From assembly GCA_003117195.1 (NCBI GenBank), contig BDSI01000046.1, positions 776,713 through 840,712 of the forward strand: DNA of 64,000 nt. The letters are read 5' to 3'. Position 1 is the stretch's first letter; every line of letters begins with the position of its first letter. The notes beneath the pieces were generated by a model. It made no database searches and was not told the origin of the DNA. It saw nothing but the letters and a program-made list of their open reading frames with translations. This document shows, one piece after another, positions 1 through 64,000 of this stretch. The translations under genes were made by a program, and so were the position numbers. Origin of the DNA: Eudorina sp. 2006-703-Eu-15. Taxonomy: Eukaryota; Chlorophyta; Chlorophyceae; Chlamydomonadales; Volvocaceae.

Positions 1-334
1 AACTTACCAGCACCCCCAGAAGGTGACAATGAGGCGCTTTGGCTGGCAACAGGGAAACCTCGCAATTCCCCCCGGGAGGTCCTGGGATCGACCCCAGCCA
101 CTGGCAAGTTGTCAGGGGTGTGTCGAGACGGAGGGTGCCCACCCGTCCCTGTCCCGTCTGGAGGTTTACAAGACTCTCACCCATCCTAAGTCATCCAGCT
201 GGCCTGTGGAGACGCCCAGAAGCATGGCACGCTAGCCGCTCGTGGAGTAGTGGCAGCATCAGAGGACTGCCAGACAACATAAAGAAAGGCACCCCGTCCC
301 GAGTCCTGGTTCCTTCAGAAAAAAAAAAAAAAAA
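1..334 (+). mobile_element. tRNA-derived SINE, copy 1 (left edge at window start)
   Basis: A short element ending in GAGTCCTGGTTCCTTCAG followed by 16 A. The stretch GGGATCGACCCC near 92-103 resembles a polymerase III B box, and TTTGGCTGGCAACAGG near 38-53 could be a degenerate A box, which suggests a tRNA-derived head. Other copies lie at 4881-5180, 16866-16962, 16963-17188 and 17533-17872. The copy at 17533-17872 (minus strand) shares the outer ACTTACC...CACCCCC block seen at 1-20, so this copy is close to full length. It sits inside a minus-strand LINE fragment. The repeat nature is certain; the tRNA origin is inference. Confidence 0.75.
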
Positions 335-1177
335 GAGCTCCGGACGGGCTGCGGACCCAGTTGCTGTCCAGTGACACTTGCCAATTTGCTGCTTCAGGAA
401 GTTCTGCGGTGAGGAGGCCACCTGGCAGGAGCTGGTGCCAGTCTGGAGGCACGGCGGCCAGCACAGCCTGCAGTTGGGGGTCACGCTGGGCCAGGGCTGG
501 GGCTGCACGCAGGGCTGCCACGGTGCACGGTGCGTCGATGGGTCCGCCCTCAGGCATACCGGGGGGCTGGAATGGCTGTCCTGTCACTGGGTCCCGAAGG
601 GCTGCATTGTAGTACAGCGGCTCATGCAGCAGCGCCCGCGCGTCAGTGCCCTCAGGGTAAGGCAGCCGGCAGGGCTGTGAGGCCCGGAAGGAGGTCACCA
701 GGCTGGCCAGGTACGGGGGCAGGTTTGCCGGTGGGTCCACCGTCCCATACACCCAACCCCAGCCGGCGGTCCCCCGGGGGGCCCAGTTAGCGAAGAGGGA
801 GCGCATGATCAGCTTCCAGGGCTGCCGGCCTGGTTGGGCTAACTGCGCCAGGGTCTTGCCATGCAGCGCTGCAAGGAAGGAGTCAAGGTCAATGTGGCCA
901 ACCCCGCCACACTCGTGGTCTTGGTATGCCACCACTGGATCCGGCTTCAGCAGTGCACGACCATTGCACACCAGGGTAGCATCTTCAGGCAGCAACGACC
1001 AGGCTGTGAAGCCATCGATGCACTTCCGCAGCGCTGCCAGCTGGGGTGGGGAGGGCTGGACAAAGGAGAAGTGGACAAAAAAAAAAAAAAAAAGAAGTGG
1101 AAGGCAAGGGCATTGCCCAATACCTGCTTGGCCACGTGGACCCTGCCGACGAAGCTGAGGCCATGCCGCCGCCACAC
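335..1177 (-). pseudogene. LINE ORF2 fragment, region after the RT domain
   Basis: The minus strand reads through the post-RT part of a LINE polyprotein: LSFVGRVHVAKQVLGNALAF, then FVQPSPPQLAALRKCIDGFT and further C-terminal sequence to WVRSPSGAL. The pattern of a Trp, then LS-x-GR, then a Lys-containing helix is usual just downstream of the RT palm in L1/Tad-like elements. The same protein segment recurs at 5453-7359, 8016-9284, 9893-11814, 12833-13110 and 13754-14513. This copy is dead: a poly(A) insertion interrupts it at 1075-1093, element A splits it at 1178, and the SINE at 1-334 cuts its 3' side. Confidence 0.85.
1075..1093 (+). mobile_element. Poly(A)-only retro-insertion with 7-bp target duplication
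   Basis: The LINE sequence is interrupted by AC plus 17 A. GAAGTGG is present on both sides, at 1068-1074 and 1094-1100. The other LINE copies (for example near 8425-8450 and 13010-13025) have one GAAGTGG and no A run. This is what reverse transcription of nothing but a poly(A) tail would leave. Confidence 0.7.
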
Positions 1178-1440
1178 CTGGTGGCCTGGAGTAGGAGGTG
1201 CGGCCTTGTTGTGCCGTTTTGCCGCTTTGGGAGCTTTTCTCTCCCTCTGCCGCCCTGTCCCTGTCCCCGTCCTGTCCTGTGAGGTTGGCGTTGCTTGGTT
1301 CCCTTTCCTTCTGGTTGGTGCCTCTGGGGCTCAGTTGCGGTGTGGTGGTCTTTGCTTGCCGTCTGGCCTTCTTCCCGGCTTGCTGCTTGGTCTGCTTCCG
1401 TCCCTTTGTCCTTGTAACGTCCCTCTCAGAAAAAAAAAAA
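1178..1440 (+). mobile_element. Element A, copy 1 (5'-truncated)
   Basis: Holds only the last ~250 nt of element A plus about 11 A. It starts at GGTGGCCTGGAGTAGGAGG and ends with the family terminus GTAACGTCCCTCTCAG. It splits a LINE fragment: CACACCT is on the left and CCTGCCCG resumes on the right, giving a possible 3-4 bp target duplication. Confidence 0.85.
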
Positions 1441-1556
1441 ACCTGCCCGATGTTGTTCAGCCGTTGGATACGGCTGGCGTAGCAGAGGTTGGCCGCCAGG
1501 GTGGTGTCAGTGGTGAGCGGTACCCCAAGGTGGCGGGGCGGCTCCTCCCCAGGGCC
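1441..1556 (-). pseudogene. LINE ORF2 fragment, continuation across element A copy 1
   Basis: The minus strand encodes LAANLCYASRIQRLNNIGQ in the frame interrupted by the A insertion at 1178-1440. It is the piece immediately upstream of the 335-1177 fragment. It breaks at 1556 where another element A begins. Confidence 0.8.
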
Positions 1557-1847
1557 CTACCGAGCGGCACCCGGGTTCGGCCGTGACGTGCTTGGCGCCT
1601 TGGTGTGCTCGTGCCCTGGCCTCCTGTGCCTTGGGCGGCACCTCGGTGCTTTTGGGTTCGTGCGAGCCTGGGGGGTCTGTTTTTTGGGGGGTGGGGGGTT
1701 TGGGTTCCTTCGGTTGGGCGGTCTGGTGTGTCTCCTTCTGTTGGGAGTTCCGGTGTTCCCTGGGGCTGCTGCAGGTTGTTGCTTCCATTTGTTTGCTTTG
1801 TGTCTTCTGTGGCTGCTGCCGTTGGGTGTTGCCCTGCTTCTTTGGGT
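1557..1847 (+). mobile_element. Element A, copy 2 (internal part, cut by copy 3)
   Basis: Starts at CCCTACCGAGCGGCACCCGG and runs in sense orientation to CTTCTTTGGGTAGT. There it meets the poly(T) of an antisense copy. The sequence that normally follows (GTTTGCCTCGTTGCTG) is absent, so this copy has lost its 3' half. Confidence 0.8.
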
Positions 1848-2771
1848 AGTTTTTTTTTTTTTTCTGAGAGGGACGTTACAAGGACAAAGGGACGGAAGCA
1901 GACCAAGCAGCAAGCCGGGAAGAAGGCCAGACGGCAAGCAAAGACCACCACACCGCAACCGAGCCCCAGAGGCACCAGAAGGAAAGGGAACCAAGCAACG
2001 CCAACCTCACAGACAGGACGGGGACAGGGACAGGGCGGCAGAGGGAGAGAAAAGCTCCCAAAGCGGCAAAACGGCACAACAAGGCCGCACCTCCTACTCC
2101 AGGCCACCAGGCGAGACGGAAGGCCAAAGACGACCCACCCACCAACAAACAACGAAAAACAAAAAAAAGAAAAGAAAAACAGCTACAAAACCAGAACACA
2201 GCAACGAGGCAAACACTACCCAAAGAAGCAGGGCAACACCCAACTGCAGCAGCCACAGAAGACACAAAGCAAACAAACGGAAGCAACAACCTGCAGCAGC
2301 CCCAGGGAACACCGGAACTCCCAACAGAAAGAGACACACCAGACCGCCCAACCGAAGGAACCCAAACCCCCCACCCCCAAAAACAGACCCCCCAGGCTCG
2401 CACGAACCCAAAAGCACCGAGGTGCCGCCCAAGGCACAGGAGGCCAGGGCACGAGCACACCAAGGCGCCAAGCACGTCACGGCCGAACCCGGGTGCCGCT
2501 CGGTAGGGTCTCGAGCACGAGCACACCGCAGGGCCGCACAACAGGGCGCCGCTCCGCCAGCCACGCCAACAGACGCCGGCCCGGCAGAGCACGAGCACGC
2601 CACGAGCAAGGGAAACGTCTAGGGCTGGTACCCTGCGGGGCGCAGCAAGCAGGCACACCCCTCCCTCGCCAACCCAACCCTGGAGGCCCTCACCCCTACA
2701 ACACTGGCCCCCCTAGACCCCAGCACCCTCGAGGCCCCCCCACAAAGCCGAACCGAAACCCCTTTCACTAC
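1848..2771 (-). mobile_element. Element A, copy 3 (near full length)
   Basis: Begins with poly(T) then CTGAGAGGGACGTTAC, the reverse complement of the family 3' end. It continues about 920 bp to CCCCTTTCACTAC, the reverse complement of the 5' end seen also at about 18,178. One of the longest copies. It shows no open frame conserved between copies; the apparent long ORFs are products of biased composition. Read as a non-autonomous retroelement copied by a LINE. Confidence 0.85.
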
Positions 2772-2780
2772 AAAAAAAAA

Positions 2781-3420
2781 GATTAGGCACGGCATAGAGC
2801 GGCAATTACGACTTACCTGTACCGCTCAACTTACCTTAGCCGTGGCCCGTAACCGAGCTTCCTCCAGCAGGGGTTTCATATCAGGAGTAAAATTTCGCGC
2901 AGGTTCCCAGCTATTGTGCTCAGAGGAATACCCAGCCCATTTGACGAGGTATTCGTGCACAGTGCGCTTACGTCCGCTCTTACCCACCCGTCGCGCGCGG
3001 TAATCCAGGATGCGCTCAACAGCATAGGTGGTTTGCTTGCCCTTAATCCAGTCGACAGGACCAGGCTCCGTCACAGGTGGAGTGTCAGCAGAATCAGGTT
3101 CAGGATCAGAACCACGGTACGGCCGGACCAGAGACACATGAAACGTAGGGTGAATGCGCATGTCAGATGGTAACTGAAGCTCAACAGCGACAGATCCCAC
3201 CATGCGTACGACAGGGTACGGACCCACCCAACGTGGTAACAGCTTACGTGACCCTTCAGCCAAGGAACGCAGATTCTTGGTGCTCAGCATGACCAACTGT
3301 CCCTTGCGGAAGGTGACGTCCCGTTTAGATTTGTTGTAGTAGTCAGCCGTCCGTTGCTGTGCAGCATCCAAGCAAGATCTGGCATCTGCTATCCGGGAGT
3401 CAAATGACTTGACAAAAACC
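2781..3420 (-). pseudogene. Ty3/gypsy chromovirus integrase C-terminus with chromodomain
   Basis: The minus strand reads from VFVKSFDSRIADARSCLDAA through the integrase C-terminal domain (KNLRSLAEGSRKLLPRWVGP; FHVSLVRPYRG) into a chromodomain (YAVERILDYR ... YLVKWAGYSSEHNSWEPARN), ending at a stop near 2828. Chromodomains at this position define chromoviruses, where they guide integration to marked chromatin. The catalytic core lies on the same strand at 4322-4680, separated by element A copy 4. No LTR is visible, so the element is a remnant. Confidence 0.88.
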
Positions 3421-4321
3421 TTTTTTTTTTTTCTGAGAGGGACGTTACAAGGACAAAGGGACGGAAGCAGACCAAGCAGCAAGCCGGGAAGAAGGCCAGA
3501 CGGCAAGCAAAGACCACCACACCACAACCGAGCCCCAGAGGCACCAACCAGAAGGAAAGGGAACCAAGTAACGCCAACCTCACAGACAGGACGGGGACAG
3601 GGACAGGGCGGCAGAGGGAGAGAAAAGCTCCCAAAGCGGCAAAACGGCACAACAAGGCCGCACCTCCTACTCCAGGCCACCAGGCGAGACGGAAGGCCAA
3701 AGACGACCCACCCACCAACAAACAACAAAAAAAAATAAAAAAAGAAAAACAGCTACAAAACCAGAACACAGCAACGAGGCAAACACTACCCAAAGAAGCA
3801 GGGCAACACCCAACTGCAGCAGCCACAGAAGACACAAAGCAAACAACGGAAGCAACAACCTGCAGCAGCCCCAGAGAACACCGGAACTCCCAACAGAAGG
3901 AGACCCACCAGACCGCCCAACAGAAGGAACCCAAACCCCCCACCCCCCAAAAACAGACCCCCCAGGCGCGCACGAACCCAAAAGCACCGAGGTGCCGCCC
4001 AAGGCACAGGAGGCCAGGGCACGAGCACACCAAGGCGCCAAGCACGTCACGGCCGAACCCGGGTGCCCTCAAGCACGAGCACACCGCAGGGCCGCACAAC
4101 AGGGCGCCGCTCTGCCAGCCACGCCAACAGACGCCGGCCCAGCAGAGCACGAGCACGCCACGAGCAACGGAAACGTCCAGGGCTGGTACCCTGCGGGGCG
4201 CAGCAAGCAGGCACGCCCCTCCCTCGCCAACCCAACACTGGAGGCCCGCACCCCTACAACACTGGCCCCCCTAGACCCCAGCACCCTCGAGGCCCCCCCA
4301 CAAAGCCGAACTGAAACCCCC
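3421..4321 (-). mobile_element. Element A, copy 4, inserted in the gypsy integrase
   Basis: About 900 bp, poly(T) on the left and CGAACTGAAACCCCC on the right. Removing it joins the integrase frame cleanly as ...VPAAK then VFVKSFDSR. AAGG on either side is a plausible 4-bp target duplication. This shows that element A jumped after the gypsy copy was in place. Confidence 0.85.
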
Positions 4322-4680
4322 TTAGCAGCAGGTACGTTTACATCCAACTCACGCCGCACAGGCAGAGCCGGGTTATAACCGTAATTCAGGAAGAAAGGAC
4401 TCTTGCCAGTCGAACGGTTCACAGCATTGTTGATAGCAAACTCAGCAGCAGTCAGGTAGGTGTCCCAGGCAGATGGTCTGCGGCCAGCGAAGTTACGGAG
4501 CATGTCGCCCAGAACGCGATTCACACGCTCAGTCTGGCCATCAGATTGTGGATGGTATGCGGTGGACAGATTCACACGCATCCCAACCAAAACACCCAGC
4601 GCGGCCCAAAACTTACTCGCAAACTGAGTACCACGATCAGACACAACGCTCTTTGGCACGCCGTGCAATCGTACGACGTT
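4322..4680 (-). pseudogene. Ty3/gypsy integrase catalytic core fragment
   Basis: The minus strand encodes GVPKSVVSDRGTQFASKFW with the second catalytic Asp in SDRG. The third catalytic residue is the Glu of DGQTERVNRVLGDMLRNFAG, spaced as in the DD35E integrase core, followed by AWDTYLTAAEFAINNAVNRS. It continues into 2781-3420 once element A copy 4 is removed. The N-terminal HHCC part and reverse transcriptase are missing, replaced by element A copy 5. Confidence 0.88.
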
Positions 4681-5452
4681 TTTTTTTTGTTTTTTCTGAG
4701 AGGGACGTTACAAGGACAAAGGGACGGAAGCAGACCAAGCAGCAAGCCGGGAAGAAGGCCAGACGGCAAGCAAAGACCACCACACCACCGAGCCCCAGAG
4801 GCACCAACCAGAAGGAAAGGGAACCAAGCAACGCCAACCTCACAGACAGGACGGGGACAGGGACAGGGCGGCAGAGGGAGGCGCTTTGGCTGGCAACAGG
4901 GAAACCTCGCAGTTCCCCCCAGGAGGTCCTGGGATCGACCCCAGCCACTGGCAAGTTGTCAGGGGTGTGACGAGAAGGCGGGTGCCCACCCGTCCCTGTC
5001 CCGTCTGGAGGTTTACAAGACTCTCACCCATCCTAAGTCATCCAGCTGGCCTGTGGAGACGCCCAGAAGCCCGGCCTGCTAGCCGCTCGTGGAGTAGTGG
5101 CAGCATCAGCGGACCGCCAGACAACATAAAACAAGGCACCCCGTCCCGAGTCCTGGTTCCTTCAGAAAAAAAAAAAAAAAGGGAGAGAAAAGCTCCCAAA
5201 GCGGCAAAACGGCACAACAAGGCCGCACCTCCTACTCCAGGCCACCAGGCGAGACGGAAGGCCAAAGACGACCCACCCACCAACAAACAACAAAAAACAA
5301 AAAAAAGAAAAGAAAAACAGCTACAAAACCAGAACACAGCAACGAGGCAAACACTACCCAAAGAAGCAGGGCAACACCCAACTGCAGAAGCCACAGAAGA
5401 CACAAAGCAAACAAACGGAAGCAACAACCTGCAGCAGCCCCAGGGAACACCG
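4681..5452 (-). mobile_element. Element A, copy 5, carrying a nested SINE
   Basis: Poly(T) interrupted by one G, then CTGAGAGGGACG on the left. The body is split at 4880/5181 by a SINE. The outer right end stops at GGGAACACCGG, about two thirds of the way through the family consensus, where LINE sequence begins. Confidence 0.82.
4881..5180 (+). mobile_element. SINE, copy 2, nested in element A
   Basis: Starts at GCGCTTTGGCTGGCAAC, so it is about 28 bp shorter at the 5' end than copy 1, and ends in CCTTCAG plus about 15 A. GGGAG occurs at 4876-4880 and again at 5181-5185, and the uninterrupted element A copies have it once. This is a target-site duplication and gives the order: element A first, SINE second. 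Confidence 0.88.
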
Positions 5453-6320
5453 GCCAGCTGTCCGCCCCGTTCCCGGTCCGGAACGGCCTCGAGCAGGGCA
5501 GCACCCTGTCGCCCGTCCTCTGGGTCCTGCAGCTTGAGCCACTTACGGCGTACCTGCACCATCTATGCGCCTCAGGCCAGCTACGCACGCCCACCCTCCC
5601 CAGTGGACAGCCTGCACCGCCCGTGTCGCACCATGCCGACGATACTGTCCTCACGGTCCGGGACGTTGACGAGGACGGCCCCGTCGCCAAAGCAGCGGTC
5701 CAGCTCTTCTGCCGGGCCAGTAACGCCAAGGAGAATGCCAGCAAAAGCAAGGGGCTGGTGCTCGGCACCCACCGTGTGGTCTGGGGTGTGAATGAGGCAA
5801 CGGGCGCCAAATTCCCTCTCCCTGGGAGGAGCCGCCCCGCCACCTTGGGGTACCGCTCACCACTGACACCACCCTGGCGGCCAACCTGTGCTACGCCAGC
5901 CGTATCCAACGGCTGATCAACATCGGGCAGGTGTGGCGGCGGCATGACCTCAGCTTCGTCGGCAGGGTCCACGTGGCCAAGCAGGTATTGGGCAATGCCC
6001 TTGCCTTCCACTTCTCCTTTGTCCAGCCCTCCCCACCTCAGCTGGCAGCGCTGCGGAAGTGCATCGACGGCTTCACAGCCTGGTCGTTGCTGCCTGAAGA
6101 TGCTACCCTGGTGTGCAATGGTCGTGCACTGCTGAAGCCGGATCCAGTGGTGGCATACCAAGACCACGAGTGCGGCGGGGTTGGTCACATTGACCTTGAC
6201 TCCTTCCTTGCAGCGCTGCATGGCAAGACCCTGGCGCAGTTAGCCCAACCAGGCCGGCAGCCCTGGAAGCTGATCATGCGCTCCCTCTTCGCTAACTGGG
6301 CCCCCCGGGGGACCGCCGGC
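5453..6320 (+). pseudogene. LINE reverse transcriptase fragment with catalytic HADD box
   Basis: The plus strand encodes NGLEQGSTLSPVLWVLQLEP (the RT QG-x-x-LSP motif) and then SHHADDTVLTVRDVDE, where ADD is the catalytic pair, followed by CRASNAKENASKSKGLVLG. Near 5822 one G is missing compared with the copies at 8776 and 14003, which shifts the frame. The frame recovers about 5930 as WRRHDLSFVGRVHVAKQ and runs to TAG-type LINE sequence at 6320, where element A copy 6 enters. This is the only copy here with both RT motifs. Confidence 0.88.
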
Positions 6321-7155
6321 TTTTTTTTTTTTTTTTCTGAGAGGGACGTTACAAGGACAAAGGGACGGAAGCAGACCAAGCAGCAAGCCGGGAAGAAGGC
6401 CAGACGGCAAGCAAAGACCACCACACCGCAACCGAGCCCCAGAGGCACCAACCAGAAGGAAAGGGAACCAAGCAACGCCAACCACACAGACAGGACGGGG
6501 ACAGGGACAGGGCGGCAGAGGGAGAGAAAAGCTCCCAAAGCGGCAAAACGGCACAACAAGGCCGCACCTCCTATTCCAGGCCACCAGGCGAGACGGAAGG
6601 CCAAAGACGACCCACCCACCAACACACAACAAAAAACAAAAAAAAGAAAAGAAAAAACAGCTACAAAACCAGAACACAGCAACGAGGCAAACACTACCCA
6701 AAGAAGCAGGGCAACACCCAACTGCAGCAGCCACAGAAGGCACAAAGCAAACAACGGAAGCAACAACCTGCAGCAGCCCCAGAGAACACCGGAACTCTCA
6801 ACAGAAGGAGACACACCAGACCGCCCAACAGAAGGAACCCAAAACCCCCCACCCCCAAAAACAGACCCCCAGGCTCGCACGAACCCAAAAGCACCGAGGT
6901 GCCGCCCAAGGCACAGGAGGCCAGGGCACGAGCACACCAAGGCGCCAAGCACGTCACGGCCGGACCCGGGTGCCGCTCGGTAGGGTCTCGAGCACGAGCA
7001 CACCGCAGGGCCGCACAACAGGGCGCCGCTCCACCAGCCACGCCAACAGACGCCGGCCCGGCAGAGCACGAGCACGCCACGAGCAAGGGAAACGTCCAGG
7101 GCTGGTACCCTGCGGGGCGCAGCAAGCAGGCACACCCCTCCCTCGCCAACCCAAC
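6321..7155 (-). mobile_element. Element A, copy 6, with CCGGC target duplication
   Basis: A run of about 16 T starts at 6321 after GACCGCCGGC. At the right end the LINE resumes as CCGGCTGGGG, so CCGGC is duplicated. Other LINE copies have one CCGGC here. The 5' end is truncated at CCAACCC. Confidence 0.85.
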
Positions 7156-7359
7156 CCCGGCTGGGGTTGGGTGTATGGGACGGTGGACCCACCGGCAAAC
7201 CTGCCCCCGTACCTGGCCAGCCTGGTGACATCCTTCCGGGCCTCACAGCCCTGCCGGCTGCCTTACCCTGAGGGCGCTGACGCGCGGGCGCTGCTGCATG
7301 AGCCGCTGTACTACAATGCAGCCCTTCGGGACCCAGTGACAGGACAGCCATTCCAGCCC
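7156..7359 (+). pseudogene. LINE ORF2 fragment after element A copy 6
   Basis: Continues the 5453-6320 frame as WVYGTVDPPANLPPYLASLV and YNAALRDPVTGQPFQP. It breaks at CATTCCAG where element A copy 7 begins. Confidence 0.8.
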
Positions 7360-8015
7360 TACCGAGCGGCACCCGGGTTCGGCCGTGACGTGCTTGGCGC
7401 CTTGGTGTGCTCGTGCCCTGGCCTCCTGTGCCTTGGGCGGCACCTCGGTGCTTTTGGGTTCGTGCGAGCCTGGGGGGTCTGTTTTTGGGGGGTGGGGGGT
7501 TTGGGTTCCTTCGGTTGGGCGGTCTGGTGTGTCTCCTTCTGTTGGGAGTTCCGGTGTTCCCTGGGGCTGCTGCAGGTTGTTGCTTCCGTTTGTTTGCTTT
7601 GTGTCTTCTGTGGCTGCTGCAGTTGGGTGTTGCCCTGCTTCTTTGGGTAGTGTTTGCCTCGTTGCTGTGTTCTGGTTTTGTAGCTGCTTTTTTTTTCTTT
7701 TTTTTGTTTTTTGTTGTTTGTTGGTGGGTGGGTTTTCTTTGGCCTTCCGTCTCGCCTGGTGGCCTGGAGTAGGAGGTGCGGCCTTGTTGTGCCGTTTTGC
7801 CGCTTTGGGAGCTTTTCTCTCCCTCTGCCGCCCTGTCCCTGTCCCCGTCCTGTCTGTGAGGTTGGCGTTGCTTGGTTCCCTTTCCTTCTGGTTGGTGCCT
7901 CTGGGGCTCGGTTGCGGTGTGGTGGTCTTTGCTTGCCGTCTGGCCTTCTTCCCGGCTTGCTGCTTGGTCTGCTTCCGTCCCTTTGTCCTTGTAACGTCCC
8001 TCTCAGAAAAAAAAA
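7360..8015 (+). mobile_element. Element A, copy 7 (reference for the adenine-poor body)
   Basis: Sense copy from CCCTACCGAGCGG to GTAACGTCCCTCTCAG plus 9 A. By hand count there are about 16 A in the 626 nt before the tail. The open frame that crosses it (7385-8035) reads as runs of Leu, Val, Cys, Phe and Trp and is not kept between copies, so no protein is called. Confidence 0.85.
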
Positions 8016-8520
8016 GGCAGCCGGCAGGGCTGTGAGGCCCGGAAGGATGTCACCAGGCTGGCCTAGCTGGCCAGGTACGGGGGCAGGTTTGCCGGTGGGT
8101 CCACCGTCCCATACACCCAACCCCAGCCGGTGGTCCCTCGGGGGGCCCAGTTAGGGAAGAGGGAGCGCATGATCAGCTTCCAGGGCTACCGGCCGGGTTG
8201 GGCTAACTGCCCCAGGGTCTTGCCATGCAGCGCTGCAAGGAAGGAGTCAAGGTCAATGTGGCCAACCCCGCCGCACTCGTGGTCTTGGCATGCCACCACT
8301 GGGTCCGGCTTCAGCAGTGCACGACCATTGCACACCAGGGTGGCATCTTCAGGCAGCAACGACCAGGCTGTGAAGCCGTCGATGCACTTCCGCAGCGCTG
8401 CCAGCTGGGGTGGAGAGGGCTGGACAAAGGAGAAGTGGAAGGCGAGGGCATTGCCCAATACATGCTTGGCCACGTGGACCCTGCCGACGAAGCTGAGGCC
8501 ATGCCGCCGCCACACCTACT
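8016..8520 (-). pseudogene. LINE ORF2 fragment, inverted half
   Basis: The minus strand encodes RRHGLSFVGRVHVAKHVLGN down to the PCRLP region. It joins a plus-strand fragment of the same LINE head to head at about 8520. A 9-bp near-repeat (CTGGCCTAG) at about 8054-8064 is shared with the copy at 9930-9950 but absent from the copy at 690-710. The two inverted halves here and there are therefore related by duplication. Confidence 0.82.
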
Positions 8521-9284
8521 CTCCCTAGTGGTAAGCCTGCACCGCCGGTGTCGCATCATGCCGATGACACTTTTTGTTTTTTTACCCAAACCCTGACAAA
8601 CCCTCACGGTCCGGGACATTGACGTGGACGGCCCCGTGGCCAAGGCCGCCGTCCACCTCTTCTGCCGGGCCAGCAATGCCAAGGAGAATGCCAGCAAAAG
8701 CAAGGGGCTGGTGCTCGGCACCCACCGCGCGGTCCATGGTGTGAATGAGGCTACCGGGGCCCAATTCCCTCTCCCTGGGGAGGAGCCGCCCCGACACCTT
8801 GGGGTGCCGCTCACCACTGATACCACCCTGGCGGCCAACCTCTGCTACGCCAGCCGCATCCAACGGCTGAACAACATTGGGCAGGTGTGGCGGCGGCATG
8901 GCCTCAGTTTCGTCGGCAGGGTCCACGTCGCCAAGCAGGTTTTGGGCAATGCCCTTGCCTTCCACTTCTCCTTCGTCCAGCCCTCTCCGCCCCAGCTGGC
9001 AGCGCTGCGCAAGTGCGTCGACGGCTTCACAGCCTGGTCGTTGCTGCCTGAAGACGCTACCCTGGTGTGCAATGGCCGAGCACTGCTCAAGCCGGATCCA
9101 TTGGTGGCGTGTCAAGACCATCCGTGTGGCGGGGTGGGCCACATCGACCTGGATTCCTTCCTCACAGCACTGCATGGCAAGACCCTGGCGCAGTTAGCCC
9201 AGCCTGGCCGGCAGCCCTGGAAGCTGATCATGCACTCACTCTTCGCTACCTGGGCACCCCGAGGGGCCACCGGCTGGCCCCGGG
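8521..9284 (+). pseudogene. LINE RT-to-linker fragment
   Basis: Encodes the region after the HADD box (KAAVHLFCRASNAKENASKS ... RRHGLSFVGRVHVAKQVLGN) in one frame up to WAPRGATGW. The catalytic box itself is broken at about 8572-8602 by a T-rich 30-nt insertion. Nearly identical to 13754-14513. Confidence 0.85.
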
Positions 9285-9892
9285 TCTTTTTTTTGGGGGG
9301 TGGGGTTTTTGTTTTTTGGGGGGTGGTTGGGTTTTTTGGGTTTTTTGGGTTTTTTGGGTTTTGGGTTCCTTCTGTTGGGCGGTCTGGTGTGTCTCCTTCT
9401 GTTTGGAGTTCCGGTTTTTTTTTCTGAGAGGGACGTTACCCGGTGTTCCCTGGGGCTGCTGCAGGTTGTTGCTTCCGTTGTTTGCTTTGTGTCTTCTGTG
9501 GCTGCTGCAGTTTGGTGTTGCCCTGCTTCTTTGGGTTGTGTTTGCCTCGTTGCTGTGTCCTGGTTTTGTAGCTGTCTTTTTGGTTTTGTTGTTTGTTGGT
9601 GGGTGGGTTTTCTTTGGCCTTCCGTCTCGCCTGGTGGCCTGGAGTAGGAGGTGCGGCCTTGTTGTGCCGTTTTGCCGCTTTGGGAGCTTTTCTCTCCCTC
9701 TGCCGCCCTGTCCCTGTCCCCGTCCTGTCTGTGAGGTTGGCGTTGCTTGGTTCCCTTTCCTTCTGGTTGGTGCCTCTGGGGCTCGGTTGCGGTGTGGTGG
9801 TCTTTGCTTGCCGTCTGGCCTTCTTCCCGGCTTGCTGCTTGGTCTGCTTCCGTCCCTTTGTCCTTGTAACGTCCCTCTCAGAAAAAAAAAAA
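9285..9892 (+). mobile_element. Element A, copy 8, with G/T expansion and a 25-nt nested insertion
   Basis: The 5' side is an expanded GGGTTTTTT run at 9322-9370. The body holds a 25-nt insertion (9415-9439) made of nine T plus CTGAGAGGGACGTTAC, flanked by CCGG. The 3' end is the family terminus plus about 11 A. It repeats at 14514-14920. Confidence 0.85.
9415..9439 (-). mobile_element. Ultra-short element A insertion (25 nt)
   Basis: Only the last 16 nt of element A (reverse complement CTGAGAGGGACGTTAC) and a nine-base tail are present. CCGG is duplicated at 9411-9414 and 9440-9443. Removing the insertion restores the normal A body GTTCCGGTGTTCCC. A second identical case is at 14653-14677. 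Confidence 0.8.
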
Positions 9893-10133
9893 GGCAGCCG
9901 GCAGGGCTGTGAGGCCCGGAAGGATGTCACCAGGCTGGCCTAGCTGGCCAGGTACGGGGGCAGGTTTGCCGGTGGGTCCACCGTCCCATACACCCAACCC
10001 CAGCCGGTGGCCCCTCGGGGTGCCCAGGTAGCGAAGAGTGAGTGCATGATCAGCTTCCAGGGCTGCCGGCCGGGCTGGGCTAACTGCGTCAGGGTCTTGC
10101 CATGCAGTGCTGTGAGGAAGGAATCCAGGTCCA
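9893..10133 (-). pseudogene. LINE ORF2 fragment, inverted upstream part
   Basis: The minus strand encodes DLDSFLTALHGKTLTQLAQP through to CRLP. It is joined at 10133 to a plus-strand 3' LINE segment. The orientation and order fit the 5' inversion left by twin priming. Confidence 0.8.
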
Positions 10134-11814
10134 GGCTGTGCTGGCCGCCGTGCCTCCAGACTGGCACCAGCTCCTGCCAGGTGGCCTCCTCACCGCAGAA
10201 CTTCCTGAAGCAGCAAATTGGCAAGTGTCACTGGACAGCAACTGGGTCCGCAGCCCGTCCGGAGCTCTACTGGCTGCCCTGCCCAGCGGCCGCCTCGTCA
10301 CCCCTGAACCAACAGCGGCCGGGCCAGCGGCCCCTGACGCGTGGCTGGCGGCCTGTGTCCTGCCAGGCAAAAAGCCGCGCCGCTTCTGGTCCCTGGCGGA
10401 GCGGTTGGCGTACCAGGCTGCCCCGCCGGCTGAGCGGCCGGCCTTGTGGCCAACCGAGAACCAGCTCCTGGGCCCCTGGAGCGAGGTGCAGTGCCACCCC
10501 CTCAGTCATGGCCATGGCACCCTGCCACTGGTACACTACACAGTCTGCGAAACCCGCCGCCGTCTCACAGCTGCACGCCTGGCTTTGGGAGACCACGGCC
10601 CAGGACCCCTGACGCCCGCTGCGTGGCCTACACTCCCGGGTAATCGCAGTGCACTCACGGTCCTGGAGGAGGAATGGAGACGGCAGCATGCAGCCAATCG
10701 GGCCCCCAGCCATAGCAGCTGGTTCAGGATGCACCCAGTCCAGCCTGCAGCCTGGATGCGGCCACGTTGCAACCCACTCTCCCCGTTCACAGCCAGTGTC
10801 ACTCAGCTGCCGGCAACTCAGCGGCGTCCTCACAGCCGGGGGGACCCAGGGGCAGGCCCCTCGACAGCTGGGCCATCTGCCTTCATCAACCACCACCCCG
10901 CAGGGCCGCTGCAAGGGAGCCCGCCGGACCTACCAGATCAGCTGGCCCCCGTGGACCCACCCGCCCCGCCGGAACCACCTGACCTGCCAGACCCACCTGA
11001 CCCGCCTGAACCGCCAGACCCGCCGGGCTTGGGTGCACCCACGGCGGCCCAGAAGCACAAGACCTGGCAGCGGCTGTGGGACAGCCCGGCCAGCAACCGG
11101 GCCAAGGCCCTGGTGTGGCGTCTGCAGCATGCACGGCTCCCGTGCGGCCTGTACCTCGCAACCAAAGGCCGGCCGGACCGCGCCGCCTGCAGCCACCCAC
11201 CCTGCCAACAGCCACAGCAGCAGCCACAGCAGCAGCAGCCGCGGCGATGGCGGCCAGAACTGTGCATGGACAGCTTGACCCACATCTTTGTGGCCTGCCC
11301 GGTGTACAAGGGTGCTCGTGAGTGGCTGGTGGCTCTCTGGAGGGCCATCACCGGGGGGCCCGGCCCCCCAATGATGAGCGTTGAACTGCTGCTGGGAGAC
11401 TGGGCCGCCGCCTGGGGCCAGTACCCAACCAGCCCGGGCCTGCAAACCCTCTGGACCGCCCTTCGGGCCACCTGGCTGTGGGCCGTCTGGTGCCACCACC
11501 AAGCTGCTGACACCGAGCCCTGCCCCTCCGAAGCGGTCGTCACCCAGGTGGTCAGCGAGCTCCAACGGCTCATGTGGGCGCATTTCCGGATGGCAGCGTT
11601 GCCCGACGACACCATGGCTGGGTTGCCACTCTCACACATCACCGCCCAGCTGAAGACAGCTCCGCTGGACGCCTTCGAAGCCTCATGGGCGCATGAAGGT
11701 GTCCTGTGCTCTGTCGAGCGTGCCGAAGGGCAGGCGCCCAGGCTGCGGGTCCATCTGTCCCTGGCCCACCCTGTGCCAGCCCCACAGGCTGCCGCCGCAG
11801 TAATGTCAGATTAG
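10134..11814 (+). pseudogene. LINE ORF2 C-terminal part with zinc motif and stop
   Basis: The longest open stretch of the LINE. It runs from QAVLAAVPPDWHQLLPGG to the natural stop at 11812-11814 (...AAAAVMSD). It contains a Pro-rich block with repeated PPDLPDPPDPPEP units and WQRLWDSPASNRAKALVWRL. A C-terminal Cys/His cluster follows (CSHPPCQQ ... HIFVACPVY) with a Gln-rich insert between the cysteine pairs, matching the zinc motif usual at the end of LINE ORF2. No start codon belongs to it; upstream sequence is inverted LINE. About 90 nt of 3' UTR follow. Confidence 0.85.
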
Positions 11815-11904
11815 TTTTCAGCTCGCAGCTACAGCTACAGCATCAGCTCAGCCCAGCTCAGGGGGGTTTGTTGTGTGAGCCGTTTCCGGTTTGTGTAGGG
11901 CAGA

Positions 11905-12832
11905 AGTGACAGGGGGTTTCAGTTCGGCTTTGTGGGGGGGCCTCGAGGGTGCTGGGGTCTAGGGGGGCCAGTGTTGTAGGGGTAAGGGCCTCCAGTGTTG
12001 GGTTGGCGAGGGAGGGGTGTTCCTGCTTGCTGCGCCCCGCAGGGTACCAGCCCTGGACGTTTCCCTTGCTCGTGGCGTGCTCGTGCTCTGCCGGGCCGGC
12101 GTCTGTTGGCGTGGCTGGTGGAGCGGCGCCCTGTTGTGCGGCCCTGCGGTGTGCTCGTGCTCGAGACCCTACCGAGCGGCACCCGGGTTCGGCCGTGACG
12201 TGCTTGGCGCCTTGGTGTGCTCGTGCCCTGGCCTCCTGTGCCTTGGGCGGCACCTCGGTGCTTTTGGGTTCGTGCGAGCCTGGGGGGTCTGTTTTTGGGG
12301 GGTGGAGGGTTTTGGGTTCCTTCTGTTGGGCGGTCTGGTGTGTCGCCTTCTGTTGAGAGTTCCGGTGTTCTCTGGGGCTGCTGCAGGTTGTTGCTTCCGT
12401 TGTTTGCTTTGTGTCTTCTGTGGCTGCTGCAGTTGGGTGTTGCCCTGCTTCTTTGGGTAGTGTTTGCCTCGTTGCTGTGTTCTGGTTTTGTATCTGTTTT
12501 TCTTTTCTTTTTTTTGTTTTTTGTTGTTTGTTGGTGGGTGGGTCGTCTTTGGCCTTCCGTCTCGCCTGGTGGCCTGGAGTAGGAGGTGCGGCCTTGTTGT
12601 GCCGTTTTGCCGCTTTGGGAGCTTTTCTCTCCCTCTGCCGCCCTGTCCCTGTCCCCGTCCTGTCTGTGAGGTTGGCGTTGCTTGGTTCCCTTTCCTTCTG
12701 GTTGGTGCCTCTGGGGCTCGGTTGCGGTGTGGTGGTCTTTGCTTGCCGTCTGGCCTTCTTCCCGGCTTGCTGCTTGGTCTGCTTCCGTCCCTTTGTCCTT
12801 GTAACGTCCCTCTCAGAAAAAAAAAAAAAAAA
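11905..12832 (+). mobile_element. Element A, copy 9 (full length)
   Basis: Runs from AGTGACAGGGGGTTTCAG, matching the 5' end of copy 3, to GTAACGTCCCTCTCAG plus about 16 A, roughly 928 bp. Together with copy 3 it defines the element. It inserted into the LINE 3' UTR just after the ORF2 stop. Confidence 0.85.
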
Positions 12833-13113
12833 GGTCGATGTGGCCCACCCCGCCACACGGATGGTCTTGACACGCCACCAATGGATCCGGCTTGAGCAGT
12901 GCTCGGCCATTGCACACCAGGGTAGCGTCTTCAGGCAGCAACGACCAGGCTGTGAAGCCGTCGATGCACTTCCGCAGCGCTGCCAGCTGGGGTGGAGAGG
13001 GCTGGACAAAGGAGAAGTGGAAGGCGAGGGCATTGCCCAATACATGCTTGGCCACGTGGACCCTGCCGACGAAGCTGAGGCCATGCCGCCGCCACACCTA
13101 TTCTCCCTAGTGG
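12833..13113 (-). pseudogene. LINE fragment, apparent chimera of two subfamilies
   Basis: The first ~75 nt match the variant at 9090-9155 (reverse complement; VACQDHPCGGVGHID). The rest matches the variant at 8340-8530. It ends in ATTCTCCCTAGTGG, the target of element A copy 10. Confidence 0.75.
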
Positions 13114-13753
13114 TTTTTTTTTTTGTTTGTTTCTGAGAGGGACGTTACAAGGACAAAGGGACGGAAGCAGACCAAGCAGCAAGCCGGGAAGAAGGCCAGA
13201 CGGCAAGCAAAGACCACCACACCGCAACCGAGCCCCAGAGGCACCAACCAGAAGGAAAGGGAACCAAGCAACGCCAACCTCACAGACAGGACGGGGACAG
13301 GGACAGGGCGGCAGAGGGAGAGAAAAGCTCCCAAAGCGGCAAAACGGCACAACAAGGCCGCACCTCCTACTCCAGGCCACCAGGCGAGACGGAAGGCCAA
13401 AGACGACCCACCCACCAACAAACAACAAAAAACAAAAAAAAAGAAAAACAGCTACAAAACCAGAACACAGCAACGAGGCAAACACTACCCAAAGAAGCAG
13501 GGCAACACCCAACTGCAGCAGCCACAGAAGACACAAAGCAAACAACGGAAGCAACAACCTGCAGCAGCCCCAGAGAACACCGGAACTCCCAACAGAAGGA
13601 GACACACCAGACCGCCCAACAGAAGGAACCCAAACCCCCCACCCCCCAAAAACAGACCCCCCAGGCGCGCACGAACCCAAAAGCACCGAGGTGCCGCCCA
13701 AGGCACAGGAGGCCAGGGCACGAGCACACCAAGGCGCCAAGCACGTCACGGCC
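13114..13753 (-). mobile_element. Element A, copy 10, with AGTGG target duplication and known empty site
   Basis: T-rich left end then CTGAGAGGGACG; 5'-truncated right end at CACGGCC. AGTGG is present at 13109-13113 and 13754-13758. The duplicated region near 8525-8533 reads CCCTAGTGGTAAGCC with no insertion and is the empty site. This pair proves mobility. Confidence 0.92.
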
Positions 13754-14513
13754 AGTGGTAAGCCTGCACCGCCGGTGTCGCATCATGCCGATGACACTTT
13801 TTGTTTTTTTACCCAAACCCTGACAAACCCTCACGGTCCGGGACATTGACGTGGACGGCCCCGTGGCCAAGGCCGCCGTCCACCTCTTCTGCCGGGCCAG
13901 CAATGCCAAGGAGAATGCCAGCAAAAGCAAGGGGCTGGTGCTCGGCACCCACCGCGCGGTCCATGGTGTGAATGAGGCTACCGGGGCCCAATTCCCTCTC
14001 CCTGGGGAGGAGCCGCCCCGACACCTTGGGGTGCCGCTCACCACTGATACCACCCTGGCGGCCAACCTCTGCTATGCCAGCCGCATCCAACGGCTGAACA
14101 ACATTGGGCAGGTGTGGCGGCGGCATGGCCTCAGTTTCGTCGGCAGGGTCCACGTCGCCAAGCAGGTTTTGGGCAATGCCCTTGCCTTCCACTTCTCCTT
14201 CGTCCAGCCCTCTCCGCCCCAGCTGGCAGCGCTGCGCAAGTGCGTCGACGGCTTCACAGCCTGGTCGTTGCTGCCTGAAGACGCTACCCTGGTGTGCAAT
14301 GGCCGAGCACTGCTCAAGCCGGATCCATTGGTGGCGTGTCAAGACCATCCGTGTGGCGGGGTGGGCCACATCGACCTGGATTCCTTCCTCACAGCACTGC
14401 ATGGCAAGACCCTGGCGCAGTTAGCCCAGCCCGGCCGGCAGCCCTGGAAGCTGATCATGCACTCACTCTTCGCTACCTGGGCACCCCGAGGGGCCACCGG
14501 CTGGCCCCGGGTC
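13754..14513 (+). pseudogene. LINE RT-to-linker fragment, duplicate of 8521-9284
   Basis: Near base-for-base copy of 8525-9284, with the same T-rich insertion in the HADD box at about 13796-13828. Read frame and end (WAPRGATGW) are the same. Confidence 0.85.
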
Positions 14514-14920
14514 TTTTTTTTGGGGGGTGGGGTTTTTGTTTTTTGGGGGGGGGGGTTGGGTTTTTTGGTTTTTTTGGGTTTTTTGGGTTTTTTGGGTTTT
14601 GGGTTCCTTCTGTTGGGCGGTCTGGTGTGTCTCCTTCTGTTTGGAGTTCCGGTTTTTTTTTCTGAGAGGGACGTTACCCGGTGTTCCCTGGGGCTGCTGC
14701 AGGTTGTTGCTTCCGTTGTTTGCTTTGTGTCTTCTGTGGCTGCTGCAGTTTGGTGTTGCCCTGCTTCTTTGGGTTGTGTTTGCCTCGTTGCTGTGTCCTG
14801 GTTTTGTAGCTGTCTTTTTGGTTTTGTTGTTTGTTGGTGGGTGGGTTTTCTTTGGCCTTCCGTCTCGCCTGGTGGCCTGGAGTAGGAGGTGCGGCCTTGT
14901 TGTGCCGTTTTGCCGCTTTG
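14514..14920 (+). mobile_element. Element A, copy 11 (3'-truncated), duplicate of copy 8
   Basis: Carries the same GGGTTTTTT expansion and the same 25-nt nested insertion (14653-14677, CCGG on both sides). It differs from copy 8 mainly in the length of the G run near 14547. It stops at GCCGCTTTG where a minus-strand LINE 3' end begins. Confidence 0.85.
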
Positions 14921-15233
14921 AAATCTAATCTGACATTACTGCGGCTGCAGCCTGTGGGGCTGGCACAGGGTGGGCCAGGGACAGATGGACCCGCAGCCTG
15001 GGCGCCTGCCCTGTGGCACGCTCGACAGAGCACAGGACACCTTCATGCGCCCATGAGGCTTCGAAGGCGTCCAGCGGAGCTGTCTTCAGCTGGGCGGTGA
15101 TGTGTGAGAGTGGCAACCCAGCCATGGTGTCGTCGGGCAACGCTGCCATCCGGAAATGCACCCACATGAGCCGTTGGAGCTCGCTGACCACCTGGGTGAC
15201 GACCGCTTCAGAGGGGCAGGGCTCGGTGTCAGC
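14921..15233 (-). pseudogene. LINE ORF2 3' end
   Basis: The minus strand encodes ADTEPCPSEAVVTQVVSELQ to the same terminal AAAAVMSD and TAG as at 11814, with few differences. The zinc motif is not included. Confidence 0.85.
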
Positions 15234-15360
15234 GGCCCTGTCTCCCTCTGCAGACAAACCCCGCCATCATTACTTCTGGTCGTGTCGGGTGTTGCAGGCT
15301 GTAGTGGGTCACATGGGTCAAATGGAATCACGCTTAGGGACGCGGCTACGGATTTTTTTT
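15234..15360. other. Unassigned boundary sequence
   Basis: Short non-coding stretch between the retroelement nest and the possible TIR element. It ends in a run of eight T. Nothing recognisable. Confidence 0.5.
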
Positions 15361-16309
15361 GGGCGGGGCCCCAGCGCGAAGGGGCCCCGCCCCCTAGGAT
15401 TGCCCATGTCCGTGTGTGTGTGTGCGCCGTGCGTGGGTAACGGCAAAACGTTCATTATCCGCTAAACTAATTCGCAATATTTGTCATATTAAATGTCCTC
15501 TATTGCAAGGTATCCTTGGTTTGGCTGAAAAAAATTCTTTGCGCACAAACGGTCAAAGCAAAGCTCCGCGGTCTCCATGGACCCGGGTCAACGTCAAACC
15601 AACGCCTCTCGCGCTTATGTTTGTTGCAACAGGTGCCGCGTGATGAATACTTGGATTAGGAATGGGCGGCGCGTGCTAAATTGAATTTCGATAGTGTTCT
15701 GATGTTTGAACATCAAGATACCACCAACATCAAGATTTGCCTTTCTGTCTTGCCAGATGAATACAAATCAACAATATGTATTGAATCCAAGTTTTAAGAT
15801 GCAAAGGGATAGCGTACCGAGTGCCAACGAGTTCTCCAGTTCCGATGGCCCAAAGTCCGGGTCTCACCGCGGCTTTTTCGCACCCTGTTTTTGCCTTACA
15901 TTTGCTATGTAACTATTGATAGCAAACTTTAGAGGTTCACGTCTGCTGCGGGCGTGCAACTGAAGGGTTGCATGCCTGCCGACGGACCAAACAACTGCAG
16001 TTTCACGGCAAAACAAGGATGCTTCAAGCTTGCTTTGTGATCATCTGCTTGACAGACGGATGTGGTAGTGCAGAGGCGACTATCGTTACCATAGTGCCGA
16101 TACGGTGACCGCCGTCGCCGGCGGCGCGTACTGCAGGATGGTTTCGGGGCTGCCGACGTGTTTGGGCTTGGTAAATCTATGCACGCCGATCCCCCTTCAA
16201 CATCAACGACACCCCCAATGGCAACCTTTCACTCTCTCACACTGTTGCGCGGCAATAGAGTTTTCCTTCTAAAGCAAGCGGCCTGTACGGATTATAGGGG
16301 GCCCCGCCC
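15361..16309. mobile_element. Possible non-autonomous DNA transposon with GGGCGGGGCCCC ends
   Basis: GGGCGGGGCCCC at 15361-15372 is matched by its reverse complement GGGGCCCCGCCC at 16298-16309, about 950 bp apart. The left end also forms a perfect 12-bp hairpin with 15381-15392. TTTT abuts both outer edges. The interior is AT-richer than the surroundings and has no credible gene. The ends are short and GC-rich, so chance is possible. Confidence 0.3.
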
Positions 16310-16865
16310 TTTTCCGGCTTCGAGGAAGCCGACCCCTACTTGTCTGAGAGGGACGTTACGGATGACTCATGTGCATCGCTGTGTGCTGAAGGGGTGATGG
16401 TACCTCCCCTTGCCATTGGGATTCAGCTTCTTTCGCTGCTCCTTTAAGAGGCATGGATGTTTGTACAGATGACGATTCGAATGAATTCATAGGCCAATTT
16501 CTTGTGTCACATGTGTGCTGTGTGGGCCATGGGCAACAGCCACATTGTCATAGTAAATCATTACAGTATGACATGGTACATCATCAAACACTCCTGTTGT
16601 TGTTAGACGTCAACATTAGGCAGCATACCTTCTGCACTGTGGGTAACAGCGTTGGACACCGCCCAAACAGCCACTAACAGCCTGTCACAGCCAAGTTATC
16701 GCGACCGTCACTGACATTGCTGGGAACTGTCAGAGCCCAGACGGTGTCTATTCAACAGCCAATAACAGCGGCGCAAATGTTGGCTAAGGCTGTCAGGCTA
16801 ACATTTCCTGACAGGCAAGCCTGTCAGAGCCTGTCAGACCCCCTGAGTTGGTAGGGACTTACAAG
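16310..16865. other. Gene-free stretch with a CTGTCAG-rich patch
   Basis: Contains an isolated 16-nt copy of the element A terminus (CTGAGAGGGACGTTAC, 16344-16359). At about 16,680-16,850, CTGTCA/TGACAG recurs many times in both orientations. No coding signal. Confidence 0.5.
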
Positions 16866-16962
16866 TAGCCGCTCGAGGAGTAGTGGCAGCATCAGAGGAC
16901 CGCCAGACAACATAAAGAAAGGCATCCCGTCCCGAGTCCTGGTTCCTTCAGAAATAAAAAAA
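16866..16962 (+). mobile_element. SINE, 5'-truncated copy
   Basis: Only the last ~85 nt of the SINE (from TAGCCGCTCGAGGAGTAG) with an A-rich tail containing one T. It is directly followed by another truncated copy. Confidence 0.85.
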
Positions 16963-17188
16963 GTTGTCAGGGGTGTGACGAGGAGGAGGGTGCCCACGTC
17001 CCTGTCCCGTCTGGAGGTTTACAAGACTATCACCCAACCTAAGTCATCCAGCTGGCCTGTGGAGACGCCCAGAAGCCCGGCCCCCTAGCCGCTCGAGGAG
17101 TAGTGGCAGCATCAGAGGACCGCCAGACAACATAAAAGAAAGTAAGGCACCCCGTCCCGAGTCCTGGTTCCTTCAGAAAATAAAAAAA
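16963..17188 (+). mobile_element. SINE, second 5'-truncated copy in tandem
   Basis: Starts at GTTGTCAGGGGTGTGACG, beyond the tRNA-like head, and runs to the terminus with a T-interrupted A tail. Both tandem copies share AGGAGTAGTGGCAGC rather than the TGGAGTAG of copies 1 and 2, so they are of one subfamily. Confidence 0.85.
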
Positions 17189-18178
17189 GAAGGCCAAAGA
17201 AACCAACACAACAACAGCAACAAACCAAAACAACAGCAACGAAACCAAGACACAGGCGACGAGGCAACAACAACCCAAAGAAAGCAGGGCGACACCCGAA
17301 GCCAAAGAAAACTACGGGAGCAACAACCTGCAACAACCCCAGGGAACACGGGAACTCCTAACAGAGGGAGACACACCAGACCGCTCAAACAGACGGAGCC
17401 CAACCCCCGACCCCCCAAAACAGACCCTCCAGACTCGCACAGACACAAAAAAACAGTAAGGTGCCGCCCAAGCCACTGTAGGCCAGGGCACGAGCACACC
17501 CAGGGTCCAAGCCCGACACGGCCGAATTTGGATTTTTTTTATTTTCTGAAGGAACCAGGACTCGGGACGGTGTGCCTTTCTTTATGTTGTCTGGCGGTCC
17601 TCTGATGCTGCCACTACTCCACGAGCGGCTAGCGGGCCGGGCTTCTGGGCGTCTCCACAGGCCAGCTGGATGACTTAGGATGGGTGAGAGTCTTGTAAAC
17701 CTCCAGACGGGACAGGGCCGGGTGGGCACCCTCCATCTCGTCACACCCCTGACAACTTGCCAGTGACTGGGGTCGATCCCGGGACCTCCCGGGGGGATAT
17801 GCGTGGTTTCCCTGTCGCCAGCCAAAGCGCCTCATTGTCACCCACTGGGGGTGCAGGTAAGTTCAGCAGTCAGGTAAATGGGTGCCGCTCGGTAGGGTCC
17901 CGAGCACGAGCACACCTCAGGGCCGCACAACAGGGCGCCGCTCAACCAGCCACACCATCAGGCGCCGACCCGGCCGAGCACGAGCACGCCACGAGCAAGG
18001 GATGGAAACGTCTAGGTCCGTCACCCTGCGGGACCACGGCAGGGCGCAGCAGGCAGGCACCCCCCTCCCTCGCCAACCCAGCCCTGGAGGCCTTCACCCC
18101 CACAACACCGGCCCCCAGGCTCCCCCTAGACCCCTGCACCCTCAAGCCTCCCCCACAAAAACGAAACTAACCCCCCCT
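17189..18178 (-). mobile_element. Diverged element A with a SINE inside
   Basis: About 17,189-17,530 and 17,880-18,178 together match the 5' two thirds of element A in antisense (GAGGGAGACACACCAGACCG, GGTGCCGCCCAAG, GGGCACGAGCACACC). Drift is much greater than in the 1-15 kb copies. It ends at CCCCCCTTCACTAC, confirming the family 5' end. A minus-strand SINE interrupts it at 17,533-17,872. An older subfamily. Confidence 0.8.
17533..17872 (-). mobile_element. SINE, near full-length copy on the minus strand
   Basis: Poly(T) and CTGAAGGAACCAGGACTC on the left. The B-box-like core is at about 17,770-17,785, and the outer block ending GGGGGTGCAGGTAAGT is on the right. This copy and copy 1 fix the SINE length at about 330-340 bp including tail. 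Confidence 0.85.
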
Positions 18179-18218
18179 TCACTACTGCCCTCCACAAGCC
18201 GAAAACTGCTGAACTGGT

Positions 18219-18299
18219 TCTCTGCTTGCCCCTTCCGGCTTGCAGCATGGGATGGCTTCCGTCCCTTTCGTCCTTGTAACGTCCCTCTCAGAAAAAAAA
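18219..18299 (+). mobile_element. Element A 3'-end fragment
   Basis: About 70 nt of the family 3' end (CCTTGTAACGTCCCTCTCAG) and eight A. It immediately abuts a LINE endonuclease fragment. Confidence 0.8.
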
Positions 18300-18545
18300 T
18301 ACCCAGTTTGGATTGAAAATATTGGTCTAGCTTTTGGGATTTGTCCAAGTGTTAGTAATTCTACAAAAAATGTCACAGCATCCCCAGAGGGGAATGTAAA
18401 GACAAAATTGTTCCGCCGACGGTCCCAGAATGCAGTTGAGGTCGCCCCCAAGTATGACGTGGCCGTCGGTGTCCAAGTACGGCTGCAGCCCCGTGAAGAA
18501 GTCTGGCTTAGCGGCTGTTGCTGGCGGGGCATACACACTGGGAAT
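18300..18545 (-). pseudogene. LINE endonuclease (APE/EEP) fragment
   Basis: The minus strand encodes SVYAPPATAAKPDFFTGLQP and DTDGHVILGGDLNCILGPS. This matches the exonuclease-endonuclease-phosphatase fold motif in which GGD(F/L)N carries metal-binding Asp and Asn, used by LINEs to nick target DNA. A frame break follows GPS near 18,420. It may be the 5' part of the LINE seen at 5453-14513, but no overlap proves it. Confidence 0.75.
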
Positions 18546-18710
18546 TTCGGGGACCCTTGGGGGCCTCGGGGACCCTTGTGGAGTTTCAGGCCTCGGGGAC
18601 CCTTGGGGGCCTCGGGGACCCTCTGGGGATTTTGGGCCTCAGGGACCCTCGGGGAATATCGTGGACCCTCGGAGTGGTCCTTGGGTGCCCGGCGTTGTGA
18701 GTCCTTATCT
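18545..18710. repeat. Degenerate GGGGACCC(T)CTCGG-type minisatellite
   Basis: Roughly 18-20 bp units built on GGCCTCGGGGACCCTTGG recur about seven times with drift. Non-coding in all frames. Confidence 0.7.
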
Positions 18711-18864
18711 CGCAGGTCTTCTTCGCTTTGTGTTTCGCGAGACGTCTCCCGGACGGCGCCCTGCTGCTGCCCGTCAGCCGGCTGCGGCCCGGTGGGGGTC
18801 CTATCTACTCAACGATGCACGCTATCCACACCAACGCCTACTACGGACCCCGCCTGCTGCTGAC

Positions 18865-19032
18865 CTTGGCGGATGACGCCTTCGGCCGACAGCCCCAGCC
18901 AGGTGGCGCAGGCGCCCGGGTTGCAGAAGCAGACGACGCGCAGGTGCAGCCCGTGCATCGCCGCCAGCCGACCCACATCCGTGTACCCCACCCACCCGCC
19001 GTCAGGGTGCAGCAGGGTGCGGCACAGGACCC
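18865..19032 (-). pseudogene. Stray exon resembling molybdenum-cofactor sulfurase (MOCOS/ABA3)
   Basis: The minus strand between an acceptor (CACAACAG) and a donor (AAG/GTCAGC) encodes LLHPDGGWVGYTDVGRLAAM, then LHLRVVCFCNPGACATWLGL and SAEGVIRQ. In MOCOS enzymes, which add the terminal sulfur to the molybdenum cofactor, the catalytic cysteine lies in an R-x-GCFCNPGAC motif. Here the Gly before the first Cys is Val. No flanking exons of the enzyme were found within several kb: the downstream H-x-CGDD and GRPTGAVRVSFG region is only faintly suggested at 18,740-18,820. Best read as a relict or captured exon; a real exon of a gene with very long introns cannot be excluded. Confidence 0.6.
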
Positions 19033-21296
19033 CTGTTGTGGACGGCGGCGCAGAGCTGTGGTCTGTGCACCGGCAACGTCCCCTGACTTGCGATGTACGG
19101 TATCGTCACATGCTCACATCCACAAACTTCCCCCGCGATTAGTCTCGCAGCAGCAAAGTGATTGGAAGCCTGGAGCGCGCTCCGACCACCGCATGTACAG
19201 ACAGCGGCCTTCCACTTCAGAATTTGTTTTACACACAGCGTGCGGGAGCAGGCGAATGTCACGGTATTCATTAAAGCCGAGATGATCCCGTCCGCGACGT
19301 ACGAGGATGACAGCAAGAAAACTGTCGTACACTGGTTCATGACAGCGGCGCCCGCAACGGCGAGGGGGCTGGACATACAACACCGTACGTCTGCACACCT
19401 CACCAAAGCGCTGGAGGTGGGGGCCACCCTGGAGCTGCAAGGCACACTGAGCGGCGCTCGGCAGTCATGTGGGCGGCGGGAAGTGCGTTCATGGCACAAG
19501 CGGGCGAAGGTGGAGATGGGGCGAGTTGCTGGGGTGGTGATAGGGGATTCGTCAGGGGAGGAGTCCCCGTGACTCGGGACGCGGTAGAAGACCTTGTCTC
19601 CCTCTGGATCTGTGCTGGGCCCACGAGGCCCGCTGCCTCTACACCCCTGCTAGGGGTGGCAACCCGCTGTAACCGTCACTGCGTATTACCGTACAACGAC
19701 CATTAGTAGTTGTACACATTTCTAACGCCAACTTAAACCCTGCCCACTCTCATGGCGGCTGGGCAACCTAGCAAGCACATCCAAAGCCGCGCGGGATGCG
19801 CTCGACACAGCACCCACATATCCTTGACCACAACCCCAACGACTACGAAGGGCCCGACGGATCACATCCCAGCCAATCAATCTCCTGAGGTCCGCCCCCG
19901 CCCGCTCTCCCCTCCAGCGCTCTCCACTGGTGAATGATGTCAGTTCCTCACTTGGAACACACTGCCAGCGCTCTCCACAACACGCCCCAAACCGTCCATG
20001 CTAAAGAGAGCAACGTCTTGACAAACCTTGTACCGTCCTGCAGACCATGACAGGAGACGCCCGACTCGGTCGAGGTGGACACACGCATCCCACAGCCTAT
20101 GTCGCCACTGGTACGGGTACAGCTAGGTAAGCCGCAATCGGGACGACGTTAGCGCCGCAACCTTGTTGTTCTGAAGCACACAGCGGCGCCAATCCCGGAA
20201 AGCATGGAAGCACCAAGCAGCTTGCAACCCCCGAAACGGGCTCACGTTAGAGGACCCGTTTTCTCTCGCCATAAACACACATACACACTCTATTACTGCT
20301 CAGTTTCTTAATAAACTCTACCTTCCATCAAATATGGTACCACCCGATCATCCCGTGGCATGCCCATCGCTGGGTCCGCGCGAACACACACTCATGCAAT
20401 CATTCAATCATGAAGTCGATTCGATACACGCATTCCGCGCAGCGGTACCTGCCTCTGTGGCTCCCCCAACACCTGGAGTGCGGACAGCACACAGCCATAT
20501 GGGACATCGGCGTCGGAGCACCACATCTGGCCGCCAGGGAGCGCGATCACGCACCATCCATGGCGCTATTGAGAGCATGCATATTCAGCGCAGCCTAGAC
20601 AGACACAACGGCAAGGGACGAACGGTGGATCTGCGACTCAGCAGGCAAGGCGTTGCTGCCGCCGTCTCCCCAAGGACACAGCAGGACGCCCGCGATGATT
20701 TGCCGACACACGCAGCCCGATGCCGCAGGTGTGCCCATGTACGGTATGCCACTGCCCCTGCCACTCGCGGTGCCAGTGCTAATGCCCTGCGCCCCTGTGC
20801 GCCGGTGCACCACCTTCGATGTAATCTCACTCATCAGCAATCGGGTGCAACGGGCTCAGCAAGGGAATCAACCCTTGGCCGCTCCTGACCGCAACTGTTC
20901 CGGTTGGTGGGCACTGACACCACCCCCTCCGCTCCTGCGTCCCCGGAAGGCCACAACCACGCGGGGCGTCTCGAGGGTTTGGCGGACCACGACCGGCGTA
21001 GCGAGCGTGGCTGGCCGTGACCGCCAAAGCCGGCTTTCAGCCAATGGCCGCTTGCGGAGTTCGGGGAACTCGTTTGGCGTCGTCCCCAGAATGTCCCCAG
21101 TCGTACCCGAGACCGCTTTCGATTCTGGTGCGCTGCTGCCCTTCGAGCGTCCAGCGGCTACCGCCGCACCCTGCCGCTCTGCGCCTCGATGGTAATCGTA
21201 ACAACTCGAGCCGTGGTATGATGCCACGCGGCGGCGGTGCTGGGGCAGCCATGCCACCGAGACGACGCCGGGTATGGTACTTATACACCTGACTCC
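19033..21296. other. Intergenic, nothing recognised
   Basis: Open frames up to about 180 codons occur on both strands but show no domain, no start context and no matching splice signals. No tRNA, rRNA or large repeat was seen. Confidence 0.5.
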
Positions 21297-21301
21297 TTAC
21301 A
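21297..21301 (-). terminator. TGTAA polyadenylation signal of the NSI-like gene
   Basis: TGTAA on the minus strand, 85 nt beyond the stop codon at 21387. This is the normal poly(A) signal of volvocine algae. Confidence 0.6.
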
Positions 21302-21386
21302 AGGACATGTGAGACGGGGCTAGCCTTCACCGCATGTCGCCGCCTGAGGGCGCTGGGCGGCCGCGGCGGCAATCCATGCACGGCCT

Positions 21387-24357
<2,971 letters not shown>

Positions 24358-24846
24358 CGCTGCGGATAGTGCTGAAGAATCGTCGATGCCATGGGTATGT
24401 CGAGTTTGATCGGTCAAAAGCACAGGAAAGCTGCAGTTGCCAACCTATGGTAAACCTCACAAAGCGACGAGTGAAGTTATGATAAAGCAGGTTACAAAAT
24501 CTTGCGTAATTTGGAAGTGTATCTGATGATCGTTGCACGTCATACTCATGTTTGTCTCCGGCTCCGGCCGCTCCGCAAAAAGCAAACTTGTCGTGAACTC
24601 GAGATGCGCCGAGAAACTTTGCCATTCATGATGACTGCAGGTCTGAAGCGGGCCGATGCAATGCAATGTAATAAGTTCTTACTCGATCGCATTATGCTCA
24701 TGCAGGACTGACGCAGCCTTTGACCGGTGTTTGGATTTTTGGTCTCCGTTTTCATCCTCTTACATCTAATCATTCTCATGGCTTGAATAACTGCATTTAT
24801 GCTCTGACCAAGGGAAAGGTCGAGTTCGGAAACCAAATTGACAGCC
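24358..24846. promoter_or_regulatory. Divergent promoter region (NSI-like / membrane protein)
   Basis: 489 bp between two head-to-head start codons, clearly AT-richer than the flanking exons. No classical TATA box at a convincing spacing was seen. Shared regulation is inference from layout only. Confidence 0.5.
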
Positions 24847-27800
24847 ATGGCCCGGCACTGCAGCAGTAGTGAGGTTTACGCCACCGTTGTCGTATTTACG
24901 ATACTCACCGTGCATACATGTGCTTTCGGTGGCGTGCATCAGCCATGTCAAACAGCTTATGACTCCACTGCTATCGCCTGTGCATCGGGGGAAGCTGAGA
25001 ATCCGCAGTGCAGCACAGCTCATGATGGGAGTAAGGATGTGAAGACTGCAGCACCGGCATCTGGTCCTCGTGCCTGGGACTGGCTTCGTAAGTCGGTGCG
25101 CACCTTGAAACAGGATGCAGCGTCACCAGGCGGCGAACACGTGAAGCCGCCAGAGGTAACAGGGACGCCGTCAACGGGGTCGTGGCAGCATCCACACAGC
25201 AAGAGAAGCAACGCGGACCCTTCCCCAACGAAGAACGCACGTCTTGCGGCGCACCTTCGTCTTGTCGTTGATGAAGCTATCCACGCTATCTCTGGCGCAG
25301 CCACCCAGGGCACGGCAACCACATCAGAGCTACCAGGTTTTGAGCGCGTGGAGCCATCAACGCCTTTGGCCGCAACACTAAGAGAGGCGTCACATGCAGG
25401 ACCACCAGCAGCCCCAACAGCAGCACGCGCGTACAGCTCGTGGGACTGGCTCCGTGACGCGGTGCCCATTCGGGTCCCGGAGGATGGTCCAGATTCGGAC
25501 TCAGCGAACGCAAATGCATCGGCAAATGAGGGTGCAGCGGCGTCAGGGATTGGGACCAACAACACTGAGCCTGACTTGGTGGCTGGAACAACCTTGCCCA
25601 TACCACAGCTATCGTTTATCATGGAGGTCTCAGAAGCTGTAGACGAAAACAGCCAAACTTATTCTCCTGAGACCGCTCAGACGGGCTGCAGCGAGGCCCA
25701 CGCGGGCACGGTCTGCGCATCTCCCGACAACACCAACGACACGGAATCGTCCATGAAGTCGGACGGTTTGGAGCACCAGCCGTCCCAAGCAGCGGCGGCG
25801 CCACCGTCCGCGGAGGGGTTTTACACTTTAGGGCACGTTAGGCTGCTTCTGGCGCTCGTTGCAGCAGTCAGCACGCTCGTCGGTGCAGCTGCTGGCGTGG
25901 CCCTCGACCGGTTGTTTGTCAGGAGTCGCCCGGGCTGCACCGGTGCTGGGAAGCAAACATCGCCATCCGCTCCCGGCTGTCCTGCTGTCGAAACGGAGTT
26001 GCCCGGAGCAGCCGTGGCAGGTTCGACTGTGTCAACGCAAACCGACCCAATACTACTGGAGTCCGGCGTCCAGCTACCTGCACATCTGCAGGAACGGCTA
26101 GCTTTGTTGCAACAACAGCGGAGCCGGGAGGGTAGACTGAGGACGGGACGGGAGCCACGGCGGCCATCTGAGCGACGGCCAAGCGTGGATCGGACAAATT
26201 CGTGTAGGGGCTGTCATGGCCCAAAGCTGCCGGTACGGAGCAGTGCGCCAGCCTCGCGATCCGCTTCTAAAACGCGTCAACCGCGCCATGACTGCGGCGG
26301 TGACGAGGAGGTAAGCTCCAGTCATGCTGCCGAAGGGACGGGGGCGCTCTCAACTGCAGTTCCGGCCAGAGCTGGAGCTGCTTGTGATGGCGGTGTTGGA
26401 GGGAGCGCTGATGGGGTCTCGACCTGCATTTCCACTGTGGGCATCCCAGCAAGTCCCGTCTCGGCAGCAGCGCGCATGGCTGACAACGGCTCTGGCGCCA
26501 GTGGCTGTCGCGCTGGTGACAGCTGTGAGCCCGGATACCTGGCGACCGCAGCCGCAAGCCACGCAGGTCCAGCGACCACAGCAGTGAGTACCATCGGCGT
26601 TGCCATTACGGAGAGCGATTACGGAGGTGGCCTGGACGGGAACAGCGTTGGAGCTGATCTGGGCGAGGGCCACTGGCGCCGTCGCCCCGGTCTGTCCTCC
26701 CACAAGCGCCGGAGTAGCAGCTGCAGCAGCTGCAGCGGCGTCGAGTGCGGCGACGTCAGCAGTTGTCCGGTGCCAGTGGCGGCGGTGGCAGCTGCGGCAG
26801 TAGCGGCCGCAAAGGCGTACGGACTGGGTCAGCAGGGGCCCGCAGTCTCAGAAGGGCGCGGCAGGAATGCCCGTGCCAGCGACGGCAGCAGCACCAGCCC
26901 CACGACGCCGGCTGCGGAGGTGACGACCGCTCCGGCGGCACCAGCGGGAGCCGCGGGCGAGACCAGTGACGGCAGCGATAGCCAGCTCGATAATGCCACC
27001 GGCGGGGGCCAAGCAGCTGGGACCACGGCAGACTTTGTGGGTGTACCGTCGCGGCTGCCATCCGAACAAGAGCATTTCCTGTCGCAACAGCAGCAACAAC
27101 AGCAGAAGCACTACCAGCTGGCGATTGCGCAGCTGCAGGTGCAGGCTCTGGCTCAGCTGCAAGCCTTGTCGCTGCTGCAACAGCAACAACTCGCAGGTTG
27201 GCCGCAGCAGCTGCCGGAGGGGCTCGTGAGCGGCTTGGCGACCGCGGGCAGTGAGGGCGTCCTCCTGTCCCCGCGTCAGGACAATTCAGATGCAGCGCAT
27301 GGGGAGCCTCTGCCGCTGGCAGCTGCCGGGGCCTGGGGACCTGGAGGCGCTGGTGGAGCTAACGGTGTCGGCTTCAGCGGTGGCATGCTACTCTCGGGCG
27401 GCGGCACTGATGGTTTCTTAGCAGGGTTACCCCTCTGGGGTCTGCCGCCGCGCGGCACTGGCGCGTTCATTGCGAGCAAACCGTTCGAGGTGAGCTGTTG
27501 CTTCCTGGCTGGATAACTGCATTTAATTGTGTTTGCTCTGGTTACGGCTTGCACGAGTTGGCCGTACGGGTTTTACATCAAATGGACGCTACCCCGCGCA
27601 CAGCGTACACGGACTGGTTCTCGCTCCGGCCTCAACGCAATCCCTTTTCACTTGCGTCTGCACGGGACATCTTATCGGGGATTCACGCGCCATCCCCTCG
27701 GTCCTTGTGTCTTGCAGGGCGCTTTGGTGGCAGGGGCCCCAAGTCCCGCACAGCCGCAGCAGCCGTGCCCACACCCGCACCTGCAGCCGCCGCCGCTGCA

Positions 27801-30343
27801 GCAGCAGCAGCTGGTGCTGCAGCAGTCACCGCTCAGCCTGCAGCTCCAGCCCGCTCTGCAGGCACCAGCCAGTGGGGAGGTGTGCGGGCAGCTGGTGGTG
27901 GCTGCGGATCCGGCGCACAATGCCCTGGTGATGGCGGCCGCCAAGATTGTGGACACGTTTAACACGTAAGGGCAGCACTCATTCCTGAAGTGTTGGCAAC
28001 ATCTGTTAGGCTTGACGCGCACGCAATCATTATGTTGGGTACTGGGCGGCACGGCAGGAGATCCGCTTTCTGTTACATCATCGGGCAGTCACGAAAACGT
28101 TCGGCATGTTACGAGGTCAGGTGCTGCGGGCAGCACAGAGTACAGTGATGCTACCAGCAGGCTATAGCCAGACGGATGTCGCCTTCCCCCTGGTATCACC
28201 TACTCACCCACACACCGTAAATCCATTACCTGTCATCGCGATCCTATCGCCCGCGGGTCGCAGATGATCCCCATAGTTCCCATCCTTCCCGACCCCTGAA
28301 TGCGATGGCTGGTCGCTCACCACCACTACGGCTCTCGTCCACCCCTGCAGGCGGATGACGGAGGTCGCTGCGGTGGTCTCGGACGCGTCTTTCGCAATGC
28401 GGCAGCTCAGCGGCGACGTGCGGGACGGCGCGGGGCTGCTGCGCCATATGATCAGCGGCTGGGAGCTCGAAGCGCAGCGGGGCCATGTGGCATCCGCCAT
28501 GCAGGTGCCGCAGGGTTTTGGTCAGAGTTTGGGGCAGGTTTGATGTAATGTCCGCAAAGGAAGGGAAACGTGGACGGGATAATTCAGTTTCTTGATAGTG
28601 TGATTTGCTATGAAAAGAGTTGATGCTGCATACGGCCGGGCGTGTGTCGGATCAGCAACTCCCGACGCTTCTCTGGTACTGTCGCTCGCAGCACGTCGCG
28701 TTCCTGTCCCCCAAGCTCACTTGTTGACCCCCCCCCTGTGATGCCTGTTGGACGGCGGTGGCCCCGCAGTACGGCCTGGTGGTGATGTGGGTCATCGTTG
28801 TGGTCGCGTCCGTGCGTCATGGCCGCCTCAGTGACATCGCCGGGTGAGTGGGCCGCCGGGCTAAACTGTATGCGGGTGTGTTGTTGGCGCCTGGGAATGC
28901 ATTGCTGAGGGCCCCGGAGTTGAGGCTTCTCGCGCGAGGCGGCGCTGGTCTCGAGTGAGGTGGCGCTAAGGCCAGCGTTACCTGTGTCTTGTCGGTCTCG
29001 AATCGTTACACCGCCAACGTATGCCACCCACCGCTTCGCAATGAGTGTATGCCGCAGCTTTCTTCAACTTACTGCTCTTGCCTGCGCAGTTCGTACTTTT
29101 ATGGAAACCAGTTCGGAAGCAATGCTCAAACCAACCTTAACTCTGTCCCCTACTCAATTTAATCCCTACTCCTTTCCCGCGGTTAAACTGTGGATAACGA
29201 CTTGACCTCCATGCGCCGCATGCCCCTGCTGCAAACCTGCACATGCAAATGCCCCAGGACATGCGCGCTGGATCGGCCCACGCGTGCACCCGAGTTCGCG
29301 GCCCCCGTCTCCGCCGCCTCCCGGTCCGTCAGCTGGTGGGGCCTGCGCATGGCGGGATGGACGCTGGGGCTGTCGGGCAAGGGCGGCCGGGCCGCAGGCA
29401 GTGCTGGAGGCGCCTCGTGGATGTGGGGCCTCTGGGACCGGGTGCTGGGCACCCTGGGCTCCAGCCTGCTGCCGGCTTGGATGCGGATGGTTTTCTGCGT
29501 CTGCTATGAGCTGGGTAAGCACTGGGTGAAAGGCCTGGACATGCGGATGCGATCCGGGAGGGGGAAGGTACGGATGGGGCACGGCACGTCGGCATGCGCA
29601 GGGCACGCGCCTTGGCATGGCTGCGTCTGCTAAGAGGCGCCGCCGTCCGCGTGCCATCCACGGACATCCGGGCATGTGCGGGGCGGGGAAGTGCGGGGAA
29701 GCGCACAACCAAACGCAACTGAGCCCAAGAGACGAGTCCCGTCATCGCTGCCGCATCGCCTTTGCCGCCGCGTGCGCACGCGTGACCTCTTTGCGATTGA
29801 CTCTCCTACCGCTCGGCGTTTCGCAGTCAGAATTCCTCGCGGAACCCGGGCCCCCTTTTCCTGGTGTTCACCTGCCCAGGCGTGTACTCGCTGGGCCTGG
29901 TGCTTTTGTTCTACCTGCTGCGGCCCCTCATCCGGGCCACCCTGTCGGTGGACATGCGCCATTCCTGGATGGTCGACGTGCCGCTGCTGCTTGGCGGAGT
30001 CTGGGCGGCGGTGGGCGTCCAGGTGGTGACCAGCCTGGGCGGCCGCTGGACCGTCTGGCTGGGGGGCTGGTGGCTCTGGTGCTGCGTCGGGTTGGCGCTG
30101 CACGCGCGTCGTTTGCGCAGCGGCTGGGCGCAGACGCTGGCGCTGGCTGTGTTGGTGCTGGGCCTGCCATTGGCAGTGGGGCTGCTGCCGTTCAGCGATC
30201 TGACGGCGCCGGCGCACGCAGCGATGGAGGGCTGCTGGCGGCGTGGCGCGGCTGCCGCCGCGAGATGGATTGGCTGGGTGGATGACACGTACGGCGCGTA
30301 TGGGCGGGGACTGGACGGCGACGCTGGCGGGCATGGGTCTTAA
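24847..30343 (+). CDS. Large multi-pass membrane protein, volvocine type, function unknown
   Basis: Six exons: 24847-27489, 27718-27965, 28351-28537, 28770-28843, 29258-29514, 29880-30343. Phases close and the sum is 3873 nt (1290 aa). The start is the ATG at 24847 in GCCATGG. Residues 9-28 look like a signal peptide (VYATVVVFTILTVHTCAFG). Two copies of a WDWLR motif lie at about 77-81 and 199-203, and one hydrophobic helix at about 331-354 (VRLLLALVAAVSTLVGAAAG). A long Ala/Gly/Ser/Gln-rich part with a CAG/CAA-coded Gln run follows. The last four exons encode a helix (AAKIVDTFNTRMTEVAAVVS) and at least five hydrophobic segments, for example YGLVVMWVIVVVASV, VYSLGLVLLFYLLRPLI, WMVDVPLLLGGVWAAVGVQV and LALAVLVLGLPLAVGLL. 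I do not recognise the family. Topology suggests a lumenal or extracellular N-terminal half and a membrane-embedded tail. Confidence 0.72.
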
Positions 30344-33275
30344 AGAGGATGGAGCTGAGCTGTGTGATCCGGCTAAGGCGCGAGGGTGGCAGTCGGGGTA
30401 AGCTGGGGCTGGCGGGCGGGAGGAGGTCGCCGTGAGCGGGCCCAGGCTGACCCTTGGTCGAGGGCGAGAGCCATATCAGCCGGGCCAGGGTTTCGATGCC
30501 GATAGCAGGTGGGTGTATGGATTTTGTGGCGCGCGGCCGAATCGTCAGCGCGGCCACGCGCGGCTCGGTATCCGCCCCAGCGTGTGTCAAGGAGGCGCAT
30601 TGTTGGGCCCGGCTCCTGCTGCGGCTAGGCAGCGGGGCGGGCCTGGTCCGCGTGGTGCCGTGGACCACTGGGCTGCATGGGTGTATGTTTGTACTGGCGT
30701 GGAGGCACGCCAGCAGTCCAACAATTCCAGGAATCCGGCGCCATGGCTAGGGTACCTTTGTACATTGCGCATCGATAAGGAGATACAGCTCAGCAACCAG
30801 TCGTACATGTACATATGGTCAGACACGGGCGAGGCTGACGCACGCATGGGTGACGTTTTTTCATTCAGAGTACATCCTCATCTGGGTTTTTGGGTACCCG
30901 CACCTCGCGTCGTTGGATGCGGTGGACCTGGACGCCTTGCAATCCTGGAGCCCCACGGGACGCTCAATCTGTCCGTTGATGGGGCTGGTGCAGCGCTAGC
31001 CGCGCGTGCGCCCGTTCGCCACGTCCACGCCATCGTGGTCCCCCGTCTATTGAAAGCGTGTGGACCCGGCGGTGGCGTTGGAGGCGGCCACGGTGACTGG
31101 CTGCCGGTCGGTACGCCTGGGCCCTGCGCGGGCGATGAGCGGGCTAGGGCGATGACGTCCCGTAACACGGCTGTATTTGGGAGGGAGTGCTGATTTTGTG
31201 AGTGGGTCCAACTTTTAGGCGACAGCTGTACAGTGAGTGGTGGTAAGGGGCTTCGGGCTTGTCATTTCTGTGAGGACCGGTGCAGCAGATCTGCTGGCCG
31301 GACAAGCGCGTCAAATGTGTGGTCAAGCAAGCAGGCAGGCAGGCAGGCAGTTGCCTCTGGCAGGCAGGTACATAGGCAGGTGTAGGTGACTTGAGGTATG
31401 ACTTCGTTCCCGCAGGCATTTGCTTCATATCAGCAGACGCCGCGCCTGCTACCACCACGTGTGGGTCATACATACGGTAATCAGCACAGTCACGTTTCCG
31501 CAGAGACGATTATTGCAAGCAGGGTTAACTCCGCAAAGTTCCGAAGTCGTCGACACACGTTTCTCGGCTGCTGGTGTCTGGGTCTGCTGCCCCGGTAGAG
31601 GACATTATAGCCGGACGGCAGCATAGTTTGGAGGTTTGACACGTGTGTCACGATGCGTTCACCTGACCGCGGCCCGAGTGCTAGCCTATTTCACATCACG
31701 TGGAGGCGCGAACCGCGGACATGCGCCCGTAGAACCTTTCCGGTGTCTTTGCTGTGCCTCAACGTCTTGCATGTACGAACATTTGCGTTCGTTAGCGGTG
31801 TCGGGAGTATCAGTCTAGTTTGAAGGTTTCGTCGTAAGTACTCGACGTTTGGGTGCATGATGTATGTCCGGGATGGCTGCGAGGACCCAAGCGCGCGAAC
31901 CATGCGGCCGTCGCCCCACTCTTTGCGGCCTGGCTAGCTGGATGCGCGAATGTCATGGCCGATGTTAGGACTCAGGCTCTCGCGTGTTGGGAGCTCGTGT
32001 GTTTTGGTGAAGGTGTACGGCCGCACGTGTCCCGTGGCAGCTTGCCTGAGGGTGCAGCCCCCTTCAGCCTGGCGACCTTGGCCCCCGCCACCAAGCCAAG
32101 GATACTACCCGCCGCTTACGGTACCCGTCACCGCGCATCCCTGCACACAGACCTCATACGGCTTTGCAGGCGCAGATGAGGGTGGTTTGCGGCCGCGTGC
32201 ACGAGCTTGTCGCACAGGCAGGGGCAGTGGTGCGGTCCGTTGTAGCTGGGTGCCTGGTGGGTGGGTGTGCGCCGCCTGGAGGTCCTTCCGGGCGATGGAT
32301 GCAGTACTGAGCGGCCCGCATGCGGGGGGCGCCGCCGGATCCATCCGGGTGGGCCTTCTGTTTCTTACAGACGGACCGGCCCGGGCCGGGCGCACGTGCA
32401 CAAGCCGCAATGGTGCAGTAGTTGCAGTACATTCCGTGACTCGAGTGAATGAATCACGTTACACGGACGCCGGTGCTGTTATGTGCATTGCTGCAGCTGC
32501 CCTCCTCATTGCCCCTCCGCGCACACGTGGCCTTGTCGCCCCGTTCAGGCCCGTCGCACCCGTCGCGGTCATTGATACGGTATGGCAGAGCATCTGTACA
32601 CCTATGGTCAATGCGCAATCTTGCCGTGCACGAGTCGTGTCAGGTCGCCACTCCCGGGGTGCTTGCTGCAGCCGCCTCCAAGGATATGTCGGCCGCGTGC
32701 TCCTGGAGTTCGGCTGCCCAACCACCGTCGCGCCCAAACAAAGGTGCCCTTCCGGCCGCCAGCCCTCCCCACACCGCCTCGCCGGTGAGCTGCGTTCGCA
32801 ACGTTCCCAACAGAGCTGTTGTACCGTATCACGGAGCTGTGTGTGCGCGCTCGCTGGATGGCGCCATGTGACACCGTCGTCCCTTTGCCAGCGTCGCAGG
32901 TCTCCGGGTCAGGCTCCGGATCAGGTCACCAGACCAACGACGTCCGCCGCGCACCGCGCCGGCATCAACCCAATACCTAACCAAACCAATCACGCGTTCC
33001 GCCAAAAATACTTCGCAGTTTGATTCCCGAAACCCCTGAATCGCACTTGCAGCAAGGGTCCACCTTGTTACGCTGCTAACATCATGCAGCAGAGACCGGA
33101 CCTGCTGGCCGGCCCTCCGGCTGAGCCGCATCAGCCTTCCGTTATGGCGCCAGTGGCCGCTGGTGGCAAGCGGTGATGCTGCTAGGCAGCTGGCAATCCT
33201 TCCATGCTTCATCCATGCGCCTGATAAGTAGGGTGCGGCTGCTGCCCCAGGTGGCGCTGCCGATGCCGGCCCTGC
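30344..33275. other. Intergenic between convergent gene ends
   Basis: Contains a short GCAG-type microsatellite at about 31,325-31,350. A 357-codon open frame at 31950-33023 lacks any recognisable domain and has random-looking composition. The 3' UTRs of both neighbours must lie here, but no TGTAA close to either stop was found. Confidence 0.45.
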
Positions 33276-42440
<9,165 letters not shown>

Positions 42441-43809
42441 AGCACGGGGCTCCGTGGGGTTCGTACGGCGCCACATGTCGCACACTTACGGCGGGCGCGC
42501 TGGCGTGCACACGGCTGCGACTGCGGCTGCGGCACCCACCTCCACCTCTACACCACTCCAAGAGCTTGGGCTGCGATGCAGCGTTTAAGCACTGGTGCCG
42601 GCCGAGATCAGCCCTTGTACCGAGCTTCGGACGACGCCGGGGGGGTTCTGAACACCGAGGTACGCAGCACCAAACTCGGAAGCGTCAGACTGCCGGCCAC
42701 TGCAAGGGGGTTCGCGCCCGAAATCTTAGGCTGCGGCGACGTGCGGAATTAAGGCGCGTTGTCAGGCTGGTACTGCCACGGGTGTGTGTGCCTCTGTGTG
42801 GGTGTGTGGGTGTAGCGGGGCTGATGAATGGCGTCCAGGTAGGTGCGCAGGGTTTCTGGGGCTGCCGGTGCTGCTGCTTTGCGGCTGCTTTTCGTGCCGC
42901 TGCTGTTGCTGCGGGTGCAGGTGCGTGAATCGCCAGACTGAGAAGCGGCCAACCAACCAACCAATCAACCAACCAACAAAAAGGGGGGGATCAGGACGGA
43001 GGAGATCACGGAGGAGGAGGCCGGACCTGGGTCGGTTGCCGCTGGAGGCGTCTTTCTCCCCGACAGTGCGGAAAGGAGGAACCGCGGAGGAGAGTTACAG
43101 GGCGGGTCTGAGGAGGGGAGGATGCAATATCGGAGAGGGACGCGTAGTTCAAGAATAACGGGCGGGCGTGAAGACAGCCTGTCGGGAGAGCGCGCGGTGA
43201 AAGGTCGGTTCCGCGCGAGGGAAGACAGGTGGTTGTCGTGTTTCGTACACCGCTTGTCAAGGATGTCGTATGCATTTGAACGACCGTAGACAGGCCGATT
43301 ACCGGACGAGAAGGTCAAGTCAATTCTGAGGGGTGCTTGTCGGCTCGCAGTTACGCAGGGGTACTCCAGGCGGCTCCAGGGTCCGTGGCGCAGCAGGTCT
43401 CCATATAGCGGCATCCGGTATCATCCAATCTGGTGTCGGGTAGCACCCATGTGGAGTGCACATATTCATCGATTATGCGATGCACTTTTAATTGAAAGAC
43501 TTTGAAGAACTTCGAAGGCTGTTGGGTATCGGATGGGGTCGCAACTCGGTTGTCGTCGGTTAGGTCTGAGATGTCAGTCCGTAACTGCAAGGACATCCTG
43601 ACGGAAGTCTGCCACACCTGGTATGAATTTATGCACAATAAACACTTGCAAATACTGTCCGATTTGTGATCATTCGATTTTCATGCAGTTGGCAGACGGA
43701 GGGCTCCCCGTCGGTTAACATATGAAAATTTAGTTCGCCAGTATGATGCAATATCAAAAACGTTGACAAGCAGTAGATTGAGGTGGCCATGTAATAAGTA
43801 CCTCCTTTC
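42441..43809. promoter_or_regulatory. Divergent intergenic region (protease / GT90)
   Basis: 1369 bp between the two start codons, with a CCAA-type microsatellite at about 42,950-42,978. The right half is AT-richer. It must contain both promoters; no motif could be assigned. Confidence 0.5.
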
Positions 43810-46800
43810 ATGCGTCGTTCCAGACGTACCTGCGTGCGCATCGCTGCGCCTGCAGCCCTGCTTTTAATTCTTGCTGTAGTAATCCATGCGACAACAAATG
43901 ATATTCACGCACCCGAAACAAGTGCCAGCGCATTACCTGGTATCGATGCGGGCGAAGGCAACGAACCCATGGCGGACGTTGGTGCGCGTGCGGAGAGCCA
44001 AAACGTGGAACGCACCGGCTTTGACAGCACTTTCAACTACACGGCACTGGAATGCAGCCGATATGATCCTACATACACCCAAATCGACAGCGACCTGGAG
44101 GTGGGCCGCAAGCTGGGCATCTCGCTTGCGGCCACCCGTTACATCGCGGCCAAGCTGGGCAGCGTGCCCATGCGGGGAGCCACAGTCGGGTAAGCATAAG
44201 TGGGGTAAGCCGCAGTGGGGTAAGCCGCAGTGGGGTAAGCCGCAGTGGGTTAAGCATCAGTGGGGCAAGCCGCAGTGGGGTAAGCCGCAGTGGGGTAAGC
44301 CGCAGTGGGGTAAGCCGCAGTGGGGTAAGCCGCAGCAACAACCGGAGCGAGGGCGAGGGCGCGAGCAGGGGTAGGGGTGGGGGTGGGGGCGGCGCATTAG
44401 TCCAGTGCCGCGCCTGTGCAGCTGCCGTGTGGTGTCAGTCAGCCCAGTTCACTGCCAACCGAGCCCGTCGGGGGGTTTGGGGTGGGGGGTGGGGAGCGGC
44501 GCGTCCGATGGCCGGATTTGACGGCTGCCGTCTTGGGGTGTCCGCGGCCCCAGGGACCTAGGGCCTTCTGGCTTGTGTTTCGCAGCGTTGTCCTGGAGCC
44601 CCCTCGTTTAAAAAACGGTCATACGCCTCTGCAACCCCTCCCCTCGGCGCCACTATGCTGATGCACACACACGGCACGGCACCCCTTCGCCCTTGGCCTC
44701 CTTGTATCTGTCCCCGGCCCCCCTGGGTCTTCCTCCCCACTCCCATCAACCCCCTAACCCCCACCCTCCACCCAACCCACTCCACCGCCTCCTCCCCCCG
44801 CCCGCCTCCCGCCTCCCCCCCCCCTGGGTCTCCCACCCTCCACCCAACCCACTCCACCGCCTCCTCCCCCCGCCCGCCTCCCGCCTCCCGCCGCCCCCCA
44901 ACCCCGCAGCTTCTTCGGCGGCCGCGCCTACCTGCTCACCCCCACCGACTTCCCGCAGCTGAGCCACCACGCCGCCCTGCACGTGGCGTACATGCGCATG
45001 CTGCTGCACCTGGAGGACTGCTTCGGGGGCCACCTGCCGGATGTGGCCTTCGTGCTCACCACCTCAGACACACCGCGATATGTGAGAGGACGGGGGGGGT
45101 TAAAGGGCCACCCCGGGAAGGTGGTGGTGGCGGGGTAAGGCCGGGAGGGCAAGGGGGGAAGGGCCGGGAGGGAAAGGAGGGGGGGGAGGGAGGGTAGGGG
45201 CGGTAGCAGGGAGGGAAAGGGGGGGAGCGCCTTAAGGAAAGGAAAGGTTGGGGACCCCATCCGGCACGACGAGCGGGTCGCTAAGCGCCTTCATTGGTCG
45301 CGGGCAAGGGGATGGGGGATGGGGTGGGTGGGGAGCGGGGGGTTGCGCCATCCGCCGCGCACCCCAAGCCCACGTCCGGGGGGCTCTCACTGTGGGCGGC
45401 GCCGGGACATGGGGTGCTGTACGGGTCGGGGGACCCGAACAGGTTGTGCCTCTCACGGGGTTGCCCCCCTCCCTCTCTCTCTCTCTAGCGGTTTTGGAGC
45501 TGGCGGGGGCTTCACACCCCACCGCCCTGAGGGGACGCATCGCCGCATCTCCGTGTGTGTGGGAGGGAGGAGGCATTGCTGCGGGGACTCCACACTCCAA
45601 GGGGGGAACTCCAAGGGGGACTCCACGGGGGAACTACAGGGGGAGACCCCCAACGGCACTGCGCCCGCTTCTCGTCCCCCGGCTCGCTGTACCCTTCTTC
45701 CCCAACCCCGCACTCCCCCACCCCCACCCCACCCCCCCACCCCTGCCAAACGGACAGGTGTCGCCCCTCAAGGTGAACGCCAGCAGCCCCCGCTCCGAGC
45801 TGCGTCACTACCCGCCCGACCTGGAGCCGGGGCCCTATCCGGTGACGGGCATCGGCAAGAGCGACTTCTTCCCTGACCTGCTGCTCGTACCCAACTTCCA
45901 CTTCCACATGAGGTAGGGGCGGAGCCGGGGGGGGGCGGGGGGGCGGGGGGGAGAGGGGTGGACGGGGCCAGGGGGCGGGGCCAGGGGGCGGGGGCCAGGG
46001 GGCAGGGGCCATGGGGCGGGGGGCAGGGGGCAGGGGACGGGAGGGGAGCGGGGGGTTCGCTGTCTTGGCATCATCGACACTAGGGGGGGAGTAGGGGGAT
46101 ATAGGGCATTGGTAGACATATTCAAACTGCGCTGCTGTCAGAGCAAACGGGGGGAGTAGGGGGAGGGGGGACCCGGGGGTGGAGTGTGGAGGGCAGGGGC
46201 TCGGGAGGGGGCGGCAGGCAGGGGGCCGGGAGGGGCCCTGGTGGACCTCCTTTCAAGGGGGAAGGGCCCGCCTCCCCCCACTCCCCTAAGTGCGGAGGAG
46301 CGGTGGATGCCAGGGCGTACCCTCCACGTTCCACTGCAATACGGTTCTGGTTGGGACGGCGTGTGGGCGGTGGATACGGATCCGGCGACATTCCTTTGAC
46401 GACCTGGGCAACAGCTCCGGTACGGCGAAGGCTGGCGGAACGGACGAGAGCGTGGGACGGACAGCTAATGGCGGAGCAGCGGCTGACAGCCCAAGGGGGG
46501 GGATATGGATTGGGGAACCGATACGTGGCAGGGGGGGGGCGGGTGCCGCCTCTTAGGGCCCCCTGAGTTTCCTGATCCGGACTGCTGCGCTTCGCCGTCC
46601 GGTCGTACAGGCTGTACGACCAGACGTTCCTGGCGGCTATCCCCGAGTTCAACGAGGTGGCCTGGAGGCAGCGCAAACCCGTGCTGTTCGGCAGGTTCAG
46701 GTGCGGGAAGGGGGGGAGGGGCGGGGGGCGGGGCGGAGCGGAGCAGGGGGATACGGGACGGGGGTAGGCCGTAACGACGCACTGCACGCTGGAGGAGGGG

Positions 46801-49800
46801 AGGGGAGGGTATAGGAAATTGGTATTCATGGGGGGGGAGGGAGGGGGGAAGCGGGGGGGAGGGGGGCAGTTACTCCGTAGGGCCGCCCAGAAGGTCCGGG
46901 CCGCCGCTGCCGAGGTGGGGTTGGATGGGGCAGGGGTTGAAGGGGTTGAAGGGATTGCAGGGCAAGGGGTGGGGCGCGGGAAGTGGAGCTCTGGCCCCTG
47001 TGAGGGGAGGTGGGCGCGGGGTGGGGCCTGGGGCGGCCAGCGGGGTCATCGGGGGAGGATCTGGAGGGAGCCCGGGGATGGGGACTGCGGTGGCGCAAAG
47101 GCACCGCACTTCCTCCGCATTCCCCCCCTCCCCCCCACACACACATACACACCTCCTCCTCTGCCCGTCCTCCCCTCCTCTCTGATGTGCAACGTGGCGA
47201 CCCGTGGGTCGCATCCACATCCACATCCACATCCACATCCACATCCACATCCACATCCACATCCACATCCACATCCACATCCACATCCACATCCACATCC
47301 ACATCCACATCCACATCCACATCCACATCCACATCCACATCCACATCCACATCCACATCCACATCCACATCCACATCCACATCCACATCCACATCCACAT
47401 CCACATCCACATCCACATCCACATCCACATCCACATCCACATCCATCGCCTGCCCTCAACTCGCACCCCGGGCACGACTCCGACCTTGCCAACACACACC
47501 AACTCCACGCACCGTCAATGATACCAACAATCCCTCTCCATCCATCCCCCCCTCCCGCTTTGGCCCCCCTCCCCCCCTCCCCTCCTTTGCCACAGCCACT
47601 ACCGCACCAACCGGGTGTCAGATGACGTCTTCACGTACAAGACCGGCAGCAACGGCCGTCGGATCTGCTACAAGGGCAACAAGACCTGCCCATTCAGGGA
47701 CTACTTCATATCCAAGATTGCGCCGCAGGTACGGCAGCGTACGGCGCACGGCACGCCCGATTGCGCTCTGCGGGTGACGAGCGTGTGTGTGGGGGGGGGG
47801 GCCCGTTTTGGGGGTTCAACTGAATCAAGGAATAAACCCGAGACCCGGTGGGGTGGGGGTTTTGGGGGCGTGTCGGTGCGCGTCGAGACCTGGAGGTACC
47901 TACCGCACATCCGGCGGGTGGGTGGGCGCATCACTCGGTGCGCCCTACCGCTCGGTGTGCCCTGATCGGCCGGCTCCTCCCGCCACCCGCGGATGTGTCT
48001 ACCCGTTTCCTATACCCATCTGCTCGCCGGGTGGTGGACCTCCGCCCGAGGGTCCGTCCCTGGGATACTCGAGAGCCCCGCGCCCGGGTTCCAACCCCAA
48101 CGCCCCGCTCCCGGTTTCGTTGCTGGGTTTTCACCCCCGCTCCATCCCCCCACACACACACACCCCACCTCGTATGCCACTCAAGACGGCAAAACCGCGG
48201 CAAGTCACCCAGTGCTCCAACACACCCACCCCTTGTTCGTGCCGGCCCCCCCTACCGCCCGCCCCCCACAGGACCCGTCCCGCATGGACGTGTCCTTCGT
48301 CGGGCGCATCTCCATGCAAGCCCACGCCCGCTTCAAGTACCTGGCGCACCTGGACGGCCAGGGGTGAGGGGCGGGGGGGCCTAGAGGGGGGGACGGGGGG
48401 ATTTGGGGGGATGTTTGGGGGGATGTTTGGAGATAATAAGGGGGGGCGCAAAGAAGCTGAGGAGGGAAACAGCAGGGTAAGTGATGAGGAGATAAGCGGG
48501 GGGCGAAAGGGCCCGGCGTGCGGATGGGGAAGCCGCGAGCCGCGATACGTTTGTGTGTGGTGTGGGTGGAGTGCCCGCCGGGGGGAGGGGAAGGGGGTGT
48601 GGAGGAGGAAGAGGGGGGCGGGCCGGGGGCCGGGGGGCGGGGCCATGAAGACCCCGGACCGGGGCCTGGCACCCAGGCCCGGCCCCGTCACCCGCACCCA
48701 ACCCAATCTAGTTCCCTGCCCACACCCATGCCTTACCTGCCCCCCCGCAGGATCTGAGCCTAGCGGTCGTTGGAATCTCAACCACCACCTGTACCTCCGT
48801 ACGTCAACCCCGCAAGCCCGCAGCCCCCCTACAATTTCCTATACCCCCCCTCCTCTACCCTCGCCCCCACTCTACCTTGCCCCTCCACCCCCACCCCCCA
48901 ACCCCCCCTTCCTGTTCCCCCGTCAGGATCTCCTCCCGCCTGGAGCAGCTGCTCCCTCTGGGCAGCCTGGTGTTCAGACAGGCCTCGGGGTACTACGCCT
49001 ACTACTACCGCAGGTTGGGGTGGGGTTGGGGGTGGGGATGGGGGTTGGGGGTTGGGGGTTGGGGGTTGGGGTTGGGGGTTGGGGGTGGGGGTGGGGGTGG
49101 GGTGGGGGTGGGGGTGGGGGTGGGGGTGGGGGTGGGGGTGGGGGTGGGGGTGGGGTGGGGGTGGGGGTGGGGGTTATCCGTCCCCTCACACCAGCCGCCT
49201 CGGTGCCACGGAACCCCACTTCGCCAGTTGTACATGCCGTACGTGTCTCCTCACATGCCGTACTAACTACACCCCCCTCCGCCTCCTCAGCCTGTTGCGG
49301 CACCGCGAGAACCTGGTGGAGTTCTGGCGGGGGGAGCCGGGCAGCGGCCCCGAGGACGTGCTGGCGGAGCTGGACTGGGCGGCGGCGTACGACGAGGAGG
49401 CGGCGGCGGTGGCGGCGGCGGGGCAGCGCCTAGCGGCCACCTACCTGACGGGCAACGGCCGGACATGCTACTGGTACAGGTGAGGCAGGGGGGGCCCAAA
49501 GGGGGAGGGAAGGGGGGGCTGGGGGCCCCACTGCGGCCCGGGAGGGTTTGAACCAGGCCGTCGTGGGGGAGGAAACTCAAAGGGTGTATGTGTATATGTG
49601 TGGTGGTGGTGGGCGGGGGGCAGGTGGAAGGGCGCCCACTTGCCCTGGCAGCAGCGCAGTATGATAATGTCTACCAATACACCCACCCATGCCCAACCCC
49701 TTAAACCCCCCGCCCCTTCATGTCAATAAAGACAGCGAAACGCAACGTCTTACTCCCCCCTGCAGGCTCCTGCACGGCCTCCGTACCGCCCTGTCGTACA

Positions 49801-49913
49801 CCCCCTCCCTGTCGGACTGGCCGGAAGCCCAACCGCTGCGGACCGTGATCGAGGAGCAGCTGCCCGCCACCCCGACCGGGAAGGAGCTGTACGACAGGCC
49901 TTGGGCGCCGTGA
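43810..49913 (+). CDS. GT90 (CAP10/POGLUT-like) glycosyltransferase
   Basis: Nine exons: 43810-44189, 44910-45081, 45758-45912, 46611-46700, 47596-47728, 48272-48363, 48927-49013, 49291-49479, 49766-49913. Phases close; 1446 nt, 481 aa, a normal length for the family. The N-terminus is a type II signal anchor (RRSRRTCVRIAAPAALLLIL), so a Golgi or ER lumenal location is likely. Family landmarks in order are HLPDVAFVLTTSDTPRY, DLLLVPNFHFHMR, FNEVAWRQRKPVLFGRF, HYRTNR, FKYLAHLDGQGISSRLEQLL and PLGSLVFRQASGYYAYYYR. They match the C-terminal DG...S.R...LL..GS.V...S pattern of O-glucosyl/xylosyltransferases. The usual HYVP-like segment after this is replaced by LRHRENLVEFW. The last 50 residues are short of the family's KDEL-type tail. 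Substrate is unknown. Intron 1 and intron 7 donors are embedded in tandem arrays. Confidence 0.88.
44190..44335 (+). repeat. 15-bp minisatellite of splice donors at the start of GT90 intron 1
   Basis: Ten units of GTAAGCCGCAGTGGG, beginning at the first base of the intron. Eight units keep GTAAGC exactly (44190, 44205, 44220, 44235, 44280, 44295, 44310, 44325), one has TTAAGC (44250) and one GCAAGC (44265). Each also carries CAG. Confidence 0.93.
44752..44909 (+). repeat. Duplicated polypyrimidine tract before GT90 exon 2
   Basis: A block containing CCAACCCACTCCACCGCC followed by CTCC/CGCC runs occurs twice in tandem (about 68 bp), right up to the CCCCGCAG acceptor of exon 2. Confidence 0.8.
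47213..47444. repeat. (CCACAT)n hexamer array in GT90 intron 4
   Basis: About 38 nearly perfect copies. Open in all frames because the unit has no stop, giving His-Pro, Asp-Val or similar dipeptides; it lies between two clean splice junctions and is not coding. Confidence 0.95.
49014..49176 (+). repeat. GGGGT/GGGGGTT array at the GT90 intron 7 donor
   Basis: The donor GTTGGGG is the first unit of about 160 bp of G4-5T and G5T2 repeats on the sense strand. The G runs are dense enough for G-quadruplex formation. Confidence 0.9.
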
Positions 49914-52130
49914 CGCGGTTCTATGAGTCTGTATTGGGAGCGGCACCTACCAGCGGAGGCCCCCTTCGCTGGGTGTGTGGGGGGCCCCAGGGGAAGGGGG
50001 AGGGGGGAGGGGGAGGGGGGGAGGGCCCGGTAGCTACATCCCTCCGGAGGTGCGGGGGCCGTTGCCACGCAGCCGCGTTCCGATGGGGAGGTTGGTGTGA
50101 GCTGGACCTGGACCTGGACCTGGACCTGGACCTGGACCTGGACCTGGACCTGGACCTGGACCTGGACCTGGACCTGGACCTGGACCTGGACCTGGACCTG
50201 GACCTGGACCTGGACCTGGACCTGGACCTGGACCTGGACCTGGACCTGGACCTGGACCTGGACCTGGACCTGGACCTGGACCTGGACCTGGACCTGGACC
50301 TGGACCTGGACCTGGACCCCGATGGGAACCACTGTGTAGTAGACCTGGACCTGGACCTGGACCGTCGCACATGGGCCGTCGCATACGGGCTTCCATAGCA
50401 GTGGTGGCGCGCGGCGTCCGATTACGGCAGTGGCATGCGCGCGTGTCATTGGCTTCGGCCGCGGGTGGGGGGAACAGACCCACCGAAGGCCCAGCGACCA
50501 AAAGGGACGACGTGAGCTGGGGTTGCGGGTACGGGCGAGTACGGGTACGAGTACGGGTACGGGTACGGGTACGGCCGATGATCGGCAACGAGGGCGGACA
50601 GTCGGGTATTTCACCGGCGACGACGGAGCGCCGACCTCCAGGAGGAGGAGGAGGAGGGGGAGGAGGGGAAGGAGGAACCACCCCGAGTTGGGAGCGACGC
50701 AGCCCTCGGTCACTGCGACTCGGAGCCGACATAGCCTTGGAGGGAGGGGAGGATGGGGAGGGGAGGGGAATGCGGGGAGATGGTGCTCGAAGGAGTGATT
50801 TAGTGGGGGGTGTCCACTGACCGTGCAGCAACTGTACGGCGGCCCTGGAGAAAGGACTGCTTGAGCAAGCGGGGTAGGGCCCCCCCTCCAGCATGGCCGC
50901 GATATCGCCAGATACGGTAGGGGCGGTGCAAGCCGCCGGGGGCTGTCAGCGTGTTGCCGCATGCGGAGGAGTGATGGAAGAAGTGGTCATGGCAGCAGGG
51001 TTATAGGGGGGAGGGGAGGGGAGTTGTTGCCGCTGCGACGACGCGGTCGTGCATTGCACTTTGCACCTGGCGGGAAGCGCTCGAGTGGATTTGATTGGGG
51101 CGTTGCGACGACGACGGGCTGTTGCGGCACAGGGGGCGAGAGGCGGTACGTCCGGACATCCTCCGGGTGTGACCGTGTGTCCAGCTGATAATCGGGCCTC
51201 TCACGATGTCACGAATCACGTGGGTGCCGGTGCCGACGACCAGGGTGGCAGGGCGATTGCAGTTCGGGAGGCGGATGTTGCCCTTCGGATGTTTCCCTGG
51301 CGCGGGCTGGCTGCCGGGTAGTATGCCACTCCGGTCAGGACCGCCGCCACGAGCTCGAGTGCCCGACCTGACGCAACCTCTGATCGGTCGTCAACAGTGT
51401 GGCTTGAGGAGCTCCTCCGTCCACCGGTTCGCACACACAGACTACCGCAGCATCCCCCCTCCAGACAAACGTTTAGGGGTGATACCACGGAACCCGGTTC
51501 GCGGCCTGGCCCCTGCTGGCACCAAGTCCCCGAAGCACTGTGGGCGCACAATGCCGGGACTCTCCAGCGGGCGGAATCGAAGGTGCGGCCAACCCCAGGG
51601 CAACAACCTGCCAATGTGCCAAAGTGGCACTGCCGTTACCCCATTTGAGACAAGCGCATCCGAACAACACATGTACACCGCGGAGATCTCAGGCAGGGAT
51701 CCCGGCCCAGGCAGGCGCCGCCGTGTCAAGTTTGCTCCTCGGGCCGTTCCTCGCCGTGGCGCCGAGCCAGGAAAGCTGCCGTATCATGATGCATTCAAAA
51801 CGTGCCGTCCAGCGCATCCGCGCCCCCGCCTCGTCCCGTCCCATCTGGTCTGGTCTGGTCTCGTCCGACCCCCACATGGCGCAGCACCCGCTCCAACACC
51901 GCCCGATATCCCGTTCGTTCGATGCCTCGTCGGAGCCGCACTCCTCGGCCGCGGCATCCTTCCTAGTTGGCGGGACCCACATGGCGGATTCTGAGCCACA
52001 CCAACCTAGTTCCATCTCCCCACGTGCCGTTACCGTACAATCCCCTGGCCCCCACCACAAAACATTTCTTTCCCTTGGCTCAGCAGCGTCATTGCGCGAC
52101 ACCACCACACAGCCACCACCACCGCCGTGC
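49914..52130. other. Intergenic, with hexamer repeats
   Basis: Holds the 3' UTR of GT90 and the (GGACCT)n array. Open frames at 51206-51994 and 51540-52241 show no domain. No TGTAA near the GT90 stop was seen. Confidence 0.5.
50100..50317. repeat. (GGACCT)n hexamer array
   Basis: About 36 copies, with three further units at about 50,340-50,359. It starts 187 bp after the GT90 stop codon, so it may lie in the 3' UTR. Confidence 0.95.
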
Positions 52131-52135
52131 TTACA
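52131..52135 (-). terminator. TGTAA polyadenylation signal of the four-cysteine membrane protein gene
   Basis: TGTAA on the minus strand, about 153 nt beyond the stop at 52288. Confidence 0.55.
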
Positions 52136-52287
52136 ACACACCGTCACCGCGCCGCCACCCGCATACGACTCTCTTGTCGTACCCATTGCTTGCGGCGCAC
52201 GGGCGCACATGACTAACTCACACACTGATCTTACGGGGTAGAGACCTTGTGAAACCCCTGCACTGCAGGCCCCGCCGTGCCATCCCC

Positions 52288-53655
52288 TCACCCCGCCTTG
52301 CTCTGGCCGCCCCGCTTGGCCGGGCAGTTCGCCTGCTGGCAGGTGCCCGGCTCAAACACACCGCCGCACTCCTCGCATAGGCCCAGCTGCCGCCGCTGCG
52401 CCTTGGCCACCACCACGTCCACCTGGCGTGCGCTTACCACGGCGGCCAGCATGACGCCCTGGGGCAGACCAGAGACCCGACCGCAGAAGAGACCGGAAGA
52501 AGCGCAGCCGCACAGTCCGGTTTCAGCGACCGTGGGAGGGATGGGGCAGGGAAGTGGAGGCGAGGGAATGGCAGGTACCAGGGTGGCTATCTTATTTTTG
52601 GGAGTATCTACGGCCAGAGATACACCTGGCTTCGAAACGCTGAAAGTATCTGTCTATGGGGAGATATTTCCAACTGGAAACGGCCCTATGTATCTACAGA
52701 GGGCATCGGACAGGGCGCAACATTGATGGAAAACTTCCACGAACCGAACCCATAAGTGCAACACCTAGCCATAGATGACTGCAGACGGCGAGAACCGACC
52801 CCGGGTGGGAGATATCGGGGACCCCATCACTCGTCCGAGTATATGTCAACGGGAAGATATCATGTCCCACACGAGGGGTCAAAGTATCTTAAACTCGATG
52901 TTTTGGCAGGCCAAAAGTATCTAAAATTTCAGAAGTTTTTCGGCCGAATAGATAATTTATATCTTAAGATAGCCACCCTGGCAGGTACGGTAATGGGGGA
53001 GAAGGTGCGATGGGATCGCGCTGGGTTGTGGGCTACCGGCATGTATGCGGCGGCTGTGTGTTGCCTTGGGAGCAGCTGGAAGCAGCCTCGTGGAGATGAT
53101 TGAGAGAGAGACTGATAGTTTGTTGACCAAGTGCGGGGGCGGATGGCAGACATGGGGAGGGGTGGCACAATTATAAGCAACGTAACCAGTCGGCAGGAAC
53201 CGCACGGCGGGTAGTCCTGCAAGCTGCCAGGACAGCTTGCAGTGGCAAGAGGGACGCCTTCAGGGGCTCGTTGAGTGCTCTTACCCCGAACACAAGCCCT
53301 GCAATCTGATCAAGTGTCCAGGCGGGCATGGCGTCCATAGCGCCCGCCCGGGCAACCCACGACGGACCCGACGCGTCCGCGAATGGCGATGCGGACTGAA
53401 TTCCTCTCATGTGCCTGTCAGCACACCCCCTGTTACATGGAGTTTGAAGGATCAGTACAAACAAACCTTCGTTGGGCACGCGCACAACCATGCAGTACGC
53501 GGTACAATTGCATGCGTTTCAAGCGCACACCTTTTAAATGAGTGCTGGGACACGCAAGCTGTTGTTTGACTCTGTCGATTACTGAACACGGCATTTAATC
53601 GTGTGCTTGGCAGCGTTCCACTGCAAGGCGAACAACGCCAAAGTGACTTCTCCAT
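52288..53655 (-). CDS. Small membrane protein with CxxC/CxxxxC tail, probably organelle-targeted
   Basis: Three exons on the minus strand: 53655-53531, 53414-53285, 52458-52288; phases 2 then 0; 426 nt, 141 aa. The start is in GCCATGG. The first ~42 residues are rich in Ser, Thr and Arg with one acid, like a transit peptide. A hydrophobic stretch DQIAGLVFGGVMLAAVVSAR spans the exon 2/3 junction. A basic helix AKAQRRQLGL follows, then CEECGGVFEPGTCQQANCP, a four-cysteine tail that could bind zinc. Small thylakoid zinc-finger proteins (BSD2, LQY1, FIP) have a comparable size and layout, but I see no firm homology to any one. Intron 2 contains a 404-bp MITE. Confidence 0.7.
52578..52981. mobile_element. 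MITE with 17-bp perfect terminal inverted repeats
   Basis: CCAGGGTGGCTATCTTA at 52578-52594 is exactly inverted at 52965-52981. CAGGTA flanks both ends (52572-52577 and 52982-52987) as a target duplication of 6 bp, possibly 8 if two TIR bases are counted. The inside is AT-rich with many GTATCT subterminal motifs and no ORF. It sits wholly in intron 2 of the four-cysteine protein gene. Confidence 0.9.
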
Positions 53656-54027
53656 GGCTGCGCCGCACTTTGAAGCCTTTCCAAACAACAACTCTAGGCG
53701 ATTCCAATTTTCAGCTGAGATCGTCGCTATGACTTTGAGGCTTTCGCTTTACGGCGTGTGTACGACCCTAGCTCGTGGGCTGTTTCACGGGCTGTCACAC
53801 TGTTGGTTTTAAGTCTTGGTTGGTATGGCTTATGCTGCTATGTAGGCCGCTTGCGGCCAGTCATCTACCAAATGCCCCACGTTATTCCTACTCAACATCG
53901 CCCACCTTTGACCTGTTGACTTACGCTTTTAGTTATGACAGAGCGAGCTGACGAGATCAACATTCTTATTTATCCTTTGTGGACGATCCGACGGACAGCT
54001 TTTGCAGCGTGAGGGACACCGTCGTTA
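53656..54027. promoter_or_regulatory. Divergent promoter region (four-cysteine protein / coiled-coil protein)
   Basis: 372 bp between head-to-head start codons, AT-richer than the coding flanks. No specific motif assigned. Confidence 0.45.
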
Positions 54028-57000
54028 ATGACGGAGCTAGCCCGACATCTTTCGGCAGGGCTTGAGTTGCACAACACGGACCGCGAAGATCATCTCTTCG
54101 GCTTCCAGCATAAGCTAAGCGATGGCGCCGAAGTAACACTGTCACCAGCCCTGTTGCAGCAAAACGCGTTGCAAAGCACGCAGCAGGCACCAGTACTCGA
54201 AATGCAGCTTGCCCTTGAAAAACTGGAGCACAAGATTTCAGCCGATGCACATGCAACCCGGCTTTCGGAGTTGCGGTCCAAGCAACGGCTCCTCGAGTCG
54301 CTGTCGCAGGCGCATCCTGTGGCAGGGCACCACCGGGCACCCGCTGCACCGGTCGCGCGCGCCGACTCCTCCCCCGAGCGCGTACCACGACCCATCATCC
54401 TCAATGAAATCCTGCACGGCCTGCGGCGCTCCACGTCGCCCGTGTCCGGCTCCCCCAGCACCACCACCGTCTGGCCGGCCTCCCCGCCTCACCGGGGCTT
54501 CTCCCCCCGTGCGCTGCAGTTCAGCAGTGCGACGCCGACACCCGGCGGACCCGCCGGCTCCCAGCGCCCGACACGGCCGCCCAGCCCGCAGCTGCCCTCC
54601 GCACTCAGCCCGGCATCATCACCGCACCTTCCCAGCGCAGCCTCCTTCACCACATCCATGTCCGGATCCAGCTCCGCCTCGTACCAGTCCTCATCAGCAT
54701 CGGGGGCTGCAGCAGCCTTCGCCGCAGCGGCAGCAGCCAGGCCGGCGTCCCCGTCTTCTGCCCTCGGCGAGGGCCTGTGGGCGCGGCCTCGCAGCCCAGT
54801 CCACGCCATCTCTGCGGCCTCCTCTCGCTGGAACCGCAGCGCGGGCGCACCACAACAGCGGCAGCAGCAGCAGCGGTGGCCCTCCGCAGTGACCTCGCCG
54901 CCGCCTTCCAAGGGGCCCTCTCGCTCCCGCTCCCCCGAACTGATGCTCGCCAGGCCGCGGGGTGGCCGCAGGTCGTCGTCGTCGGGCGTCAGCGCCGGCG
55001 CGGGCCGGGCCCACGCCGCGTCGTCGGCGCAGCGGGTCGGCGGCGGTGCCGCGTCGCCGCCGCTGGAGCAGCGGCGGCCCCTGTCGCCGCCGCAACTGCA
55101 GCAGCTCCAGCAGCAGCTGCAGCGGCACCCGCTCGCGCTGCCGTCGGCGCAGCAGCAGCTGCAGCAGGAGCAGGAGCGGCGGATGGAGCGGCAGCGCCGG
55201 GAGCGGCCGCTGTCCGTTGAGCCGCTGGTTGTCCGGCCACAGTCGAACGGCAGGAGGTACCTGCCGCCGGGTTCCGGAGCGCCACCGTCCGCGGCGGGAA
55301 GCGGCAGCGGTGGCGGCGGCGGCAGCCTCCGTGATGGCACGCGCCGGAGCAGCGGCGGTGGTGGAGGCGCAGGCGGTGGAGGCGGTGGCAGGTGGGCGGA
55401 CGGACCCAACCATAGCGGCCTGGATTCCATCCTCCGCGGCCTGGCAGGGGCGCACCAGGCGCCTCTTCAGCGGTTCAACGGGGGCGACGGTGGCGGCATC
55501 GTGGACGCTGGTCGTGGCGGGGCCTCCCAGGGCCGGTACATGCCGCCGATGCGGTCCAGCCAGGGTGGCGGGCCCACCTCCTCCGCCTCCGACTACGGCA
55601 GCGGCGGCTACCGGGCCGCCAGGCCGCAGTCCGCCGGGTCCGTGGTGTCCGGTCGGCAGCCGCGTCCCGCCTTCCCGTCCTCCTCGGCGGCGACCTCCAC
55701 GCCCTGGGATCCGGCCGTTCGCCGCGGTGCCGCGGCAGCGGCGGCGGCTCTCGGAAGCGGCGGTGCCGCAGCCGGCCTCTCCGCCGCCGCCGCCCGGCCC
55801 TGGTCTGCGCCTCGCTCCCTTCGCGTCGTCGTCCCGGGCGCGGCGCCCGCCTCGCCGCCACTGGCGCCGTCGCCGACTGCAGCGGCTGCCGCAGGCGCCC
55901 TAGCGGCGGCGGCAGCGTCCCGTGGGTCGGCGCCATGGTCCTCTGCTTGGGCGCTGCAGACGCAGCAGGTCCCGGGGGGCTCCCGGGGGCCTCCCGGCTC
56001 CAGCTTCCCCTCCGCCGCCGGCCGCCTTCAGACGCTGGCAGGAGGCAGCGGCGGCGTCGCGGGTGCCGGCCGTGTGTCCGCGTCCCCGTCACTTCTCGCG
56101 CTGGCCTCACCCTTCAGTCGTGCGCGCCCCGCAGCCCCATCCGCAGCGGCGGTGGCGGCATCAACGTCTCGGGTACCCGGCCGCTCCGTCAGCGCGCAGG
56201 GCTACAGCCGGCAGCAGCAGCACCAGAACCACCCGCAGTCGCCGTATCCGCAGCCGCAGCAGCTGCCACAGCCGCTGCAGCGGATGACCCGCGGCACTAT
56301 CAATGACTCGCTGCTGGGCCACGCCGCCGCGGCGCAGCGGCTGCAGACGCAGTTGCTCGAGGACACCATTGCCGACGGCGCCGCCGCCGCGGGGGGCTTA
56401 TCTGCGTCTCCGCTGACGGCCGGCCCGCCGCCGCCGCGGCGGTCCGACATGGGCATGTATGGCAGCGGTGCGGCGGGCAGCGACGTGGATGGGGCCTCGC
56501 TGTTTGAGGTGGAGAGCCTGGGCGGCTTTGGGGCTGCGATGGGCGGAGGCAGGCTGTCGCCGCCGCGGCCGCAGGACGTCAGGTGGGGCAGCAGCGCTGC
56601 CGCCGCCGGCCCCGGTAGTAACGACAGCTCCGTACACATGGTGGAGTCGCTGCTGCGGGGCAGCCTGGCGGCAGTCAATACGGTTGCAGAGGCGGCGTCG
56701 AGCGAAGTACGAACATGGGCGGCGGCGGGAATGCCGTCACGGGCGCCGTACACACAGGCCGACCGGCACGCTCCGGGGCCGCCGTCGCTCCTCTTCACGC
56801 CGGGCACACGCGCGACCGGCGCGGCGGCAGCGGCAGCTGCTGCTACTGCTGCTACAGGCGTCTTTTCGACGCCGTCGTCGCCCGTGCTACAGCCGGGTCG
56901 GACCATGGCGCAGGGCCCTCAGGGCCACCTGTTGCACCCCTTCATCGTGCCCTCCGGCCCCCTGTGGCCCTCGTCCGCCGGCGACATCGCCAGCAGCCCG

Positions 57001-60000
57001 CCCGGTCTCACCTTTGAGCCCCTGCACCCGCGGCCGCAGCCACCCTCCCCGCCGCACTCCTCGCCCCTGGGCGTCCCCCGCAGCAGGTCCTCCGCGGGTG
57101 GGGACCGAGGCAGCGGCGGCGGTGGGCTCGGATCACCGCTGTGGCCGCAGGGCCTGGCGCCGGTCAGTGACCGCGGCGGCAGCGTGAGCAGCCCCGCCCG
57201 CGGTTCCCCGGGCAGCGGCGGCGGCGGCGGCGGCACCTCGGAGTCCAGTCCGGATGGCGGGGTGCAGGGGCTGCAGGCGCTGCTGGCGTTCCTGCAGCGC
57301 AAGTTCCAGCAGCGATGGGAGCGGCGGCGCGCCGCGCGGGCGCTGGCGGGCTGGCGCCGTGCCGCGGTCGGTGGCGGTGGCGGTGCGGGCGACAGCAGCG
57401 GCGGCGGCGGCGTGCCGCGCGGGCGATACGGTGGGTGGATGGGCGGCCGTGGGTCGGGACGCGGTGGCGGTTTGTGAAGGGGCGCGGTGAGGGGGAGTTG
57501 CGCTAGGGTTGGGTTCGTTAAGCTGGTCTGGGTGTTGAGGTCATTGGATTGGTGCCTACAAACTCGTTTGGAGCCAACGGGGTTTAGGAAACCGCGACGC
57601 AGTCCAGTCGCGGTGATCAAGAAAGAGTTCAAGCGCCAGAGCATGCGTGTCCCTCGTGTGCACACCATCCGCCAGCCCCCTGGTGGCCTCCCCCCGTTCC
57701 CCCGGGTGTGTCCTACTCCATGGAGTGGGGGAGGGGGCATGGAGCACGCAGGCGGGGCCACGCAATCAACGTCGGCAACCCTCTGGAAACCCGAATGCGT
57801 CCCGGACCCCCCGACCTCCCCACGGCAGAGGGGGGGGGGGTGGCGGCGGGGCCTGGCAGACGAGGGGCGGAGCGGTGAACACCTGCGCCATGTAGGAGAC
57901 CTTGCGCTCACGACCGCGCTCCCGCTATCTGTCATCCGTTTGTTGGCAGCAGGATCTCCCATCGCAAGCTCCGGCGCCAGCGCCCTGGACGGCATCTTTG
58001 ACGCCGGCGACAGCAGCGGCGGCGGTGGCGGAGGCCGCATGCGCTTCAGCGCGGGTGGCGGCGGCGCGGGGCCGATGTCGCCGGCGACCGCATCGGTCCC
58101 GTGGCAGCGATCCCTCAGCCCCAACAGCCCGGCCGCACGGTACGGTACGGTACGGCAGGGCGCCGCTGTACACCGCACGTGTGTGTCTGTTATTCGGAAG
58201 GCAAGACATGAGTGCGGGATGTACCACCTGTCAACCTGCAATGTACTATTTACCAGAGAAGGCGGCGAAACGTGCAATCGGCAACCAAAACAAGACGACC
58301 GCGCCGTCACCGGTGTCCTATACAAGCGCGAATCGAACAACTGCGTAAAATTACGCCGTAAATTTACGCCGACGGGCGATTACTGACGTGTGTCAAGGAA
58401 AACTAGCAGAAGCGAAGCCGAAGAGATGGTTCATGCAGGGAAATGTAGGGAATGCGAAACGCGAGCGCAAGAGATAGAAAAGGAAGGATGTTACAAACAC
58501 CGCAGCACATCAAGAAGCAACCCATGGTGACGGCGCGGCGTGGTGAGTGTGTTGCTTAGGCAGGCAGAGTGGTGAGTGTGTTTAGAGAAGAGTGGTGAGT
58601 GTGTTTAGAGAAGAGTGGTGAGTGTGTTTAGAGAAGGGTGGTGAGTGTGTTTAGAGAAGAGTGGTGAGTGTGTTTAGAGAAGAGTGGTGAGTGTGTTTAG
58701 AGAAGAGTGGTGAGTGTGTGTATGTGTAGACAGGAAACACTCAGAGTCCATGTATTCGGACTCGACCGAACCTCCTCCGCCTGCCATCCGACCGTACATG
58801 TACCGTACGGGGTGCTGACGACGTGGGATTGGCGGTGCGATGCCCCGGCGCGTGCCCCGCAGCACACATACGCATGTACGCCCGCGCACGGCACAACCAT
58901 GGGCGGCAATGGCCATCCCTGCCTTTGACTCCCCAAGGGCCATTTCATGGGGTGCACAATCAACCTGCCCTCGGTCCGCCACCCGCCCCAGTGCCCGGCT
59001 GCCGACGGCTCGCCCCTTACTTCCCTCCCCGCCTCCCTGCTCTCCCCATGCCTTACGCCGACACGACGGTCCCACGTGCGCAGTCGTACATCCATCGCAG
59101 ACGGCCCGACGCTCGGCAGCGCCCCGGCGTCCGCCTCCAGAAGTGCATCGCCGTACAGCAGCAGCTCCTGGGGCGGCCTCGCCCCGGCCGCCGGCGGTGC
59201 TGGCGCGTTCTCGCCCCGCGCTGCCGCTGCCGCCGCAGCCGCCGCGGGGTCTCGATCCTCCCCTGGAGGGGCGCCTCCCTTGGGCGTCAGCCCGCCGCCG
59301 CAGCAGCAGCAGCCGTCGCAGCGTTCCAAGCCCTGGAGCTCCGCTCCCGGCGGCGGCGGCGGCGGCGGCGCGGACACGACCTCCGCTGCGTCAGTGACAA
59401 GACCCGGCGGCGGCGGGGCGCGTCCTGCGCTGCAGCCGTTACTGACGCCGCTGCAGCCGGAGGACCTGCTCGTACGGCAGCCGGCCCTGGCGCCGGCTCG
59501 GGAGCTTGACCAATACCTCAACGAGGAGGACGAGCGGGAGGAGGAGGGGGAGGAGAGGTTTGAGGTGGAGGACGCGGAGGCGGCGGAGGCAGCAGCGGAC
59601 GCGGAAGCCATGGCGGCAGCGGCGGCGGCCTCGGCGGCAGAGCGTGAGGAGGAGGGGGAGGAGGGGGGCGTTCGCTCTGATGATGATGAGCGGCAGCAGC
59701 AGCAGGACGCGCCGTCGGATTACCTGCGGATGCAGCACTTGGAGCGGACGCTGGAGCAGGTCCGGCAGCAGCACGAACACCTGCAGTGGCAGCAGCACCA
59801 CGAGCAGCAGCAACAGCAACTGCGCCAGCTGCAGCTGCAGCTGCAGCAACTGCAGGACCAGCTGCTGCAGCACCACACGCAGCAGCAGAAGCAGCTGGAG
59901 GCACTGCAGCAGCAGCATCAGCAGCAGGCACATCACCAGCAGCTGAAGCCGCTGTCGGCGGAGTCGCTGCTCCACCGCCGCGGCAGCGCCGGGGGTGCCG

Positions 60001-63000
60001 GAGGCGACAGGCGCAGCAGCAGTGGCGGAGGCGGCGGCGGCGGGGGCAGGGCACCCGGCAAGGTCACGTTCGCCGCCTCACCCGCGACCGCCGCCGGCGC
60101 GTCGTCAAGGCAAGGGTCTTCCGTGGGGCGGGCCGCTGCCGTCGCCGCGGGTCCGTCAGCAGCGCACCCGCTGGCCGGGTTGGCGGTGGCATCGCCCGCC
60201 AGCAGCGCCGCCGCCTTCCGGGATCTGCACCAGATGGTGGGTTGGGTCGCGGGCGGGCGGGCGGACCGTAGGGTGTGTGTATAAAAGAAAACTGAGCCAC
60301 ACTGTGTGTTTAGAAAAGAAACGCGCGACTGTGTGTGTTAAACGAGAAGCCCACCCAGAACCGCCCATGACACACTGTGCGTGTGTGTAGCGTATGAGGG
60401 GGCTGAACCGCGAGACCGAGGAGTCCAGCTCGACACTGTGCGGGTGGGTGCGTGTCCGGTCGGGTGGGCGGACCCCTGGGGCGGCTGTGTGATGAGTGAG
60501 CGGGCGGGGTGTGCCCAGACGGCATGCTCCTGGGGATTGCGCAGCCGTGTTGGGGGTCACCGTCAAAGGTCCAGGCGGGGGGGACCTGAGCCCCGCCGCC
60601 TCTGCCCGCCTGCCCGCCTACCCCCGGCGGCCTTCCGGTAACGAACCAACCCATACGCGCCACGTGCCACTGAGCTGCGGCGTCTCAAGCGCCGACCGAC
60701 AGCGGCGGCGTTTCCAGCCCTCTCCCCGCCCTCAATCATGAATCACCCGTTAAAGCCGAACACCGATGATGCAATGAAGCTATGGATCGCAGGACAGTAA
60801 GGGGGACCCACATCGCCACTTGCGGATCACTTCCCGGATCACCTCCCTGCGACAGGTGGGGGAGATGGAGCGCCTGCTGTCAGCCATGAACGAGGACGTC
60901 GCGGGGGCGGCCGCGGCGGCGGCAGGTGGCGCCGCAACGCCCGCCAAGCCCGGCGGCACCAGAGCCGGCGCGGGGACGCCCACCACCTTTAGGCCGCGGC
61001 CCGCCGCCTCCCCTTCCCGCCTGCAGCCCCAGCCCCAGCCGCAACCTCAGTCCCGTGCGCAGTCTCGCGCCCACAGCCCGGCGGTCCGCGTCGGTGCATC
61101 CGCCGCTTCAGGCGCGGCGGCGTCACAACAGCAGCAACACCACCAACAGGCCGTCGCGCCGGGACCGACGGCGTCCCCGCCGCGGGTGGCCGCAGGTCGT
61201 GGCGGCAGCGCCCGGGGCTCCCTGGCGGTCCCCTTCGCGACGGCCGCCGCCGCCGGCGCCAGCAACGGCGGCAGCGGTAGCGGCGGCAGCAGTCGAACCG
61301 GCAGCGGAGGCGGCAGCGGGGGCGGCAGCGGGGGCGGCAGCGGAGGCGGCAGCCAGAGGCCGAGTGGTGTGGCTTCGATCCGTGGGCCAGTGGCCAGCGC
61401 CTCCGCGCGGCGCGGTGGGCCGGCGGGAAGCGCAGGCGCGCTGGTGGCGAGTGGCGGGGGCGGCCTGCTGGGTGAGTGGCGGGTTAAGGAGGAGCCATGG
61501 AGCATCATCCCCTCTGCACCACCCAGCACCCACCCGCATCTCCATCTGTGGTGATCGGACACCGGGTCGCTGCGGGCGGGCGAGAGGGCTCCCTGCGGGG
61601 CCATGGCTGAGGGGCGGCTTGCCGCACTTCCTAAGTGGGCCAAGATGGGGCAAAGCCGCCGACAGATCAGCCCCGCACTGCTATGGGTGCCCCACACTCC
61701 CTCAAACATTCCCCCCTCCCGCCCCGCCCTTCCACCCTTCTTTGTCACTAAAGACAGCGAAATCGCGAAACAATCACCGATTGCGTAGTAGTTGTCCGGT
61801 TGGCTGACGCCGCCGCTGAAGTAGGACGTATTAATTATATGTGTAAATGTATATGTAATATATAGCAACGTAGAACCGCGTATGGTAATATGAGAACTGC
61901 TGTAGTGTGGGCTGACGGTGCAGTAGCGAATGGCGGGCGACCAGGGAAGAACTGCTAGTTAACCCGCGGACGACTGGCTGGCGTAAACTAACGTAACTAG
62001 AAGAGAACCACAAAGTTCAGGCAGGGGAGCATGCGACAACAGCGCGCGGCATGCCACGAGCAAGCAAACGCCCAGCACAAATGAACCCGCCCGCTAAGTG
62101 CACGAGCCACCTGACAGCAAGGGAAGCAAAACGCCCGCAGAAGAAGAACGACGCCCGCCCTTCCATCCCGCCCTCCCACCCCGCGAACACCGCACCTACC
62201 CCAACATCCAGGAGTTGGCGGCGCCGGCGCGCGCCAGACCGCAGCGCTCCTCGCCGCCACAGACCACGCACACGCACACGCCACCCTCGCCACGGACGCG
62301 CTGTCGGAGCAGCTGCGGGAGATGCGGGCCAGCATCCGGCGCATCGAGGACGGGATGTGGGGCGCGGCGGCGGCCACGCAGTCCCTGGCCCGCGGCGCGG
62401 CGGCGGCGGCGGCGGCGGTCGATGCCACGCCGGGCGGCGCCCAGCAGCAGCAGCAGCACGGGTACCCGCAGGCGCACCAGACGCGTCAGTATGAATCATC
62501 GCCGGTGATGGGTCGGCAAGGTGGGGCTGCGGCGGGAGTGTACGACGCCGGGCGGGCATCGAAAGGACAGCCTGGTGGCCACATCGCTGGTGCTAGGTCC
62601 TGGCAGCCCGGTGCCGTACTCGGAGGAGACGAGCCGCTCGGCGGCGGCGGCGGCGGCGGCGGCACCCGCGTCGCAGCGCTGACGGCGGCGGCAACTGGGG
62701 TTCCGGAGCCGCCAGGAGACCCGACACTGAGCTCCCGCTCCGGGCAGCTCCTCACGAGCTTCTCCTTCCGCGATAGCTTCCTGCCACGCGGCGTCGGCCC
62801 TTCGGCAGCGTCGACGCCCGTTAACCGGAACGGCGGTGCCGCCGCCGCCGGCGCGCTTTCCGCCGCTGGCAGCCGCAAGGCTGCTAGCGCTGCGCTCGGT
62901 GCCGCCGGCCGGGCCGGTGGCGGCGGCAGTAACGCCAGCAGCAGCGCTGAGGAGCCCGACCCGTGGGTCGGCTCAATGCCGACGCCGGTGCGTGGCGGCG

Positions 63001-63287
63001 GCGGGGGTGGCGCGGCGGTGGCGGCGGCGGCGGCGTTGTCCCCTCGCGGCGCTGTTTCCGGTCCCGGCTCCGGTCGCGGCCCGGCCTCCCCTTCCTCCCC
63101 TGGAGTGACCCGCCACGTGGACGCCCTGGAGGCCCAGCTGCTGGAGGAGCTGGGGGAGCTGGAGGATGCGCTGCTGAAGCTCAAGAGCAATGCGGGCAAG
63201 GCGGTTGGGAAGGTCGCGTCCGGGGTCGCGGGAGCCGCTGGGGCGGGTGCGGGGCTGGCAGCCGCTGGGGCTGCGGGCCGCTGGTAA
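54028..63287 (+). CDS. Very large low-complexity coiled-coil protein, function unknown
   Basis: Five exons: 54028-57430, 57953-58139, 59084-60236, 60856-61471, 62212-63287; phases 1, 2, 0, 1; 6435 nt, 2144 aa. Residues about 55-95 form a predicted helix (LALEKLEHKISADAHATRLS). Then come a thousand residues rich in Ser, Pro, Ala and Gly with many SP and RS sites. About 1084-1112 reads LLAFLQRKFQQRWERRRAAR followed by ALAGWRRA, resembling an IQ or Sfi1-type helix. Exon 3 has an acidic stretch (EEDEREEEGEERFEVEDAEA) and a long Gln-rich coiled coil (HLERTLEQVRQQHEHLQ and on). Exons 4-5 give VGEMERLLSAMNED, ATDALSEQLREMRASIRRIE and a final helix (LEAQLLEELGELEDALLKLK). Such proteins in algae are often cytoskeletal, centriolar or ciliary, but nothing here proves it. 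If intron 1 is not removed the ORF ends at 57477. Upstream exons cannot be excluded. Confidence 0.68.
58541..58732 (+). repeat. 23-bp minisatellite with a GTGAGT donor motif in each unit
   Basis: Seven units starting at 58572, 58595, 58618, 58641, 58664, 58687 and 58710, each opening with GTGAGTGTGTTTAGAGAAG. A partial unit is at 58541. Lies in intron 2 of the coiled-coil gene. Confidence 0.92.
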
Positions 63288-64000
63288 TGAATGTCTGAGC
63301 GCGAGAGGGGCTGGCAGCGGCCGCCCAAGCTGAGGTTTGGGGTCAGGGGTTGGGTGGAGGCCAGCCGTGGGGAGCGCGCCTGGAGGCGTGACTGGACGGG
63401 CTGGCGGACAGAGGCGGTTGCGATCGCGCAGCTCAAAGACAGCACAACGGAGTGGGGCGGGTCAGCCCGTCGGCGCAGCACCGCCCGGTCCCATCGCGCG
63501 TGTGCGTGCGTGTGCAGGGGGGAGGGGGGCCGGGCCGCGGCTCGGGTCGTGCCGAGATGAAGCCTGGCTTCTGGCTTCACGGCGCTGTGGGGCCCCTTAT
63601 GACTCGTCGCATAGCAGCGCGCCGCTTTGCAAGCATACCGTAACGATACATATACTGTACTCCGTTTGGCCTGGCAGGTCCGTTTGATCAACAAACAGTT
63701 CCTAAACAGTTCCTAACCTCGGGCGCTCACCCATTCACAAGGGTGCATGCGTGTGTGTACAAAGGAAACTGCGTGTGTCCGTGTGTGTTCCCGCGTGCGT
63801 GTGCGTGTGCGTCGTCGTGGAGGGCCTGCATGAAATGAGTGATGTACGACATGCCTGGCCTGGGATCGGCGCAGCGGTGCCGCACCGACGCCTCTCTCGC
63901 GGCGGGTTGCTGTCCCCACTGAGCGGCACCTCCTCGGGCTGGGACCTACACGTCACGAAGCGAGTGGGGGGTGGGTGGGTGTCGGGTTGTCCTGACGACG
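63288..64000. other. 3' flank of the coiled-coil gene
   Basis: Presumed 3' UTR and beyond. No TGTAA found. A TGTG/CGTG-rich patch lies at about 63,745-63,815. No further gene is evident up to the window end. Confidence 0.45.

Follow-up and report, generated by a model that had tools for sequence, protein, structure and literature searches.

Which splice donor does a cell use when an intron opens with the same donor many times over, how does such an arrangement come about, and does the number of copies matter? These questions are raised by a GT90 glycosyltransferase gene in the Eudorina DNA analysed here (a single stretch of 64,000 nucleotides, hereafter the window), whose first intron begins with a tandem array of 15-bp units, most of them carrying the donor hexamer GTAAGC. 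The locus amounts to a natural experiment in which the spliceosome must choose among eight near-identical donors lying 15 nt or multiples of it apart, and because every wrong choice leads to the same single stop, donor usage is readable from RNA alone.

Gene model and the exon 1 junction

A model of nine exons spanning 43810-49913, with GT-AG at the intron borders, keeps the frame open for 481 aa (Table 1). The earlier note, made from the letters of this DNA, had named the product a GT90 glycosyltransferase, and that name is upheld by a Glyco_transf_90 domain (PF05686.18, E 1.5e-14) scoring 54.2 bits against a curated cut-off of 24, which places the protein in the GT90 / CAP10-like family. Protein searching listed 25 relatives at E <=0.001 from 7998 scored candidates, the best among those listed coming from Volvox reticuliferus and V. 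africanus (70% identity over 98%), and the V. reticuliferus protein P0001 matched each of the nine exons by tblastn. Around the first intron, residues 5-122 of P0001 correspond to 43843-44193, running into the TAA of the donor, and residues 121-179 correspond to 44908-45084.

Further evidence on this junction comes from a GT90 paralog on contig C45, which encodes LTLGFF as CTG GGC TTC TTC with no intron at that place and so fits a junction of GTC GG|C TTC TTC. The joining of 44189 to 44910 proposed earlier is therefore backed by the nine-exon frame, the P0001 matches and the paralog alike; the note had also named an exon structure in which 43810-44189 is not joined to 44910 as fatal to its reading, and on examination the two exons do join. 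In the C. reinhardtii protein model P0010, a gap begins at the residue where the C45 paralog has no intron.

Elsewhere along the gene, an acceptor-like CAG|GATCT at 48751 (within 48743-48770) lies 176 nt before exon 7, which itself starts at 48927 after CAG|GATCT, making the upstream copy a possible decoy acceptor. Directed away from the GT90 gene, a minus-strand open frame at 37960-39165 presumably encodes a trypsin-type serine protease-like protein.

Table 1. Positions of gene, array and intron features in the window, with the basis of each call.
Feature	Position	Strand	Basis
Exon 1, ATG start, phase 2 end (GTC GG|)	43810..44189	+	nine-exon model; tblastn P0001 residues 5-122
Half unit within exon 1, its final 12 coding bases	44178..44189	+	10/12 vs unit, in register
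Intron 1, 720 nt, phase 2	44190..44909	+	nine-exon model
Donor array, ten 15-bp units in tandem, intron 1 start	44190..44335	+	
Donor 1, sole productive donor, CGG/GTAAGCAT	44190..44197	+	frame, homology, U1 pairing
In-frame TAA made by the donor itself; stays in the mRNA with any later donor	44191..44193	+	
Unit 5, donor destroyed (TTAAGC)	44250..44264	+	unit-by-unit reading
Unit 6, GC-type donor (GCAAGC)	44265..44279	+	unit-by-unit reading
C-rich 72-bp duplication, ends 11 nt before exon 2	44760..44898	+	TRF; predicted pairing with part of the donor array
Exon 2, opens CTTCTTCGGC...	44910..45081	+	nine-exon model; tblastn P0001
Exon 3	45758..45912	+	nine-exon model; tblastn P0001
Exon 4	46611..46700	+	nine-exon model; tblastn P0001
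Exon 5	47596..47728	+	nine-exon model; tblastn P0001
Exon 6	48272..48363	+	nine-exon model; tblastn P0001
Exon 7	48927..49013	+	nine-exon model; tblastn P0001
Exon 8	49291..49479	+	nine-exon model; tblastn P0001
Exon 9, includes stop codon	49766..49913	+	nine-exon model; tblastn P0001

Anatomy of the donor array

The donor array is real, confirmed at the sequence level. Read unit by unit, ten 15-bp units fill the first part of the intron, the last of them with only 11 bases, and GTAAGC is kept in eight (at 44190, 44205, 44220, 44235, 44280, 44295, 44310 and 44325), while TRF reports a 15-bp array at 44178-44335 with 10.5 copies, 89% matches and a score of 253. Donor 1 is followed by seven more GTAAGC within the next 151 nt, whereas 500 dinucleotide shuffles average 0.47 and never yield as many as seven (0/500). 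The ten units, the eight exact hexamers plus one GCAAGC and the 15-nt register are thus as the earlier note had described them, the remaining unit reading TTAAGC. Two of its details need correcting: CAG is present in nine units rather than all ten, with unit 1 having CATAAG, and the array starts not at the donor at 44190 but 12 nt upstream, within coding exon 1.

Origin from the exon-intron junction

This extension into the exon, absent from the earlier note, is the best clue to the origin of the array. Over its final 12 bases, AGCCACAGTCGG, exon 1 is identical to the unit, AGCCGCAGTGGG, at 10 of 12 positions and in register, a level of agreement (at least 10/12) attained at just 11 of 63,822 other plus-strand positions in the window, and the 357 remaining 12-mers within exon 1 all stay at or below 7/12; at 1.7e-4 per site, the likeness between unit and exon end is unlikely to be due to chance. 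The 14-nt junction, comprising 8 exonic and 6 intronic bases, is found nine more times at 11-12/14.

Of the 18 relatives aligned, 16 have residues at the end of exon 1. RG-x-TVG is present in 9/16 and TVGFF likewise in 9/16; the rest are either paralogs at a greater distance or models with a start or a break at this place. Because the residues encoded by the half unit are conserved, the exon end probably came first and the array later, and tandem duplication of the exon-intron junction is the most likely origin of the array as judged from this one genome. A stretch across the exon 1/intron 1 junction, made up of the 12 coding bases and the first donor bases, would have been tandemly duplicated and would then have expanded to ten units within the intron of this volvocine GT90 gene. 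Junction duplication of this sort offers a simple route by which donor arrays may arise.

Consequences for the reading frame

Since intron 1 is in phase 2, GG|GTAAG creates an in-frame TAA out of the donor itself, and since all later donors retain that TAA, donor 1 alone is productive, as had been foreseen in the claim that the exon frame meets TAA at the first unit and stays open with the first donor only. Any later donor gives one identical truncated frame with eight exons downstream, so that the premature stop lies far upstream of the later exon junctions, as in splicing coupled to nonsense-mediated decay (NMD). Splicing at a later donor would thus place the stop right after ...ATVG, and its product would probably be cleared by NMD. 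As far as the excerpted text of PMC5881031 goes, Chlamydomonas smg1 mutants accumulate mis-spliced transcripts, with NMD acting through SMG1; an intron-inclusion transcript bearing a premature stop nevertheless fails to accumulate in smg1, so that decay is not ensured by such a stop. For Volvox carteri, 17.9% of 580 events are of the alternative 5' site type (PMC4378016, from an excerpt), and the text of both studies is silent on the GT90 gene.

The proposal that later donors are also productive, lengthening the protein by five residues per unit, draws on the divisibility of 15 by three, and we give it almost no credence: the TAA is in frame with every later donor, which rules out read-through to longer proteins as long as exon 1 is translated in the frame of the model, and TVG is joined straight to FF in 9/16 aligned relatives. 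Micro-introns inside the units (GTAAGCCGCAG, 11 nt) were also considered and ruled out as far too short, 11 nt being far below workable intron length.

Strength of the competing donors

Whether donor 1 would also be preferred depends on the competition among donors, which we evaluated by pairing with U1. The U1 genes of this genome start ATACTTACCTG, as seen in 5/6 loci read. Donor 1 forms 9 Watson-Crick pairs and 1 GU pair with U1 (-10.3 kcal/mol), whereas the other seven GT donors of the array (GGG/GTAAGCCG) form 6 Watson-Crick and 1 GU (-9.2 kcal/mol). The later array donors are not weak, being stronger than four of the seven other donors of the gene, whose values are -4.4, -7.2, -7.3, -7.4, -9.8, -9.8 and -11.6 kcal/mol. 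On the U1 side, 12/20 listed matches fall within ~30 kb in a U1 snRNA gene cluster (G000:C18:779580-809241), where eleven clustered genes are spaced at 2.17-2.20 kb.

RNA folding predictions add to this picture. Across four contexts, donor 1 needs the least energy of the ten to open (1.4-4.4 kcal/mol), the other seven GT donors requiring 5.4-12.3. Folding of the full intron (831 nt in all) puts the cost at 5.0 for donor 1, 5.8 for the dead unit 5 and 8.1-10.0 for the other GT donors; by mean unpaired probability in that fold, donor 1, at 0.30, has no lead over the others, which lie at 0.28-0.55. With unit 1 reverted to the consensus, donor 1 is predicted to become harder to open, at 9.3 instead of 3.9 kcal/mol. 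The donors had been described earlier as equal, which they are not, donor 1 being the best by both U1 pairing and opening energy.

To combine the two quantities, we used a toy model that partitions U1 binding across the eight GT donors with or without RNA structure. At ten units the share of donor 1 is 0.996 with structure and 0.460 without, the U1 margin of 1.1 kcal/mol by itself giving donor 1 just 46%. With structure, the modelled share falls to 0.489 for a consensus unit 1 and to 0.001 when the exonic half unit is changed too. Randomised arrays serve as controls: when the nine non-donor bases were permuted alike in every unit, a share of 0.996 was attained by 32/100 arrays (median 0.973); when three changes were made at random in a consensus unit 1, it was attained by 24/100 (median 0.956); and among shuffled arrays, 5/60 equalled the mean opening-energy difference of the real array and donor 1 was easiest to open in 14/60. 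Because randomised edge donors often equal donor 1, its advantage is no evidence of selection, and the idea of a special self-masking of the later donors is weakened, with 5/60, 32/100 and 24/100 randomised arrays equally good. In these models donor 1 is plausibly preferred, with an advantage that comes cheaply at the edge of an array.

Repeats and composition of the introns

In the GT90 gene, the 5' third of all eight introns is rich in G and the 3' third of 7/8 is rich in C, within a window whose GC content is 63.8%; expressed as GC skew over 44190-49765, the first third ranges from +0.28 to +1.0 (8/8) and the last third is negative (7/8). G-rich repeats follow several donors and C-rich repeats precede several acceptors, and the two could pair across the intron. 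Intron 7 opens on a nearly pure G/T tract (49013-49175) with its own donor, GTTGGGG, at 49014 and seven more copies by 49078; seven further copies in 151 nt were reached in 0/500 shuffles for GTTGGGG and in 2/500 for the hexamer, and the remaining six introns of the gene hold 0 or 1 further donor copy. In the C45 paralog, (CCCCTG)n almost reaches the next matched exon (L063:774-880), giving a C-rich array near an intron 3' end. Other repeats noted are 39 perfect copies of CATCCA in intron 4 (47212-47445), 36 perfect copies of CTGGAC directly downstream of the gene (50102-50318, followed by another short block at 50342-50363) and a 23-bp unit containing GGTGAGT in 6.7 copies at 58566-58719.

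Weighing the explanations

We judge it fairly probable that the junction was duplicated into the array, that donor 1 is the one mostly used, and that the array is mainly a tolerated by-product with modest unproductive splicing at most. Splicing would mostly use donor 1 because this donor pairs best with U1 and sits at the margin of a G/C-rich, self-pairing repeat whose later donors cost more to open; if donor 1 dominates and the products of later donors decay, the array would be chiefly a consequence of repeat expansion that is tolerated, and the unproductive share would be modest at most. A consideration of the opposite sign is that in vertebrate in vitro work (Eperon et al. 1993) the intron-proximal of two strong donors reportedly tends to win, which would favour the last unit, against donor 1. 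The array could instead be an ordinary intronic minisatellite, holding GTAAGC by happenstance, touching the exon by chance and having a negligible effect on splicing. Tandem arrays indeed abound in the window, where TRF gives 167 rows scoring 40 or more and one scan gives 13 donor-motif arrays, and no genome-wide excess of donor arrays was found, with GTAAGC triplets at no fewer than 62 matches (at least 40 + 22) against at least 369 (153 + 216) for a reversed control motif. Three close GTAAGC occur at at least 27 distinct places genome-wide, the GT90 array included, and 17 of the 26 others were inspected through open frames and GC3; none was shown to lie at an exon end, and because such an inspection is coarse and long open frames lie upstream of some (e.g., L049, L055, L057), that position is excluded for none. 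Donor-like motifs within tandem arrays are common in this genome, then, with exon ends worked out for the GT90 gene only. What makes the happenstance account unlikely is that the 12 exonic bases match the unit in register and that the complete 14-nt junction recurs nine times.

Copy number could also act as a dial on expression, with U1 binding governed by pairing strength, each later donor taking a fixed share and NMD lowering output with each unit. In its favour, the seven later GT donors pair with U1 better than four of the gene's seven others, the excerpt of PMC5881031 describes NMD in Chlamydomonas, and in the U1-only toy model the share of donor 1 falls from 0.856 at 2 units through 0.460 at 10 to 0.260 at 20. 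With structure, however, the modelled share stays flat at 0.993-1.000 over the 11 unit numbers tried from 2 to 20, and we regard the dial as rather improbable; the two toy models predict opposite effects of copy number. More doubtful still is a heritable rheostat, in which slippage would rapidly change the number of units and so set the fraction of dead-end splicing and with it glycosyltransferase output, the target of which may be the cell wall or extracellular matrix.

Comparison with known systems

Among the titles and abstract openings searched, a scope outside which most subscription journals fall and so not proof of absence, no donor array in a green alga is described. Splicing coupled to NMD is similar in that an alternative site would bring a premature stop, whereas in the alga the stop is made by the donor itself, the intron being in phase 2. 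As the available part of PMC4974935 describes it, intron gain in potato RdRp proceeded by tandem genomic duplication, which resembles the alga in that local tandem duplication copies splice-site sequence; unlike potato, the alga would have gained donor copies in an existing intron and no new intron, the array lying inside a single 720-nt intron with one acceptor. DOK7 intron 4 has alternative 5' splice sites 11 nt apart (PMC5585400, from an excerpt), and there too donors a few nucleotides apart compete with full-length or truncated protein as the outcome, although the excerpt describes two donors and no tandem repeat where the alga has eight, and the productive DOK7 site is the intron-proximal one, unlike donor 1.

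The closest counterpart is the human 6-16 gene (IFI6, G1P3), for which a minisatellite with multiple splice donor sites is announced in the title of Turri, Cuin and Porter (Nucleic Acids Res 1995), as cited in PMC2572611 and PMC2915984. Both loci have a tandem repeat at an exon-intron border with a donor in each repeated unit, and in the alga the units bear donors (8/10 GTAAGC, 1 GC-type, 1 destroyed) and the array lies across the border, which is backed by homology, through its half unit at 44178-44189. The IFI6 unit is reportedly 12 bp long, and splicing at its extra donors reportedly lengthens the protein in frame, whereas the algal unit is 15 bp, belongs to an unrelated gene in a green alga, and has in every later donor a dead end that retains the TAA. 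By anatomy, the GT90 array is of the IFI6 kind, with the difference that all of its extra donors are dead ends.
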